From positions 434,001-498,000 of the forward strand of contig JAUIJL010000003.1 in the NCBI GenBank assembly GCA_030431255.1: DNA of 64,000 bases, read 5' to 3'. How positions within the stretch are numbered: position 1 is the first letter of the stretch; each line of letters starts with the position of its first letter. This DNA is from Thermoanaerobaculia bacterium (GTDB lineage Bacteria > Acidobacteriota > Thermoanaerobaculia > Multivoradales > J023). The notes below the pieces were generated by a model. The model did not search any database. It was not told the DNA's origin and saw only the letters and a program-made list of their open reading frames with translations. The translations under genes were made by a program, and so were the position numbers. Below are positions 1 through 64,000 of the stretch, piece by piece.

Positions 1-556
1 AGATGTCGAGGCGAAAGGCGTTGATGTCCAGCTGTGCGGCGTGGTCCGGTGCCTTGAACATGTCCAAAAGTGTCGACAGACGTCGATAGAGAGCGCGACA
101 CTCCCGAAGCAATGCCGGCTCATCCTCCAGCTCGCGCAGAATGTCCTGTCGAAATGTGATCGCCTCGACGCTATCCGGAGGGTTCGAGATCGTCGACCAA
201 AGGAATGCGTGGTTGATGGGGAAACGCAAGCCGTCGATCTCAACATGGAACGAGGAGCGAATCAGCTCCGCCAAGAAGAGGTCGTCGGCAAATAGCTCCG
301 GTTGCCAGCGGCCGTCCGACGCGGCGGAAAAGCAGTGGTCCAGCCCCTGGGCGCCCTCCTTACCTAGATACGACAGCTCGAGGAGCCGCTCCACCTGATC
401 AGGGTCCAAGGACAACCGCTGGTCGAGGTGGATGAGGTCGGGAAGGGCGAAGACGGGGGCTCCGGGGCCGGCGACCATAGGGCGGCGTTTTTCTTTGCGA
501 GCCTTCACCCAATCGAGGCTGGGCGATTCGATCTGAGAGCTAGGTATCCATGCCAT
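1..556 (-). CDS. 5' part of a possible MutS-related protein (runs off the window)
   Basis: An open minus-strand frame enters from the left edge. It can start at ATG 556-554 (MAWIPSSQIESP) or at ATG 478-476 (MVAGPGAPVFALPD); the frame is also open upstream of both. The roughly 185 visible residues are leucine- and charge-rich and helical. A stretch around positions 40-170 reads ITFRQDILRELEDEPALL and then RALYRRLSTLLDMF, which resembles the core/lever region of MutS-like proteins just before the ATPase domain. The ATPase domain would lie outside the window, so the family call is tentative. The gene is divergent from the gene starting at 1321, across a long repeat-containing spacer. Confidence 0.5.
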   Translation of the reverse strand, partial: MAWIPSSQIESPSLDWVKARKEKRRPMVAGPGAPVFALPDLIHLDQRLSLDPDQVERLLELSYLGKEGAQGLDHCFSAASDGRWQPELFADDLFLAELIRSSFHVEIDGLRFPINHAFLWSTISNPPDSVEAITFRQDILRELEDEPALLRECRALYRRLSTLLDMFKAPDHAAQLDINAFRLDI

Positions 557-602
557 AGGGCTTTGGACTCCAAAAGGGGCTGAAGGGTTCCACGACCGGT
601 CC

Positions 603-620
603 CCGCACGGGACCGTGCGG
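603..620. repeat. Perfect 8-bp stem hairpin
   Basis: CCGCACGG at 603-610 and CCGTGCGG at 613-620 are perfect inverted repeats separated by only GA. It lies about 50 bases upstream of the first possible start of the left-edge gene, so it could be an operator or a 5'-leader structure. No function can be assigned. Confidence 0.6.
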
Positions 621-723
621 AGGTAGGGAGTCTCTCACAACCCGCTTTCGAGATCCCAGGCTTTGAGGGCTGGGGGCATACGGCGGTGCGGGGCTCGGTA
701 TGCCGAGACAATCGTCGGTCCAA

Positions 724-788
724 GCCGTCGGCTTTGGGTGGAAATGCGGTCGGTGTTGGGTGGAAATGCCGTCGGTTTGGGCGGAAAT
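724..788 (+). repeat. Threefold 21-22 bp tandem repeat
   Basis: Three adjacent degenerate copies of a unit beginning GCSGTCGG and ending GGAAAT occupy 724-745, 746-767 and 768-788 (22, 22 and 21 bases). The array abuts the hairpin at 791-822. It contains no spacer-like unique segments, so it is not CRISPR-like. Confidence 0.8.
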
Positions 789-790
789 GG

Positions 791-822
791 AAACGCCCGT
801 CTGCCGAGGCTGACGGGCGTTT
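791..822. terminator. Terminator-like hairpin in a divergent spacer
   Basis: AAACGCCCGTC (791-801) and GACGGGCGTTT (812-822) form a perfect 11-bp stem with a 10-base loop. The shape fits an intrinsic terminator with a short T run, but neither neighbouring gene ends here because both read away from the spacer. It could end a short untranslated transcript, or simply be a structured repeat. Confidence 0.4.
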
Positions 823-835
823 GTCGGGCGGATGT

Positions 836-926
836 TGGGATGTTACGTATGGGGGGAGATCCGCCTCCTTTTAAGCGCCGGCCAACGTTGCGACTCTGCG
901 GTTTGAGCTCTGTCCGTAACATCCCA
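836..926. repeat. 91-bp segment bounded by a 12-bp inverted repeat
   Basis: TGGGATGTTACG (836-847) is repeated in perfect inverted form as CGTAACATCCCA (915-926). The segment is flanked on both sides by TGT (833-835 and 927-929), which could be a 3-bp target duplication. The size and ends suggest a very small MITE-like element; an extended RNA stem is the alternative. It encodes nothing recognisable. Confidence 0.45.
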
Positions 927-1320
927 TGTTAGCTGAAGCGGGAACGACCGAAGCCGCTCTTGGAGGCAGGATGAGCCGGAACGTTATCTCGGCGCTTATT
1001 GCTCTTGTCGGCGACCTTCGGCGGAGAGCCTTGGGTCCACACTGAGCTTCGATGCAGTGTCAAACTAAGAATAGGGCTTCGTGGGGATTTAGAAAATCCG
1101 TCGGATACTGATGTCGCTGTACGATTTCGTCCTACAAGGTCGCTGCAGATGGCCGTCGTCGGTCGGCCGTGAGAGCCGATCGAATCGCTGTCGAGCTAGG
1201 ATTCGATGGCCAAATCCGGTGAGAGCAGACGGAGGAATGGTTGTCCTCATGGGCTGGACCGGGTCCGCGCCGGATCACTAGAATGGGCTTTCGAAGTTCT
1301 ACCCTCCAGGGAGAAACCTT

Positions 1321-1974
1321 TTGACCCTTACCGCCTCCGAAACGGGGACCTTCATCGAGTTTCCCGATCGCTTGGGTGTGCTCCACCGGCTTCGATCCAT
1401 CGAAGTGTATGAGGTCGGTATGGAGCCGCTTTTTCAGCTGGTCGCCGACCGCCTGGAAAACCAAGCCTATGACCGCTCGGCGTTCGTGTTCATCCTGCTC
1501 GAGCTGATCTACGAGCTGGATCTGGACACCATTACCTTCAGCGATATGTTGGGGCGGCTGGTTTTTGCCTTGACCAAGGATCTCGAGCTCGTGGGTGAGG
1601 CTTTGGAAGCGTTCGCAGAAATTCAGCAGACCCTGGAGCTCAAGCCGGACGCCGAAGCCAATGGAGGCTCAGGGGAGCCGGAAGTCGAGGTCGATCCCTG
1701 GTCCACCTCGGAGCACGAAAAAATCTGGCAAACGACTGTCGATCACGAACGTTTGATGCTCGAGCTGCAGCAGACCCAAAAGCATACATTGGATTGGGGG
1801 CTGGGAGCTCGGCTCTCGATTGAGATGGCCCTGGCTCGGCCCTCGAGGCAGAACGTTCGTCAGACGCTGCGGGACATCTCCAAGCTCAGGCGAGCTCTGA
1901 CCCGATTTGAAGAGCTGCTGCGCGAGTCGGAAGAGCGATTGCTGGAAGCGATCGGTGTCCTAGGACAGGACTGA
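1321..1974 (+). CDS. Hypothetical protein, helical, 217 aa
   Basis: I do not recognise the family. The start is TTG at 1321, supported by AGGGAGA seven bases upstream; an internal ATG at 1420 is the alternative. The protein is acidic and strongly helical. Residues 35-105 form a leucine-rich helical block (IYELDLDTITFSDMLGRLVF). A Gly/Glu/Pro-rich linker follows around 105-125, then a Gln/Glu/Arg-rich coiled-coil-like C-terminal half. There is no signal peptide or membrane segment. It ends six bases before the CPBP protease gene, so the two are probably co-transcribed. Confidence 0.7.
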   Translation: MTLTASETGTFIEFPDRLGVLHRLRSIEVYEVGMEPLFQLVADRLENQAYDRSAFVFILLELIYELDLDTITFSDMLGRLVFALTKDLELVGEALEAFAEIQQTLELKPDAEANGGSGEPEVEVDPWSTSEHEKIWQTTVDHERLMLELQQTQKHTLDWGLGARLSIEMALARPSRQNVRQTLRDISKLRRALTRFEELLRESEERLLEAIGVLGQD

Positions 1975-1979
1975 AGATC

Positions 1980-2972
1980 TTGCGAGAGATTCCGACGGAA
2001 GGGGAGGTTTTTTCAACCACCCTCTACGAGAGATGTCTGTGGGCAGCGCTGCTCTGGCTGATGGTTTCTATGCTCGGTCTACATCTCTTCGGTGCAGCGG
2101 AGGCTCCTTCTGCCTTGCCGGCACCACCGGTGCCAGATGTCGGAGCCGAGGCCCTCGTGGATACCGAGGCGGCGAGCACATGGATTGTGGGCCTCTTGCT
2201 GATCGGCTCGACGTTTTTGGCGTGTTTTGGGTATGCCGCCGCCCAAGGCCTGCTCTCCGCCGCCTATCCGAGCTCCGTCCAGCGCCATGACGAGGTTCAC
2301 AGCGCTTCCCGTTTGCCCTATCTCGAGGTGCTGCTGCTCTTTGTTCTAGGCGGCCAGCTCGTGGGTGTCGGCTCGATCCTGCCGGCGGACATGTCTTCGG
2401 TTTTTTGGCCGTTGTGGTTGAGCCTATGTCTCTTGGTGGTGCCCTTTTGGCCCCTTCGGAGGGGTAAGGACGGGTCCGCTTTGGCTCGGGCGTTGGGCTG
2501 GCACCGGGGCACGGGTTTGCTGCGGGAGCTCGGGTGGGGGATACTTGCGTACATTGCCTCGTTGCCATTGCTGGCCGCGGCTCTGGGCGCGGCGTTTTGG
2601 CTAGCGGCTCGATCCGACTCTCCGCCACATCATCCGGTGAGCGATTGGATTACCTCCGGTGACGAGTCACAGATGGTGGCGACCTTTGTCCTGGCGACCC
2701 TTTGGGCACCTTGGCTGGAAGAGACGGTTTTTCGCGGGGCGTTCTATCATTATCTGAGGGGCAGGCTGGGCATGATCGGCTCGGCGCTCATTTCCGCCCT
2801 AGTGTTCTCAGCGCTACATCCTCAAGGGTTAGCAGCTTTGCCGTTTTTGACGACTCTTGCGTTCATTTTGGCGTGGGTTCGCGAATGGCGAGGGTCCATC
2901 GTGGCTTCTATGACCATGCATTTTATTCACAATAGCATTACACTCTTACTCGCAACTGTATTAATGGGGTGA
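1980..2972 (+). CDS. CPBP family intramembrane (CAAX-type/Abi) glutamic endopeptidase
   Basis: The 330-residue protein is a polytopic membrane protein with about eight hydrophobic segments. It carries the CPBP signature in its last third: EETVFRG (near residue 247), FSALHPQG, and MHFIHNS near the C terminus. These supply the catalytic glutamates, the arginine and the two histidines of the Rce1/Abi fold. Members cleave or bind membrane-associated substrates; the target here is unknown. The start is TTG at 1980, close to the upstream stop; ATG 2061 is a shorter option. Its stop overlaps the GTG of the downstream histidine kinase by four bases, so the two are translationally coupled. Confidence 0.85.
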   Translation: MREIPTEGEVFSTTLYERCLWAALLWLMVSMLGLHLFGAAEAPSALPAPPVPDVGAEALVDTEAASTWIVGLLLIGSTFLACFGYAAAQGLLSAAYPSSVQRHDEVHSASRLPYLEVLLLFVLGGQLVGVGSILPADMSSVFWPLWLSLCLLVVPFWPLRRGKDGSALARALGWHRGTGLLRELGWGILAYIASLPLLAAALGAAFWLAARSDSPPHHPVSDWITSGDESQMVATFVLATLWAPWLEETVFRGAFYHYLRGRLGMIGSALISALVFSALHPQGLAALPFLTTLAFILAWVREWRGSIVASMTMHFIHNSITLLLATVLMG

Positions 2973-5947
2973 CGTCAAGTCGCCGAGGGTCTTCGAAGAT
3001 GTGGTCCACATTGGCAAAAGATTCGAGCTTTCTGGCTCTAGCCGTGGTCATGCCGGTCGTTCTGATCGGTGTCGCGGTGAGCGGAGCCTCGAGCGCTCCG
3101 CCTGCTCTGTGGACTCTGATTTTCCTGGCCCTGGTGACGTTCGGATACGCCAGAGGCGTGGGGGCTCTGCATTCCGTGAGGGAGCGGGCTTTTTGGACCC
3201 ACTGGACGCTCGCCTTCGCCATTTGGACGCTCGCGGTTTTGCTCGAGCTGGTGTTGGAGGTGGTCTATGGACCCGAGCAGGCCACGAGGCAATATCCCGC
3301 CGGGGTCTGGATCGATGCCCTCCGGCTATTGGGCTTCGTACCGATCTTCCTAGCCCTTGATTTGCGTCCCCACCGCGGTGACGACGGCAATCGACCCGGT
3401 CTGGTTCGCCAGCTCCAGCTGGCAGGATTTCTGCTCATGCTGGTCGGTTTGGCGCTCTATGGTTTGGCGTTGCCGGCAGCGATCGATTCTTCAGCCCGCA
3501 TGTCCAATCGCGCGTTTTTGGTGGTTGGGGTTTTCCTCGGGCTCTTTTTCGGCTGGATGGCGAGCCAGCGTAGCGCCCATCGATGGCGGGTGATCTACGG
3601 CCTCCTGGCGGCAGGATTTGCGGTGCAGGTGGTCGGAGGGCTGGTGTCTCCACCCGTTGCCGGTTGGCTGGCTGCGCTGTCTTGGCTTCCGTTCCTCGCC
3701 GCCGCCCGATCTCGTCTGCTGCCGGCCGCCGGACCCCAGCATGAGCCGCCGGCGGCTCGTTGGGTGTTGCGATTCGACATGCCGCTGGTCATCACGCTGG
3801 CCATCTTGCCGGCGATTCACTTGGTGCTGATCACCTTCATGCCGGCGCCGGGCCCCCTTCAGCAGGCTCGCGGCAGCCTGGTGCTGCTGTCGATTTTAGT
3901 GCTCGGTCCGTTGGCGTTCATCGAGCACAGCCGGCTGAGGAAGCGCAGCTCTTTTTTGGAGCGGGAACAGGCGCGAGCCGCGGAAGAAATGCTCGATCGG
4001 AGCATGTTCCTCGACTCCTTGATCGAGCACAGCCCGCTGGCCATCGTCGTGCTCGACCCCGATCACCGGGTGCGTATCTGCAATCCCGCCTTCGAAAAGC
4101 TTTTTCAATGGGATCGCGACGAGGTCGTCGGCACCACTTTGGACCGCATGATCTCCACCTCGCAGAAACGACGGGAAGCCAGCGACTACACGGAGCTGGT
4201 GCTCGAGGGGCGGACGGTCCACGACACCACTCGTCGGCTGAGGAAAGACGGCACCGAGCTGGACGTGGAGCTCTATGGCGTTCCCCTGATGCGGGGCGGC
4301 GAGCTGATCGGGATCTTCGCCATTTATCAGGACGTCACCGACCGCGTTCGCGCCGAGCAGGCCCTGCGCGAGAGCGAGGAGCGTTTCCGCCGACTCTCCG
4401 ACGCGACCTTCGAAGGTATCGTGGTGTCCGACGGCGAAGAGATTTTGGACTGTAACGAGCAATACGCACGTATGTTGCAGCTCGAGGTCGAAAGCGTCGT
4501 GGGGAGACCCCTATTGGATTTCGTCGCGCCCGACGACCGACAGCTGGTTCAGTCCTACATCGACGACGCCTATGAGGAGCCCTATGAGCATCGTGCTTTG
4601 CGAGCGGACAACTCGGAGCTGATCGTCGAGGTCCACGGTCGATCCCTGCCCATGGGTGGACGGACCGTGCGGGTCACCGCGGTCCGGGATATGACCGACA
4701 ATCGTCGCTTTGAGGAAGAGGTCCGACAAAGCCAAAAAATGGAGGCCGTCGGTCGTTTGGCGGGTGGAATCGCCCACGATTTCAACAACCTGCTGACCGT
4801 GATCAAAGGATACGGCCAGCTGCTGACCATGCAGATCACCGAGCCCAAGCTGAGAGGTTTGGTGGAGGAGATCCTGCAAGCCTCAGAGCGGGCATCCTTG
4901 ATGACCCAACGTTTGCTCGCCTTTGGACGCAAGCAGTCGGTCCAGAGCGAAACCCTGGATCTGAACCAGGTGATCGCCGGAATGGAGAAGATCCTCCGAC
5001 GTCTGATCCGCGCCGATATCGATATCGACCTGCATTTGTCGAAAGGGCTCGGCAAGATTCGGGCGGATCCGAGCCAAGTCGAGCAGGTGATCCTGAATCT
5101 GGTCATCAACGCAGGCGACGCCATGCCCAAGGGCGGCATCCTGTCGATCGAGAGCTCCGATGTGGAGCTGACCGAGGACGATGCCCGCGAGGGTTATACC
5201 TCCGCTGGATCCTTTGTCTGCCTGCGGGTCAGCGATACCGGCATGGGCATGGACGAAGCCACGTTGGCCCAGGTCTTCGAGCCGTTCTTTACCACCAAGG
5301 AAAAAGGCAAGGGCACCGGCCTCGGCCTGGCTACGGTTTACGCCATCATCAAGCAGAGCAGTGGCTCGATCGATGTCGAGAGCAAGGTCGGCAGGGGGAC
5401 CACGTTCCGCATCTACTTCCCACGGGTGCCCGACGTCATGACCGGGGACTCGATGGATGCCCCCTCTGCCCGCACCAACCTGCCGCGTAGTGAAGGTGAG
5501 ACCGTGTTGGTGGTGGAGGACGAGCCCGGTGTGCGGGCGCTGGCGGTGGAGTTCCTGGAGCTGCACGGCTACCGCGTCATCGAAGCCAGGGATGGACGAG
5601 AGGGTTTGGAGTGGATCGAGGTCATGGGTGACGCCATCGACTTGGTGCTTTCGGATGTGGTGATGCCGAATATGAACGGACCGGAGATGGTGGCCCATCT
5701 TCATCGTCGGCATCCTGACGCCAAGGTCCTTTATATGTCGGGATATACCGATGAGGTCTTGGGTCAGCACCACCCGATGCTCACGCGCTTGCTGGTGCAA
5801 AAGCCCTTCAGCGTCGAGGAGCTGGTGCTCAAAGTTCGAGAGGTTCTGGACGGCGGACGCGCCCCGGAGGACGATGCCGACGAGGCCCTGGAGCCGGAGT
5901 CCATCCACGCCGATACCTCTGGAGACGACGATCAAGCCCAGGCCTGA
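2969..5947 (+). CDS. Membrane-bound hybrid histidine kinase with two PAS domains and a receiver
   Basis: The protein has 992 residues. The N terminus (about 10-325) is a set of hydrophobic helices forming an integral-membrane sensor, followed by a short coiled coil. PAS domain 1 starts near residue 340 and PAS domain 2 near 467. An NtrB-type dimerisation motif, [11 protein letters not shown], has its phospho-accepting His at about residue 603. The HATPase domain shows the N box ([14 protein letters not shown]) and G boxes (DTGMGM, GTGLGLA). A C-terminal receiver (from about 845) has its phospho-acceptor Asp at about 896 ([12 protein letters not shown]). The GTG start overlaps the upstream stop; ATG 2999 would also leave a complete sensor. 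No output regulator is adjacent. The ligand is unknown. Confidence 0.93.
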
Positions 5948-5990
5948 GGCCCCACTATTCGCGACCCCACAGACTTGATACATTGCGCCC

Positions 5991-6362
5991 ATGCTCGAGC
6001 TGCTCTGGGTAGGTTTTGGCGGATTTGTAGGGGCGATCTCTCGCTTCGTGTTGTCGAATTGGGTTCAGGATCAGCACGGCGGAGACTTTCCCGTCGGTAC
6101 GTTGGCCGTGAATTCCTTGGGATGTTTCGCCCTCGGCCTGCTGATGGCCTCCCTGGATCGAGGCTGGTTGGGACCCCAGGCTCGATATCTGCTAGGGGTT
6201 GGCGTGCTCGGAGCGCTGACCACCTTTTCCACTTTTAGCTGGGACACCTTGGATCTCATGCGCTCCGGCTCAACCGGTTTGGCGTTGGTCAACGTGTTGG
6301 GCAATGTGGTGATCGGCTTGGCCGCGGTTTCCGTGGGCTGTTGGCTAGGGCGATCCCTTTGA
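5991..6362 (+). CDS. crcB: Fluoride ion channel/exporter CrcB (FluC)
   Basis: This 123-residue protein has four transmembrane helices, the normal size for CrcB/Fluc, which works as an antiparallel dimer expelling fluoride across the inner membrane. The conserved signatures are present: GGFVGAISRF near the N terminus, GTLAVNSLGCFALG in the second helix and GALTTFSTFSWD in the third, the last holding the polar track and the sodium-site glycine/threonine region. It lies 43 bases after the histidine kinase. That gap is too short for a fluoride riboswitch and none is visible, so expression probably comes from the upstream operon. Confidence 0.95.
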   Translation: MLELLWVGFGGFVGAISRFVLSNWVQDQHGGDFPVGTLAVNSLGCFALGLLMASLDRGWLGPQARYLLGVGVLGALTTFSTFSWDTLDLMRSGSTGLALVNVLGNVVIGLAAVSVGCWLGRSL

Positions 6363-6442
6363 TCTGATGGGTTCGACTCTATTGCTCTTCGTGCACTGTG
6401 TTTGGAATTGTCTTTGGTTTTCGACCTCTCAAAGGATGTCCT

Positions 6443-6925
6443 ATGCGTCACCTCACAACATCCCTAGTTGTATTGGCATTCGTCTGCGTTTGCTGCATGA
6501 CCTCACCCCTGCGAGCGGAGGAGGGCGTGGGATACGACCCCTCCGCGGATCCCTTTGCCGATTTACAGGCCGCGCAAAAAGTCGCCGCCGCCGAGCATAA
6601 GAACATCTTGCTGAAAGTCGGCGGCAACTGGTGCTCCTGGTGCCGGATGATGGAGCGGTTCATCGGTGAGAACAAAGATCTGGAAAAAGCCCTCGATGCC
6701 GCTTTCGTCTCCATCAAGGTGAGCTATTCCGACGAAAATAAGAACGAGCGCTTTCTGGCGGACTACCCACCGGTGCCCGGCTACCCCCATCTCTTCGTGC
6801 TCAACGCCTCGGGGGAGCTGTTGCACAGCCAAGATACGGCTGAGCTCGAATCCGGACGCGGATACTCGAAGGAGGCCTTCCTCGACTTGATCAAGACGTG
6901 GGCGCCCAAGGGAGACGAATCGTGA
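6443..6925 (+). CDS. Exported thioredoxin-fold protein (CxxC)
   Basis: ATG 6443 is chosen because AAAGGA lies seven bases upstream and it opens directly into a signal peptide (MRHLTTSLVVLAFVCVCC). The frame is open back to 6398. The mature part is a DUF255/thioredoxin_7-like domain: GNWCSWCRMMERF supplies the CxxC pair, and the cis-proline region reads VPGYPHLFVLN. It is probably a periplasmic disulfide reductase or oxidase, about 160 residues before processing. Its stop overlaps the GTG of the asparaginase lipoprotein gene (GTGA), and a larger thioredoxin-like protein follows at 7991, so the three genes look like one envelope-associated operon. Confidence 0.88.
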   Translation: MRHLTTSLVVLAFVCVCCMTSPLRAEEGVGYDPSADPFADLQAAQKVAAAEHKNILLKVGGNWCSWCRMMERFIGENKDLEKALDAAFVSIKVSYSDENKNERFLADYPPVPGYPHLFVLNASGELLHSQDTAELESGRGYSKEAFLDLIKTWAPKGDES

Positions 6926-7974
6926 GCCGTCTCAGCAACCTCCAGTGGATTCAAATGGCAATGGTCGTGTGCTTGGTAGCTCTGTCCTTGGGCTGTGGCG
7001 GGACGGGAGCCGAAGAGAGCCCGGATCCCTCGGATCCGGCGAGCGAAGCGGCGGCGAAGGCGCCACGTCCGGAGTTTGCGTTGGCCATCCATGGGGGGGC
7101 CGGGGTCATCTCCAAGGATATGGAGCCTGAGAAGATCGCCGAATACGAAGCAGCTCTTGAGCGGGCGTTGGCCCACGGTCGAGATCGTCTGGCGGAAGGG
7201 GCCGCGGCCTTGGACGTGGTCGAGGAGGTGGTGGTGCTACTGGAGGACGATCCCCTCTTCAACGCGGGAAAAGGCGCGGTCTTCACCCACGATGGACGCA
7301 ATGAGCTGGACGCGGCGATCATGGATGGGCGAGATCTGTCCTGCGGCGCGGTAGCACGGGTGACGACGATCAAGAACCCCATCCGGTTGGCCCGCGGGGT
7401 GATGGAGCAATCCAAACACGTCTTCATGGTGGGAGACGGCGCGGAGGCCTTTGCCGACGGGCTCGGCTTGGAGCGGGTGGAGTCGGATTATTACTTCACC
7501 CAACGTCGTTACGACTCCCTACAGAAGGCCATCGAAAAAGAAAAACAAGCAGAAGAGCACGGAGACCAACACGGCACCGTCGGCTGCGTGGCCATGGACA
7601 AGGACGGCAACTTGGCGGCGGCCACCTCGACGGGAGGCATGACCAACAAACGCTTCGGGCGAATCGGTGATGTACCGGTGATCGGCGCGGGCACTTACGC
7701 CAATAATGAGACGGTCGCGGTTTCGTGCACCGGCCGTGGAGAGGAATTTATCCGGCACAACGTCGCCCACTCCGTGTCGGCGATGATGGAGCACAAAGGC
7801 TCGAGTCTCCAAGAGGCGGCGAAGGCGGTGATCCACGGCAAGCTGGCCAAAGACGACGGAGGTTTGATCGCGGTCGGGGCCGACGGCTCCATCGCTTTGG
7901 TGTTCAATTCCTCGGGCATGTTCCGAGGCGCCGCCGACTCCTCCGGGCGGTTCGAAGTCGCCATCTGGGAGTAG
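6922..7974 (+). CDS. Isoaspartyl peptidase / L-asparaginase family lipoprotein
   Basis: This Ntn-hydrolase precursor is expected to self-cleave before a threonine, here in the GTVGCVAMD segment, giving alpha and beta subunits that hydrolyse isoaspartyl peptides or asparagine. It shows the family's IHGGAGV start motif, the GKGAVF segment, the post-cleavage loop [10 protein letters not shown] and GAGTYA. GTG 6922 is preferred because it has GGGAGA upstream and overlaps the previous stop. The product then begins with a signal peptide ending in a lipobox (LSLGC, cysteine near residue 25), so the enzyme is membrane-anchored, unlike the cytosolic IaaA type. Confidence 0.92.
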
Positions 7975-7990
7975 ATCGTGGGAGGTGGAC

Positions 7991-10234
7991 GTGGCTAGAG
8001 AGAATCGACTCGCAGGTGAGATCAGCCCCTACTTGCTGATGCACAAGAACAATCCCGTGGATTGGTATCCATGGGGTGAGGAGGCCTTGGGCAGAGCGCG
8101 GCAAGAAGATAAGCCGATCTTCTTGTCCGTCGGCTATTCCACCTGTTATTGGTGCCACGTCATGGAACGGGAGTCCTTCGAGGACGCCGGCACCGCCAAG
8201 CTGATGAACGACCACTTCATCAACATCAAGGTGGATCGGGAGGAACGGCCCGAGCTGGACGAGATCTACATGGCCGCGACCCAGCTCTTCACCGAGAGCG
8301 GAGGGTGGCCGAACTCGGTATTCCTCACCCCCAAGCTGGCACCATTTTTTGCCGGCACTTACTTTCCACCCCACGACAAGGCTCGACGCCCGTCGTTCAA
8401 AACCGTCCTGTTGTCCATGCGGCACGCGTGGCAAGAGCGCCGGGAAGACGTCGAGAAGCAAGCCGAGGAAATGGCCGTGGCCATGCGTCAGGTGCTCGAG
8501 GAGCGGGGTGCTCCGACCGACGCGGTCGCCCCGGGCTCGGTGCTGCAAAAGGCCAAGGAGTCCTTGGCCCGCAGATTCGACGAGAACCATGGAGGGTTCG
8601 GCTCGGCTCCCAAATTTCCGACCCCGTCCAACCTCTGGGCGCTGATGGAATCAGCTCGGGAGAGCGGCGACGAGCAGGCTGCTCAAATGGTGGACCAGAC
8701 CCTCGACGCCATGGCCGAAGGCGGCATCTACGATCAGCTGGCGGGTGGCTTCCATCGCTATGCCACGGATCGCCGATGGAAGGTCCCTCATTTCGAAAAG
8801 ATGCTCTACGACAACGGGCTCTTGATGGAGACCTACGCCCTCGACTACGCCCGCACCGGCAGCCCGGAGCGTGAACGGATTCTGCGCGAGACGGCTGAAT
8901 TCTTGGCGCGTGAGATGACCTCCGACGAAGGTGGCCTTTATAGCGCTATCGACGCGGAAATCCACGGTCGGGAAGGTGAGCACCACGTTTGGACCTTGGA
9001 GCAGCTGACCGATGTATTGGGCGAGGAGGACGCGGGATTCCTGGCGCCGATCCTCGGATTCGCCGGCCCGCCCTTCTTTGATCGCGAGTATTTCGTCCTG
9101 CACTTGCCGGAGCCCTATGCTGCCCAAGCCGAGCGCCGGCACCAGACCGTGGACCAGCTGTTGGAGCAGGTACGACCGCTCAAAGCTCGCCTTTGGCAGG
9201 CTCGGCTGGAGCGGGACATGCCCCTGGTGGACGACAAGATTCTGACCGATTGGAACGGGCTGGCGATCGCGGGGTTGGCGGTGGCCGGGATGTATTTGGA
9301 AGAACCTTCGATGATCGAGCAGGCTCGACGGGCGGCGGACTTCATCTTGACCCGGGCCCGGGACGAGCAGGGTGGCCTGCTCCACAGCGTGCGCGGGGAT
9401 TCCGCCCGCTTCTCCGCCTATTTGTCGGATTATGCGGCATTGGTCAGGGGCTTGCTGGCCTTGCATGAGGCGACCCAAGATCCCCGTTGGCTGGAGCACG
9501 CTGAGCGGCTCACCCAAGAGCAAATCGACAAATTGGAGGATACCGAGCAAGGAGGGTTCTTCGCCGCCGCTGAGCAGCCGGACGTTCTCTTCAGGGCGAA
9601 AGAAATCTTCGACGGTGCCCAGCCCGCGGCCAACGGCCTAGCAGCTCTCAATCTCCTGGAGCTGGCTCAGCGGGGTGACCGCGATCGTTGGTTGCCGGTG
9701 GCGGAACGCACCCTTCGGGCCTTCTCTCAAGTCCTCAACATGCGCGCGGACGGCGCTCGCAGCCTGGCCTTGGCCGCCTATCGCTATCATCGCTTGGTGG
9801 AGGGACCCTCCGAGGAGCAGGCGGTGGCTGAAACCGTGCTCGGACTGGTCGAGAGGGCTTCGCGAGCCGTGGTTCAGCCACAGCTGGCGGTAGGAGACGC
9901 GGATGCCGAGGGATGGAGGAGCTTCGAGCTGAAGCTCAAGATCCGCGATGGCTGGCACCTCTATGGTCCGGACCTCGATGCTCCGGAAGGTGAGTATGCC
10001 GAGGCCGGCGCCGGCCTCCAGCCGACGCGACTGAGCTCGACGAGCGAGCTTCGAAACATCGCCATGCCGGCTCCGGAAAACGTGTTGATCGGAGACGGCG
10101 AGGTGGAAATCTACAGCGGCGAGGTGGTCATTCGCGGCGAGATCAGGGGTGAGCCGACGCTCAGGGTCGGCTTCCAGCCCTGTGACGATCACCGCTGCTT
10201 GCAAGCCACAGAGCTCGAGGTGCGAGCCGGCTAG
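7991..10234 (+). CDS. SPATA20/YyaL-type thioredoxin (DUF255) protein with a DsbD-alpha-like C terminus
   Basis: GTG 7991 has GGAGG five bases upstream; a second in-frame GTG at 7985 would overlap that site. Residues 1-160 are the DUF255 thioredoxin fold ([36 protein letters not shown]). Residues about 170-600 are the (alpha/alpha)6-barrel region resembling sugar epimerases or glycosidases ([32 protein letters not shown]). The last 110 residues are additional: GWHLYGPD and [10 protein letters not shown] resemble the N-terminal DsbD/cytochrome c biogenesis domain, including its cysteine pair. There is no signal peptide. The function of the family is poorly known; the operon and the extra cysteines suggest thiol chemistry. 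Confidence 0.9.
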
Positions 10235-10249
10235 ATCAGCAGGTGCCCG

Positions 10250-10546
10250 TCAGCCCCCGCCGCCTTCCTTCGACTCGAAGGCCTTGAGCTGAACCTTGTT
10301 GTTGAGGAATTTGATGTTGACCCGCGCGGAGTCGTCCTCCCAGGTGATGGATGAGGCCGACAGGGGACCGGCGCCGAGGCTTTTGTTGTCGCTCGGCTCG
10401 CCGAGAATGGACACCACCTCCTCGTAGGTCATTCCGGTTTGGACTTTGTTGAAATTCTCTTGGGTCAAACGGGTGCATCCCGTGGCCACCAGCAACAACA
10501 ACAGACAGGCTGCGGCTGCGATGCTTTGAATGGATCGTGCGTTCAT
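10250..10546 (-). CDS. Small BamE/OmlA-like (DUF3862-type) lipoprotein
   Basis: The start is ATG 10546, preceded by AGGAG seven bases upstream. A signal peptide ends in the lipobox LLVATGC, giving a lipoprotein of about 75 residues when mature. The segment NKVQTGMTYEEVVSILGEP is the hallmark of the SmpA/OmlA-like fold used by BamE and related periplasmic beta-lactamase-inhibitor-like domains. The C terminus ends in a glycine run. It is convergent with the SPATA20-type gene and lies downstream of a strong minus-strand terminator, so it is probably transcribed from its own promoter near that hairpin. Confidence 0.8.
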   Translation of the reverse strand: MNARSIQSIAAAACLLLLLVATGCTRLTQENFNKVQTGMTYEEVVSILGEPSDNKSLGAGPLSASSITWEDDSARVNIKFLNNKVQLKAFESKEGGGG

Positions 10547-10564
10547 CTCGAAGCTCCTAGGGAA

Positions 10565-10591
10565 AAAGGGCCCGGAATAGCCGGGCCCTTT
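10565..10591 (-). terminator. Rho-independent terminator
   Basis: AAAGGGCCCGG and CCGGGCCCTTT form a perfect 11-bp stem with a 5-base loop. On the minus strand the stem is followed by five T residues (10567-10563). It terminates the membrane-protein gene at 10608-11441 and insulates the downstream lipoprotein gene. Confidence 0.9.
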
Positions 10592-10607
10592 CACTGAATG
10601 GAGGCGA

Positions 10608-11441
10608 TCAGTCTTTTGGACCGTTGTAGGTCACCGCGATTTGTGTTTCGGTAGCGTTCTTCTCTCGAATCAAAGTCACCGCCAGCTGGTCGATGCCCTC
10701 TTTTTTGGCCTGCAACATGATCTGTTGGGTGCCGTTCATGGTGACGGTGTTGCGCTCGATGGTGAAATCGTCGTTTTCGAGCTGTTCCTGGAACCATGCC
10801 TCGACTTTTTCCAGATCATCGGAAGTGCGTGCGCCGACCAAACCCGAAGCGGTATCGTTTTGAACCATGGTCATGCCGCCGCTGTCGTCGGCTTCGGCCC
10901 CGGGATATCGAGGCACCCATTTCGGCACATCGGACATATTGCTACCGATACGGGTCTCTCCCTCAGGTGTGGTCACGGTCAGGCCACTGGAATCATTGGC
11001 GTCCAAGCTATAAGAGCCCTCGTCGCTCTCAAAGTTGATCCGCCCCTGCTGGACTTCCGAATAGTCGAAGGTCGCTTCCTCGCCGGTGGTTTTGTTGCGG
11101 ATGGTGATCTTGCCGGAGTCCGGGTCGTTGTCGACCACGTCGAGCTCGGGGTTGAGCTCGATCAGAGTTTCCACGGCCTTCGACGGGTTGGATTCGAAGT
11201 CCCGCGCGAAGTCCACGGCCTTCTTGGCGCCGTAACCCAGAATGCCGAAGAGCACGATGCCGGCGATGAGCACCAAACAACCACAGCCGAGGCCGATCTT
11301 GGCCCACAGGGGAAAACCGGTGCCGCCGGCATTTTGGCCGGACGCAGGTCCGGTGCCGTAGCTCGGTTGCGGTGGTGGCGCGGCAGCAGGGGGCGGTGGT
11401 GGTGCGGCGGCGGGGGGCGGTGGGGGAGTGCCGTTGGACAT
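10608..11441 (-). CDS. Membrane-anchored hypothetical protein with a Pro/Ala-rich cytoplasmic tail
   Basis: The family is not recognised. The first 42 residues are a low-complexity tail of repeated proline and alanine runs. One transmembrane helix follows (about 47-72, IGLGCGCLVLIAGIVLFGIL). The rest is an extracytoplasmic domain of about 200 residues rich in Asp, Thr and Ser, with short beta-like repeats. The last 90 residues (VPRYPGAEADD onward) resemble a compact alpha/beta domain. AAGGAGC lies a few bases upstream of ATG 11441. It is transcribed alone, between its own start region and the terminator at 10565-10591. A type II membrane protein of unknown function is the safest call. Confidence 0.75.
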   Translation of the reverse strand: MSNGTPPPPPAAAPPPPPAAAPPPQPSYGTGPASGQNAGGTGFPLWAKIGLGCGCLVLIAGIVLFGILGYGAKKAVDFARDFESNPSKAVETLIELNPELDVVDNDPDSGKITIRNKTTGEEATFDYSEVQQGRINFESDEGSYSLDANDSSGLTVTTPEGETRIGSNMSDVPKWVPRYPGAEADDSGGMTMVQNDTASGLVGARTSDDLEKVEAWFQEQLENDDFTIERNTVTMNGTQQIMLQAKKEGIDQLAVTLIREKNATETQIAVTYNGPKD

Positions 11442-11578
11442 ACTCTCAGCTCCTTGGAATAGGACGACGGGAAGTCGCCGAAAAATCAGATAAGGTTGGC
11501 TCGATTGACATCGCGATCTTAGCGTGAAGCTCAGGGGAAGTCAGGTGATTCCGGGATGCGGAACGAAAGGTTTGAGGC

Positions 11579-13270
11579 ATGAAAAGACAGCGGAAGCGGC
11601 TCGGATCGGGCCCATGGACGGAGGGTCTCGGAGGCATGCTTGCGCTCGTGATCTTGGCGGTGGGTTTAGGGAATCCACGACCCGCCGAAGCGAGCATCGA
11701 CCCCGCGACCTGGACATCCGTCGAAACCCGAAATTTCGTGCTCATGACCGATGGCTCGCCCCGCCGAGGGGCTGAGATCGCCCGACGTTTGGAAGAGCTG
11801 CGAAGCATCTTCGCGCGCCTCGCACCGTCTTTGGAGTTGCAGTCACCTGCTCCGACCACCCTCTTCGCCTTTCGCAATGGGGAATCCTATGCCCCGTTCA
11901 AGACCCGCGAAGATCGCGGGCGCGCCCGAACCCTGGGGCAATTTATCCGTACCCTCGACGGCAACTACCTGACCCTAGACGCCTCGGCTGCCGGCACGGG
12001 TTCCTACGCTGTCCTTTACCACGAATATGTGCACTTCTTAGTGACACACAATTTTCCAAAAGTTCCACTTTGGTTCAATGAAGGGCTGGCTGAGTACTAC
12101 AGCACCTTTGAGATCGAAGAGGGTAGAGCTGTGCTCGGGTTGCCCGTAGAGCGACACCTGCGTTGGCTCGATCGCGAGAGCGATTTCTCTTTGGATGAGC
12201 TGATCGAGGCGGACAGCGCTTCGGCGGCCGGGCATGACGCGGACGAGGTCGGACGCTTTTACGCGATGTCGTGGCTCTTGGTCCATTACCTTCTGTCCGG
12301 AGGGGACGAGGAGATCGACAGCATGGTGGACTATTTCCTCCGTCTCCGGGAGGGAGAGGATCCGGGCCGCGCCTTCGAAGGAGCCTTTGACCGCCATTTG
12401 TCGACCATGGCGGGCGAGCTGAAGACCTACGCCGCGGCCGGCAACTATGCCTCCGTCCAGTTGCGGATCGACTCCTCTCGAGCCGGCAAGCCTCGGTCAA
12501 AGGCTATGGCGCCGGCGGACGTGCTCTACCATCTGGGCGATCTCTCGGTTCATCTGCAAAAGCTGGATCAGGGCGAGAAGCTCTTCCATCGGGCTTTGGA
12601 GCGCCATCCGCGGCACGGTAACACCCATGCGGGTCTCGCCTACATCCGAGATCTCCAAGCACGCTATGCGGAGGCTGAAAGCCTCTACGGAGACGCCATG
12701 GCCGGGGGCTCGTTAGGGGTGTTGGCCTATGTACATCATGGGCGCCATGCGGTGGCCCTGGCGGAAGGCGGGGGGCCGACCGCGGAGGTGCAGGCTCAGC
12801 GAGCCCGGCAGTCTCTGACGGAAGCAATCCGTTTGCTGCCGAGCTTCGGCGAGGCCCATGGGCTGCTCGCCGCCGCGGAGGCCTTGCCCGGCGGAGACCT
12901 CGAGGCGGCCCAGGAATCCATCAAAAGGGCTCGAAAGCTCTTGCCCGGTCGGGCGGATCTGACCGCCCGTCACATTCAAATCTTGCTCAAGAAACGGCAG
13001 GTCGAGAAGGCCGAGCGGCTGCTGCAGGATACCTTGCAGGCCCAAACCGACGATTTCGAGCTGATCGACGGATTGTGGGAGGACGTGGATCGAACCCGGC
13101 TGATTCTCAAATCCGACGCCGCCTTCGAAAAGGGAGAGCTCGAAGACGGGCTGCGGTACTTCGACGAGGCGGTCTCCATGACCTCGGACGAGGGTTTGAG
13201 GCTTCGATTGGAGACCCGGCTTCTGCAGTTGCAAGAAGAGGTGGCCCGAATCCGGGAGCTGAAGCGCTGA
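11579..13270 (+). CDS. Exported DUF1570-type metallopeptidase-like protein with TPR repeats
   Basis: The 563-residue protein starts with a signal sequence or N-terminal anchor (LALVILAVGLGNPRPAEA). The N-terminal domain carries a zinc-metallopeptidase signature: HEYVH at residues 148-152, followed by the downstream ligand motif WFNEGLAEYY. Residues from about 300 form helical TPR-like repeats (GEKLFHRALERHPRHGNTHA, YAEAESLYGDAM). DUF1570 proteins with TPRs are common in Acidobacteriota and Planctomycetota, but their substrates are unknown. The start has GAGG five bases upstream of ATG 11579. The gene stands alone, followed 109 bases later by the helicase gene. Confidence 0.87.
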   Translation: MKRQRKRLGSGPWTEGLGGMLALVILAVGLGNPRPAEASIDPATWTSVETRNFVLMTDGSPRRGAEIARRLEELRSIFARLAPSLELQSPAPTTLFAFRNGESYAPFKTREDRGRARTLGQFIRTLDGNYLTLDASAAGTGSYAVLYHEYVHFLVTHNFPKVPLWFNEGLAEYYSTFEIEEGRAVLGLPVERHLRWLDRESDFSLDELIEADSASAAGHDADEVGRFYAMSWLLVHYLLSGGDEEIDSMVDYFLRLREGEDPGRAFEGAFDRHLSTMAGELKTYAAAGNYASVQLRIDSSRAGKPRSKAMAPADVLYHLGDLSVHLQKLDQGEKLFHRALERHPRHGNTHAGLAYIRDLQARYAEAESLYGDAMAGGSLGVLAYVHHGRHAVALAEGGGPTAEVQAQRARQSLTEAIRLLPSFGEAHGLLAAAEALPGGDLEAAQESIKRARKLLPGRADLTARHIQILLKKRQVEKAERLLQDTLQAQTDDFELIDGLWEDVDRTRLILKSDAAFEKGELEDGLRYFDEAVSMTSDEGLRLRLETRLLQLQEEVARIRELKR

Positions 13271-13379
13271 GGGCGAGCCGGGAGCTCCGGCGATTTACCG
13301 GCCTGAGTCTCGATCGGGCGTTGTCGTGACAGAGAATGGGCTTCCCCCAGCGTCCTGAGCGGGATACGATCACCGGCCC

Positions 13380-15944
13380 ATGTGGAAATCAGGAGATCGC
13401 GTCAGTCACCGTTTCAATGCCGAGCTCGGCCCCGGCTTAGTGGTCGAGGTAGAAGGGCGGAGGATCCGGGTCTTTTTCCCGGAATCCGGCGAAACCCTTC
13501 AGATCGCGGCAGGTTCCGATGTGCTCGAAGCTATGGAGCTGGTCGAAGGGGGCCGGGCGAAGATCGAGGCCACTGGCGAAATCGTTCGAGTCGAAGCCAT
13601 CGACGAGCAGGTGGTGCATCTAGCCGACGGACGCGTGCTGAGCCCGGAGGAGCTGTGGCCGATTCCGGCGGAGCCGTCGCCGCTCCAGCGCCTAAAACGG
13701 GGTCAAATCGATTCGTTTGAAGACTTCAGAAACCGTTTAGACGGGCTCCGGTTGCTGCGACTGCGCCAAGCCGACGGCTTGGGCTCGTTTCTGGGTGGGC
13801 GCATCCGCCTATTTCCCCATCAGCTCTACGCGGCCGAGAAGGCGACCGCTGCCATGGCCCAGGCCGAAGGTGACGAGCCCGGCTTCGTCCGTTGGCTGTT
13901 GGCCGACGAGGTGGGTCTGGGCAAAACCGTAGAAGCCTGTTTGATCATGAACCGCCTATTGCATCGGGGGCGGGTGGAGCGAGCTTTGGTCGTCGCGCCC
14001 GACACCCTGACGGTGCAGTGGCTCGGCGAGCTGTGGCGAAAATACCATCAGATTTTCGTGCTTTTGGACACGGATCGCCTCAAGGACGTCGCCCGTGATC
14101 ACGGTCGTGACGCAAACCCCTTCGAGATTCACCCCCGATCCATCATCTCCCTCGAGCGGCTGGCCGAAGACCGGCGCCTCCAGCGGCAAGCGGTCGAGGC
14201 GGGGCTCGACCTCTTGGTGGTGGACGAGGCGCACCATCTCCGGCGTCCGTCCGGTCATCCCGGCAACGCGGCTTATCGGGCCATCCGCCCGATCACCGAG
14301 CTGGGCAAGCACGTGTTGCTGTTGAGCGCCACGCCTCTCGAGGACGATGCTCACGGCTTTTTCCGCCTGCTCCAGCTCCTACGGCCCGACCATCTGCCGG
14401 AAGAAGACTCCTTTGAAGAGCGCCTGTCTCGTCGAGATCCTCTGCCGCCGTGTACCAGCGCGGCTCGGCGCGCGGATATCGGTGGCATGCCGCCTAGATT
14501 GCCCAAACCCGTCGATCTCGACCAGAGCTCGGAATTCGCCGCTTGGAACGGCTTGATCGAGTCCTTGCGCCGTGAGCCCGCGAAAGGTCCGCTGCAGCTG
14601 GAGAAGAAAGCAGAGCGCATCTGGCGGGGCACGGCTTCGGCGGAGGCCTTGGCAAGCCTCGACGATCCAGGGGTTGCCGACGCTCAGCTGGAAAGAGCCA
14701 GGCAGGGCGATCCTCGGGTGTCCTGGATTGTGGACCAAGCCCGGGATTGGGCCAAGAAGCGCGAGAAGGTCCTGATCTTCGTGGCCCACAAGGAGTCCCT
14801 GGACCTCCTACGGCAGGAGGCGGAACGCCGTGGTCGAGCCAAGGTGGCGGTCTTTCACGAAGACTTGTCCGCCGAGCGGAGGGACCTCGAGGTGGCGCAA
14901 TTCCGGTTGCCTGAAGGGCCCTCGATTCTGATCTCCACCGAGTGCGGCGGAGAAGGACGAAATTTCGAGTTCTGCCATCGCTTGGTGCTTTTCGATTTGC
15001 CGTGGCACCCGGCCGTGGTGGAGCAGCGCATTGGGCGTTTGGATCGAATCGGCCGCAACAGACCCACGGAGATCGTGTACTTCCGTCCTCCGGGCGGCTT
15101 CGTGCGCTCGTTGGCATTGCTCTACGAGGCGATCGGCCTCTTTGAGCAGCCGTTGGGTGGCCTCGAGCGGGAGCTCAGCCGAGTGGCCTCACGGGTGTCC
15201 GAGGTCGCCCTGGACGGATCCCAAGCCGAAGACGACGCGCCATCGGGCATGGAAGCCTTTCAAGGCGTGTTGGACGAAGCGCGCGAGGCCGCCGATAGGG
15301 TGCGCCAAGCCGCCTACCACGAGCTGCATAGGGATCCCTACACCGGGGACATGGCGTCGCCTATCCTGGAACGGGTGCCCGGAGAGCTGGATGGAATCAC
15401 CGAGGATGTGGTGATGCGCGCGGCCGCCCGCTTCGGCTTCGGCTGTGAGCGTCAGAGCGGCGCCCGCACCTGGCTGATCGAATACGGCAGCCAAGCCTTG
15501 GTCGACCATATCCCCGGAGTGGCCCACGGGGCTCGCTTCTTGGGCACCTTCGATAGGGAGCGGGCCGTGGAGGAGGAGGAGCTGGACTTCTTCGCTTCCG
15601 GCCACGCGTTGGTCGAGGGCATCCTCGCCGAGCTCGAAGACGGACCTCGCGGACGGGTCGCGCTGGTGCAAGTGGCCGCCAACGAAGACACCTTCGGTCT
15701 GTTGGCCATTTATCGAGACGGCTTCGATTTCGAGGCCGTGGCGGTGGATCAAAGCGGTGAGCAGCGTCCGGACCTGGCCGCCATGTTGATGCACCCGAGC
15801 CTGATCACCGAGCCTGTGGACAGCAAGCAATGGACCAGCCAGCCGTCCTGGCCCCGCGGCATCAAACGGCTGGCCAAAGCCCTGCCTACCACGGACAGCC
15901 CGCCGGAGGCAGTGGCCGCCTTCCGGATTCGAAAACGGCGATAG
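13380..15944 (+). CDS. SNF2/RapA-family DNA translocase (DEAD/DEAH helicase)
   Basis: The protein has 854 residues. The first 100 form small beta-barrel-like repeats (GDRVSHRFNAELGPGLVVEV) resembling the Tudor/KOW-like N terminus of RapA. The SNF2 ATPase follows: Walker A in ADEVGLGKTVEA (about residue 183), DEAHH Walker B (about 283) and the SAT motif LLSATPLED. Lobe 2 has FVAHKESLDLL, STECGGEGRNF and the arginine-finger motif QRIGRLDRIGR. RapA recycles stalled RNA polymerase; whether this protein does the same is inference from architecture. It converges on pyc with only five bases between the stops. No methylase or nuclease is adjacent, so it is not a restriction-type helicase. Confidence 0.88.
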   Translation: MWKSGDRVSHRFNAELGPGLVVEVEGRRIRVFFPESGETLQIAAGSDVLEAMELVEGGRAKIEATGEIVRVEAIDEQVVHLADGRVLSPEELWPIPAEPSPLQRLKRGQIDSFEDFRNRLDGLRLLRLRQADGLGSFLGGRIRLFPHQLYAAEKATAAMAQAEGDEPGFVRWLLADEVGLGKTVEACLIMNRLLHRGRVERALVVAPDTLTVQWLGELWRKYHQIFVLLDTDRLKDVARDHGRDANPFEIHPRSIISLERLAEDRRLQRQAVEAGLDLLVVDEAHHLRRPSGHPGNAAYRAIRPITELGKHVLLLSATPLEDDAHGFFRLLQLLRPDHLPEEDSFEERLSRRDPLPPCTSAARRADIGGMPPRLPKPVDLDQSSEFAAWNGLIESLRREPAKGPLQLEKKAERIWRGTASAEALASLDDPGVADAQLERARQGDPRVSWIVDQARDWAKKREKVLIFVAHKESLDLLRQEAERRGRAKVAVFHEDLSAERRDLEVAQFRLPEGPSILISTECGGEGRNFEFCHRLVLFDLPWHPAVVEQRIGRLDRIGRNRPTEIVYFRPPGGFVRSLALLYEAIGLFEQPLGGLERELSRVASRVSEVALDGSQAEDDAPSGMEAFQGVLDEAREAADRVRQAAYHELHRDPYTGDMASPILERVPGELDGITEDVVMRAAARFGFGCERQSGARTWLIEYGSQALVDHIPGVAHGARFLGTFDRERAVEEEELDFFASGHALVEGILAELEDGPRGRVALVQVAANEDTFGLLAIYRDGFDFEAVAVDQSGEQRPDLAAMLMHPSLITEPVDSKQWTSQPSWPRGIKRLAKALPTTDSPPEAVAAFRIRKRR

Positions 15945-15949
15945 CCCGC

Positions 15950-18900
15950 TCAGCCGCCGGCGGCCTCCGCCTCTTCTTTTTCCACATCGAGGGTGACCAG
16001 CAGGTCGCCGGCGGTGACCGTATCTCCGGCTTTCACCGACAGACGTTGCACCTTGCCGCTGACCGGCGAGGTGACGGCGGTTTCCATTTTCATGGCGGAG
16101 AGCACCACGAGAGCCTCTCCCGCTTTGACCGTTTCGCCGGGCTCGACTTTGATTTCCACCACGGATCCAGGCATGGGGGCGCCGATTTGGCCCAGATCCT
16201 GGGGGTTGGCCACTTCACGATGCACTTCCTCGATCGCCAAAGAGGCGTCCTTGACCCGAATCGACCGGGGTTGGCCGTTGAGCTCGAAGAAGACTTCTTT
16301 TCGACCGTCTTCGTCAGCGTCGGCGCCGATAGCCGTCAGCTTGACCACTAGGGTTTTGCCGCGGTCGATGTCGAAGTGGATCTCTTCGCCGATCTGCATG
16401 GCGGAGAGGAAGTTGCGGGTGGGCAACACGGAGACGTCACCGTAGCGGTCGCGGAACGTCATGTACTCGTCGAAGACTTGGGGGTAGAGGGCCGCCGAGA
16501 CCACGTCTACGGGGCGGATTTGGGTCTTCCACTTCTCCTTGAGCTCGGCTTCGAGGGCGTCGAAGTCGAAGGGCTCCAGGGAAGCACCGGGGCGTCCTTC
16601 CACCGTCGGCAGGCCTTTGAGAACCTTCGACCTGAGGGGCTCGGGATAGCCTTGATACGGCTCGCCGAGGTGCCCTTGGAAGAATTCGATCACCGAGCGG
16701 GGCAGTGACAAGGTGCCGGCCTGGGCTTCCACGTCCGACGGGTCGAGGTCGTTCTGCACCATGAATTGTGCGAGGTCACCGACCACTTTCGACGACGGGG
16801 TCACCTTGATCAAATCGCCGAGCAGGCGATTGGCGCCGACGTAGGCCTTCTTGATCGAGCGCCATCGACCGGCGAGACCCAAGGAGTCCGCTTGGAATTG
16901 CAGATTCGTGTATTGGCCGCCGGGCATTTCGTGCTCATAGATATCCGCGCTGCCGCTTTTGAGGCCGGACTCGAAGGGTCCGTAAAGACCGCGGGCTTGC
17001 TCCCAATAGTCGTTCAAGATCTCGACCGCGTTGAGATCGATCTCGGTGTGGAGATCCGAATCTTGGAGCTCGGCCACGATCGGGCCCATGGACGGCTGGG
17101 AGGTGAGGCCGGCCATGGCGGGAAGCGCAACGTCCACCACGTCCGCCCCGGCTTCCGCGGAAGCCAGCATAGACGCCACACCGGTGCCCGCCGTGTCGTG
17201 GGTGTGGATGTGGATCGGCAGATACGGGAAGGCGGCTCGGAGCTCGCCGACCAGCTTGCGGGCGGCCTTGGGTTTCAACAACCCGGCCATATCCTTGATG
17301 TTGAGCACATGGATGTTCAAGTCCACCAGCCGGCGGGCCAGCTCGAGGTAGTAATCCATGTTGTATTTGGCACGGCTCGAATCGGTGACGTCGCCGGTGT
17401 AGCAAATCGAGGCTTCGATGACCCCCCCGGTCTCTCCCACGGCGTCGATGCCGAGCTTCAAGTTGTCGAGGTAGTTGAGGCAGTCGAAAATCCTGAAGAC
17501 GTCGATGCCGTGGGAATGGGCTTCCCGGACGAATCGCCGGACCACGTTGTCCGGATAGTTGGTATAACCCACCGCATTGGCGCCGCGCAGCAACATCTGG
17601 AAGGGGATGTTGGGTACTTTTTCCCGCAGCCGATCCAGCCGATCCCACGGACACTCGCGGAGGAAGCGGAGGGCGACGTCGAAGGTGGCGCCGCCCCACA
17701 TTTCGAGACTGTAGGCGTTGGCCATGGCGTGGGCGGTGGCCGGGGCAATAACCATCAGATCCCGGGTGCGCACCCGGGTCGCCAGCAGGCTTTGGTGGGC
17801 GTCGCGCCACGTGGTGTCGGTCAGCAGCAGGCCTTTGTGGCTTCGAACCGCCTTGGCAAAGGCTTCGGGACCCTCTTCCAACAAGATTCTACGAAACCCT
17901 TCGGGAGGACGCCCTTCCGGCGCTTTCGGGATCTCCGGATTGAGCGGCGAAGGGGGAGTCACGCCGATGCCGGGAGTGGTCGGTCCGTTGACCGCCACCT
18001 CGCCCAAGAATCTGAGGGCTCGTTGGGCACGGTTTCGGCGCGGTGGAAACTCGAAGAGCTCAGGGGTCCGGTCGATGAAATCCGTGCGTGCGTCACCGCT
18101 GAGGAAGGTCGGATGGGTGAGCACCTTGAGCAGGAACGGAATATTGGTCGACACGCCGCGCACGCGAAATTCGGAGAGCGCGCGACCGAGCTTACGCGCG
18201 GCGCCCTCGAAGTCGAGGGCGTGGCAGGTTACTTTCACTAGGAGTGAGTCGTAGTGGGGCGACACTTGGGCGCCGGAATAGCCGGAGCCGCCGTCGAGGC
18301 GAATTCCCATGCCACCGGCGGATCTGAAGGCCTCGATGCGGCCGGTATCCGGTTGAAAGCCCGCGGACGGGTTTTCCGTGGTGACCCGGCATTGGATGGC
18401 ATGCCCTCGGGTGGTCACCCCGCCGGCGAGACCGAGCTCCTCGTGGGTGGCACCGCCGGCAATCCGAATTTGGGACTGCACTAGATCCACGCCGGTGACC
18501 TCTTCGGTGACCGTATGCTCGACTTGGATGCGAGGGTTGACCTCGATGAAATAGATCTTGCCGTCGTCACCGACCAGGAATTCCACGGTGCCGGCGTTTC
18601 GGTAGCTGACCCTTTCCGCCAAACGCACGGCGTAGTCGGTGAGCTCTTGGCGCACCTCCGGCGCCAGCCCGGTGGCGGGAGCGGTTTCGACCACTTTTTG
18701 GTGGCGACGCTGGACCGAGCAGTCTCGCTCGAAGAGATGCACGATATTGCCCTGGGCGTCACCGAGGATCTGCACCTCAATGTGGCGAGGTCGATCGATA
18801 TACCGCTCGAGGAAAACGGTCCCGTCGCCAAAGGCGCTGGTGGCTTCGGACACCGCGGTCTCGAAAGCCGACTCCAATTCTTCGATCTTTCGAACCACCC

Positions 18901-19423
18901 TCATACCGCGGCCGCCACCACCCATGGCAGCCTTTACGATCACCGGCAGCCCGTGCTCTTCGACGAAGGTCCGGGCCGTGTCCAGATCCTTTACCGGTCC
19001 GTCGCTGCCGGGGACCACGGGCACCCCTGCTTCGATCGCCAGCTCTCGGGCCGAGGTCTTATCTCCAAGACTTTCCAAAACTTCTGGGGAAGGGCCGATG
19101 AAGGTGATGCCTTCCTCGGCGCACCTCCGGGCGAAGCTCGCCCGCTCCGAGAGAAATCCGTACCCAGGGTGGATGGCGTCGACTCGGTTCTCTTTGGCGG
19201 TGGCGATGATTTCCTCGATGTCGAGGTAGGCGGCGACCGGGCTCTTGCCCCGCCCGACCACATAGGCTTCGTCCGCTTTGTAGCGATGCAAATGGACCCT
19301 GTCTTCACGGCTGAAGATCGCTACGGTTCGGATGCCGAGCTCGGTGGCTGCACGGAATACGCGGATCGCGATCTCGCCGCGATTTGCGCACATCAACTTG
19401 CGAATTGGACGTGTATTGGGCAT
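15950..19423 (-). CDS. pyc: Pyruvate carboxylase
   Basis: This is a complete single-chain, 1157-residue enzyme that makes oxaloacetate from pyruvate and bicarbonate using ATP and biotin. The biotin-carboxylase domain (1 to about 455) shows [14 protein letters not shown] and the glycine-rich ATP-grasp loop [11 protein letters not shown]. The carboxyltransferase domain begins near 535 ([20 protein letters not shown]) with the metal-binding [10 protein letters not shown]. The C-terminal biotinyl domain carries [11 protein letters not shown], biotin-lysine at about 1112. It is monocistronic, with a good sigma-70-type promoter about 110 bases upstream. It provides anaplerosis or gluconeogenesis. 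Confidence 0.98.
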
Positions 19424-19534
19424 AGCTATAAATCTTAACGGAGAAGTTGTCGGAGGGAGAAATCGAGTGGGTCAGGGGGGCTGCAGACCCTTTGGCGGAT
19501 TTCTAAAAACGAGCGAAATTTCACTGACTGCGAA

Positions 19535-19563
19535 AGTATAAGATGTCGCGCTCGATTCGACAA
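19535..19563 (-). promoter_or_regulatory. Candidate sigma-70 promoter of pyc
   Basis: Read on the minus strand, TTGTCG (19563-19558) and TATACT (19540-19535) are separated by exactly 17 bases, matching the -35 and -10 consensus at 4/6 and 5/6. Transcription would start about 105 bases upstream of the pyc ATG. The -35 box lies inside the ATTCGAC repeat array. Confidence 0.55.
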
Positions 19564-19635
19564 CATCATTCGACAACACCATTCGACCCTAGGTGTTCGA
19601 CGACGGCATTCGACAACAACGGCATTCGACAGCAG
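19554..19635. repeat. Degenerate ATTCGAC repeat array at the pyc promoter
   Basis: The heptamer ATTCGAC occurs five times, four of them extended to (G/C)ATTCGACARCA or similar, and a sixth variant reads GTTCGAC. Spacing is irregular, at 13 to 27 bases. The array overlaps the proposed -35 box. It could be a multi-site operator or a slippage product. Confidence 0.65.
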
Positions 19636-19646
19636 ATGTATAACGC

Positions 19647-19679
19647 AAAGGGATCGCGGAAGTGATCTGCGATCCCTTT
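19647..19679 (-). terminator. Terminator-like hairpin after the M1 aminopeptidase gene
   Basis: AAAGGGATCGC (19647-19657) and GCGATCCCTTT (19669-19679) form a perfect 11-bp stem with an 11-base loop, about 70 bases beyond the stop of the minus-strand peptidase gene. The T run on the minus strand is short, so termination strength is uncertain. Confidence 0.7.
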
Positions 19680-19751
19680 CTTGTGGTCCCGAGAGGGAGC
19701 CGGGGCCTGACCCGTTGAGGCCGGACCCTTATTACCGGCCGTCGGCTGAGA

Positions 19752-21677
19752 TCAGCTCTGCCAACCGAGGATGCCGTCGATGGTTCCAGAGGACACCGAG
19801 TGGTAGCCCGGACGGGCCTTGGTGTAGATCTCCATGGCCATGGGTTTGAGATCGTCGTGTTTGGCCATAGCCGCGTAGAGGGGTTGCAAGAATTTGCGCC
19901 GTCCCTGGCGGGTCAGGAAGTCCTCGAGGGCGCCGTAGCCCGGCTCATATCGGCTGTCGATGACGTGTAGAAGCCACTCGCTCAGAATTTCCGAATTACC
20001 GGTCTTAGTAAAACCGAACGCTTGGTCGAGCTGAGCCATCTTTTCAGGGCCGACATCGTAGGGCACACCGCGCAGGAAGTGGAGCCACTCGTGGGTGGTC
20101 CATTCAGAGGTTGGCAGGCCGGCCGGGTCTTTGCCGGCCATCCATTCCGCTCGGGCGGCGTCCACTTTCTCAAACGCATCGCTTTCGAGATTCGGAGCGT
20201 TGCCCGGAACACCGGGGCCGTGGACCCAGGCCTGAACCTGGAGCGACTCTGCCAGTTTCTCGTCGCCCGCAATCAGCTCCTTGTCGAGGTAGGCCAAGAA
20301 GTCGTCGGTGGTTTTGGATTCAAAGGCGTTGGCGTCGAACCAGGCTTTGAGGAAGGGGTCGAATTTCTCCCGACCGACGGTCTCCTCGAGGGTCCGCAGG
20401 AAGAAATATCCCTTTTCATAGGCCACGTCGGTCATGCCTTCGTCCGGGTCGCGACCGTCGAGATTCAAGAAGAGATGGCCGTCGGCGTGACCCGGGCCGA
20501 AATCCGCCAGGGTTTGATCCAAGTCTTGACGCCCGAGGCGGGCGAGCATGGCCGCATAGCTCGGGTTGTAGACCGCCTCCATGATCCGGCGCTCTAAATA
20601 AACGGTGAATCCTTCGTTGAGCCAGAAGTCGTTCCAAGTGGCGTTGGTCACCAAGTTGCCGGACCAGGAGTGCGCCAGCTCGTGGGCGATCAGCGCCACC
20701 AGAGAGCGGTCACCGGCGAGAATGGTCGGGGTGGCAAAGGTCAAACGCGGATTCTCCATGCCGCCGAAGGGGAACGATGGAGGCAGCACTAGGACGTCGA
20801 AGCGGCCCCAACGATACGGTCCGTAGAGCTCCTCGACGGCGTGCATCATGTCCTCGGTTTCGGCGAATTCCCAGGCGGCGGCCTCGACGACCGAAGGCTC
20901 GGCATACACACCGGTGCGCTCGCCCATGGGCCGGAAGGCCAGATCTCCCACGCCGAGGGCCAGCAGGTAGGAGGGGATGGCTTGGGGCATTTTAAAGGTG
21001 TAAATGCCGTCGTCGGTGCGTTCCTGAGGATTCTCGGCGCTCATCACCGCCATCAGCTGATGGGGGACTTGGACCGTGGCGTTGTAGGTGAAACGCACGG
21101 CGGGCGTATCCTGGATGGGCACCCAGGTGCGGGCCAGGATGGCTTGGCTTTGAGTGAAAAGGAAGGGCTGCTCGCCGCCGGCGGTTTGGGCCGGATCCAG
21201 CCACTGCACAGCGGCCGCCTCGGGTGAGGTGACGTAATCCACGTGCACCACCGAGGCGTCCGCCGGCAGGTCGATCTTCAGCTCGCGGCCGAGGCTGTCG
21301 ACCGGCTCGCCCAGCACGAACGGGGTGTCTTGGGGCTGGGAATTCGCTTCTGACGTCCAAGTGACGCTGTGGATCGTCAAGTCGCGGGTGTCGAGGTAGA
21401 GGGCTTCGGCATCGGCGTGCCGATCCAGATGAAGAGAAGCGCGGCCGGTCAGGGTCTTGTTGTCGAAGTCGACCTTGAGGTCGAGATCGAGGTGTTTGAC
21501 CGAAACGTCGGGCCGGGCAAAGGAATGCTTGTCTGGACGGTCCATTTGGGCTGTTGCGCTTTCTGCCTCGTCCGCGGGAGTGGTGTTTTCGGTCGTTGAA
21601 TCGGGGGCGGCGCAGGCGACGGCCAGCGTCAATCCTACGAGAGCCAGGGGCAAAATACCGGATGCCTTAGAAATCAT
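19752..21677 (-). CDS. M1-family aminopeptidase lipoprotein (leukotriene A4 hydrolase-like)
   Basis: The 641-residue protein begins with a signal peptide and lipobox (LTLAVACAAPD), so it is an envelope lipoprotein, unlike the cytosolic PepN. M1 features are complete: the exopeptidase motif GGMEN, the zinc site HELAHSW (His at about 332 and 336) and the third-ligand region WLNEGFTVYLER. The C terminus has the alpha-helical LTA4-hydrolase-type domain (FLTRQGRRKFLQPLYAAM). It should remove N-terminal residues from peptides. AGAGGATC precedes the ATG at 21677. It is transcribed alone and ends before a hairpin. Confidence 0.94.
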   Translation of the reverse strand: MISKASGILPLALVGLTLAVACAAPDSTTENTTPADEAESATAQMDRPDKHSFARPDVSVKHLDLDLKVDFDNKTLTGRASLHLDRHADAEALYLDTRDLTIHSVTWTSEANSQPQDTPFVLGEPVDSLGRELKIDLPADASVVHVDYVTSPEAAAVQWLDPAQTAGGEQPFLFTQSQAILARTWVPIQDTPAVRFTYNATVQVPHQLMAVMSAENPQERTDDGIYTFKMPQAIPSYLLALGVGDLAFRPMGERTGVYAEPSVVEAAAWEFAETEDMMHAVEELYGPYRWGRFDVLVLPPSFPFGGMENPRLTFATPTILAGDRSLVALIAHELAHSWSGNLVTNATWNDFWLNEGFTVYLERRIMEAVYNPSYAAMLARLGRQDLDQTLADFGPGHADGHLFLNLDGRDPDEGMTDVAYEKGYFFLRTLEETVGREKFDPFLKAWFDANAFESKTTDDFLAYLDKELIAGDEKLAESLQVQAWVHGPGVPGNAPNLESDAFEKVDAARAEWMAGKDPAGLPTSEWTTHEWLHFLRGVPYDVGPEKMAQLDQAFGFTKTGNSEILSEWLLHVIDSRYEPGYGALEDFLTRQGRRKFLQPLYAAMAKHDDLKPMAMEIYTKARPGYHSVSSGTIDGILGWQS

Positions 21678-21956
21678 CTTGATCCTCTGGTGAATTCTTG
21701 GGTGGGCGGCCTAGGACCGCTAGCGCAGCCGGCCAAGGTCATTATAGTCGGGTGTGGAACTGCCGCGGATCTGCTAAAGTGAGCTTCCACACGACGTCAC
21801 CGATCCCGGGTGACGACCCTGCGAAGCGCAACGTCCCGCCCCATACCCCAGGTGTCCGCCGATTTGGCCGTGCCCTGACCCGAGTCGGCGCGGGATTTCA
21901 GCCGCTCTGGATCGAAAGCAGCGGATCAAGAGCACGGCAGACCGAGAGCGATCGAA

Positions 21957-23390
21957 ATGAGTTTTTCTACGGATCCGAAGGACGGTGATCTCACCGCAAA
22001 TGCTGGGACTGTCGGCATGATCAGCCTGGGCTGCCCGAAGAATCGGGTCGACAGCGAGATCATGTTGGGCGAGCTCGGCCAGAAGGGTTTCCGGGTCGTC
22101 GCCGACGTTGAGACGGCCGAGACGGTGATCGTCAACACCTGTGGCTTCATCGACGAGGCCAAGCAAGAGTCGATCGACGCTATTTTGGACATGGCGGAGC
22201 GCAAGGGCACCGGCGACGGGCCGAAGAAGCTGCTGGTCGCGGGCTGCATGGTCAACCGCCACGGTCATGAGCTGGCTGAGGAGATTCCCGAAATCGACGG
22301 CTTCGTGTCTTTGGATCAGCTGCGCGAGGTCGATAAGGTGGTCACCCTGGGAGGCGATGCCCCGGCCGCCCCGAGCCCCAGCCACGTGGTCTTCGATCAC
22401 ACCGCGCCACGCATGCTGACCACCAGGGGTTACGGCTACTTGAAAGTGGCCGAGGGCTGCAACAACCCTTGCACCTTCTGCGCGATTCCGAAATGGCGCG
22501 GGCAATTCCGCAGCCGCACCATCGACAGCCTGGTGGAAGAAGCCAATATTTTGCGAGCGTCCGGGGTTGCCGAGCTCTGCCTGGTGGCCCAGGACACCAC
22601 CCGATACGGCGAGGATCTCGGCCTCGGCAAACACGGTTTGACCCGTTTGGTGGAAGCCCTCCTGGAGCAAACCACCTTCCCCTGGATTCGGTTCCTATAC
22701 GCCTATCCGACCACCCTCGACGAGGAGCTCCTGCGGCTCATGGGCCGGGAAGAACGCTTCTGTTCCTACGTCGATATGCCGTTACAGCACAGCCACCCCG
22801 ACATGCTCAAGGCCATGCGCCGTGGAGGTCGAGCGGAGCGCTATCTCCGGCTGCTGGAGAAGGCCCGAGAGCTGGCCCCGGACGTTTTCTTGCGATCCAC
22901 CTTCATCGTCGGTTTTCCCGGGGAGACCGAAGAGCATTTCCAACATTTGCTGAAATTCATCGAAGAGGCCGAATTCGATCACCTCGGAGGATTCGTCTAC
23001 AGCCCCGAAGACGGAACCCCTGGGGCAGAGCTGCCGGGCAGGGTATCGCGCTCAAAGGCGACCCGCCGCTACGAAGAGCTGCTGGAGAGGCAGAAACCGA
23101 TCTCCCTGCGGCGGCGAAAAGCCCTGGTGGGACGTCGCATGACAGCCCTGGTGGAAGGGGTCTGCGAGGAGACGGAGCACCTGCTGCAAGCCCGCCATCA
23201 CGGTATGGCGCCGGACATCGACGGGCGTTTGTTGATCAACGACGGCTTTGCTCCCGCCGGCACCCTGGCGGAAGTCGAGATCAGCGAGGCTTTTGCGGAC
23301 GATTTGGTGGGTCATGTGGTGGGGCCGGAAGGGGCTCCGGGAATTGAGATCGCGGAGTCCGCCGACATCTGGCGCAGCGTGGCGGATTGA
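21957..23390 (+). CDS. rimO: Ribosomal protein S12 methylthiotransferase RimO
   Basis: RimO adds a methylthio group to an aspartate of ribosomal protein S12 using two Fe-S clusters and S-adenosylmethionine. The three cysteines of the N-terminal cluster domain appear in SLGCPKNRVDSE, VNTCGFIDEAK and VAGCMVNRHG. The radical-SAM cluster motif is CNNPCTFCAIP. A C-terminal TRAM domain (from about residue 400, GRRMTALVEGVC) matches the family, and 477 residues is normal. The product has AQDTTRYGEDLG, typical of RimO, which separates it from MiaB. It is followed closely by ribF. Confidence 0.96.
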   Translation: MSFSTDPKDGDLTANAGTVGMISLGCPKNRVDSEIMLGELGQKGFRVVADVETAETVIVNTCGFIDEAKQESIDAILDMAERKGTGDGPKKLLVAGCMVNRHGHELAEEIPEIDGFVSLDQLREVDKVVTLGGDAPAAPSPSHVVFDHTAPRMLTTRGYGYLKVAEGCNNPCTFCAIPKWRGQFRSRTIDSLVEEANILRASGVAELCLVAQDTTRYGEDLGLGKHGLTRLVEALLEQTTFPWIRFLYAYPTTLDEELLRLMGREERFCSYVDMPLQHSHPDMLKAMRRGGRAERYLRLLEKARELAPDVFLRSTFIVGFPGETEEHFQHLLKFIEEAEFDHLGGFVYSPEDGTPGAELPGRVSRSKATRRYEELLERQKPISLRRRKALVGRRMTALVEGVCEETEHLLQARHHGMAPDIDGRLLINDGFAPAGTLAEVEISEAFADDLVGHVVGPEGAPGIEIAESADIWRSVAD

Positions 23391-23451
23391 CGGTCGAGAA
23401 TATGGGACACGGATTTCCAAAGATATGGGATTGAATGCCAAGGGACAGCGT

Positions 23452-24402
23452 ATGCAGGTGATTCACGACGCCCTGAAAAGCCCGGACTTGCCCTACGGAG
23501 GCGTGGCGACGATCGGCAATTATGACGGCATTCACCTCGGCCAGAGGAAGGTCATCGATGCCGCCGTGAATCGGGCGAAAGAGCTGGGGGTGGAGTCGAT
23601 CCTGATCACTTTCGATCCGCATCCGGTCTCGGTCTTGCGGCCCGACTCGGCACCGCCGATCCTGACCCTCGAGCACCAGCGCTTGCGATTGCTCGAAGAG
23701 GCGGGTGTCGACGTGCTGCTGTTCATCCGCTTTACCCGCGAGCTCGCTCACATGGATCCGGAGACCTTCGTCCGCGATTTCCTCCACAGTCGGCTGGCTT
23801 TGGAAGAGATCTACGTCGGCGACGATTTCGGATTCGGCAAGGGCCGGCGCGGCGACGTCGAGCTGCTGGCCGAAATGGGAGAGGATCTCGGCTTCAAAGT
23901 GTACGGCATGGGCCAAGAGACCTATCGCGGTGAGGTCATTTCCTCCACTCGCATTCGCCAAGCGATCAGCGAGGGTGAGCTGGCCTTGGCCATGGAGCTT
24001 CTGGGCCGTCCGTACGGGGTGGCCGGCACCGTGGTGAGGGGGGATCAAATGGGAGCGCGCCTCGGCTGGCCGACCATCAACCTTCAGCCCGACAACGAGC
24101 ATCTGCCTTGCGACGGGGTGTATTGCGGTCAAGTCTTTTTTCCCGACATGCCGGCGACCTTTGATTGCGTCACCAATGTCGGCACCCGACCGACGGTTTA
24201 TGAGAATTACCAGAAGGTGGTGGAGAGCCATATCCTGGGATTCTCCGCCGATGTCTATGGCGAAAAGGTCGAAATCCGCTTCTTCAAGCGGCTCCGGGAC
24301 GAAAAGATGTTTCCCAGCGTGATGGACCTCTCGGCTCAGATCAGCCGAGATGTGGAGGCGACGCGAGAATATTTTGCCGTCCGTCGACGTTTACAGGAAT
24401 GA
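23452..24402 (+). CDS. ribF: Bifunctional riboflavin kinase / FAD synthetase RibF
   Basis: RibF makes FMN and then FAD. ATG 23452 is preferred: AAGGGACA lies upstream and the 316-residue product has normal length; in-frame ATG 23425 is the alternative. The N-terminal adenylyltransferase domain shows GNYDGIHLGQRKVI and FDPHPVSVLRP, and ends with the ISSTRIRQAI motif. The C-terminal flavokinase domain shows GRPYGVAGTVVRGDQMG, GWPTINL, the catalytic-region TNVGTRPT and the terminal FFKRLRDEKMF. It lies 61 bases after rimO in the same direction. No FMN riboswitch is visible, which is normal for ribF. Confidence 0.95.
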   Translation: MQVIHDALKSPDLPYGGVATIGNYDGIHLGQRKVIDAAVNRAKELGVESILITFDPHPVSVLRPDSAPPILTLEHQRLRLLEEAGVDVLLFIRFTRELAHMDPETFVRDFLHSRLALEEIYVGDDFGFGKGRRGDVELLAEMGEDLGFKVYGMGQETYRGEVISSTRIRQAISEGELALAMELLGRPYGVAGTVVRGDQMGARLGWPTINLQPDNEHLPCDGVYCGQVFFPDMPATFDCVTNVGTRPTVYENYQKVVESHILGFSADVYGEKVEIRFFKRLRDEKMFPSVMDLSAQISRDVEATREYFAVRRRLQE

Positions 24403-24470
24403 GCCCGGCTACCGAGGTCGGCTCCCGACGGTGAAACCTTTCGGCACTGACGTGTATCTAAACCTTTGAA

Positions 24471-24497
24471 GCGACTTGGACACGCTGTTCAAGTCGC
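24471..24497. repeat. 8-bp stem hairpin between ribF and trxA
   Basis: GCGACTTG (24471-24478) and CAAGTCGC (24490-24497) are perfect inverted repeats with an 11-base loop. No T run follows, so it is either a weak terminator of ribF or a structure in the trxA leader. Confidence 0.45.
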
Positions 24498-24583
24498 AGA
24501 CGGAAACGATGAAGACCCCCGGTTAGGATCGGCGGAGCCGGTCGAGCCGGATCGAATAGCGAAGACTAGGGAAGGAAAAGGCC

Positions 24584-24916
24584 ATGGCCAACGAAAAGAT
24601 TCTTGAGCTGAGCACCGACAACTTCGAAGAAGCCATCGCCGGCGGACCGGTTTTGGTGGATTTCTGGGCGGCCTGGTGCGGCCCCTGCCGGATGGTGGCC
24701 CCAGTGCTCGACCAATTGGCGGATGAGCACGCAGGCTCCGTGACCATCGGCAAAGTGGATATCGACAATCAGCAAGAGCTGGCGTTGAAGTACGGCGTTC
24801 AGAGCATTCCCACCTTCATCCTCTTCGAGAACGGTGAGGTCAAGGATCGGATGATGGGTGCCATGCCGAAGAGCGCGTTCGAGAACTTCCTGAAAAAGAA
24901 CATCGCCGCAGCCTGA
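24584..24916 (+). CDS. trxA: Thioredoxin
   Basis: A standard 110-residue cytosolic thioredoxin. The active site is WAAWCGPCRMVAP, the buried aspartate is in VLVDFWA and the cis-proline lies in SIPTFILFENG. It has a strong AAGGAAAAGG site just upstream of ATG 24584. It sits 33 bases ahead of the M24 peptidase gene and about 180 bases after ribF, so it may have its own promoter. It presumably supplies reductant to ribonucleotide reductase, methionine sulfoxide reductase and perhaps the selenocysteine redoxin encoded nearby. Confidence 0.97.
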   Translation: MANEKILELSTDNFEEAIAGGPVLVDFWAAWCGPCRMVAPVLDQLADEHAGSVTIGKVDIDNQQELALKYGVQSIPTFILFENGEVKDRMMGAMPKSAFENFLKKNIAAA

Positions 24917-24948
24917 TCGCAGCTGCGATTCCGGTCTCGACCCAGCCC

Positions 24949-26157
24949 GTGTCTGATCAAGCCAACGATCTACCCAACGGTTGGAAGGGTTGCCTTGTGG
25001 TGGCCCAATCCTCGGAAGATCCGTATTTGGCTCCATTCACGGGTGGGGGGAGGCTGGCTTCCAGCTTTGTCCTCATTCCCCGCAGCGAGCCTCCCAGGCT
25101 CGGTTACCTTTCGCCCATGGAGCGCCAAGAGGCCGCGTTGAGCGGCCTCGAGCTGTTGACTCCAGAGCTGCTAGATATGCTTCGTTGGTCGCGAGAAGGC
25201 ACACCGCCGGATGAGCTTTGGGCCAACGTGCTTTCCCGGGCGCTACACCTGTCATCCATGAGCCCCGGAACCTTGGGGATTGCGGGGTCCCTCTCCGCCG
25301 GCTTGATCACGGGTTTCTCGGCTCGCCTAGCAGGGGAGGGCTGGTTCTTCGAGCCGGCCGAGCCTTGGTTGGATCTCCGACGAAAGCTGAAATCGGAATC
25401 GGAGCTGGAAGGCATTCGCCTCGCCGCCCAGGGGACCTGCGCAGGGTTTCACCGCGTGGCGGAGGTGCTTCGCCAAGCGGAAATCGTGGGCGGCCTCCTG
25501 CGGTGGGCGGATGCACCCTTGACAGTGGGGGTGTTGCGCCGCGAGGTGGCCCTAGAGCTTTGTCGCCACGGGCTCACCCAACCCTGCCAGAACATCATCG
25601 CACCCGCTGAGGAAGGGGCTGTGCCCCACAACACCGGCACCGACGAGCGGGTGCTCAAAGCCGGCGAGTCCTTAGTGGTGGACATCTTTCCCAAGGGCCG
25701 CCTATTTGCCGACTGCACTCGGACTTTCTGTGTCGGCCCCCCGGGTCGCAAGCTCGAAGCCGGCCATCGAAAGGTCGAAGAGGCCCTCGAGCTGGCGGAA
25801 TCCGAAGCCAAGGTCGGCGTTTCCGGGTGGCATCTCCAAGAAGTGGTGTGCGAGCTCCTGGGCCGAGCCGGCTATCCGACGCCGATCAGCGAGCCGGGGA
25901 CCACCCGGGGTTACGTCCATGGGTTGGGGCATGGAGTCGGTTTCGAGCTGCACGAGCTGCCGAGCTTCCGTCGACACGCGAGTGAGGGCGAGGGGCAGCT
26001 GGAAGCGGGGGATGTCATCACCCTGGAACCCGGTCTCTACGATGAAGCCGAAGGATGGGCGGTGCGCATCGAGGATCTCTACGTGGTCGGTGAGCAAGGG
26101 CTCGAAAACTTGACCCCATTGCCACGATCCCTCGATCCCCAGGACTGGTATTCCTGA
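24949..26157 (+). CDS. M24-family metallopeptidase (Xaa-Pro aminopeptidase-like)
   Basis: The 402-residue protein has an N-terminal creatinase-like domain and a C-terminal pita-bread domain. The five metal ligands can be located: VVDIFPKGRLFADCTRTF (two Asp), GLGHGVGFELHE (His), VITLEPGLY (Glu) and WAVRIEDLYVV (Glu). The start is GTG 24949. The first third is less conserved than in PepP, so substrate specificity, dipeptidase or Xaa-Pro aminopeptidase, cannot be fixed. It follows trxA by 33 bases and converges on the next gene with 12 bases between the stops. Confidence 0.88.
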   Translation: MSDQANDLPNGWKGCLVVAQSSEDPYLAPFTGGGRLASSFVLIPRSEPPRLGYLSPMERQEAALSGLELLTPELLDMLRWSREGTPPDELWANVLSRALHLSSMSPGTLGIAGSLSAGLITGFSARLAGEGWFFEPAEPWLDLRRKLKSESELEGIRLAAQGTCAGFHRVAEVLRQAEIVGGLLRWADAPLTVGVLRREVALELCRHGLTQPCQNIIAPAEEGAVPHNTGTDERVLKAGESLVVDIFPKGRLFADCTRTFCVGPPGRKLEAGHRKVEEALELAESEAKVGVSGWHLQEVVCELLGRAGYPTPISEPGTTRGYVHGLGHGVGFELHELPSFRRHASEGEGQLEAGDVITLEPGLYDEAEGWAVRIEDLYVVGEQGLENLTPLPRSLDPQDWYS

Positions 26158-26169
26158 CCTAGGCTAGGC

Positions 26170-26706
26170 TCAGAGCTTGCCCGAAGCTTTGATTTTTCGG
26201 GCTCGGTCCAAGCAGGTTTCAAGGGCTTCGGAGATGTCCAATCGGCCTTCCTCGATGTCCAAGAGCTCGACGATGGACAATCCCAGCATGCGCCGAATCA
26301 GCTCGGAGCGGCGTCGCTCGAACGCCAGCTCATCGATCACCCGCCCGGACCATGCCTCCTTCTCGAGACGGGTGATCCATTCCACCGGTACCTCGGCGGC
26401 TTTAGCGAGCTTGGGCCTCGACCCCCAGACTTCACGACGCACCACGCAAACCACAGCCGAAATGGGATTGCGCACCATGGGACGGCGCCCGGGCGAGCCC
26501 TTGGCCGACCGATCCGCTGCAATTCGGGCCGCCCTCAAGGCGGCTTCCGCCTTTTTTCGCATGGCCGCCGCGTGCTCGGGAAAGAGCTCCGGCGGTTTTT
26601 GCCATTGGGCACGGGGCCGCGGCCGTGGTGGTGGCGGCGCGGCTTCCTCCGGGTCGGCGGAGGGAGCTTCCAGTAGTAGCTCGGGAAAGAGGGGAACTTG
26701 TTTCAT
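26170..26706 (-). CDS. Hypothetical protein, 178 aa, Pro/Arg-rich N terminus
   Basis: No family is recognised. Residues 1-35 are rich in Pro, Glu and Arg and look disordered. A basic helix (MRKKAEAALRAARIAADR) follows. Residues 80-175 look folded, with VWGSRPKLAKAAEVPVEW, which has a helix-turn-helix flavour, and then helical segments around RMLGLSIVELLDIEEGRLDI. There is no signal peptide or membrane helix. It lies 48 bases downstream of the selenocysteine redoxin gene on the same strand, so the two may be co-transcribed. A small DNA- or protein-binding protein is possible but unproven. Confidence 0.65.
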   Translation of the reverse strand: MKQVPLFPELLLEAPSADPEEAAPPPPRPRPRAQWQKPPELFPEHAAAMRKKAEAALRAARIAADRSAKGSPGRRPMVRNPISAVVCVVRREVWGSRPKLAKAAEVPVEWITRLEKEAWSGRVIDELAFERRRSELIRRMLGLSIVELLDIEEGRLDISEALETCLDRARKIKASGKL

Positions 26707-26754
26707 GGGGCCGCAGGTGCCTGGAAGGTATCGGACACTTTCAGCTGAGCTCGG

Positions 26755-27540
26755 TTAGGGGGCAGGCGAGCCGCCCCTCTCCAGCTGGTCGAAGGCGGCC
26801 AAGATGGTATCCGGCTTCGGGCGAACGCGGTAGTTGGGCGCCAGATGCGACCACAGAACTTTTCCGTTGCGGTCGATGATGAAGCTAGAGCTTTGAGGCA
26901 GGTCTGCACCGTCCATGGGACGCCCGCCGGCATGACGGATATCCAGAAGCTCGATCAGCTGCCCTTCAGGATCCGAGTAGAAATCGAATTGGGCGCCGGA
27001 AGCCTCTCGCATAACTCTCAGATGCTCGGGTGCGTCGAGGCTGGCGGCCACGATTCGTAGGCCCTTCTGCTCAAATGCTTCTGCGTTTTGTTGGAGCTCG
27101 ACCAGCTCCCGTTTGCAGAACGGTCACCAATAGCCCCGGTAGATCACCAGAAGAGTGGCAGCGGGTTGAGAGCCGTCCGGCAGCGGGCTCAAGAGCTTTC
27201 CGACGGAATCGTCGTGTTTGGCCAGCTCCAGTCGTGCCAGCTTCTCCAGGGTTTGGCCCTGGGCTGTGGCCGATCCTTCGCGGTCATAAGCGGAATAGTC
27301 GAGGGTGTACCAGATGAAGGCGACCGCCAAGAATGTTGAGAAAGCGAAAGCCAACCCTCTCAAAACCCTTTGCACCTTGGATCCGGCTTTCAAGGTGAGG
27401 TGCAGGAGCCAACCCGCGGTGGCCAGCCCGATCAAGAAGTGGGCGATCGGGATGTCTTGGCGGATTCCCACCTCGGTGGCCAGGACGAAATAGGCGATCA
27501 CGGAGACGATCGACAGGAGTAGGGCTAGAAAAGTCTGCAT
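26755..27540 (-). CDS. Membrane-anchored selenocysteine redoxin (UxxC, UGA read as Sec)
   Basis: One reading frame of 262 codons runs from ATG 27540 to the stop at 26755. It is interrupted only by TGA at 27126-27124, at residue 139. On either side it reads LVIYRGYW-(U)-PFCKRELVELQ, the active site of AhpC/TSA-type redoxins with the first cysteine replaced by selenocysteine. Downstream it continues as a redoxin domain (LRIVAASLDAPEHL, DLPQSSSFIIDRNGKVLW). The N terminus has about three transmembrane helices (residues 1-80), then a short extracytoplasmic linker. A hairpin matching a bacterial SECIS follows the TGA. It is probably a thiol- or selenol-dependent peroxidase or oxidoreductase facing the periplasm. 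Pseudogene decay is unlikely given the conserved flanks. Confidence 0.88.
27093..27109 (-). promoter_or_regulatory. Bacterial SECIS element inside the redoxin gene
   Basis: On the minus strand GGAGCT-GGTCG-AGCTCC forms a perfect 6-bp stem with a 5-base loop starting with GGUC. The stem starts at +15 and the GGUC at +21 after the in-frame UGA. In the Escherichia coli fdhF SECIS the apical GGUC lies at +19 to +22, so both position and loop fit SelB recognition. Confidence 0.8.
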
Positions 27541-27617
27541 GGGCCAATAATCGCAGATCTAGCCCTTCTTGAACAGCTGAACGGTCGTCTCGAGATCAGG
27601 GGAAGGGTCGACGCAAG

Positions 27618-27637
27618 GGCCGGCACGGGAGCCGGCC
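27618..27637 (-). terminator. Terminator-like hairpin
   Basis: GGCCGGC and GCCGGCC form a perfect 7-bp GC stem with a 6-base loop, about 40 bases after the stop of the polymer-forming protein gene and 80 bases before the redoxin start. There is no T run, so it may only attenuate read-through. Confidence 0.45.
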
Positions 27638-27674
27638 GGAGAGCCAACTGGAGAACCTTGGTCGGCCTGTCAGA

Positions 27675-29249
27675 CTAGCCGCGAGCGCCGGATCCATCGT
27701 CGTCCTCCGTCTGCGGCTCTGAATCCGTGAGGGAGCCCTCCGAGGAATCCAAAAGCTCTGGATCGTTTGCAAGGTCCGTGGAATCCGAGGGGTCGCGCAG
27801 CCCCGTGCTGGGCACTGGTGGTGGCGGATCCAGAAACGGATCCGGTTCCGCTGACGGGTCTGCGGGCGGTCGGCCGTCCCAGGTCCCCAAGCCCGATGTC
27901 GCCGGCAGGGGCGAGAATTGATCCAGCACTGCAGCTCCTAAACCGATGGTCCAGGCCAAGTATTTAAGGCAGAAGCCGAGCATCAACAGGAGAATCGCCG
28001 TCAGTCGGATGGGCCACGGCGTGATCGACATGGCTTCGCCGAGGATCGACCAGCCGTAGAGGAAGAACAAGCCGACCATCAGGAGCAAGTATTTTCCCAG
28101 GCCCTGCAAATTGAATCGCCGCTGGATCCAGCGGCCAGTGGTCAGGGACACGCCGGCGAATCCCAAGAGCAGGTAGATGACGATCGCCAAGCACATCAAG
28201 GGCAGAACGAAAATCAGCAATGGGATTCCGACGATCGAGATCAAGAGCACGATGCAGACCAGTCCCAGGAGGGGCGCAAAAAGGACCTCGACCAAGAGAC
28301 CCACCAAGCCGGATTTCCAAGGCTCCAACTCGGCTCGCCGGCTGATTGCCTCGACCTTATTCGGCGCCAGCAAGAGCACCAGCAAAAGAATGATCGCCAA
28401 TAGGCCGAGACCGATGGCGCGACCGAAAAGATCGAACCAAGAGAAATCGAAGAGCTCGAAGCTGGGCCAGAAAATATTCGGCCTGCCGAGATCGATTCTC
28501 AGATCTCCCAGGTCGATGGCCTCACCCACACCCACCTGGGTGATTTCGCCGTCGACCTCGGATCCCGGCTCCCGTCGAATGCCGCCTCCAACCGCCACCA
28601 CATCCCCGTCGATGACGGAATCGGGCCCGAGGTGAATCGGTCCGCCGATCACCACCAACGAGCCGTCGACGCGGCCTTGCACGCTGGCGGAGCCGAGGAT
28701 GACGGTGGCATCGCCGTCGACCTCACCGTCGACGATCAACGGACCGCTGAATAGAACCACCTCCCTGACGGATTCGTTTTCCTCGATCCGCAGACCACTG
28801 CCAAAGGACACTTGGGTGTCGCGGCGATTGCGATAACGTCGCCGGCTGCGGCGCTCGTCCTCGTCCTCCTCCTCGTCGTCGCTGAGCTCAGGTGCCTCAG
28901 GGGGCGCGGGTGGGTCTTCAGGAGCGTCGATGACCTCGTCCTCGGACCGCGGGCTTTCACCTGCGGCCATGGCGAGGATCCAATCCGCATCGTTGTCCAC
29001 AAACCTGCGGAGGTCCGCTTCGGAGAGCTCAGCTCCGTCGATAGTGACCGCGCCGTCGAGGATCTCGAGGGTGTCGAAGTCGTCGCCTTCCAGGGGTTGG
29101 AGGACCCACCCTCGACTCAGCTGCACAACGCGGTAATCCTGTTGAATCTCCTCGAGAGTGGGCACATCTTGGGCGCCGGCGGCGGCGGCCAGCAGCATCC
29201 AGCCCAGGCAGAGCGCGGAGATCCGAGAGAAGGCGTTAAATCGAGACAT
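27675..29249 (-). CDS. Exported polymer-forming (bactofilin-like) protein with C-terminal membrane helices
   Basis: The protein has 524 residues. A signal peptide (to about residue 26, ending AAAAGAQ) is followed by an acidic linker rich in Asp, Glu, Pro and Arg. Residues 160-245 are regular beta-helix repeats of the polymer-forming/bactofilin type (GPLIVDGEVDGDATVILGSA, GRVDGSLVVIGGPIHL, DSVIDGDVVAVGG). About five hydrophobic helices follow (about 270-445). The C-terminal 80 residues are an acidic, proline-rich tail. Putting the beta-helix outside the membrane is inference from the signal peptide. Its ATG overlaps the upstream gene by 14 bases, linking it to the ECF sigma cluster. Confidence 0.8.
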   Translation of the reverse strand: MSRFNAFSRISALCLGWMLLAAAAGAQDVPTLEEIQQDYRVVQLSRGWVLQPLEGDDFDTLEILDGAVTIDGAELSEADLRRFVDNDADWILAMAAGESPRSEDEVIDAPEDPPAPPEAPELSDDEEEDEDERRSRRRYRNRRDTQVSFGSGLRIEENESVREVVLFSGPLIVDGEVDGDATVILGSASVQGRVDGSLVVIGGPIHLGPDSVIDGDVVAVGGGIRREPGSEVDGEITQVGVGEAIDLGDLRIDLGRPNIFWPSFELFDFSWFDLFGRAIGLGLLAIILLLVLLLAPNKVEAISRRAELEPWKSGLVGLLVEVLFAPLLGLVCIVLLISIVGIPLLIFVLPLMCLAIVIYLLLGFAGVSLTTGRWIQRRFNLQGLGKYLLLMVGLFFLYGWSILGEAMSITPWPIRLTAILLLMLGFCLKYLAWTIGLGAAVLDQFSPLPATSGLGTWDGRPPADPSAEPDPFLDPPPPVPSTGLRDPSDSTDLANDPELLDSSEGSLTDSEPQTEDDDGSGARG

Positions 29250-29745
29250 GGGTTTGGTTCCTCTGAGAGCTGATCAAGGCGATCAAACAACGGCTGACAA
29301 TCAGCACGAAAGTGGTGGTCAAAGCTAGAGCAGTCAAAGCTTGAGGGCTTGCCGCCGCCACCCAAAGGGCGCGGCCGAAGCTGCCGAAGGCGGATCCCAG
29401 GGTCCACAGCTCCACCAAAAAGTGGGCCGTTCCGGCGATCGCTTCCGCGGCCACACGGATGGCCGCGCTCAGGTCGACGGCCGTCAGGACACCGAGCATG
29501 AGCGGAGTCATCCAAGCGGCCGTAGCGGCGGTGAAGAGGAGGGCCGCCATCGTGACGTAGCGGCTCCAACCCCTCAGATCCTCGGGGCGGATCACTCCCG
29601 CCCGCTGGAGCACCCGTTGAGAGAAATCCGTAGACGGCACCGGTGTCGGCAGACTGCCGAACAGCTCAAAAAGCGCGACTTCCGCTTCTTGGTCCCTCTC
29701 GTGGCTTTCCAGCTCTAGCCAACGACTTAGATTTTCTCGGCTCAT
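29236..29745 (-). CDS. Membrane protein, putative anti-sigma-like factor
   Basis: The 169-residue protein has a soluble N-terminal segment of about 60 residues (LSRWLELESHERDQEAEVAL) and then three or four hydrophobic helices. It lies downstream of an ECF sigma factor gene and overlaps the polymer-forming protein gene, the position usually held by an anti-sigma factor. The N terminus lacks the His-Cys-Cys zinc motif of zf-HC2 anti-sigma factors. Residues 35-50 (PSTDFSQRVLQRAGV) resemble the short helix preceding the membrane segment in such proteins. The role is inferred from position only. Confidence 0.65.
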   Translation of the reverse strand: MSRENLSRWLELESHERDQEAEVALFELFGSLPTPVPSTDFSQRVLQRAGVIRPEDLRGWSRYVTMAALLFTAATAAWMTPLMLGVLTAVDLSAAIRVAAEAIAGTAHFLVELWTLGSAFGSFGRALWVAAASPQALTALALTTTFVLIVSRCLIALISSQRNQTHVSI

Positions 29746-29856
29746 GCGGTGGCTCCGTCAAGTCGATCGTCCCTCAAATCGGGACCTCCATCCCTATCTC
29801 CAGACCCTACGGGTCCTAGGCTGCCGGTGTTACGCCGGCAAATGAATTTTCTCAGA

Positions 29857-30468
29857 TCACGGCATCGAATCCGAATTCGGCGCCAGACCTTCCGCGGTCA
29901 AAACCGTGGCCAGCTGTTTTCTGGCCCGATGCAGCAATACCTTAACGCTCGCCATGCTGATCTCCATGGTGTCGGCGATTTCTTGATAGCTCAGACCGGC
30001 TTGGAAGCGCAGGATCAGCACTTGCCGGTAGTTCGGCCGAAGCTCCGTCAAGGCCCGATCGATCACCTCGCTCAGCTCCGCGGACTCCGCTTGCCGAAGA
30101 GGGGATTGATGCTCGGGAGCTTCGATCACCTCCCAGGAATCTTGCCCAGAGGCATCTGAAGCTTCGAGAGGAACCATCGGTCGCCGCTTGCGCCGCAAAT
30201 GATCGATGGCTCGATTGTGGGCGATCTTGAACAGCCAGCTGGAGAAGCTTCGGTCCGGGTCGAAGGAGCGTAAGCTCTGGAAGGCCCTGGCGAAGGCCTC
30301 TTGAGTGAGGTCCTCGGCCAGGCCGGGATCCCGAACCATGCGCGCCACCACCGACAGCACCGGCCGCTGATAGCGCTCCACCAAAAAGCGATAGGCATCA
30401 GCGGAGCCCTGGAGAGCTGCCTGGACGAGCTGGTCGTCGGTGGGGGCGGGGGCTTTCAAGACCGTCAA
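29857..30468 (-). CDS. ECF RNA polymerase sigma factor
   Basis: The 203-residue sigma-70 family protein has region 2 at about residues 20-95 (YRFLVERYQRPVLSVVARMV, LTQEAFARAFQSLRSF, SSWLFKIAHNRAIDHLRR). Region 4 follows at about 135-190 (LRPNYRQVLILRFQAGLSYQ, then MEISMASVKVLLHRARKQL). The start is one of two TTG codons, 30468 or 30459; GAGGAG lies 3 or 12 bases upstream respectively. It is followed after 111 bases, which include a small hairpin at 29822-29840, by the membrane protein and polymer-forming genes. It probably controls these envelope genes and itself. Confidence 0.93.
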   Translation of the reverse strand: MTVLKAPAPTDDQLVQAALQGSADAYRFLVERYQRPVLSVVARMVRDPGLAEDLTQEAFARAFQSLRSFDPDRSFSSWLFKIAHNRAIDHLRRKRRPMVPLEASDASGQDSWEVIEAPEHQSPLRQAESAELSEVIDRALTELRPNYRQVLILRFQAGLSYQEIADTMEISMASVKVLLHRARKQLATVLTAEGLAPNSDSMP

Positions 30469-30629
30469 CAGCTCCTCGGCCGGCGATCGACGCTAAAATG
30501 TCGGGACCGGCTCGCGTGGTTGGGGAGGCGGGTTGGAAGGCAAAGGTCGAATCGACTCAGCACCACCTACGCAGGGTCGCGAAGAAAGATCTATCACAAA
30601 GGAAATTCCCCACAAGGAGAATGCATTCC

Positions 30630-31208
30630 ATGGTTAAGCGGGTCCATCGTTCCATCGGTCTCTGTCTGTCAGTCTTCCTGCTCACGTCTTTTTGGGCTGC
30701 TCCGACCCGGGCCGGTGAGCTGGCAGGCGTCTCGATGTCGGATCGTACCCAAGTCGGCGACCAATCGTTGGTGTTGAACGGCATGGGGTTGCGGAAGAAG
30801 GCGATTTTCAAAGTTTATGTGGCCGGTCTCTACTTGAAGGCCAGGCAACAAGACACCACTCAGATTCTATCCGCTGACAGCCACCGTAAATTGGAGATGG
30901 AATTCCTGAGATCCGTGGGCAAGGAGTCGTTGGTCGGAGCCTGGAACGATTGCCTGGCGGCTTCATCGGGTGCCGGATCCTCCAGCCTGCAACGGGATTT
31001 CACCAAATTGAATGGCTGGATGGAGGATGTGAAGACCAAAGACCGTATGGCGTTCACCTACGAGCCGGAAAAAGGGTTGGCAGTCACGGTGAAAGGAAAG
31101 AAAGTCGGCGAGATTGAAGGAAAGCCGTTCGCCGACACTCTGTTTGGCTGTTGGATTGGTGATTCTCCACCCAGTGCCGACTTTAAGGCGGGGCTGCTGG
31201 GTCGCTGA
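30630..31208 (+). CDS. Exported chalcone isomerase-like protein
   Basis: ATG 30630 has AAGGAG ten bases upstream; ATG 30621, nine bases earlier, is too close to that site. The 192-residue product begins with a signal peptide (SIGLCLSVFLLTSFWAAPTRAG). The mature domain follows the bacterial chalcone-isomerase-like pattern: NGMGLRKKAIFKVYVAGLYL at the start, LEMEFLRSVGKESLVGAWND in the middle and GKPFADTLFGCWIGDSPP at the end. Bacterial members of this fold are thought to bind fatty acids or similar ligands rather than act on flavonoids. It is divergent from the ECF sigma gene. Confidence 0.87.
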   Translation: MVKRVHRSIGLCLSVFLLTSFWAAPTRAGELAGVSMSDRTQVGDQSLVLNGMGLRKKAIFKVYVAGLYLKARQQDTTQILSADSHRKLEMEFLRSVGKESLVGAWNDCLAASSGAGSSSLQRDFTKLNGWMEDVKTKDRMAFTYEPEKGLAVTVKGKKVGEIEGKPFADTLFGCWIGDSPPSADFKAGLLGR

Positions 31209-31715
31209 TCCCATTCGGGAACGTCGATCGCCGAGTCCGAGCCGGAATTCTATAGTAGCCGGCGTCCCATTTGCGGGGAGCGAATCGCGGGCGTCTTCGG
31301 TGCCACGCGTCGAGGTGGACATGCGGGGCCGGGGCTAGAGAAATTTCCCCCGTGTCGAACGCGAGCTTCGGACGAGCTAAATTCGAACGCTTGGTCGAAA
31401 ACGTTCCTCTTCGCCTCAGCAGACTTTTCAAATGATCTTTAGATGTATTGATTTCAATGGTTTCGCTGGAGGGTTCGTGAGCGAGGCCCGCGAAGATAGA
31501 AAGCGGCGAGGAAGGGGGCGCCCGCAGCTCAGCCGGCTGAGGAATTTGGTCAATCTAGGCGGTAAATTGCCTCTGGATACGGCGAATTCCAGGTGTTGTC
31601 GCCGGCGGGGGTGGAGATTACGGGGGCAGGCGAGGTGCTTGCGACCTTCTTTCACCTTGGACAAGATTTAGAAAATGAAGAGAGGATAAATCAAGGCCGG
31701 AATAAAATCTTGGGC

Positions 31716-31744
31716 AAAAAAAGGAGGGGCGCTTGGCGCCCCTC
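31716..31744 (-). terminator. Rho-independent terminator downstream of uppP
   Basis: On the minus strand GAGGGGCGC and GCGCCCCTC form a perfect 9-bp stem with a 3-base loop, followed by CC and seven Ts (31722-31716). It lies about 165 bases past the uppP stop and is the strongest terminator signal in this spacer. Confidence 0.85.
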
Positions 31745-31807
31745 GTTGGGAGGGATGAGAGGAGGATTTCGCCCCCTCGCAAGCAAATCCTACCAATCAG
31801 TCGGTTT

Positions 31808-31847
31808 TACTGTCAACCCTGGGGAAACACTGTCAACCCTGAGGAAA
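31808..31847. repeat. Two 20-bp direct tandem repeats
   Basis: ACTGTCAACCCTGGGGAAAC (31808-31827) is immediately followed by a copy with two mismatches (31828-31847). The pair lies between the uppP stop and its terminator. Confidence 0.8.
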
Positions 31848-31910
31848 TACCCTCAGCGGGCTAAGAACGGTCCAGTATCGATCTGTCGTCACGGGCCTTG
31901 CCCCGGGCTC

Positions 31911-32732
31911 CTAGGCCACCCAGAGCATTCCCAAGATCACTAGGCCCAAGACCACCCGGTAGACGACGAAGACCATCATGTTCTGATTCTGCAACCACGT
32001 CAGCAGCCAGTCGATCACCAAATAGGCGGAGATCGCCGAAGCTCCGTAACCGATGACCAGGGGAATCCATCCCGCGTTCAAGGTCGCTCCGGAGATCAGC
32101 TCCTGGATGTCGTGGGCTAGAGCAGCGAGGCTGACGGGAATGGAAAGCAGGAATGAGAAACGCGCAGCTTGGCGCCGGCTGAAGCCCAGCATGAGGCCGG
32201 CGGTCATGGTGACGCCGGAGCGAGAGGTGCCCGGCAAGAGCGCGAAGGCCTGCGCCGTCCCTACCCACAAGGCGTCACGAAAAGTGAGCGATCCCAGGTC
32301 GCGAGAGCCGGTGGCGCGATGATCCGCCCATCCGAGAAGCAGGCCGAAGCCGATCGACAGCAAGGCGATCAAGAGCGCGTTTCGACCGCTGGTGGAGATC
32401 CAGGAATAGAAGATCGCACCGGCGATCACCACCGGCAGGGTGGCCAGAATCAGAGCCGGGCCCATGGGAGCACCGGCTTCCGGATTGCGCCGCCAAGCGT
32501 CCGCGCGGGTCAGCATGTCGAGGAGATCCCGGCGGAAATACACCAACACCGCGGTGAGGGTTCCGGCGTTGGTGACGATGTCGAAGGTCAGTCCTTGATC
32601 GGGCCAGCCGAAGAGAATCGGTGTCAAGATGGCGTGGGCCGAGGAGCTGATGGGCAGGAATTCGGTCAGGCCTTGAATGAGGGCGAGCACGAGCGCTTGA
32701 AGGGACGTCATGGCGGCGTAACGGTACCGCAT
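31911..32732 (-). CDS. uppP: Undecaprenyl-diphosphate phosphatase UppP (BacA type)
   Basis: UppP recycles undecaprenyl diphosphate to the lipid carrier used for peptidoglycan and O-polysaccharide synthesis. The 273-residue protein has about eight transmembrane helices. Its active-site motifs are intact: LIQGLTEFLPISSSAH near the N terminus and LLPGTSRSGVTMTAGL in the second half. AAGGGG lies about eight bases before ATG 32732, with ATG 32711 as an alternative. It is divergent from rmlB, fitting a local theme of envelope polysaccharide synthesis. Confidence 0.96.
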   Translation of the reverse strand: MRYRYAAMTSLQALVLALIQGLTEFLPISSSAHAILTPILFGWPDQGLTFDIVTNAGTLTAVLVYFRRDLLDMLTRADAWRRNPEAGAPMGPALILATLPVVIAGAIFYSWISTSGRNALLIALLSIGFGLLLGWADHRATGSRDLGSLTFRDALWVGTAQAFALLPGTSRSGVTMTAGLMLGFSRRQAARFSFLLSIPVSLAALAHDIQELISGATLNAGWIPLVIGYGASAISAYLVIDWLLTWLQNQNMMVFVVYRVVLGLVILGMLWVA

Positions 32733-32970
32733 GGTCGAGCCCCTTGCCTAGGAGGTGGTAGCAAAACGGCAAATGGCGTCGGACCTGTCCCTCGGACGGG
32801 GGTCTGCTAGACCGCTCCAATCCAGGTATACTCTGGCCGTCGTCGGCCGATGGTCGGGTGGAGCCGCCACTCGGCTGAGCCTGACACGGCATCTTCCCGA
32901 ACGGCTCCCCGCCGGATCTAGCGATGGCTCTCGGGACTTCCCCGGCCGCAACTACAGATCGGAACTGGAT

Positions 32971-34053
32971 ATGGATAGATGGATTGTGACCGGCGGTGCC
33001 GGTTTCATTGGATCGAATTTTGTGCGACACATCCTCGACCACACCCGAGCAGAGGTGTTGGTCTTCGACAAGCTGACCTATGCCGGCAGCTTGGAAAGCT
33101 TGAAAGCGGTGGAGGATCACGCCTCCTACCGGTTTGTTCAAGGGGACATCACGGACCGCGAAGCAGTGCGCGAGCTCTTTGCGGATTTCCGCCCCACCGC
33201 GATCATCAACTTTGCCGCGGAAAGCCATGTCGATCGCTCGATCGACGGTCCGGGCGAGTTCGTCAACACCAACATCGTCGGCACCTTCGAGCTGTTGGAG
33301 GTCGCTCGCCATTGGGTGGCCGAGGAGCCCGATCAAAGGTCCGACTTCTGCTTTCTGCACGTCTCCACGGACGAGGTCTACGGCTCTCTCGGAGACGATG
33401 GTCTCTTCGAGGAAGAAACCCCCTACGCTCCGAATTCACCCTACGCGGCGTCCAAGGCGGCGGCAGATCACTTGGTGCGGGCCTACTTCCACACCTACGG
33501 CTTGCACACGGTGATCACCAATTGCTCGAATAATTACGGCCCGCTTCAATTCCCCGAAAAGCTGATTCCGCTGATGATCCTCAACGCCATTGAAGGACGA
33601 GATTTGCCGATCTACGGCGACGGCAAGAACGTTCGCGATTGGCTCTACGTGGACGACCATTGCAGCGGCATTTTGTTGGCCCTGAAAAATGGGCGCGGGG
33701 GAGAGAAATACAATATCGGCGGCCACAACGAGCGCACCAATGTCGAGGTGGTCGATCGCATTTGCGAGATCCTCCAGGAAGAGCTTCCGCCGTCTGAGAA
33801 TCCGAACTTGGCGGCCTCGGATCGCGCTGTCGAGCACTACAAGGATCTTAAGGTCTTCGTCACGGATCGCCCCGGTCACGACCGGCGGTACGCCATCGAC
33901 AGCTCCAAGATCAGCTCCGAGCTGGGGTGGAAAGCCGAGCATCACTTCGAGTCCGGTCTGCGGGAAACCGTGCGCTGGTATCTGGCCAATCGGGACTGGT
34001 GTGGAGCGGTGTCCGATCGATACGGGCGGCAACGGCTGGGGCTCAAATCATGA
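32971..34053 (+). CDS. rmlB: dTDP-glucose 4,6-dehydratase
   Basis: This is the second step of dTDP-L-rhamnose synthesis. ATG 32971 gives a 360-residue protein starting directly with the NAD-binding motif (WIVTGGAGFIGSNFV); the longer open frame back to 32755 is not protein-like. Family motifs are FAAESHVDRSI, the HVSTDEVYGSL segment, the catalytic YAASKAAADHLVRAY and DWLYVDDHC. Its stop overlaps the ATG of rmlC. The rmlA and rmlD genes are not in the window, so they must lie elsewhere if the pathway is complete. Confidence 0.96.
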   Translation: MDRWIVTGGAGFIGSNFVRHILDHTRAEVLVFDKLTYAGSLESLKAVEDHASYRFVQGDITDREAVRELFADFRPTAIINFAAESHVDRSIDGPGEFVNTNIVGTFELLEVARHWVAEEPDQRSDFCFLHVSTDEVYGSLGDDGLFEEETPYAPNSPYAASKAAADHLVRAYFHTYGLHTVITNCSNNYGPLQFPEKLIPLMILNAIEGRDLPIYGDGKNVRDWLYVDDHCSGILLALKNGRGGEKYNIGGHNERTNVEVVDRICEILQEELPPSENPNLAASDRAVEHYKDLKVFVTDRPGHDRRYAIDSSKISSELGWKAEHHFESGLRETVRWYLANRDWCGAVSDRYGRQRLGLKS

Positions 34054-34607
34054 AAATCACCGAGCTGTCGTTGCCCGGAGTGCTGTTGGTGGAGCCGCGG
34101 GTCTTCCCCGACGATCGAGGCTTTTTTCTCGAGACCTATCATCGAGACAAATTTGCCGACGGTGGGCTCGAGGCCACGTTCGTGCAGGACAATCATTCCA
34201 AATCCCACAAGGGCACGCTCCGCGGTCTGCACGCCCAAAGCCGCAAGCCCCAGGGGAAGCTGGTGCGCTGCGTGGAAGGGGAGATTTTCGACGTGGCGGT
34301 GGACATGCGGGTCGGATCTCCGAGCTTCGGACAATGGGTCGGTGAGACGTTGACCGCCGACAATTTCCGCCAACTCTATATTCCACCGGACTTCCTTCAC
34401 GGCTTCCTGGTGCTGTCGGAAGTGGCTCAGGTGGAATACAAATGCACCGACGTTTATGACCCCGGTCACGAGATCGGAGTCCTTTGGAACGACCCGGACA
34501 TCGCCATCGATTGGCCGCTGGAGGGAGAACCGCTTCTCTCGCCGAAGGACGCCGCCGCCCAGCGATTGAAGGATCTCAAGGAAGCATTGCCTCGGTATCG
34601 GGCCTAG
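34050..34607 (+). CDS. rmlC: dTDP-4-dehydrorhamnose 3,5-epimerase
   Basis: The 185-residue cupin enzyme performs the double epimerisation that follows RmlB. ATG 34050 overlaps the rmlB stop by four bases. Motifs are DDRGFFLETYHRDKF, FVQDNHSKSHKGTLRGLH with the catalytic His, the FDVAVDMRVGSPSFG segment, IPPDFLHGFLVLSE and YKCTDVYDPGHE. It is followed nine bases later by the DUF4301 gene, in one probable operon. Confidence 0.96.
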   Translation: MKITELSLPGVLLVEPRVFPDDRGFFLETYHRDKFADGGLEATFVQDNHSKSHKGTLRGLHAQSRKPQGKLVRCVEGEIFDVAVDMRVGSPSFGQWVGETLTADNFRQLYIPPDFLHGFLVLSEVAQVEYKCTDVYDPGHEIGVLWNDPDIAIDWPLEGEPLLSPKDAAAQRLKDLKEALPRYRA

Positions 34608-34616
34608 GAGCGATCG

Positions 34617-36209
34617 ATGAGCGTCGACCCGGTGAAGGAGAGAGAGTGGAGCCCCGGTGACGGGGATCGGGATCAAGTTGCCGGACAGGGTTTGAGTCTC
34701 GAAGAGGTCCAACGGCAGCTCAGACTGCTGGATCATCCACCCCCGGCAACCGAGCTGGCGCGAGCTTGCCGCGTCGGCGACGGCATCGTCAGGCTCGAAG
34801 AGACCCGCTTTGAGGTCTATCAAAGCCTTTTCTACGACGCTGTGGAGCAGGGGCGTTTCAGCAAATTCGTGCCGGCTTCGGGCGCCGCCAGCCGGATGTT
34901 CAAGGATTTGCTGGCGGCTCGGGCGGTGGAGAACCCAGCGGAGCATCCCGCCGCGTCGCGTTTCTTGGATGAAATCCATCGCATGCCTTTTCGACACGCG
35001 CTGGACGAGGCGCTCGATCAGCAGGGCAAGAGCCTGAGCGGGTTGGTGGCCGATGGGGAAGCCGGCGCCTTGCTCGACGCCCTGCTCGGGGAATCCGGGC
35101 TGGGCTACGCCACAGCTGCCAAGGCGCTGATTCCATTTCATGCCGACGCTTCCGGCGAGAGAGGGCTGACCGCTCTCGAAGAGCAGCTGGTCGAAGCCGC
35201 CGAGCATTTGAGAGACGGCGAGGGCAGGTGTCGGATCCACTTCACCATTCCCCAACACCAAGAGCTGCTCTTTCGCTCGGAGCTGCGGGGCATCACCGCC
35301 CGGCTGGAGCAGGCCTTTGAGGTCGCTTTCGACATCTCGCTGTCAGTCCAGGGTCCTGAAACCGACACTATCGCCGGCGACCTCGGCGGCGGGCCCTTCC
35401 GCGACCAGGAAGGCCGCCTGGTATTCCGTCCCGGCGGTCACGGCGCCTTGTTGGGAAATCTCCAGAGACTCTCGGCGGATCTGGTCTTCCTGCGAAACAT
35501 CGACAACATTCAGCCCGCCCACCGTCGTCGGGAGGTATTGCGTTGGAATCGAATTCTCGGCGGGTATTTGATCGAGCTGGAAGCACAGCTGGTGGAAATC
35601 CTGAGCCGGGTCGAGCGAGCGAGATCCCAATCCGCCGCCCTGGCGGACGAGGTGGTCCGGGTTGCCGAGCTGCTCGGCCGTGAGGATCTCAAAACCTGGA
35701 TCGACCGCCCCGCCAGAGCGCAACAAGCTTTTCTGATCGAGCTTTTGGATCGCCCCTTGAGAATCGCCGGCGTGGTGCCCAATACGGGGGAGCCGGGCGG
35801 CGGACCCTTCTGGGTCGAGGGCGCGGGTTTGGGCGAAGATGATCATGGGATCTCGCCCCAGATCGTCGAGCTCTCGCAAGTCGACCGTGCGGATGCGGGT
35901 CAGCGCGCGATCATCGAGCAGGCCACCCACTTCAATCCCGTCCATCTGGTCTGCCGGCTCCGAGATCACCGAGGTCGGCCCTACGATTTGGCACGCTTCG
36001 TAGACCCCAATGCGGTTTTCACGACGGTCAAGTCTCACCAAGGCCGGGAGCTCAAAGCGCTCGAACGACCGGGGCTTTGGAACGGCTCCATGGCCCATTG
36101 GAATACCGTTTTCGTCGAGGTCCCGGGGGAGATTTTCGCGCCGGTCAAGACGGTCTTCGATCTTCTGCGCCCCGAGCACCAACCGGAGCCCAACCCATTG
36201 GAGCCTTGA
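34617..36209 (+). CDS. DUF4301 family protein
   Basis: The 530-residue protein matches DUF4301 as I know it. It has a long alpha-helical N-terminal part with FVPASGAASRMFKDLL around residue 85. This is a nucleotidyltransferase-like glycine/serine loop, followed by AAKALIPFH. Later conserved-looking motifs are FTIPQHQELLF, VFRPGGHGALLGNL (about 275), FLRNIDNIQP (about 290), RIAGVVPNTGEPGGGPFWV and HFNPVHLVC. The loop and the RPGGHGAL / NIDNIQP pair suggest a UDP-sugar pyrophosphorylase-like fold. No activity is established. The position after rmlB-rmlC supports a sugar-nucleotide role. It is cytosolic, with no signal peptide. Confidence 0.85.
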   Translation: MSVDPVKEREWSPGDGDRDQVAGQGLSLEEVQRQLRLLDHPPPATELARACRVGDGIVRLEETRFEVYQSLFYDAVEQGRFSKFVPASGAASRMFKDLLAARAVENPAEHPAASRFLDEIHRMPFRHALDEALDQQGKSLSGLVADGEAGALLDALLGESGLGYATAAKALIPFHADASGERGLTALEEQLVEAAEHLRDGEGRCRIHFTIPQHQELLFRSELRGITARLEQAFEVAFDISLSVQGPETDTIAGDLGGGPFRDQEGRLVFRPGGHGALLGNLQRLSADLVFLRNIDNIQPAHRRREVLRWNRILGGYLIELEAQLVEILSRVERARSQSAALADEVVRVAELLGREDLKTWIDRPARAQQAFLIELLDRPLRIAGVVPNTGEPGGGPFWVEGAGLGEDDHGISPQIVELSQVDRADAGQRAIIEQATHFNPVHLVCRLRDHRGRPYDLARFVDPNAVFTTVKSHQGRELKALERPGLWNGSMAHWNTVFVEVPGEIFAPVKTVFDLLRPEHQPEPNPLEP

Positions 36210-36211
36210 GC

Positions 36212-37771
36212 GTGGATGCCGAGACCTTGAACATCGCAGAGCTTTTCTTGGATCGCCGATTGACCGAGGGGCAAGGGGAGAGGGTCGCGCTTCGTTTGCC
36301 CGAGGGCGACCTGACCTACCGCCAGGTCCACGCTTTGGCGGAAGACTATGCTCGCGCCCTGCGTCGGCGTGGGGTCCGCCGGGAAGAGCGGGTTTTGATC
36401 GCCCTGCCGGACGGAGCGGATTTCGTCGGGGCGCTCTTCGGGGTCCTCAAGCTGGGGGCGGTGGTGGTGATGCTCAACCCAAGGCTCAAGGTCGAAGAAA
36501 TCGCGGCCCAAATGGAGTACACCCGGGCTCGAATGTTGGTGGTCGATCACGAGGTCGAGCCGAGCTTTCGTCGAGCGGCCCGGGAGTCCTCCTGGCTGGA
36601 AAGTGGTTTCCTGGTGGCCGGTGCCGATCCGGAGCACCCGGACGGGCTGACGGCGGCCCTGGCCGATGCCGAGCCTGGACCCCTACCGACCGCGCCCACC
36701 CACCCGGACGATCCGGCGATCTGGCTCTATTCCGGTGGTACCACGGGTCGACCCAAAGCGGTGGTGCAGAGCCATCGATCCTTTGCGGTCACCACCGAGC
36801 TTTACGCCCAAAAGACGCTCGGATACGGCGCCGGAGATACGACCCTATCTGTGCCCAAGCTGTTTTTCGGTTACGCCACCGGTGCCAACCTCTTCTTCCC
36901 CTTTTCGGTAGGTGGCTCCGCCATCCTCTTTCCCGAGCATCCGACGCCTGAGATCCTCTTCGAAAAGATCGAAACTTACCGTCCGACCATCCTGATCAAC
37001 GTGCCGACGCTGGTTCAACGGATGGTTCAGGATCCGACCGCCGCGGAACGGGATTTGTCGTGCCTTCGATTCGCCACCTCAGCGGGGGAGGCCCTGCCGA
37101 TCTCCCTCTACAGCTCTTGGGTGGAGACCTTTGGGGTGGAGCTGCTGGACGGGCTGGGGACCGCTGAAATGTGGCACGTCTTCGTCACGAATCGGCTGGG
37201 AGACGTCAAACCCGGAACCTTGGGGCGAGTGGTGGAGGGTTTTGAAATCCAAGTGCGGGATTCGGAAGATCAGCCGCTGCCGGCGGGTGAGGTGGGCAGG
37301 ATGTGGGTCCGTGGCGATGCCCGCGCGAGCTGCTATTGGCAGAATATGGAGAAGAGCCGGGAGGCCTTTCGCGGTCCTTGGTTTGTGGGTGGCGATCTGA
37401 TCAGCATGGACGAAGACGGCTACGTGACCTACTGCGGCCGCGGTGACGATGCGATCAAAGTCGGCGGACGCTGGCTGATCCCCCGGGAGCTCGAGGATTG
37501 TTTGTCCGCCCATCCCGGGGTTAAAGAGTGCGCGGTAGTCGGTGTCGCCGATGACCACGGTCTGCTGAAACCCCATGCGTATGTCTTGGCCGAGGGGGAA
37601 GTCGACCCCCATGAGCTGCGCGATCAGCTCAAAACCCTCGCTTTGGATCAGCTCCAAGCGTATAAACACCCTCGGAAAGTCGTGGTCCTCGAGTCCTTTC
37701 CCCGGACCCACCTGGGCAAGGTGGACCGAGGTGCCCTCAAGCGGATGGCCACCGAGCCCCCTGTCGGCTGA
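36212..37771 (+). CDS. AMP-dependent acyl-CoA ligase (benzoate-CoA ligase-like)
   Basis: GTG 36212 has GGAG eight bases upstream and gives 519 residues; the open frame back to 36077 overlaps the DUF4301 gene and is not used. ANL-superfamily motifs are present: YSGGTTGRPKAVVQSH (P-loop), LLDGLGTAEMWHVF (A5), WFVGGDLISMDEDGYVTYCG with the aspartate binding AMP ribose, GRGDDAIKVGGRWL, and the C-terminal catalytic lysine in HLGKVDRGAL. The closest resemblance is to the benzoate/aryl acid-CoA ligase group, but the substrate cannot be fixed by eye. It may be co-transcribed with the DUF4301 gene upstream and the threonine-degradation genes downstream. Confidence 0.9.
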   Translation: MDAETLNIAELFLDRRLTEGQGERVALRLPEGDLTYRQVHALAEDYARALRRRGVRREERVLIALPDGADFVGALFGVLKLGAVVVMLNPRLKVEEIAAQMEYTRARMLVVDHEVEPSFRRAARESSWLESGFLVAGADPEHPDGLTAALADAEPGPLPTAPTHPDDPAIWLYSGGTTGRPKAVVQSHRSFAVTTELYAQKTLGYGAGDTTLSVPKLFFGYATGANLFFPFSVGGSAILFPEHPTPEILFEKIETYRPTILINVPTLVQRMVQDPTAAERDLSCLRFATSAGEALPISLYSSWVETFGVELLDGLGTAEMWHVFVTNRLGDVKPGTLGRVVEGFEIQVRDSEDQPLPAGEVGRMWVRGDARASCYWQNMEKSREAFRGPWFVGGDLISMDEDGYVTYCGRGDDAIKVGGRWLIPRELEDCLSAHPGVKECAVVGVADDHGLLKPHAYVLAEGEVDPHELRDQLKTLALDQLQAYKHPRKVVVLESFPRTHLGKVDRGALKRMATEPPVG

Positions 37772-37837
37772 CCACGCCCCAAGGAATAGATTAGATCCTA
37801 AAAATAGGCGACCCCTGGAGATAGGTGGACATAGGTT

Positions 37838-38815
37838 ATGGAGAGAATCCTAGTGACCGGTGCTCTCGGTCAAATCGGCTCTGAGCTAGTCGCGACCCTG
37901 AGAGAACGTTACGGCAACGAGAACGTGATCGCTTCGGACATCAAGATGCCGACCGCCGATGCACTGGCGGGAGCCGAGCCCGGTTTCTTCGAGCATGTGG
38001 ACTGCACGAACCACGATCAGATCCAACAGGTGGTGGATCGGCATCGCATCGACACGATCTACCACCTGGCGGCTCTGCTGTCGGCGGTGGCGGAAGAGCG
38101 TCCCCAAATGGCTTGGGAAATCAATATGGGGGGGCTCTATCACGTGCTCGAAATCGCCCGCAGCAACGGCTGTGCGGTGTTCACCCCGAGCTCCATCGGC
38201 GCGTTCGGCGAAGGCACGCCCAAGGATTCGACTCCCCAGGATACGGTGCAACGGCCTTCGACCATGTACGGGGTCACGAAAGTGGCAGGGGAGCTACTGT
38301 GCGATTACTACCATCGCCGATTCGGGGTGGATACCCGTGGGGTCCGGTATCCAGGAATCATTTCTCACGTCGCCCCTCCCGGCGGTGGCACCACCGACTA
38401 CGCGGTGGATATCTTCTACCACGCCGTTCGCCACGGGAATTTCACCAGCTTTTTAGGGCCGGATACGCGCCTCGACATGATGTACATGCCGGATGCGATT
38501 AAAGCGGCGGTGGATGTCATGGAGGCCGAAGCAGCCAGGCTCAAACATCGCAACGCTTTCAACGTGACCGCCATGAATTTCACTCCGGAAGAGCTGGCGG
38601 CGGCGATCCGCAAGGTTCTGCCGAGATTTGAAATCGACTACGACGTGGATCCGATCCGGCAGCGTATCGCCGATTCCTGGCCGAACTCTTTGGATGACAG
38701 CGCCGCCAGGGAAGAGTGGAATTGGCAGCCGGCATTTGATTTGGATTCTATGGTCGAGGATATGCTGGAGAACATCTCACGAAAGGCTTCGAGGGAGCCG
38801 GCGGATAAGGCCTGA
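37838..38815 (+). CDS. tdh: L-threonine 3-dehydrogenase, SDR type
   Basis: The 325-residue protein is of the extended short-chain dehydrogenase type, not the zinc alcohol-dehydrogenase type. It oxidises L-threonine to 2-amino-3-ketobutyrate with NAD. It shows VTGALGQIGSELV (NAD binding), HLAALLSAVAEERP, SSIGAFG, the catalytic YGVTKVAGELL, RYPGIIS and TTDYAVDIFY, all typical of this TDH family. The immediately following gene is the partner enzyme KBL, which supports the assignment strongly. Confidence 0.93.
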   Translation: MERILVTGALGQIGSELVATLRERYGNENVIASDIKMPTADALAGAEPGFFEHVDCTNHDQIQQVVDRHRIDTIYHLAALLSAVAEERPQMAWEINMGGLYHVLEIARSNGCAVFTPSSIGAFGEGTPKDSTPQDTVQRPSTMYGVTKVAGELLCDYYHRRFGVDTRGVRYPGIISHVAPPGGGTTDYAVDIFYHAVRHGNFTSFLGPDTRLDMMYMPDAIKAAVDVMEAEAARLKHRNAFNVTAMNFTPEELAAAIRKVLPRFEIDYDVDPIRQRIADSWPNSLDDSAAREEWNWQPAFDLDSMVEDMLENISRKASREPADKA

Positions 38816-38923
38816 GCTTTGAAGGCCTGACTCTCAAGACTGACTCTCAAAAAAACCGAGGACCGACCGGTCAGCAACACAGACAATGACCCTCAGCACC
38901 GACCGCTGAGAGGGGAGCTGAAT

Positions 38924-40141
38924 ATGGCATTGGGACGTTTTGAACAAGCATTGGCGGCAGAGGTCGCGGCGCTCGAAGAACGCGGCACCGCCAAAGGAGC
39001 GGAATCGGTGATCACCGGCACCCAACGGGCCGAGGGAGCCAAGGGGCCTCGGTATTTCCTCGCCGGTGAAGGTCAGAAGGAGTTCATCAAGATGAATTCC
39101 AACAACTATTTGGGCATGTCCTTGCGCCCCGAGCTGATCGCGGCGGAGGAAGAGGCCACCTCGCTTTGCGGTGCCGGCCCCGGAGCGGTTCGCTTCATCT
39201 CCGGCACCTACCAACAGCACGTGGATTTGGAGCATCGGCTCGCGGCTTTCCACGGCCGGGAATCGGGCATGATCTTCAGCGCGGCCTACGCCACGATCCT
39301 GGGTGTCTTGGTCCCTCTGATCACCAAGGAAACGACGGTCGTCAGCGACGAGCTGAACCACAACTGCATCATCAACGCCATGCGCCTTTCCCGGCCGCTG
39401 GAAAAGAAGATCTATCCCCATCTCGACATGGCGGGATTGGAGAAAGCCCTCTCGGAAGGCTCCGGCAAGCGGGCGATCCTGGTCACCGACGGCATCTTTT
39501 CCATGCGGGGATCTTTCGCGCCCCTGACGGAGATCGTGGAGCTGGCCAGAAAATACGACGGGCACTACGAGGAGGGGGTCGTCGTGGTGGTGGACGACTC
39601 CCACGGAGTCGCGGCATTGGGTGAAACCGGCCGGGGCACGGAAGAGCACACCGGAGGCAGAGCCGACGTCTTGGTGGGCACCCTGGGGAAAGGGCTCGGG
39701 GTCAACGGTGGATACGTGGTCGGCAGCGAGGTTCTGACCCGCTTTTTGCGCGAGACCGCACCGACCTACATCTACTCCAATCCCATTACTGCCGGCGAAT
39801 GCGCCGCCGCCTTGAAGGCGATCGATCTCTTGGATTCGGAAGACGGCCGGGCCCGCCTCGACCACCTTCGAGCGATGACCGTTCGATTCGAGAAGGGCAT
39901 CACGGACCTCGGTTGGGAGACCATCGCCGGTCCCCATCCGGTGACCCCGCTGATGGTTCGTGATACTCCGAAGACCGCTGCCTTGGTCAGACATCTCTAC
40001 GATCGAGGCATCTTGGCGACCGGGCTCAACTATCCCGTGGTGCCGAAGGGAGACGAGTCCATTCGCTTCCAAATCTCCGCCGACCACACCGCAGAGGACA
40101 TCGACGAGGTGCTGCGAGCAATCGAGTCGTTCGGCTCCTGA
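38924..40141 (+). CDS. kbl: 2-amino-3-ketobutyrate coenzyme A ligase (glycine C-acetyltransferase)
   Basis: This PLP enzyme converts the product of the upstream dehydrogenase and CoA to glycine and acetyl-CoA. The 405-residue product has family landmarks: NNYLGMSLRPELI, the Gly-rich GAGPGAVRFISGTYQQHVDL, VVDDSHGVAALG (PLP-ring aspartate and histidine) and VGTLGKGLGVNGGY with the PLP lysine. GAGGGGAGC precedes the ATG. The 108-base gap after tdh holds a repeated TGACTCTCAA and a 6-bp hairpin (CTCAGC/GCTGAG), so it may add regulation within the operon. Confidence 0.95.
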   Translation: MALGRFEQALAAEVAALEERGTAKGAESVITGTQRAEGAKGPRYFLAGEGQKEFIKMNSNNYLGMSLRPELIAAEEEATSLCGAGPGAVRFISGTYQQHVDLEHRLAAFHGRESGMIFSAAYATILGVLVPLITKETTVVSDELNHNCIINAMRLSRPLEKKIYPHLDMAGLEKALSEGSGKRAILVTDGIFSMRGSFAPLTEIVELARKYDGHYEEGVVVVVDDSHGVAALGETGRGTEEHTGGRADVLVGTLGKGLGVNGGYVVGSEVLTRFLRETAPTYIYSNPITAGECAAALKAIDLLDSEDGRARLDHLRAMTVRFEKGITDLGWETIAGPHPVTPLMVRDTPKTAALVRHLYDRGILATGLNYPVVPKGDESIRFQISADHTAEDIDEVLRAIESFGS

Positions 40142-40144
40142 GGT

Positions 40145-40200
40145 TAGGGGCGCCCGGCTAGGGGCGCCCGGCTAGGGGCGCCCGGCTAGGGGCGTCGAGC
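40145..40200. repeat. 14-bp tandem repeat between convergent genes
   Basis: Three identical copies of TAGGGGCGCCCGGC (40145-40158, 40159-40172, 40173-40186) are followed by a degenerate fourth copy, 40187-40200. The fourth copy overlaps the 3' end and stop codon of the minus-strand kinase gene. Copies have no spacers between them. Confidence 0.9.
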
Positions 40201-41988
40201 TGAGGTGCGGGCGCCGGCTTGTCGACCCGCTGCCGGTAGGGTGAAGTAAAAGGTGGAGCCGTGTCCCAGGCCTTCGGACTCCACCCAGACACGGCCCCCA
40301 TGGCCCTCCACGATTCGCTGAACGATGGCCAAACCGACCCCGGTGCCTTCTTTCTTTCGGTCCACTTGACGGAAAAGATCGAAGACTTTGTCGACCAAGT
40401 CCTCAGAAATACCACTGCCTTGATCGCTCACCCAGCACAGGACTTTCCGTTGGGAGCCGTCGACGAGTCGGGCGCCGATGTCAATTTTCGGCGTCTCATG
40501 CTCATCGGTGAATTTGACACCGTTGTCGAGCAGATTTTGGAAGACCCTTTGAAGCCTCTGACGGTCACCGAGGACCTTAGGCATGTCGTCCGCAATGGTG
40601 ACCTCAGCCTGGCGGGAGGCGATGCGGCCGGCCAATAGGCGGGTGGTATCGAGCGCCAAGTCGTGAAGGCAAACCAGCTCGCTTTTGCTCTCCACCGCTC
40701 CGAGACGAGCGAGCTCCAAGAGCTCGTCGAGCATGCGATCCATGGTTTCAGCGGCGTGTTGAATACGGTGGAGGTCTTCCTTCGCTCGGGCCGAGTCGGC
40801 GTGGGTCTGCTCGCCCAAGAGCTCGGTGTCTGCCAAATACTCGGCGCTGCCGAGAATGGTGATCAGGGGACTTTTCAGGTCATGAGAGACGCTGTAGGTG
40901 AATTGCTCCAGCTCAGCGTTTTTGGCGGCCAGCTCGGCCATCAGCCGTTCTTTTTCGACCTCCCGCCTCTTGGTGTGGGAGACGTCCCTCAGCAGCAGAT
41001 AGACCCCGCGGACGGCACCATCGGAACCGATGTCGGGCACATTGACGACGTCCATCACCGATTCGTTCCTCGGCAAAGCCAGCCGATGCTCATGGTGCAC
41101 GATGTTGCCCCGCAGAGCCGCTTCATAGCCTTGCAGCAGAGCTTCAAAATGCTCGGTCTGGGTGATCTCTTGGAAGGCACGACCCATGGATTGGTCTCGG
41201 TTCCAACCAAACCACTTCGACATTTGCAGGTTGCTGAAGGTAACTCTTCGATCGGCGTCCAAATAGGCGATGCCGACCGGAAGCGAATCCGTCAGCAGCC
41301 TCATCTGAGCCTCCTTCTCCTGCAAAATCGAGACACTCTCCTGCAGGCTGCGGGCCATCTCGTCGAAAGCGATACCGACCTGCGTAACCTCATCCCCGCC
41401 GGTGAGATCGGCTTGCACCGTGAAGTCTCCGCCGGCTAGGCGTCGGACCGCCTTACCCAAGGCCACCAGCCGACGGGTCAGGAGGTGACCCATCAAGAGA
41501 GCGATGCCGGCGATGATCGCCATGCCGATGCCGGTGATCGTCAAAACGCTCGTCAAGATGCGTTGGGTGCCCTCGTGGGCCATTCGATCGGAAAAGCGAA
41601 TGGCGAGGGTGCCCGTGGGGCCGGCGGCATGGCGAATTTCCTGGGTCCGCCAGTGCTCGACCCCAGCGTCTTGGAGATCGGGCAAGTCGGAGCCGATCCA
41701 GCTGGGGTCCGAAGCCGCGACGACTCGATTTCGGTGGTCGGCGAGTAAAATCGCACGGATCCTGGGATCTTCGATCTGGTTGATGTAGATCTGGATTTCC
41801 GCGTATTCAAGGGTCACCAAGCCCGGTCGACAATGCTCTGCAATCAGCTGCAAGAGCACGGTTTCCGTGGACTCGATTTGTTGCTCGTAGTCGGAATGGA
41901 AGAGCTCGAAGGTTCGCCAGAGCACCAAGGCCATCAAAAGGGCCTCGAGCACGAAAATGGTGACGGCGATTCGGTAGCGGAGGGACAT
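40186..41988 (-). CDS. Membrane sensor histidine kinase (HAMP, PAS, HisKA, HATPase)
   Basis: The 600-residue protein has an N-terminal transmembrane helix, an extracytoplasmic sensing domain (about 30-140), a second helix (about 148-170) and HAMP to about 222. A PAS domain spans about 235-360 (DSLPVGIAYLDADRRVTFSN), then the dimerisation helix with YSVSHDLKSPL, His at about 369. The ATPase domain has FQNLLDNGVKF, SDQGSGISEDLV and GTGVGLAIVQRIVE. It lies 24 bases after the PhnD-like binding protein gene on the same strand. A PhnD-like protein delivering a ligand signal to the kinase is therefore plausible, but no response regulator follows. Confidence 0.92.
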   Translation of the reverse strand: MSLRYRIAVTIFVLEALLMALVLWRTFELFHSDYEQQIESTETVLLQLIAEHCRPGLVTLEYAEIQIYINQIEDPRIRAILLADHRNRVVAASDPSWIGSDLPDLQDAGVEHWRTQEIRHAAGPTGTLAIRFSDRMAHEGTQRILTSVLTITGIGMAIIAGIALLMGHLLTRRLVALGKAVRRLAGGDFTVQADLTGGDEVTQVGIAFDEMARSLQESVSILQEKEAQMRLLTDSLPVGIAYLDADRRVTFSNLQMSKWFGWNRDQSMGRAFQEITQTEHFEALLQGYEAALRGNIVHHEHRLALPRNESVMDVVNVPDIGSDGAVRGVYLLLRDVSHTKRREVEKERLMAELAAKNAELEQFTYSVSHDLKSPLITILGSAEYLADTELLGEQTHADSARAKEDLHRIQHAAETMDRMLDELLELARLGAVESKSELVCLHDLALDTTRLLAGRIASRQAEVTIADDMPKVLGDRQRLQRVFQNLLDNGVKFTDEHETPKIDIGARLVDGSQRKVLCWVSDQGSGISEDLVDKVFDLFRQVDRKKEGTGVGLAIVQRIVEGHGGRVWVESEGLGHGSTFYFTLPAAGRQAGARTSARRP

Positions 41989-42012
41989 AGACGGCGCTTA
42001 GCAGCTATAGGC

Positions 42013-43020
42013 TCAGGAGCCCGGTCTCTTCTCGAGCGCTTTCCAAATCGAGCGTACCGGGTCGTATGCTTCGTCGTTTGCTGGGACCAAGGTGGCAGAA
42101 ACGTCTAAGCCGAGGATGGTCCTGGTGGCAGGGGCCTGCTTCATGTGATGAAGGATTCGTTGGATTCGTTTCAGCTGAGGATCGCCGAGGCGAGAGTGGC
42201 CGACGATCAGGGAGGGAGGAATCGAGGGAGTTTCAGCGATCGTTCTCAGCTCCAGGCCCATCCGCCTCTCGAAACCTCGGGCCGAGGAGTCGCCGACGGA
42301 GCAGGCGTCTATATTGCCCACCAGAAGCTGCTGGAGGCAGCTGTCATGGGTGCGGAAGTGCTGAAGCTCGATGGGCGAGTCGCCCCGATCCAATCCGAGC
42401 TCTCGAATCATCGCCCGGCTGACGTAGCTGATCGCGGCCACCTCCGGGGGAAGGCCCAAGACCTTGCCGCGCAGATCTTCCAGCTCCTTGGTCGTGCTGC
42501 GGTGGTTGACCACGATCCTTGCGAAGAGCCCGCCCGGTCGATGGGCCAGACAACGGTAGCCCCTGTGCTGTGCGATGCGCACGTAGTCGAAGGGCTGCAC
42601 ATAAGCGAGATCGAAAGCTTCTTGGTCGAGAAGCTCCATAAAGCTCTGATAATCCCGAGTGCTCCGGAATTGGATGCTCTGGCGGATTCGAAATTGAAGC
42701 TTCGCGATGAGCGGAGCGAACCCATCTGAGAGATGTGAAGTCGCGAGAAACGGGAAGACCCCGAACGACAAACCCGCCGGCGCCTCAAGACGGCCGTCGA
42801 CGTTGTTTGAATCCCCGCTACCACTCGCCGAAGAATCGGCATGGGGGGATGGAGACGTTGTGGGAGGGTCGGCGAGAAGGGAGCAGGTGCCGACCGAAAG
42901 CCAACCGACGAGCAGGAGTCGGCAGAGCGCGCCGGCCAACCTTTTAGGTCGAGCAGTTCCGGGGTTGGATTTTCGGTGCTGACATTCCATGAAGAATCGA
43001 TTCCAAGTCGAGGATATCAC
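42013..43020 (-). CDS. PhnD-like substrate-binding protein
   Basis: The protein resembles the phosphate/phosphite/phosphonate ABC-transporter binding protein family. It has GVFPFLATSHLSDGFAPLI at the start of the mature domain, SFMELLDQEAFDLAYVQPFD, DLRGKVLGLPPEVAAISYV and LLVGNIDACSVGD. A signal sequence precedes it (LCRLLLVGWLSVGTCSLLA). The start is GTG 43020 or ATG 42990; neither has a clear ribosome binding site. No permease or ATPase gene is nearby; a histidine kinase follows instead, so a sensory role is likelier than uptake. The ligand is unknown. Confidence 0.85.
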   Translation of the reverse strand: MISSTWNRFFMECQHRKSNPGTARPKRLAGALCRLLLVGWLSVGTCSLLADPPTTSPSPHADSSASGSGDSNNVDGRLEAPAGLSFGVFPFLATSHLSDGFAPLIAKLQFRIRQSIQFRSTRDYQSFMELLDQEAFDLAYVQPFDYVRIAQHRGYRCLAHRPGGLFARIVVNHRSTTKELEDLRGKVLGLPPEVAAISYVSRAMIRELGLDRGDSPIELQHFRTHDSCLQQLLVGNIDACSVGDSSARGFERRMGLELRTIAETPSIPPSLIVGHSRLGDPQLKRIQRILHHMKQAPATRTILGLDVSATLVPANDEAYDPVRSIWKALEKRPGS

Positions 43021-43227
43021 GACGCTTTCGGGCCCGATCGGAGGTTGCTGAAGCCCGGGTCCCGCGGTTGAAACCGACGCGCCGGTCCGACAGAATCGGG
43101 GCTCGCCACCGGACGGCTCACAATCCTAGATCATTCGGTCCGGGCTAGATCTTACGGTTTCCGTTCGGCTCTTAATATCAGCATCTCCCGCCACTCCGGT
43201 GGGAGTCGGTAGGTTGTGAGGTGGCCA

Positions 43228-44682
43228 ATGGCCAAGAAGAATAAAAAGACTCGACGGGTCAAAGCCCGTGTTTCCCGCGGGCTGAGGGATTTGATGCCGC
43301 AGCAGCAGCTGGCCCGCCAGTGGATGATCGACCAGATTCGCGATGTCTACGAGAATTACGGCTTTTTACCGCTTTCCACCCCGTCGGTGGAGTATTTGGA
43401 CGTTCTGCTGGGCTCTGAAGCCGGCGAGGAAGCGAATAAGCAGATCTTCACGGTCTCCAACCCGGAAGGCGAGGAGCTGGGCTTGCGCTTCGATCTCACC
43501 GTGCCCCTGGCTCGGGTGGTGGCTCAACATCGGGACCTGGGTCGTCCTTTTCGGCGATATCAGGTCTCACCGGTTTGGCGCGGTGACAAACCGGATAAGG
43601 GGCGCTATCGGGAATTTACCCAATTCGATCTCGACTCCGTCGGCACCCAATCCGAGATCGCCGATACCGAGATCCTCGCCGGCATGTGCGACACCCTCAC
43701 CGCCTTGGGCATCGAACGGTATTTGGTGCGATATTCGAGCCGAGGTCTGCTCAACACGCTTCTGGTCTACGCCGATATTTCCCCAGAGCTGGCCAAAGAC
43801 GTCTTTCGTGTGCTCGACAAATTGGATAAGGCGGGTCTCGAGAAGGTCAAGCTCGAGCTGACCACGGGTTATCAGGACGAATCGGGCGACACCATTCGCG
43901 GCGTCGGTCTGGAAGCTCGGCAGGTGGAATCCATCGAGCGCTTCCTATCAATTCGGGCGGAGACCCGTACCGAGGTGGTGGCCCACCTGAGAGAGCTCTT
44001 CGCGGGTGTGGAAGGAGCGGAGCACGAGATTTCCATCGTCGAGCGGATCTCGAGCCACCTCTATGCCCTGGGCTACGGGGATCATCAGGTGATGCTCGAT
44101 CTCTCGATCGCCCGGGGACTGGCGTATTACACCGGTCCCGTCTTCGAAGCGGTGCTCACCGACGCACCCCAATTCGGCTCGGTGTTCGCCGGTGGACGCT
44201 ACGACGGGTTGGTCAAGAGATTCTTGGGCGAGCAGGTGCCGGCCGTGGGGGCCTCGATCGGAGTCGACCGACTCTTGGCGGCATTGGAGCACTTGGGCAA
44301 GGTCAAGGCTCGCAAAGCCACGTCACGGGTGGTGGTCACCCGTCTCGACGAATCCATGCTCGACGATTATCTGGCGATTACATACGAGCTGCGCCGAGCG
44401 GGCATTCCCGCGGAAATCTTCCTCGGCACCTCGAAGAAATTGGGCAAGCAGCTGGAATATGTGGACCGCTGGGAGATCCCTCTCGCTCTGATCCTGGGTG
44501 AGGATGAAAAGCAGCGTGGGGTCGTAACCCTCAAAGACATGGATGTCGGAAGGCGGATCTCCGGCGACATCGAGAAGCGGGAAGAGTGGCTGGCCGAGCG
44601 CCCCGGGCAGAGAGAGGTGGCCCGAGGCGATCTCGTTGAGACGGTCCGCACGCTCTTGGAAACCATCGACGCGCAGGATTGA
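43228..44682 (+). CDS. hisS: Histidyl-tRNA synthetase
   Basis: The enzyme attaches histidine to tRNA(His). ATG 43228 has GAGGTGG upstream; the frame is open back to 43216. Class II motifs are visible: GLRFDLTVPLARVVA, then the motif 2 region FRRYQVSPVWRGDKPDKGRY. The histidine-specific motifs are IARGLAYYTGPVFEA and FAGGRYDGLVKRF. The C-terminal anticodon-binding domain starts near residue 365 (ATSRVVVTRLDESML). At 484 residues it is slightly long for the bacterial form. The last coding bases take part in a perfect inverted repeat at 44674-44709. Confidence 0.97.
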   Translation: MAKKNKKTRRVKARVSRGLRDLMPQQQLARQWMIDQIRDVYENYGFLPLSTPSVEYLDVLLGSEAGEEANKQIFTVSNPEGEELGLRFDLTVPLARVVAQHRDLGRPFRRYQVSPVWRGDKPDKGRYREFTQFDLDSVGTQSEIADTEILAGMCDTLTALGIERYLVRYSSRGLLNTLLVYADISPELAKDVFRVLDKLDKAGLEKVKLELTTGYQDESGDTIRGVGLEARQVESIERFLSIRAETRTEVVAHLRELFAGVEGAEHEISIVERISSHLYALGYGDHQVMLDLSIARGLAYYTGPVFEAVLTDAPQFGSVFAGGRYDGLVKRFLGEQVPAVGASIGVDRLLAALEHLGKVKARKATSRVVVTRLDESMLDDYLAITYELRRAGIPAEIFLGTSKKLGKQLEYVDRWEIPLALILGEDEKQRGVVTLKDMDVGRRISGDIEKREEWLAERPGQREVARGDLVETVRTLLETIDAQD

Positions 44683-44709
44683 GCCGATTAAAGCGTTGGC
44701 TCAATCCTG
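44674..44709. terminator. Inverted repeat between convergent hisS and TonB-receptor genes
   Basis: CAGGATTGAGCC (44674-44685) and GGCTCAATCCTG (44698-44709) form a perfect 12-bp stem with a 12-base loop. The left arm covers the last hisS codons including the TGA stop. No T run follows on either strand, so it is a candidate bidirectional terminator or 3'-end stabiliser. Confidence 0.6.
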
Positions 44710-44725
44710 GGCAACCGGTGCCGGC

Positions 44726-47203
44726 TCAGAAATGAAAAGTCGCTTCAACGCCCCATTCTCGGGGACGCCCGGCAATGCCCAAATCCAGGCCGAAGGCTCC
44801 GGTGGAAAAACCCGCTTCTAAATAGCGCTCGTCGGTGAGATTGGTGCCGAAGAGCGCCAGATCCCAGCGGCTCGACGGCGGCACATAGGCCAGTCGTGCG
44901 CTGACCAGGCTGTAATGGGGCTGGGCGGTGGTTTCCGTATTGGCGAAGTCAGGATAGCTCTTCTCCCTCGACGTGAGGTCGAGCCTGGCCATCAGCAGGC
45001 CTCGGTTGGCGAGCTCATGGGAGCTTTGGAGCCCTAGAGCCAAGGTCCAAGACGGAGCCTTGGGAAGCTCGTTGCCGAGGGACACACTATCCGCCGGCAC
45101 CCGCGGATCGAGAGACACGATTTCCGTATCGAGATGGCCCACCGAGGCGGTGAGCTGAATCGTGGGTGTCGGGTAGGCTTGAAGCTCGAGCTCCAGGCCC
45201 CGTATTTCAGCGTCGCCGGCATTTTGGGTGATGAAGACCGGCATGCCCGCAACGTCCACGGAGGCTGCGAAATGGATGCTCTCGTAGTCGCTCACGAACA
45301 CCGCGCTGTTCAAACGTAGGCGTCGAGACAACCAGTCGCTCTTGAAGCCGAGCTCCCAAGACAGAACGGTTTCGGGATCGAAGGGGTCGAGGGCGGGACG
45401 TTGTTGCGGCCGTCCGTTGAAGCCGCCGGATTTGAATCCTCGGGAGAGGGTGCTGTAAACGTTGAGATCAGGACGGGCTTGGTACGAAACGCTCAATCGA
45501 CCGGACCAGTCACTCCAGCTGTCTCGGTTGAATAGATCCGAGGTCTGGATGCCCAGGCCGTTGAAAGCCTGGTAGTCGAAGGTCTTGTCGTCCTCGGTCC
45601 ATCGGCCCCCGAGGGTCAGGCTCAATCGGTCGCTCAGGCGCCAGGTGCCTTCGCCGAAAATAGCCCAGCTTTCGGTTTCGAGATCGATACGCTCTTCGGT
45701 GCCGGGTCCCGAGAAGAAGGCGAAGTTGAATGGATTTCCGGCCCCACCGAAGCAGGGCAGGCCTTCGGGTGGCGGTCCGGGATTGCACAAGAAATTGGGG
45801 ACGCCGGGCGGTGCGTAGATCGGTCCCGGCGCGAGCTCCAGGGCGGGGAAGAGGTCGGCCATGAACCGTTGTCGATTGTCCTCTCGGGGTCGCTCGTAGA
45901 AGTAGAGCAGACCCATTACCCAATGGTGCCCGGAATCGGGGTCGGCGCCGGAGATTTGGAGCTCCTGGCTGACCTGATAGTGCTCTTGGTCGAGGGCCCG
46001 CTCCGCGACCAGGTTCGGGGAGCCGTCGCCATCGGAAAGACTGTCGATCTCAAAGGCGCGGTAGGCGGAAATGGAGCCTACTGAGAGATTCTCGAAGGTC
46101 CATTGCAAGTCCAGATGGGCTCCCCACACGTCCCGATCCAAGAAAGCGGTCAAGGGTGAGAACGATCTGGAGAAGTCCGTGCTGCCCCAGAGGTCGAAGG
46201 TGTACGGAGTGAAACCCTGGTCGGTGAGGACGTGGTTGTAGAAGCCGATCAGCGGCGTCTCGCGGACCGCGATCAGAAGCTGGGTGCCCCCGGCCTCCCG
46301 TTCGCGGGTGTAGTCGCCGCTGAGATGGGCCGAGAACGAGCTGGAAGGCGTCCAATGGAAAGCGAGCCGCGCCACATCTCGGTTGTCGTCGTAGAAGTCT
46401 TGGCCGGTGATTGTCGAACGGCTCCAGCCGTCCCGGTTGTTGGACATGAAGGCCATCGAGCTGCCGGCCGTGTCCGAGATCGGAAGATTGGCCGAGAGTC
46501 GACCGTCGATGCGGTCAAAGCGCCCCGCGGTGAGGCCGATCGTTCCGTGGGGCTCACCCTGGGAGCGGTTAGTCGGTTTTTTGGTGATGACTTGAATCGC
46601 GCCGCCGTTGGTGTTCTTACCGAAAAGCGTGCCTTGGGGGCCCCGCAAGATCTCGACTCGATCGACGTCTAGAAGGTCGAGGACACCACCTTGGGCCCTG
46701 GAGAGATACACGCCGTCGACGTAGATGCCGACCCCTGAGTCTGAAAAAAGCGCGGTGTCGATTTGACCCACTCCGCGGATCACCACGACCGCATCGGACG
46801 TCTGGTCGCCGAAGCCACCGGTGACGGAGAAATCCATGTTGGCGGTCAGCTCGGACAGATCGGAGAGGTCGTGGATCGACCGCTCTTCCAAGGCTTGCTC
46901 ATCAAAGGCGGTGATGCTGATGGGGATTTCTTGAATATTCTCTTTGCGTCGGCGTGCGGTGACCTCGACGACCTCCTCGTAGGCATGCTGAGGCTCAGCT
47001 TGGGAGTCGTTGGGCTGCTCACCCGGGGATGTTTCGGGATCTTGGTCCTCGGTCAGTGCCGCTCCGGTCTCAGTGGCGGCAAATGCCTCGTCAGGATCAT
47101 TGATTAGGAAGAGCAGAAGCAGCAAGGGTAAGATTCGAATCGTTGGCAGGCAGGGGAGAGGAGATGATTTCGAGCGAGCAAATGGATCCACTGAGGTCTG
47201 CAT
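44726..47203 (-). CDS. TonB-dependent outer-membrane receptor
   Basis: The 825-residue protein has a signal peptide (LPLLLLLFLINDPDEAFA), a TonB-box-like segment (YEEVVEVTARRR at about 76) and a complete plug domain: ENIQEIPISITAFDEQALEE, VVIRGVGQ, VDGVYLSRAQGG, VEILRGPQGTLFGKNTNGG. A 22-strand-type barrel follows, ending in an aromatic residue (VEATFHF), as outer-membrane proteins require. The QGTLFGKNTNGGAI plug is common among receptors for siderophores and other large organic ligands; the substrate is unknown. No TonB or ExbBD is in the window. It converges on hisS. Confidence 0.94.
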   Translation of the reverse strand: MQTSVDPFARSKSSPLPCLPTIRILPLLLLLFLINDPDEAFAATETGAALTEDQDPETSPGEQPNDSQAEPQHAYEEVVEVTARRRKENIQEIPISITAFDEQALEERSIHDLSDLSELTANMDFSVTGGFGDQTSDAVVVIRGVGQIDTALFSDSGVGIYVDGVYLSRAQGGVLDLLDVDRVEILRGPQGTLFGKNTNGGAIQVITKKPTNRSQGEPHGTIGLTAGRFDRIDGRLSANLPISDTAGSSMAFMSNNRDGWSRSTITGQDFYDDNRDVARLAFHWTPSSSFSAHLSGDYTREREAGGTQLLIAVRETPLIGFYNHVLTDQGFTPYTFDLWGSTDFSRSFSPLTAFLDRDVWGAHLDLQWTFENLSVGSISAYRAFEIDSLSDGDGSPNLVAERALDQEHYQVSQELQISGADPDSGHHWVMGLLYFYERPREDNRQRFMADLFPALELAPGPIYAPPGVPNFLCNPGPPPEGLPCFGGAGNPFNFAFFSGPGTEERIDLETESWAIFGEGTWRLSDRLSLTLGGRWTEDDKTFDYQAFNGLGIQTSDLFNRDSWSDWSGRLSVSYQARPDLNVYSTLSRGFKSGGFNGRPQQRPALDPFDPETVLSWELGFKSDWLSRRLRLNSAVFVSDYESIHFAASVDVAGMPVFITQNAGDAEIRGLELELQAYPTPTIQLTASVGHLDTEIVSLDPRVPADSVSLGNELPKAPSWTLALGLQSSHELANRGLLMARLDLTSREKSYPDFANTETTAQPHYSLVSARLAYVPPSSRWDLALFGTNLTDERYLEAGFSTGAFGLDLGIAGRPREWGVEATFHF

Positions 47204-47516
47204 AGAGGGCCCCCAAATCGTAAATTACAGTTTGCAGGATGTTCCCGCGCAACGCCGAGCTTCGTTGCGAGCCTTGGCCCGCCCGTGCTTGCATATAGGA
47301 TTGAATCAAACAGATCATCTGGCCTCCATCATACAGCAGGCCTTTCTGGAACCTTAGAGCCCTAGGCTCTGGTCACTTTTGTTGTGCGCACCGTGTCTGT
47401 GCGCTCTCCGGCTAAGTGCGCACCGTGTCTGTGCGCTTGGCGCACTCGGCGGCCCGATCGTTTTGGTGGAGCCCCGAGCACATGCCTTTAAACCTTTGGA
47501 ACGGAATAGATCGTCT
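47204..47516. other. Divergent spacer between the TonB-receptor and esterase genes
   Basis: This 313-base region must contain the promoters of both flanking genes. It carries the 22-bp direct repeat at 47384-47437 near the esterase. On the minus strand, TGTAAT at 47239-47234 with TTGCGC 17 bases upstream is a weak promoter candidate for the receptor. No coding frame is convincing, although the esterase frame stays open back to 47379. Confidence 0.5.
47384..47437. repeat. 22-bp perfect direct repeat with 10-bp spacer
   Basis: A 22-base sequence starting GTGCGCACCGTGTC occurs at 47384-47405 and again, identical, at 47416-47437. Each copy contains the inverted arms GCGCAC and GTGCGC, so each could form a small hairpin or bind a dimeric regulator. 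The pair lies about 80 bases upstream of the esterase start. Confidence 0.85.
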
Positions 47517-48206
47517 ATGAGCAATATATTGAGCTGTATTGAGCAGGAACCGTCGACCCCCGCAACCGCATCGATCATTTGGATGCATGGATTAGGTGCG
47601 ACCGCCCACGATTTCGAGTCCATTCCGCCGGAGCTGGGCTTGCCCTCCGACTTGGCGATTCGCTATGTCTTCCCACAGGCCCCGAGCATTCCGGTGACCC
47701 TCAACGGCGGCATGATCATGCCCGCTTGGTATGACATTCATTCTTTGGCCGGCCCTGGGGAGAGCAGCCAAGTTGATCGGAATCGCGATGAGTCGGGAGT
47801 CCGCAGGAGCGAGCGGCAGATCAAAGCTTTGGTCGATCGAGAGATCAAGAGGGGAATTCCAACGGATCGAATCGTTTTGGCGGGTTTTTCACAGGGAGGC
47901 GCGATGGCGTTGCACACGGCTTTGCGCTACCCAAAACCCTTGGCCGGTGCCATGGTGCTCTCCGGCTACCTGCTCTTGCACGAGCGATTGGACGAGGAAG
48001 CCTCCGACGCCAATAAGGATTTGTCTATTTTTCAAGCGCACGGCGCCTTCGACCCCATGGTCCGACCGGAGCTAGCGGTGTTGACCAAGGATCTGCTGAC
48101 CCGCGGCGGCTGGAGCGTGGAGTGGCACGAATACCCTATGGGGCATCAGGTGTGTCTGGAAGAAATCCAGGGCATCGGCAACTGGCTGGAAAAGGTTTTG
48201 GGCTGA
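47517..48206 (+). CDS. Phospholipase/carboxylesterase family hydrolase
   Basis: ATG 47517 follows ACGGAA and gives 229 residues, normal for this family of small alpha/beta hydrolases acting on short acyl esters. It shows the oxyanion region WMHGLGATAHDF, the nucleophile elbow AGFSQGGAMAL (Ser), the acid region AHGAFDPMVRPE (Asp) and the base GHQVCLEE (His). There is no signal peptide, so it is cytosolic. It converges on the ABC permease gene with 17 bases between the stops. Confidence 0.93.
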   Translation: MSNILSCIEQEPSTPATASIIWMHGLGATAHDFESIPPELGLPSDLAIRYVFPQAPSIPVTLNGGMIMPAWYDIHSLAGPGESSQVDRNRDESGVRRSERQIKALVDREIKRGIPTDRIVLAGFSQGGAMALHTALRYPKPLAGAMVLSGYLLLHERLDEEASDANKDLSIFQAHGAFDPMVRPELAVLTKDLLTRGGWSVEWHEYPMGHQVCLEEIQGIGNWLEKVLG

Positions 48207-48223
48207 TCGAGAATCAGGAAGGC

Positions 48224-50866
48224 CTATTGAGCTTCGTGCCTGAGTGCCTCCACGGGCCGACGGCGAAGTGGCGGCACGCTGGCGGCCAAGCCGGCGACGA
48301 CGGAGAGCACGATGGTGCCGAGAATGGATACGACGAAGGCACCGGGAGCCGCGCTCCATGCAACCTCCATACCGCGGGTGAGCACGAAATAGGCCAGCAC
48401 CGCGGCTCCGACCGTGCCCACGGTACCGGCGACGGCGCCGATCATGGCGTATTCCGTGGCAAAGCCGGCGACGATTTGGCGTCGGGTCATGCCCATGGTC
48501 TTCAACAGCGCGACTTCTTTGCCGCGATGGACCGCGCCCGCGGTGACCGCGCCGCTCAGAATGGCCAGACCCACCAAAACCGTCAGGGCTCCGAGCCATC
48601 GAATACCGATTCCCAACCGCTCGATGATCTCGCTCACCCGTTGCAAGACCTCGCGGATTTGAATCACAGTGACGTTCGGAAACTCGACCGCCAGCCGATC
48701 CTGCAAACCGGCCGCGGATTCCTGATCGAGCCTGGCCGCGGCGATTCGATGCTGGGGCGCGTCTTCAAGTGCGTTGGGCTCGGCGACCAAGAAGAAGTTG
48801 ATACCGAAGGTCGACCAATCCACCTCGCGGATGCTGGTGACGTGTAGGCGGAGGTCGACCCCCTGAATATCGAAATCCAGGGTCGAGCCCACGGCGACGT
48901 CGAGGCTGTCGGCAAACTCCTTTTCGAGGCTGACCTCGGGCAAATCGTCCCGTTGCCACAAAGCGCCGGCCACCAGCTTGTTGTCCTCGGGCAGCTCTTG
49001 GAGGTAGGTCAGGCGTTGCTCTCGGCGCAAGGTCCAAACCTCCGCGTCGCCGCCCCGCTCGCGAGCCGACGCCTCACGCTCTTCGACCAGCTCGTGCACC
49101 GAGCGTCCGTCGATGGCGGTGAGGCGAGCCATTACCACCGGCACCGAGTCGAAGCTTTCGGCGCCTTGTTGACGCAAGGCTTCCTGCACGGATGGCCATT
49201 GGTGGGGCTGAATATCGATCAAGAAGGTGCTCGGAGCTTCGGTGGGCAGGTCCCGCTGAAGCTGATTCGAGAGCCCTTGCTCCACCAAGAACATGGCGAA
49301 AACCACCAGCACACCGAGGCCGAGGGCGATCACCGAGCTCATGGTCGAGGCACCGGGGCGAGCCAGAGCCGCCAGCCCGTGGCGTAACCAGAGTCGGGCG
49401 CGGCGGCGAGGCCGCTGGGCGAGGGCGATCAGAAGCCGAGAGGTGGAGCCGAGGATGAGCGTGACGGTCACCAGACCGCCGGCAAAGAGGGCGCCCCGTA
49501 CCAGCGATTGGGCCTGTAGAGAGGCCAGCGCGCCGATACCCACGACCAGGGTGAGGGCGGCAAAGCCGTAAGCCCATCGGCTGGGGGGAAGAGGCTCCGC
49601 GCTCCGCCGAAGCACCCGAATCGGCGGTACCCGCTGGGCGCTCCACAGGGGCGGCCAAGCGAAGAGCAGGGAGACCCCGATCCCTAGGCCGAGGCCCTGA
49701 AGCCAAGCCAGGGGCTGAAACGGCTCCAGGTGATCGACGGGCAAGATGCCACGTAGGGTCTGGGCCGGAATCCACATCAAGCCCACCCCCAACAGAATGC
49801 CGACCAAGCCGGCGATGGACGCCATGGCGATGATCTGGCCCAAGTAGAGCTGAACGATTTGCCGGGGCCTGAGCCCGAGGCTCTTGTAGATGGCGATGCT
49901 GTCCAAGCGACCGGAGAGCCAGGTGCGTACGGTTTGGGCAATGCCGACACCGCCGACGATCAACGAGAGCAGAGCCGCGAGGCCCAGGTAGCTCTCGGTT
50001 CTGCGCAGCCCGCGGCGCAGGGACGGCTGGGCCTGCAGATAAGTCTCGGTACGGTAGCGGGTATCGTCCGGCATGGAGGTCGCGATTTCCTCGCGAATCT
50101 GCGCGACATTGGCTTCGAAAGGCTGGGGCAGGCGGACCAGCTGGCGGTAGACGATTCGGCTCCCGTATTGGGCGAGCTGTGCCCGGTGGAAGCCGTCGAT
50201 GGAAATCAGCACCCGCGGGCCCATGGAAAAGGCGCCGCCCAGCCGGTCCGGCTCTTTGTGCAGCACCGCCGCGATGGTGAAGGGTTGGCCGCCGATCTTC
50301 ACGCTGTCGCCAATCTCTAAGCCGAAGCGCTGGAGCAGCTCCGGAGCGGCGATCGCGGTATCGTTCCTCAGCAGGTGGCGGAGACTTTCTTGGGGCTCCA
50401 GCTCGAGCTCGCCGTAAAACGGATAGAGGTCACCGACGGCCTTGAGCTCTACCAGCTGGCTGGCGCGGTTGACCGGAGCCGGTCCCGAGACCGATTGCGG
50501 TGGGTCGTTGGTTCCCGGAGCTTCGTCGATGGCCACTACCGTCAAGGTTTCCAAGATCTCGGTCATGGCACTGCCGGGGACCTTTTGCACCGCCTCCCGA
50601 AATGCGGGGGCGATGGGTTGTCGGCTGCGGATGGCCATGTCTGCGGCGAGCAGAGATCGAGCTTCGCGGCGGATGCCGGCGTCGATACCGTCGGAAAAGC
50701 CCGCGACCGAAACCACGGCACCGACCCCCACCGCCAGGCACGCGATAAAGAAAAACAATCGCACACCGCCTCCCCGGGCCTCCCGTCGCATCTGCTGCCA
50801 AAGCACGGAGCCGGAGCCCTCGGTCGAGGGATTGACCGATTTCGGGCCGAGCATGGAGCTGCTCAT
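48224..50866 (-). CDS. FtsX-like ABC transporter permease (YbbP type)
   Basis: The 880-residue protein is a MacB/FtsX-superfamily permease with the double-length layout. An N-terminal helix is followed by a periplasmic domain (about 60-270), then a core block with LGLAALLSLIVGGVGIAQTV and SLGLRPRQIVQLYLGQIIAM. A central run of helices and a second periplasmic domain follow, and the C-terminal block has LKTMGMTRRQIVAGFATEYA. Such permeases move lipoproteins or other hydrophobic molecules, or act as mechanotransmitters, rather than importing solutes. Its ATG overlaps the ATPase gene stop by four bases. Confidence 0.92.
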   Translation of the reverse strand: MSSSMLGPKSVNPSTEGSGSVLWQQMRREARGGGVRLFFFIACLAVGVGAVVSVAGFSDGIDAGIRREARSLLAADMAIRSRQPIAPAFREAVQKVPGSAMTEILETLTVVAIDEAPGTNDPPQSVSGPAPVNRASQLVELKAVGDLYPFYGELELEPQESLRHLLRNDTAIAAPELLQRFGLEIGDSVKIGGQPFTIAAVLHKEPDRLGGAFSMGPRVLISIDGFHRAQLAQYGSRIVYRQLVRLPQPFEANVAQIREEIATSMPDDTRYRTETYLQAQPSLRRGLRRTESYLGLAALLSLIVGGVGIAQTVRTWLSGRLDSIAIYKSLGLRPRQIVQLYLGQIIAMASIAGLVGILLGVGLMWIPAQTLRGILPVDHLEPFQPLAWLQGLGLGIGVSLLFAWPPLWSAQRVPPIRVLRRSAEPLPPSRWAYGFAALTLVVGIGALASLQAQSLVRGALFAGGLVTVTLILGSTSRLLIALAQRPRRRARLWLRHGLAALARPGASTMSSVIALGLGVLVVFAMFLVEQGLSNQLQRDLPTEAPSTFLIDIQPHQWPSVQEALRQQGAESFDSVPVVMARLTAIDGRSVHELVEEREASARERGGDAEVWTLRREQRLTYLQELPEDNKLVAGALWQRDDLPEVSLEKEFADSLDVAVGSTLDFDIQGVDLRLHVTSIREVDWSTFGINFFLVAEPNALEDAPQHRIAAARLDQESAAGLQDRLAVEFPNVTVIQIREVLQRVSEIIERLGIGIRWLGALTVLVGLAILSGAVTAGAVHRGKEVALLKTMGMTRRQIVAGFATEYAMIGAVAGTVGTVGAAVLAYFVLTRGMEVAWSAAPGAFVVSILGTIVLSVVAGLAASVPPLRRRPVEALRHEAQ

Positions 50867-51669
50867 GTCATGGCCGCCAGAGGCACTTCTCGGTCCGCTG
50901 CGGGCGCGGCGGTATCGGCTCGAGAAGCGTTGAGGAGCTCGTCACGTACGATTTTTCCGTCTTTGAGATGGATGGCTCGGTCCGCCAGCTCGGCGACCGC
51001 GGGATCATGGGTCACCAGCACCAAGGTAGTTCCGGATCGACGGTGAAGATCCTGCAAGAGCTGAAGAATTTGTCGGCCGGTCGCGGTGTCGAGGTTGCCG
51101 GTCGGCTCGTCGGCAAAGAGGATCGGCGGCGAAGCGGCAAAAGCTCGGGCCACCGCGATCCGCTGCTGCTCGCCGCCGGACAGCTGCGCTGGATAGTGAT
51201 GCCCACGATCCGCCAGACCGACGCTTTCCAGCAGCTCCGACGCCTTTTGGTGAGGATTCGGATGGCCGGTCAGCTCAAGGGGCAGGAGCACGTTTTCTAA
51301 CGCGGTCTGATGGGTCAAGAGCTGGAAGGCCTGGAAGACGAATCCCACCTTGTCGCGGCGCAGCAGAGCCAGCTGATCTTCCGAGAGATGCTCCAAGGGC
51401 CGGCCGTCGAGCAGCACTGAGCCGGAAGTGGGGCGGTCGAGACCTGCCAAGAGGGAAAGCAGCGTAGATTTGCCGGAGCCCGAGGGACCGAGGACCGCGA
51501 CGAATTGGCCCGACGGAATGTGCAGGCTCACGTGGTCGAGAATGGTCAAGATCTTGCTGCCGGACGGCAGGCGACGGACGAGCTCACGGGCTTCGATCCG
51601 AGGGACCTCTGCCAGAGAATCGGCGGTGAGAAAATCGGCGGCTGGAGACGGGTTGGATGGCTGGCTCAT
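50863..51669 (-). CDS. ABC transporter ATP-binding protein (LolD/YbbA type)
   Basis: The 268-residue ATPase has Walker [17 protein letters not shown] (about residue 60), the Q-loop region [11 protein letters not shown], signature [15 protein letters not shown], Walker [14 protein letters not shown] and the switch histidine in VTHDPAV. The SGKS and GNLD pattern is that of the MacB/LolD/YbbA group. It is coupled by overlap to the FtsX-like permease at 48224-50866. About 25 extra residues at each end are low-complexity. The upstream spacer (51670-51830) holds a 16-bp tandem repeat. Confidence 0.95.
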
Positions 51670-51728
51670 GGCGAGTAAATACGAAGGTAAGGGGTCTAAA
51701 GTTCAGGGATCTGACCCACGAATTCCTC

Positions 51729-51792
51729 GGCCCAAGGACCCCATGGCCTAAGCATTCCATGGCCCAAGGATCCCATGGCCCAAGGATTCCAT
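51729..51792. repeat. Fourfold 16-bp tandem repeat
   Basis: Four adjacent 16-base units of the form GGCCCAAGGATTCCAT occupy 51729-51744, 51745-51760, 51761-51776 and 51777-51792, with one to four differences between copies. Each junction creates CCATGG. It lies between two minus-strand operons, upstream of the ABC ATPase gene. Confidence 0.9.
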
Positions 51793-51830
51793 GGAGGTTT
51801 GCGTGTGGGATGTGTGCGCGGCGACGCCGG

Positions 51831-53402
51831 TCAATCCGAGGGGTCGGGTTTTCGAAAGAGGTTTTTCAAGCCGCCACCGAGTTTTCGGCCGAGCGCGCCG
51901 TCATCTCCCTGGCGGCCGGCCAAACGCTCTAGGCCCTTTAGAGCCAGAGGGTGATTGGGCATGTCGTTCAAAGCGGCGCGAAATTGCTCCTTGGCTCGGG
52001 CAAAGTCGCCCTCACGTTCTAATACGTCGGCAAAGGCCACTCGGATGCCGGCGTCCCGAGGATCCAGCTCCACCGCCTGCTCGAAGGATTCGATAGCCCG
52101 GGAGCGCCAGCGGGGGTTTTGAGCCTGGGACTGGCCGAGCATGGAGAAATAGCTCGCCTTCGGGTCCAACCGGACCGCCTCCTGCAACAGCTGAACGGCC
52201 TGACCGTAGTCTCGCACTTGTTCCGACAAATAATGCAGGGCGTTGCTGTAGCAGCCGGCGGCCATGCGCTGTTTTTCCTCCAGGCGTTTTGCCCCATCGA
52301 TCTTCTCCTCGACCACCACACCGATGATCAGGTCGTAGCCGGCCCGACGCCTGGGATCCGAAAGGACCAAATATGCCTCGGTGATGCGCTCGAAAAGAAG
52401 TCGAAGGGCCTCGCCCATGCCTTTGAGCCCCAATGGCTCGATGTGCAGGGGATGGGCGAGACGAGCGAGCCGACGATAATTCTGGTGCAAGCTCTCGTCG
52501 TCGGCCCCCGATTCCACTTGCAGCAGCTCGTAGTAGCTCATATCCGCTTGGCGACCGAGCCAATCGGCGAGCTGCTCACGGTGTTGAGCCGCCCCTAACG
52601 CAAGCGGATTGAGCTTGAGATCCTCGGCGATCCTCTCGGAAAAGAGCTCCAAAGACCTGGCGGTCAAGACCTGGCCGCTACCACGGGGCCTGCTCGGCGG
52701 CGGGGCGGAGGCCCGGGGTTTGCCGGGATCCTCGATGCGAGACGCGGACGCGCCGCTTTTCGAGCGGCTGCGAAGCCTGGCCCTGCGTGCCCGGCTGCTA
52801 GAGGCGGGATCTCCTCCAGCCAAGCCGATCGCGTGCAGCTTGGTGAGCGCCACCAAGGTGTCGAAACGGGAAGCGGAATTCAGCTTGACCAACACGCTGA
52901 CGGGCGTCGGCGATTCCATATGGGCCATGAGCTGGATCATGCTCGCTTCCAGCCCGGGCAATTGCTGTAGGGCGGGGGAGTCGGCCCGGTTCTGGAATCG
53001 CTCGTCTTGACCTCCCAGACGTTCCATGAGCCGCCGTTCATCGGCACCGAATACCGCGGATTCCATGGCCAGAATGACCGTCGTCAGGGGGCCGACGGGA
53101 GCATCGGGGAATTCGCCGGCTCCACCGTCGAACCGCACCTCGGCCCGCGCGCCGAGGGCGGGCTCGATCACTTGGAGGCTGAGTCGACGGAGCTCCAGAT
53201 CGTCGGCAGGACGGGCGCTGGGTGCGACGTCGAGGCGAGCTTGAATCGCGGAGGCCAGAGCATGGCTTCGATCGACGAAAAGCTCCCCGTTTTGAAAGTA
53301 GTAGCGGTCGTCACCATCTGAAAAGGAGATGATGCCGGTGGCTCGCCGCAGGTAGACCTGGCGAACGATGTCCGCGAAGGACGCTTTTGCGGAGAGGCTC
53401 AT
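51831..53402 (-). CDS. DUF4388-type protein with J-like domain and TPRs
   Basis: The protein has 523 residues. The first 70 look like a DUF4388 domain (ASFADIVRQVYLRRATGIIS, FQNGELFVDRSHA). A linker rich in Ser, Arg and Pro (about 200-245) leads to a DnaJ-like domain (YYELLQVESGADDESLHQNY, AYLVLSDPRRRAGYD). The HPD tripeptide that J proteins need to stimulate DnaK is replaced by HPL. The C terminus carries TPR repeats (GQAVQLLQEAVRLDPKASYF, DAGIRVAFADVLEREGDFAR). Its ATG overlaps the stop of the kinase-like gene upstream, so the two proteins probably work together. The combination recalls gliding/polarity or gene-expression regulators in Myxococcota and Acidobacteriota. Confidence 0.82.
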   Translation of the reverse strand: MSLSAKASFADIVRQVYLRRATGIISFSDGDDRYYFQNGELFVDRSHALASAIQARLDVAPSARPADDLELRRLSLQVIEPALGARAEVRFDGGAGEFPDAPVGPLTTVILAMESAVFGADERRLMERLGGQDERFQNRADSPALQQLPGLEASMIQLMAHMESPTPVSVLVKLNSASRFDTLVALTKLHAIGLAGGDPASSSRARRARLRSRSKSGASASRIEDPGKPRASAPPPSRPRGSGQVLTARSLELFSERIAEDLKLNPLALGAAQHREQLADWLGRQADMSYYELLQVESGADDESLHQNYRRLARLAHPLHIEPLGLKGMGEALRLLFERITEAYLVLSDPRRRAGYDLIIGVVVEEKIDGAKRLEEKQRMAAGCYSNALHYLSEQVRDYGQAVQLLQEAVRLDPKASYFSMLGQSQAQNPRWRSRAIESFEQAVELDPRDAGIRVAFADVLEREGDFARAKEQFRAALNDMPNHPLALKGLERLAGRQGDDGALGRKLGGGLKNLFRKPDPSD

Positions 53403-54976
53403 GTCTCGTTATTCGAGCGCTGCTCGTTGAATTCCAAGGCTTGTCGGAAGATACGCCTCAGGTGAACCACCCGGAAGGGCTTGCGGATGAATCCCCGAAC
53501 AGCGAGCCCTTCGAAGTCGGACATCACCTCGGCCTCGCCCCGTCCGCTGGAGACCAAAATTCGGGTGTCGGGGTCGAGCTCCAACATTTTGGCGATGACC
53601 CTTTCGCTATTGGGACGGCTCAGATCCGCGTCGACGATCACCAGCTTGAAGGTCTGATCCCCATCCTCCCGTTCTCGGCGACGGTCCAGCTGTTCGAGGG
53701 CTTGGGTGCCGTCGCTCGCGGTCTCGACCTCGAATCCCAATCGTTCCAGAGTCGGAAGCACGGAGGCTTTCGCCAGCTCGTTGGGCTCGACCAAAAGGAT
53801 GCAACCGCCGTCGTGCCAGCCCTTGGCGATCGGGGTCTCGTCCTCCGCGGAGCGATCGAAGGCCGGCAAAAAAGCTTGGGCACCGAGGCGTTGGTCCGCC
53901 CGTCGCACCAAGCGTAAGCCGCCGTAGTGCTCCCGCAACACGGCTTCCAGACCGCCGAGAGGCTCCAGCTCGCGTGGGTCCAACGTGTGCTCCACGCCGG
54001 GCGCCAAATCGACCGACGCCTCGACATAAACAAACCTGCCGGTGCGCATGCCGTCGCCTCCTCGGATGTCGGCCAACAGCTCGCGATCGCATTCCCTGGC
54101 ACCGGTGCTCAGGGTCAGCGTTCCGTGGTCGGTTCCCGGCGCTTGGGCGACCAGCAGCACCAGGTCCACCACCATGCGACGCATCAAGGCCCGGTCGGCC
54201 TCGACCAGCGGTAGGTTGAAACCCGGGTTCAGAGTGAGCTCGAATCTGGGAGCCAAGCAAGCCCGCAATAGGACCTGCATGTCTTCGGCCAGCTCGGAAA
54301 CGTCGAAGGGCTCCGGCACGATTCTTCGGGAGCCGGTATACGCCGCGAGCTCCTGCGCCAGCTCGGAAGCCCGGGATCCGCATTCATCGATGAGATCCAA
54401 ATGGTCACTGAGGCTCGAGGGCTCCGGCAGATGATCGAAGGCCTGGTCCAGATGACCCAGCAATGCTACGAGATCTCGATCCAGAGCCGTGGCCACGGAA
54501 CGCACCAGGGACGTAAAACGCTCTCGCTCTCGCTCCAGGGACGCCAAACGGACCTCAATGTGATCCCAGCGGCCGGCGGAGCGTTGCTGACGAGCCACGG
54601 CGTCTCGCAGGCGGGGCGCGAGCACCTCTGCTCGGGTGTCGGTGGAGAAGATCTGCGCGCCGGCGGCCAACGCTTGGGCGACCTGAATCTTGTCGCGCTC
54701 TGGGCTCCAGACCACGACGGCGGTTTCCGGGGCTCGATCCCTGAGGGCGCGAATCGTACGGCCCAATTCTCCACAGCCGATCAACATCAGGCAGTGGGGT
54801 GAGCTCAGGTCGAGAGCGACATGGAGATCTTCGAGGACCTCGAATCGGCGCACCACAAAGGCATCGAGATGGTCGAGGTCCGGCAGGCCGATGATCTTTC
54901 CGATATTCAGGACCCAAAGATGAAGGGGTTCCGCGGGTTGGGAGGCCGTAGACCCCGAGAAAGTCGATGCCGCCAT
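53399..54976 (-). CDS. Degenerate histidine kinase with C-terminal receiver domain
   Basis: The 525-residue protein starts with a receiver-like domain without obvious phospho-acceptor (residues 20-135). The next helical region (LVRSVATALDRDLVALLGHL) aligns with the NtrB-type dimerisation helix but lacks the His, and the ATPase-like region (VEADRALMRRMVVDLVLLVA) lacks the N and G boxes. The C-terminal receiver (about 400-515) is better preserved, with CILLVEPNELA, the acceptor region LVIVDADLSRPNSERV and the conserved lysine in FIRKPFRV. It is therefore likely a non-catalytic partner that can receive phosphate at its C terminus. No signal peptide is present. GGAG precedes ATG 54976, and it overlaps the DUF4388/J protein gene. 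Confidence 0.8.
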   Translation of the reverse strand: MAASTFSGSTASQPAEPLHLWVLNIGKIIGLPDLDHLDAFVVRRFEVLEDLHVALDLSSPHCLMLIGCGELGRTIRALRDRAPETAVVVWSPERDKIQVAQALAAGAQIFSTDTRAEVLAPRLRDAVARQQRSAGRWDHIEVRLASLERERERFTSLVRSVATALDRDLVALLGHLDQAFDHLPEPSSLSDHLDLIDECGSRASELAQELAAYTGSRRIVPEPFDVSELAEDMQVLLRACLAPRFELTLNPGFNLPLVEADRALMRRMVVDLVLLVAQAPGTDHGTLTLSTGARECDRELLADIRGGDGMRTGRFVYVEASVDLAPGVEHTLDPRELEPLGGLEAVLREHYGGLRLVRRADQRLGAQAFLPAFDRSAEDETPIAKGWHDGGCILLVEPNELAKASVLPTLERLGFEVETASDGTQALEQLDRRREREDGDQTFKLVIVDADLSRPNSERVIAKMLELDPDTRILVSSGRGEAEVMSDFEGLAVRGFIRKPFRVVHLRRIFRQALEFNEQRSNNET

Positions 54977-55227
54977 GAAAGCTCCAGGAGAGAGAGAATG
55001 TTGATGAAACCTCAGTGTATTGCAATTGACGCTCGGCTTCGAGCTCCGGCGTCTTCAGCCCCGGCTCCTCTCGCGTGGCCGTCCATGGGTGCGATAATCT
55101 CGGCCCGCTATTTGGGTTGGCGGAGGGCTCGGACCGGAAAGACGGGTTGAGTCTCAAGCCGGCTCACGGTTTTTCTAGTCTTTCGACGTCCTTTTTCAGC
55201 ATCAAGCCGCCGATCGGAGGATCTGAG

Positions 55228-57948
55228 TTGTCTCTATTTCGAATCGCGTCTCTTGTCTCGAGCCCTTTCCGCGCCTCCGTTCGGGGTCTGTTGCCGGGCC
55301 TAGCTATGGTCCTGGGTTTGATTGCCCTCACCCAGCCGATGTCGGCCCAAGAATGGCAGGGGCCGCCGGACCTGATGCGCTATCTGGGTTTGGATCCGGA
55401 GACCGCGGATTCCCGGCTGGATCCCTCGATTCCTACTCCTGAGTCGGTGCTCGGTTTCGAGGTCGGCAAATGGCATATCCGCCACGATTTGTTGGTGAAA
55501 TATATGGAACGTCTAGCCGCCGCCTCCGACCGCGTCGAGCTGACGGTGACGGGCCGGACCTACGAGGATCGCCCACTGCTCTTGTTGACGATCTCCTCGC
55601 CCGAGCACTTGGCGAGTCTGGAAACGATTCGTGAGCGGCATCTTCAATTGTCGGATCCCGGCCGGTCGGCGGATCTGGATGTCTCGGACATGCCGGTGGT
55701 GGTCAACCTCGGCTATAGCGTGCACGGCAACGAGCCTTCGGGCTCAAACGCATCCCTGGTGGTGGCCTATTTCCTGGCGGCTTCCACCGACGAGAAGATC
55801 ACCGAGCTTCTAGACCATTCGGTCATTCTCCTGGATCCCTCGCTCAATCCCGACGGGCTTTCGCGTTTTGCCCAATGGGCAAATATGCACAAGGGCTCCA
55901 CGCCCGTGGCGTTGAGCGCCAGCCGCGAGCATCAAGAGGTTTGGCCCGGCGGTCGGACCAATCATTATTGGTTTGATCTGAACCGGGATTGGTTGCCGGC
56001 TCAGCTGCCGGAATCCCAGGCTCGCTTGGCCCAATTTCACGCCTGGCAGCCCAATGTGCTGACCGACCATCACGAGATGGGCAGTGATTCGACCTTCTTC
56101 TTTCAACCCGGAGTTCGGGCCCGAAAGCATCCCCTGACGCCCCTTCGAAACGTCGAGCTGACGGAGGCGCTGGCGACCTTTCATGCCCAGGCCTTCGATC
56201 GTTTGGGCACGCTCTACTATTCGGAGGAGGATTTCGACGACTTCTACTACGGGAAGGGGTCGACCTACCCGGATTTGCAGGGGGCGGTCGGCATTCTTTT
56301 CGAGCAAGCGAGCTCTCGGGGACATGTGCGGGATTCGAAGAGCGCCGTCGATGGTCGCTTGGCGTTTCCCACGACCATTCGCAATCAGGTGTCGGCCTCT
56401 TTTTCCACCCTCGATGGAGCCTTCAACCATCGCCTGGAGCTTTTGGAATACCAACGGGACTTCTTCCGCCAAGCCTTGGACGAGGGACGGCGGGATCCGC
56501 GGGGTGCGTTGATCTTCGGCGATTCTGGAGACCCCACCCGGGCGGCGCTGCTGGCCGAGCTGTTGAATCGTCACAAGATCGAGTTGCATCGTCCGGCGCG
56601 GACGATCGAGCTCGACGGCGTCACCTATTCGCCCGCGGATTCCTTTGTCGTGCCCTTGGCCCAACCCCAATACCGGCTGATCCGCGCCATGTTCGACAGC
56701 TTCACCGAATTCGAAGAAGCGACCTTTTACGATGTCTCGGCGTGGACTCTGCCGATGGCCTTCGGCCTCTCTTTCGGATCCTTGGAGGGCTCCTCCGGCG
56801 ATCTGCTCGACGGGCCGATCCGCGACTTGGAGCTGCCGAGAGGCAACTTCCAGGCCGACGAGCAAGCCTACGCCTACCTCTTCACCTCGAACGGATATTT
56901 CGCTCCGCGCAGCCTCTACCGTCTGCTGGCGGTCGACGTCGTCGTGCGGGTAGCAACCCGCCCTTTCTCAGCCATGATCAGCGGCGCCGTCCGCGAAATG
57001 CCCTTGGGGACCCTGGTGGTGCCTCTCGGGGTACAAACTAAGGACCGTTTGGAGGTGGAGCAGCTCCTGAGCCAAGCGGCCGAGCAAGACGGGATCGATG
57101 TGCTGAGCAGCCGATCGGGCCTGACCCCCACCGGTGTGGATCTGGGTAGCCCGTCCTTGCGTCCGCTGGAGAAACCCAAACCGGCGATCCTAGTCGGTGG
57201 CCGGACGAGCTCCTACGAAGCGGGGGAGGCCTGGCACCTTTTGGATCAGCGATTCGGCGTCGAGACGGCCCTGCTTCCCGTCGACGATTTGAGCGCAGAC
57301 GTGCTGGAGCGCATCACCCATTTGGTGATGGTGGCGGGCTCGGAAAACGACCTTCAAACCGATGACCTGCTGCTCCTGCGCGGCTGGGTGCGGTCCGGCG
57401 GAGTGGTCGTGGCCTCGAAGAGCGCTTCCGAGTGGGTCGTGAAGGCCATGGCCGGGCCGGAAAACGGTGATCATGAGGCCCACGCTTCCTCGTCCGCCTC
57501 GGCTAAAGATGAGCCACCGGTGGAGAGGAAACCCTATGGCAGCGCTTCCGCGGATCAGGCGGTGCATCTGATAGGTGGGACCCTCTTCGAGGTCGACCTC
57601 GACCTCAGCCACCCCTTGGCCTACGGCTACACCCGTTCAAAGCTACCGGTATTCCGCAACAGCCGAATCTTCTTGCAACCGTCTTCGAACCCCTACGCTA
57701 CCGTGGCGGCCTATACCCAGAAACCGTTGTTGGCGGGCTATGTCTCACCGGAGAATTTGGAGCGGCTAGCCGGTAGCCCGGCGATCATCGCCGATCGGTT
57801 CGGTCGGGGGGCGGTCATTCAGATGGTGGATAATCCAAATTTTCGCGCCTTCTGGTACGGCACCAACAAGCTCTTCCTCAACGGCATCTTCTTCGGCGGT
57901 ATTCTCGATCGAACGGCGCCCGGATCCGGACGAGAAGCGTCCCATTAA
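55228..57948 (+). CDS. Exported M14-family zinc carboxypeptidase-like protein
   Basis: TTG 55228 is the best start because a perfect GGAGG lies seven bases upstream; the frame is open back to 55075. The 906-residue product begins with a signal peptide (LPGLAMVLGLIALTQPMSAQ). The M14 domain has the zinc pair in GYSVHGNEPSGSNA (His166, Glu169) and the DLNRDWLPAQ and TDHHEMGSDSTFFFQPG segments. A candidate catalytic glutamate lies in GILFEQASSRG. The C-terminal third is a beta-rich/GATase-like domain (KPAILVGGRTSSYEAGEAWH). It probably degrades peptides in the periplasm. It is monocistronic and convergent with the glycosyltransferase. Confidence 0.9.
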   Translation: MSLFRIASLVSSPFRASVRGLLPGLAMVLGLIALTQPMSAQEWQGPPDLMRYLGLDPETADSRLDPSIPTPESVLGFEVGKWHIRHDLLVKYMERLAAASDRVELTVTGRTYEDRPLLLLTISSPEHLASLETIRERHLQLSDPGRSADLDVSDMPVVVNLGYSVHGNEPSGSNASLVVAYFLAASTDEKITELLDHSVILLDPSLNPDGLSRFAQWANMHKGSTPVALSASREHQEVWPGGRTNHYWFDLNRDWLPAQLPESQARLAQFHAWQPNVLTDHHEMGSDSTFFFQPGVRARKHPLTPLRNVELTEALATFHAQAFDRLGTLYYSEEDFDDFYYGKGSTYPDLQGAVGILFEQASSRGHVRDSKSAVDGRLAFPTTIRNQVSASFSTLDGAFNHRLELLEYQRDFFRQALDEGRRDPRGALIFGDSGDPTRAALLAELLNRHKIELHRPARTIELDGVTYSPADSFVVPLAQPQYRLIRAMFDSFTEFEEATFYDVSAWTLPMAFGLSFGSLEGSSGDLLDGPIRDLELPRGNFQADEQAYAYLFTSNGYFAPRSLYRLLAVDVVVRVATRPFSAMISGAVREMPLGTLVVPLGVQTKDRLEVEQLLSQAAEQDGIDVLSSRSGLTPTGVDLGSPSLRPLEKPKPAILVGGRTSSYEAGEAWHLLDQRFGVETALLPVDDLSADVLERITHLVMVAGSENDLQTDDLLLLRGWVRSGGVVVASKSASEWVVKAMAGPENGDHEAHASSSASAKDEPPVERKPYGSASADQAVHLIGGTLFEVDLDLSHPLAYGYTRSKLPVFRNSRIFLQPSSNPYATVAAYTQKPLLAGYVSPENLERLAGSPAIIADRFGRGAVIQMVDNPNFRAFWYGTNKLFLNGIFFGGILDRTAPGSGREASH

Positions 57949-57956
57949 GAGGTCTT

Positions 57957-58721
57957 TCAGCTTTTCGCGAAGCTGTGACGGAAGACGGTGAAGAGAATTT
58001 TGTAGCCTGCCAGGATCGTGCCCTTCACCGTGCCGGTGATCTTCGACACTCCGATGCGCTTGCGGTAGCTGACCGGAACCTCGGCGATTTTCAGACCTCT
58101 TCGGATGGCCTTGACCTGCATCTCAGCGGTCCAACCGAAGTCTTGGTCTCGCATGTCGAGAGATTCCAGGGCGCTCCAGCGGATGGCTCGAAAGGGACCG
58201 AGGTCGGTGTAGCGAAAGCCATAGAGCCGGCGAATCAACGTGCAAGCGACGAAATTGCCCATTCGAGCCTGGGGTAGGAGAGCGCCTCGTTCCCGTTGCC
58301 CCAGGGTGCGGGAGCCGATGACCATGTCGGCCCGGCCTTCGAGGATCGGTGCGATCAAGCGTGGTAGCTCGTCCGGATGATCGGAATAGTCCGCGTCGAT
58401 GAAGACCACGATCTCCGGCGGATCGTTTTGGCGGAGATACTCCAATCCTGCCAAGCAGGCTGCCCCATAACCGGGAATGGGCGCCGGCACGACCACCGCG
58501 CCACCCGCTTCGGCGACTTCGGCCGTGGCATCGGTGGAGTTGTTGTCGGCCACCACCATGCGACGCACCGGTGGGCGGGGAAGGTCGGCCAAGACCAAGT
58601 GCACGGAAGCCTCTTCATTGTAGGCGGGGCTCACCGTATCAATCACAGGGTCGGTATCGATCACAGGGTCGGTGGGCTGCCGCGGGGTTGCCGTCGGTTT
58701 CGGGGTCGTCTCTGGGCTCAT
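57957..58721 (-). CDS. Family 2 glycosyltransferase (DPM/dolichyl-phosphate-glucose type)
   Basis: The 254-residue protein has the GT-A fold signatures VSPAYNEEASVHLVLADL, VVADNNSTDATAEVA, GYGAACLAGLEYL, VVFIDADYSDHPDELP (metal-binding DxD), MVIGSRTLGQRERGAL and FGWTAEMQVKAIRRGLK. The C terminus (GVSKITGTVKGTILAGYKIL) resembles polyprenol-phosphate glycosyltransferases. The N terminus carries a tandem duplication (DPVIDTDPVIDT) just before the first strand, and a proline/threonine-rich tail precedes it. It converges on the M14 gene with an 8-base gap. Confidence 0.9.
   Translation of the reverse strand: MSPETTPKPTATPRQPTDPVIDTDPVIDTVSPAYNEEASVHLVLADLPRPPVRRMVVADNNSTDATAEVAEAGGAVVVPAPIPGYGAACLAGLEYLRQNDPPEIVVFIDADYSDHPDELPRLIAPILEGRADMVIGSRTLGQRERGALLPQARMGNFVACTLIRRLYGFRYTDLGPFRAIRWSALESLDMRDQDFGWTAEMQVKAIRRGLKIAEVPVSYRKRIGVSKITGTVKGTILAGYKILFTVFRHSFAKS
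58636..58671 (-). repeat. In-frame 18-bp tandem duplication in the glycosyltransferase gene
   Basis: Two 18-base copies differing at one position lie at 58636-58653 and 58654-58671 and encode DPVIDT twice. The reading frame is kept. Confidence 0.85.
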
Positions 58722-58979
58722 GGCTTCAATTTGTCATAAACCTCCCGCCCGTCGACACCCTTCTCTTCACGGCTCTTACATCCGGGTTGGGTGGATGGTC
58801 GGCACAAGATTCCACCTCTGAATAGGCCCTGATATAGTCCAGGCATTCAGTCAGCCAGAGTCCCCCATGGTCGACGGATCGGTCTTGCAGCCTGATCGGT
58901 GTCGTGTGGTTTCGGTCGCAGTGATCGAGGTCTATGCGTCCGATCTTCATTCATATGCACCTGCTGAAGGAGAGAGATC

Positions 58980-59153
58980 ATGAAGCTGTCCGCTCCCACC
59001 CAACCCCTGTTCATTGTCGCCGTCATTTTGGGTCTGGCCGGTATGCTGATGCATTTTGGGGTGATTCCGCTGATCGCCGGAGCCCAACCCATCATTTTGA
59101 TCATGCTCGCTTTTGTTCTCTTGACCGTGGGCTGCCTCTTCAAAGGGGTTTAG
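58980..59153 (+). CDS. Small 57-aa membrane protein
   Basis: A 58-codon frame starts at ATG 58980 with AAGGAGAG six bases upstream, one of the best ribosome binding sites in the window. The product is two transmembrane helices joined by a short polar turn: LFIVAVILGLAGMLMHFG and IILIMLAFVLLTVGCLF, starting MKLSAPTQ and ending in FKGV. Proteins of this size and layout, starting MKLxAP and ending KGL or KGV, recur in many bacterial genomes without known function. It stands alone between the glycosyltransferase and the carbonic-anhydrase-like gene and is easily missed because of its size. Confidence 0.85.
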   Translation: MKLSAPTQPLFIVAVILGLAGMLMHFGVIPLIAGAQPIILIMLAFVLLTVGCLFKGV

Positions 59154-59328
59154 CCACGGAACGCCCGCCCATTTCATCCTAGCGCCACTTGCCGGTAAGC
59201 GCCCCCAAAGCCCTGGATCCTCCTGGTCTGCTCGGAGTGTCTTGGCGACCCACAGGTGGTACAATCCGCGCCCGCCCATTCCGGGTGGGTGCGGGCTTCG
59301 GCCCGAGTGTCCTATTTCGAGGCCGACC

Positions 59329-59850
59329 ATGCCGACCCTTCCTTTCCGCGGAAAACATCCTCAGCTCGGACAGCGTGTTTGGCTGGCACCTTCAGCCACG
59401 GTCACCGGCGACATCGAGCTGGGCGACGACGTCTCCTTTTGGTTTCAAACCGTCGCCCGGGCGGATGTGCATTGGATCCGAATCGGCGAAGGTACGAATG
59501 TCCAAGACGGTGCGATCCTGCACGTTTCCGATGGCACCCATCCCCTGCGCATCGGCCGAGGCGTGGTGATCGGCCACGGGGCGATCGTGCACGGATGCAT
59601 GATCGAAGACGGTGCCCTGATCGGTATCGGGGCGAAGGTCCTCGACGGCGCGGTGGTCGAGGCCGGCGCGCAGGTGGGTGCCGGAGCGGTGGTCGCACCG
59701 GGTATGCGGGTCCCTGCCGGCAGCCTGGTCATGGGAATTCCAGCCCGCGTCAAACGTGCTTTGACCGCGGAGGAAACAGCGGCCATCGGCGAGATAAGGG
59801 ACCGATACATCGGGCTCAAAGAAGAATATCGATCCCAGCTGGAGAGCTGA
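59329..59850 (+). CDS. Gamma carbonic anhydrase-like hexapeptide protein (YrdA/PaaY type)
   Basis: ATG 59329 has GAGG six bases upstream and gives a 173-residue protein of normal length; the longer frame back to 59242 is not protein-like. It is a left-handed beta-helix of hexapeptide repeats ([72 protein letters not shown]). Candidate zinc histidines are in [17 protein letters not shown]-terminal helix follows. Many such proteins have weak or no carbonic anhydrase activity. It is followed 59 bases later by aspS. Confidence 0.92.
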
Positions 59851-59909
59851 GCGGATCGTTGCAAACGCATTCCACCGGCCGGTCTGCCGGCCGAGCAGGA
59901 GCAGATTTC

Positions 59910-61700
59910 ATGGAACGTCGAGAAGCGGGAAGCTTGAGGGATTCGGATATCGGCAGCCGGGCGCGGTTGCAAGCATGGGTGCATCGCCGTCGAGACCTCG
60001 GTGGTTTGCTCTTTTTGGATTTGAGAGATCGGTCCGGATTGGCCCAGGCCGTGGTCTATCCCGAGGAGCAACCGGAAGCCCATCGGGTCTTGGAGGCCGT
60101 GCGCGCCGAATATTGTGTGGAGATCGAGGGGACCGTGGTGGCCCGCGAAAAGCCCAACCCGGGCTTGTCGACCGGCGCCGTAGAGCTCAAGGTGGAGCGG
60201 GCGGAAGTGCTGTCGGAGTCGGAGGTGCCACCGGTCACCGTCGACGGCAAGATCGACGCGTCCGAGGAAATCCGGTTGCGTCATCGCTACCTAGAGCTGC
60301 GTCGGCCGGATTTGCAGAAGAATTTCCTGCTCCGGGATCGGGTGACCTTGGAGACCCGCAACTACCTGCACGAAAACGGCTTCCTGGACCTCGAAACACC
60401 GATTTTGACCCGCTCGACCCCCGAAGGGGCGCGAGATTATCTGGTCCCCAGCCGAGTCCACCCGGGCAGCTTCTATGCCTTGCCCCAATCGCCGCAAATC
60501 TTCAAGCAGCTGCTGATGGTCTCCGGCTTCGAGCGCTATTACCAAATTGCCCGCTGCTTCCGCGACGAAGACCTTCGGGCCGACCGGCAGCCCGAATTCA
60601 CCCAAATCGACTTGGAGATGTCCTTCGTCGATGAGCAGGACGTCATTTCCCTGGTGGAAGGTCTCTTCGCCCGGGTTTTCCCCTTGGCCGGCATCGAGAT
60701 CGAGACGCCGTTTCCCCATCTGACTTACGCGGAGGCGATGGCCAAATACGGTTCCGATCGGCCTGATCTGCGGTTCGGTCTCGAAATCGCCGAGCTCACG
60801 GACATCCTGGGGAGCTCGGGTTTCCGGGGATTCAAGGCCGCCACCGAAGCAGGAGGCGTGATCCGTGGCTTTGTGGTGCCGAACGCGGCGGGTGCTTCCC
60901 GCAAGGACGTCGACGGTTGGGTGGAGGTGGCCCGCCGCCACGGTGCCATGGGCGCGCTCACCCTGCGGAAACGAGAGGGGGAGCTGCAGTTCCAGGTCAA
61001 GAGGGTGCTCACCGAAGGCGAGCTCAACGCCGCGGCGGAGGCCCTCGGACTGGAGGAAGGCGGCTTGGCATTGATCGTCGCCGGTCCGGAAGCGACCACC
61101 GCCAAAGCCCTCGGGGCCTTGCGTTTGGAGCTGGCCGCGCACTACGACCTGATCCCCGAAGACAAACATGCGTTCCTCTGGGTAACGGAGTTCCCGCTGC
61201 TCGAATGGGACGAAGACAGCCAACGCTACGTTTCTTTGCACCATCCGTTCACCAGCCCGGACCCTCGGGATCTCGAGCTGATGGCCACCGAGCCGGGTCG
61301 AGTCCGAAGCCGTGCCTACGACGTGGTGATGAACGGCGTGGAGCTCGGCGGTGGATCGATCCGTATTCATCGCAGCGATCTGCAACAGCGGGTCTTCGAG
61401 CTGCTCGGCATTTCGGCGGAGGAGGCGGAGTCTCGATTCGGCTTCCTGCTGGAGGCCCTCCGATTCGGCGCGCCGCCCCACGGTGGCCTGGCCCTGGGTC
61501 TAGACCGCATGATCATGCTGATGGCCGGGGCGCCCTCGATTCGCGATGTCATTCTCTTCCCCAAGACCACCTCGGCATCGTGTCTCTTGACCGCGGCGCC
61601 CTCTCCGGTGGACGACGATCAGCTGACCGAGCTCGGGATCCGCAAGCTGCCTCGGAAGCAGGGCAAGGCGGAACCAGCGGGTGAGGAAAGCGGAGGCTGA
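59910..61700 (+). CDS. aspS: Aspartyl-tRNA synthetase
   Basis: ATG 59910 follows AGGAG nine bases upstream; the open frame back to 59256 overlaps the preceding gene and is not used. The 596-residue bacterial-type enzyme has an anticodon-binding OB domain ([19 protein letters not shown]), class II motifs [20 protein letters not shown] and [20 protein letters not shown], the GAD insertion domain (about 300-420) and [16 protein letters not shown] as motif 3. It is followed six bases later by aroB, giving a small housekeeping operon. Confidence 0.97.
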
Positions 61701-61706
61701 CGGATC

Positions 61707-62846
61707 ATGGACGGCATGGTCCACCTGCCGCTGATTTTCGATGGCCAAGAAAGCCCCGCTTCGGAGGTGTGGGTGGGTCGAGACCTGCTGACCTCCGACA
61801 CGGGGCCGATCCAAAGACCGGTGAAGGATTGGTTGGCGGGTCGATTGTTGTTCATCGTGTCCAGCCCGACCGTCATGGGATGGCACGGGGGTAAGCTCGA
61901 AGCCCTGCGCCGGTGCGCGGATCGGACCGTTTTCCTCAGTGTCCCGGACGGTGAGCGCGCCAAGAGCATCGATCATGCCCATGAGCTGTGGCAGGCCATG
62001 TTGGAGGCGGGCGGCAAACGGGACAGCCGACTGGTGACCTTTGGCGGCGGATCGGTGGGTGATTTAGGGGGCTTCGTGGCCGCGTGTTTTGTCCGTGGCA
62101 TCGAATACGCCCAAATTCCCACGACCCTCCTGGCTCAGGTAGACGCATCTTTAGGTGGAAAGACCGCCATCGACATGCCCCAGGGCAAGAATCTGGTCGG
62201 CGCATTCTTGCAGCCCAAATTCGTGCTCAGCGACACGCGCGTTTTGGAGACTCTACCGCCGCCCGAGCTGCGGGCGGGGCTGGTGGAAGCGGTGAAGAAG
62301 GCCGCCCTTTTGGATGACGGAGCGCTCTTCGTGGAGATGGAAGAGCGCTTGGACGACCTCTTGGCAGGGGATCCGGAGACCGTCGCAAGGGTCGTCGCCG
62401 GCGCCGCGCGATTGAAGCTCGATGTGGTCGCCCGGGATGTGCGGGAGTCGGGCCTGAGGAAGGTGCTGAATTTCGGCCACACCTTGGCCCATGCGCTGGA
62501 GCAACAGCTGGGCTACCGAGGTTTGCGTCACGGCGAGGCCGTGGCTTACGGCATGCTCTTCGCCCTACGGCTGGCGAGCCGGCGGGGAGGGGTAGCCGAC
62601 GACATGGTCATCCGATTGCCCCAGATGTTGCGGCGCTTCGAGCTGCCGGATCTACCGACCGAGGCCATGACCCTCGAGGGGCTGATGGCCGCCATGGGAC
62701 GCGACAAAAAGGCCTCTCGGGCCGGGCTCACGTGGGTATTGCCGGCGGGCTTGGGCAAGCACCGATTCGACTCGGATCTCAAGACCACCTGGGTGGCCTC
62801 GGAGCTCGAAAGCTTCCTCGACGACCCTTGGGACGGGCTCGGATGA
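61707..62846 (+). CDS. aroB: 3-dehydroquinate synthase
   Basis: This is the second enzyme of the shikimate pathway, which cyclises DAHP to 3-dehydroquinate with NAD and a metal. The 379-residue product shows VPDGERAKSIDHAHELW, TFGGGSVGDLGGFVAACFVR, IPTTLLAQVDASLGGKTAID, the GLVEAVKKAALLD segment, and the metal-binding LNFGHTLAHALE and RHGEAVAYGM. The start is ATG 61707, six bases after aspS. It ends overlapping the sulfatase-family gene by four bases. Confidence 0.96.
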   Translation: MDGMVHLPLIFDGQESPASEVWVGRDLLTSDTGPIQRPVKDWLAGRLLFIVSSPTVMGWHGGKLEALRRCADRTVFLSVPDGERAKSIDHAHELWQAMLEAGGKRDSRLVTFGGGSVGDLGGFVAACFVRGIEYAQIPTTLLAQVDASLGGKTAIDMPQGKNLVGAFLQPKFVLSDTRVLETLPPPELRAGLVEAVKKAALLDDGALFVEMEERLDDLLAGDPETVARVVAGAARLKLDVVARDVRESGLRKVLNFGHTLAHALEQQLGYRGLRHGEAVAYGMLFALRLASRRGGVADDMVIRLPQMLRRFELPDLPTEAMTLEGLMAAMGRDKKASRAGLTWVLPAGLGKHRFDSDLKTTWVASELESFLDDPWDGLG

Positions 62847-64000
62847 GATTTAGGCACTCCCATGGCAAACCGGAGTCCGTGGTCCTGCTCGCGGCTTGGC
62901 TGCTTTGGGTGTCGGTATCGGCCTGTGAAGCTCCGAGCTCGTTGCAAACGGCGGATCGAGGGCCTGAGGAGATCGACCTTTTCGAGCTGTCGGCAAACGC
63001 TTCGGTCCATGCCCCGACCCGGCTGATCCTTCCGGGCAATGCTGAAAGCCGTCCGCATTTGGTGTCCGGCTGGCATCCGAAGACCTATCCCGTCGGCGAC
63101 GACATGGCGGCCTGGAGCCTTGGCGGTCGGGCCGAGGTGGCTTTCTTCGTCGCCCATCCCCAGACGACCATGGACATCGAGCTTCTCTGTGCTCCGGTCG
63201 TGCCGGAGGGAGGCAGCCCCCCCGAGCTGACCGTGGAGATCAACGGCACCGTCGTGTTCCAGCGGCGTCTCTCTCTGGGTTGGGGGAGCTACCGCTTCGA
63301 AGTCGATGCCGACTTGTTGCGTCAGGGGAGCAATTCCTTGGTGTTTCGCCATCCTCCGGAGCAGAGCGATTGGCAACCGAAGAAAGATACGCGGGTGGCT
63401 TGGCGCAGTCTCGAATTCTCGGTGGCAGGGGAGCCTGGCGCGTCGGGTCCGGGGATGTCGGGTCCTGGGATGTCGGGTCCTAAGCAAATCGCGGAAGGCA
63501 AGACTCTCTTTCTGCCGGTGGGGCATAGGATGGATTTCTTCCTGGATCTACCCGCGGGCAGCCGCTGGCGCGCCGACCGAGTGGTGCCCCGGGGAGAGGC
63601 CGAGGGGGTAGAGATCTCCTGGTCGCCGACCTCGATGAAAGAGGAGACGGCCGACAGCCGGCTCTTTCAGCGGGTGGAAGACGCGGTCTGGCCGGTGGCA
63701 ACCGGGGGACGGGGTAGGGGCTCGGGACGTCTTTCCATGCAAGCAAGGGGCTCTTCCGGCGGGGCCTTCGTGTCCTCGCCTCGGATCCAGCTGCCCAGGA
63801 GCAGCGCCTCGGAGGCGCGGCGCTCCGACCCACCCGCCGAGGTCGCAGCGACCGGTGCCGTCGCCTCGACGCCTTCGGGCCCTTCCTCCCAGCCCAATGT
63901 CATCTTCTACGTCATCGACACCTTGCGGTCGGATCATTTGGGCTGTTACGGCTATGCCCGAAATACCTCGCCGCGCCTGGACCGATTCGCGGAGCAAGCG
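62843..64000 (+). CDS. Sulfatase-family lipoprotein, 3' end outside the window
   Basis: ATG 62843 overlaps the aroB stop, and the frame stays open to the window edge (386 codons). A signal peptide ends in a lipobox (LLWVSVSACEAPS). Residues about 40-345 form an unusual N-terminal extension with beta-sandwich-like segments (WSLGGRAEVAFFVAHP, VEINGTVVFQRRLSLGWGSY) and low-complexity serine/glycine/proline stretches. Only near residue 350 does the sulfatase/alkaline phosphatase-type domain begin (NVIFYVIDTLRSDHLGCYGY). The first metal-binding aspartate is visible, but the catalytic residue is not yet reached, so sulfatase versus phosphoethanolamine- or phosphoglycerol-transferase remains open. 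Confidence 0.85.
   Translation, partial: MRFRHSHGKPESVVLLAAWLLWVSVSACEAPSSLQTADRGPEEIDLFELSANASVHAPTRLILPGNAESRPHLVSGWHPKTYPVGDDMAAWSLGGRAEVAFFVAHPQTTMDIELLCAPVVPEGGSPPELTVEINGTVVFQRRLSLGWGSYRFEVDADLLRQGSNSLVFRHPPEQSDWQPKKDTRVAWRSLEFSVAGEPGASGPGMSGPGMSGPKQIAEGKTLFLPVGHRMDFFLDLPAGSRWRADRVVPRGEAEGVEISWSPTSMKEETADSRLFQRVEDAVWPVATGGRGRGSGRLSMQARGSSGGAFVSSPRIQLPRSSASEARRSDPPAEVAATGAVASTPSGPSSQPNVIFYVIDTLRSDHLGCYGYARNTSPRLDRFAEQA
63443..63480 (+). repeat. In-frame 15-bp tandem repeat in the sulfatase gene
   Basis: Two and a half copies of a 15-base unit starting TCGGGTCC (63443-63457, 63458-63472, 63473-63480) encode SGPGMSGPGMSGP in the N-terminal extension. The frame is kept. Confidence 0.85.

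Follow-up and report, generated by a model that had tools for sequence, protein, structure and literature searches.

Is a redoxin gene that carries a stop codon at its active site broken, or is that codon read as selenocysteine (Sec)? The question is raised by a frame on the minus strand (27540-26755) of the window, the whole stretch of 64,000 nucleotides analysed here. This frame of 262 codons encodes 261 residues followed by a TAA stop, and its sole interruption is a TGA at residue 139 (27126-27124), so that the coordinates and the stop codon given in the original prediction were confirmed. Standard gene calling (table 11) returned a 138-aa stub and a 98-aa fragment with a GTG start, the same two pieces into which the gene had been expected to fall. 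The features under discussion are:

26755..27540, minus strand: three-TM UxxC redoxin gene, predicted to encode a selenoprotein of 261 aa before a TAA stop; aligns with its relatives from M1 on
27124..27126, minus strand: UGA predicted to be read as selenocysteine (U139), from the frame and its conservation among relatives

Judged from sequence, this apparently stop-broken gene is almost certainly intact, with its stop codon read as selenocysteine. We assign a probability of roughly 93% to the reading in which SelB, Sec-tRNA(Sec) and a hairpin decode UGA-139 and so yield a selenoprotein of 261 residues, a three-helix membrane redoxin whose domain is predicted to lie outside the cytoplasm and whose chemistry would involve U139 and C142. 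The frame, the conservation of the UGA, the covariation of the hairpin and the Sec machinery are the grounds for this reading; the fold is that of a predicted model, and it is from these that we infer Sec insertion, topology, chemistry and substrate.

The genome encodes the machinery for selenocysteine

The genome to which the window belongs (10.19 Mb in 54 contigs, 98.8% complete) was searched for selA, selB, selC and selD, the absence of which would have counted against a selenoprotein. All four are present: a tRNA-Sec with anticodon TCA (UCA) scored 72.7 bits, SelA 381 bits, SelB 359 bits (above the cut-off) and SelD 360 bits, the last with an in-frame TGA of its own within GLAKTCGU. This agrees with the earlier expectation that the organism makes selenocysteine. 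Of the 72 genomes in the order, 68 had a tRNA-Sec match that exceeded the gathering score; three of these (G052, G057, G060) reached only ∼52 bits and perhaps contain a tRNA-Ser instead. Among the 46 genomes with a TGA-bearing match to the redoxin (see below), two had no tRNA-Sec match (G032 and G050, which are 82% and 70% complete, respectively) and two had only a weak one (G057 and G060).

Besides the redoxin gene, at least three further Sec genes were found in this genome. The selD gene (L020; G000:C48:70921-71844, minus strand) is itself predicted to encode a selenoprotein and has a hairpin, GAGCCC-GGUC-GGGCUC, after its UGA, the loop of which is close to the GGUCG loop of the redoxin gene. 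A second UxxC redoxin selenoprotein gene (L058; G000:C35, 1423-2022, minus strand; FFRGTWUPFC) has an N-terminus that resembles a signal peptide and is without the three-TM anchor. The remaining gene (L072; G000:C32, 1417-2004, plus strand; VRHFGUMFC) encodes a SelL-related selenoprotein, which scores 127.4 bits and so exceeds the cut-off of 120 for NF040769.

The in-frame TGA is conserved among relatives

A profile built from six three-TM proteins was used to search the order (72 genomes; E <= 1e-12), and this gave 114 matches in 53 genomes. A single TGA was present in 97 matches, two TGAs in one, a TGA plus a TAA in one and a TAG in one, while 14 had no stop; TGA thus occurred in 99 of the 114 matches, across 46 of the 72 genomes. 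A class-wide search (148 genomes, E <= 8.9e-42) returned 15 three-TM matches, namely the window gene and 14 relatives from 14 other genomes, and each of these 15 contains exactly one TGA (those from G003 and G110 are cut near contig ends). Close relatives with Cys at this position and no hairpin had been named in advance as the finding that would speak against a selenoprotein; the relatives from the same genus or family (G001, G002, G003, G006) have TGA. The same holds for more distant genes with a similar hydrophobic N-terminus (G071, G050, G054).

To read the residue at the motif, identical 60-nt sequences were reduced to a single copy and 24 loci without a motif match were dropped. The 62 remaining sequences, with the window gene included, comprised 59 with U and three with C. 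Upon rereading 11 of the 24 dropped loci, we found U at the equivalent place within looser motifs in eight (L081, L089, L115, L136, L140, L141, L142, L143), and none with that pattern in L133, L137 and L147. Among the three Cys proteins, L040 and L043 differ from the three-TM form in their membrane region. When the 62 domains were placed in a tree, one change was needed for the three-TM rows relative to the Cys rows; the key forks are unstarred, however, and five non-TM Sec rows are grouped with the three-TM rows, so that the tree does not establish that the anchor arose once. A scan of a collection of named genomes, from which records close to the genome of the window may be missing, gave 11 distant loci, eight of which were readable at the active site and had Cys or Ser (L023-L025 were left out), and none of the 36 records from a search of a plasmid collection covered 80% of the query.

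Two observations on individual relatives may be added. At one locus (L041/L089; G031:C263) the TGA is followed two codons on by a TAA (WUP*SRK), which could reflect decay of a Sec gene or a fault in the assembly. In family f4 (L049, L050, L052, L053, L056, and the more distant L054) a Sec redoxin with the motif YRSAVWUPYC runs on into an extra C-terminal region that has a Cys pair (CSETVCYVP; CDDEMCDLP in L054).

A hairpin downstream of the UGA covaries

The SECIS-like hairpin of the original prediction, a perfect 6-bp stem with a GGUCG loop, was recovered at the expected place and proved to covary among relatives:

27093..27109, minus strand: bSECIS-like hairpin GGAGCU-GGUCG-AGCUCC, +15 to +31 after the UGA, -9.1 kcal/mol when folded alone, judged by the rules in the available text of PMC13188914

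These rules, as printed there, call for a loop of 3-9 nt with G in its first two positions, a stem of 4-16 bp, a distance of 16-37 nt from UGA to loop and an MFE <= -7.5. The hairpin of the gene falls within every one of them, with its 5-nt loop, 6-bp stem, spacing of 20 nt and energy of -9.1 kcal/mol. Taken singly it is only moderately unusual: its stem was matched by 36 of 400 synonymous shuffles (p 0.090) and its energy reached by 18 of 500, and a stretch beginning 6 nt upstream of the UGA folds preferentially into another structure. When 1,500 of the 1,597 TGAs in the window were sampled, a bSECIS-like hairpin with a stem of at least 4 bp followed 152 of them, a stem of at least 6 bp 120, and such a stem plus a GG/GU loop 68; at least 121 open codons follow 120 of all 1,597 TGAs. 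By themselves, frame and hairpin are therefore not rare in the DNA of the window, and it is the relatives and the Sec machinery that carry the argument.

Among the relatives, the stems of 33 non-redundant Sec sequences (at least 6 bp in 32) were compared with synonymous shuffles, giving a combined Fisher value of 5.5e-14, which is too small because the relatives are not independent. The corresponding value for Cys redoxin controls was 0.91 (n=15, stem of at least 6 bp in three), having been 0.57 before five dubious frames out of 20 (L150, L151, L153, L158, L159) were dropped. The mean energy z from synonymous shuffling was -1.15 for 21 Sec sequences and -0.11 for three Cys sequences, with codon weights drawn from the tested sequences themselves.

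The alignments are ungapped and the hairpin occurs in two nearby registers, by which 47 of the 59 Sec sequences were sorted by the analyst into sets A2 (32 sequences, stem 18-23/29-34) and A3 (15 sequences, stem 14-19/25-30). In A2, 99.0% of the cells were paired (5-45% in slid controls), with six double-change cells and two pairs changed on both sides. In A3 this was 94.4% (29-49% in slid controls), with 26 double-change cells and five of the six pairs changed on both sides. The observed covariation score was reached by no shuffle in either set. Two other measures were not outstanding: the number of double-changed pairs was reached by 43 of 500 shuffles in A2 and 288 of 500 in A3, and further pair types by 244 and 73 of 500, respectively. 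Of the 12 Sec sequences outside these sets, four show a third register of the hairpin (L038, L110, L111, L112), three show another one (L130, L134, L139), and five are near copies (L050, L097, L101, L129, L145). An Rfam scan gave two sub-threshold matches, neither of which covers the hairpin of the gene. The occurrence of the same active-site TGA in many relatives, together with a covarying hairpin, is on these sequence comparisons more than chance would produce.

These data bear on the other ways in which the stop codon might be explained. It could stem from decay of the gene or a sequencing error in which a Cys codon (TGC or TGT) or another codon became TGA; one base change is enough, the assembly consists of 54 contigs, and Cys occupies the motif in three of 62 sequences. 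Against it stand the single TGA shared by the window gene and all 14 of its closest relatives, each from a different genome, the otherwise open frames, the covarying hairpin and the complete Sec machinery, which make this explanation extremely improbable. Decoding of UGA as Cys or Trp, or plain read-through with no selenium involved, would likewise sit well with those three Cys sequences. Yet seven of the ten window genes inspected terminate with UGA (as these were called under table 11, their lack of internal TGA is uninformative), tRNA-Sec passes the gathering threshold in 68 of the order's 72 genomes (the three weak cases included), and a stem of at least 6 bp marks 32 of 33 Sec sequences versus three of 15 Cys sequences. 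We therefore consider such decoding highly unlikely.

Decoding of UGA as Sec competes with termination, and the UGA comes after the three-helix module. Both would suit a selenium-dependent switch in which the 138-aa membrane stub is the main product and the Sec-containing read-through form a minor one. Against this speaks the conservation of the redoxin half among relatives, as collected with a whole-protein profile that could miss genes with the stub alone, and we regard a predominant stub as very improbable. Sec insertion at UGA-139 to give the full-length redoxin is the reading pursued below.

The redoxin domain has a UxxC motif

Two features define the catalytic part of the protein:

26851..27159, minus strand: redoxin domain of type AhpC-TSA (PF00578), which covers residues 128-230 and includes the UGA; 66.3 bits, cut-off 26
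27115..27117, minus strand: C142, the partner of U139 in UPFC; in the alignment with 2cx3 it matches the PxxxSxxC Cys

The UGA had been proposed to stand exactly where the peroxidatic Cys should be, and here the original prediction did not hold. In a phmmer alignment with 2cx3, a protein of the PrxQ/Bcp type listed as bacterioferritin comigratory protein / thiol peroxidase, it is C142 that falls on the Cys of FPAAFSPVC (PxxxSxxC), which we take to be the peroxidatic Cys of peroxiredoxins, while U139 falls on the Ser and R135 stands in place of the Pro. Sec at the peroxidatic Cys was rejected on the basis of this alignment. The best sequence match, the DsbE-like 3gl3, places U139 on the first Cys of WCGPC. 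The arrangement R135-x-x-x-U139-x-x-C142 thus departs from the peroxidatic motif PxxxT/SxxC(U), and since R135 replaces the Pro and U139 takes the Ser of 2cx3 and the first Cys of the CxxC in 3gl3, the motif is UxxC and that of peroxiredoxins is lost.

With PF00578 above its gathering score and UPFC as its UxxC motif, the protein is by sequence of the UxxC Prx-like type, comparable to the 'Prx-like thiol:disulfide oxidoreductase' selenoproteins, its function being putative. Prx-like UxxC selenoproteins were known by 2005 (PMC1088965), and they also appear as 'Prx-like 1' (PMC2398784) and in reviews from 2022 and 2026 (the latter PMC13188914, table 1). The window protein has in common with this group (PF00578, UxxC/UxxU) the AhpC-TSA domain, the UxxC motif and a bSECIS after the UGA; a three-helix anchor like its own is not mentioned in those portions of the descriptions that were compared. 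With the Sec-containing peroxiredoxins (TxxU) it has the peroxiredoxin fold in common, but there Sec occupies the peroxidatic position, whereas in the window protein Sec comes first (UxxC) and R135 replaces the Pro.

No NCBIfam family cut-off was reached by the window protein. SelL-related redox proteins (NF040769) aligned partially, over the active site, with 49.1 bits against a cut-off of 120, and ResA (NF002854) with 25.3 bits against 170. ResA and TlpA are membrane-tethered thiol-disulfide oxidoreductases, and by analogy the window protein may work in a like manner, as an anchored redoxin with a WCxxC-type motif that is predicted to be outside; it differs from ResA by its three helices and its Sec. 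In the AlphaFold2 model (pLDDT 86.2, pTM 0.83), a thioredoxin-like domain follows three long helices at the N-terminus. Peroxiredoxins came first among the PDB matches, and ResA appeared at rank 27. The window protein (LPQSSSF, at about residues 214-220) and the two members of set A4 closest to it (L034, L035) carry Ser in place of the Pro of IARPAEF, which may be the cis-Pro of the thioredoxin fold.

A predicted three-helix anchor would place the domain outside the cytoplasm

The N-terminal part comprises:

27472..27537, minus strand: predicted TM helix 1, residues 2-23; AlphaFold2 helix, with membrane spanning suggested by its hydrophobic sequence
27391..27447, minus strand: predicted TM helix 2, residues 32-50; AlphaFold2 helix, with membrane spanning likewise suggested by hydrophobicity
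27295..27378, minus strand: predicted TM helix 3, residues 55-82; AlphaFold2 model, following a K/R-rich TM2-TM3 loop

A Pfam scan of the window protein gave no match in this anchor, and one of the 15 members of A4 has a Cyt_bd_oxida_II match (4.5e-4). The N-terminal tail of the window protein (MQT) is uncharged. Over the 15 three-TM rows, the TM2-TM3 loop contains 2-5 K/R residues and the TM1-TM2 loop 0-2. Because positive charges mark the cytoplasmic side of membrane proteins (the positive-inside rule), these counts predict that the redoxin domain is located on the external side of the cytoplasmic membrane. Apart from U139 and C142 the window protein has no Cys or Sec, and no other such residue is invariant in A4; transfer of thiol electrons via the anchor is therefore unlikely.

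No three-helix anchored Prx-like selenoprotein was found in the accessible published literature, which was mostly open-access, and the fusions in section 9 of the main text of PMC2398784, in the part available, differ from a three-helix anchored redoxin. UxxC Prx-like selenoproteins being already known, the less usual features are the three-helix anchor of this protein, with charges that predict an outside redoxin domain, and the predominance of Sec in this redoxin family across the order, alongside two heme-copper oxidases in this genome.

Selenocysteine in a probably aerobic organism

Two heme-copper oxidase genes were found in the genome, and the organism accordingly is likely to respire aerobically, as far as gene content tells. 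Selenoproteins are rarely retained by aerobic bacteria, according to the available text of a 2026 review (PMC13188914). A genome with oxidases and several Sec genes, in an order where the redoxins mostly have TGA, is thus a place to ask why Sec persists with oxygen. A tentative and rather doubtful extension is that in this order, with the aerobic respiratory genes seen in the genome of the window, Sec may be the default in extracytoplasmic UxxC redoxins, that a Sec-only three-helix form evolved, and that thiol or peroxide chemistry of the envelope depends on selenium. If true, envelope chemistry would be selenium-dependent in organisms considered to disfavour Sec. As table 11 splits the gene into a stub and a fragment, this gene and its relatives are easily missed.

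Proposed mechanism and gene neighbourhood

In the proposed mechanism, the hairpin just 3' of the UGA would recruit SelB with Sec-tRNA(Sec), upon which the ribosome would insert Sec at UGA-139. When selenium or SelB is missing, translation would stop at the UGA and leave the 138-aa membrane stub. The full-length product would combine three membrane helices with a peroxiredoxin-like domain of thioredoxin fold, predicted to be outside. There, the selenol of U139 may attack a disulfide (or peroxide), C142 may resolve the U139 intermediate as a selenylsulfide, and a partner protein would then re-reduce the U139-C142 selenylsulfide. A separate partner is proposed because no Cys of the anchor is common to the family, and the anchored redoxin thereby poses its reductant and its substrate as targets for study.

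When stretches of 17-20 kb from five relatives were searched by tblastn, the redoxin was found in all five and none of the ten neighbouring window genes in any, so that no partner can be named from shared neighbours. Upstream on the same (minus) strand of the window are an ORF of 524 aa (27675-29249) and one of 169 aa (29236-29745), both without a Pfam match, and beyond these a gene for an ECF sigma factor (29857-30468).
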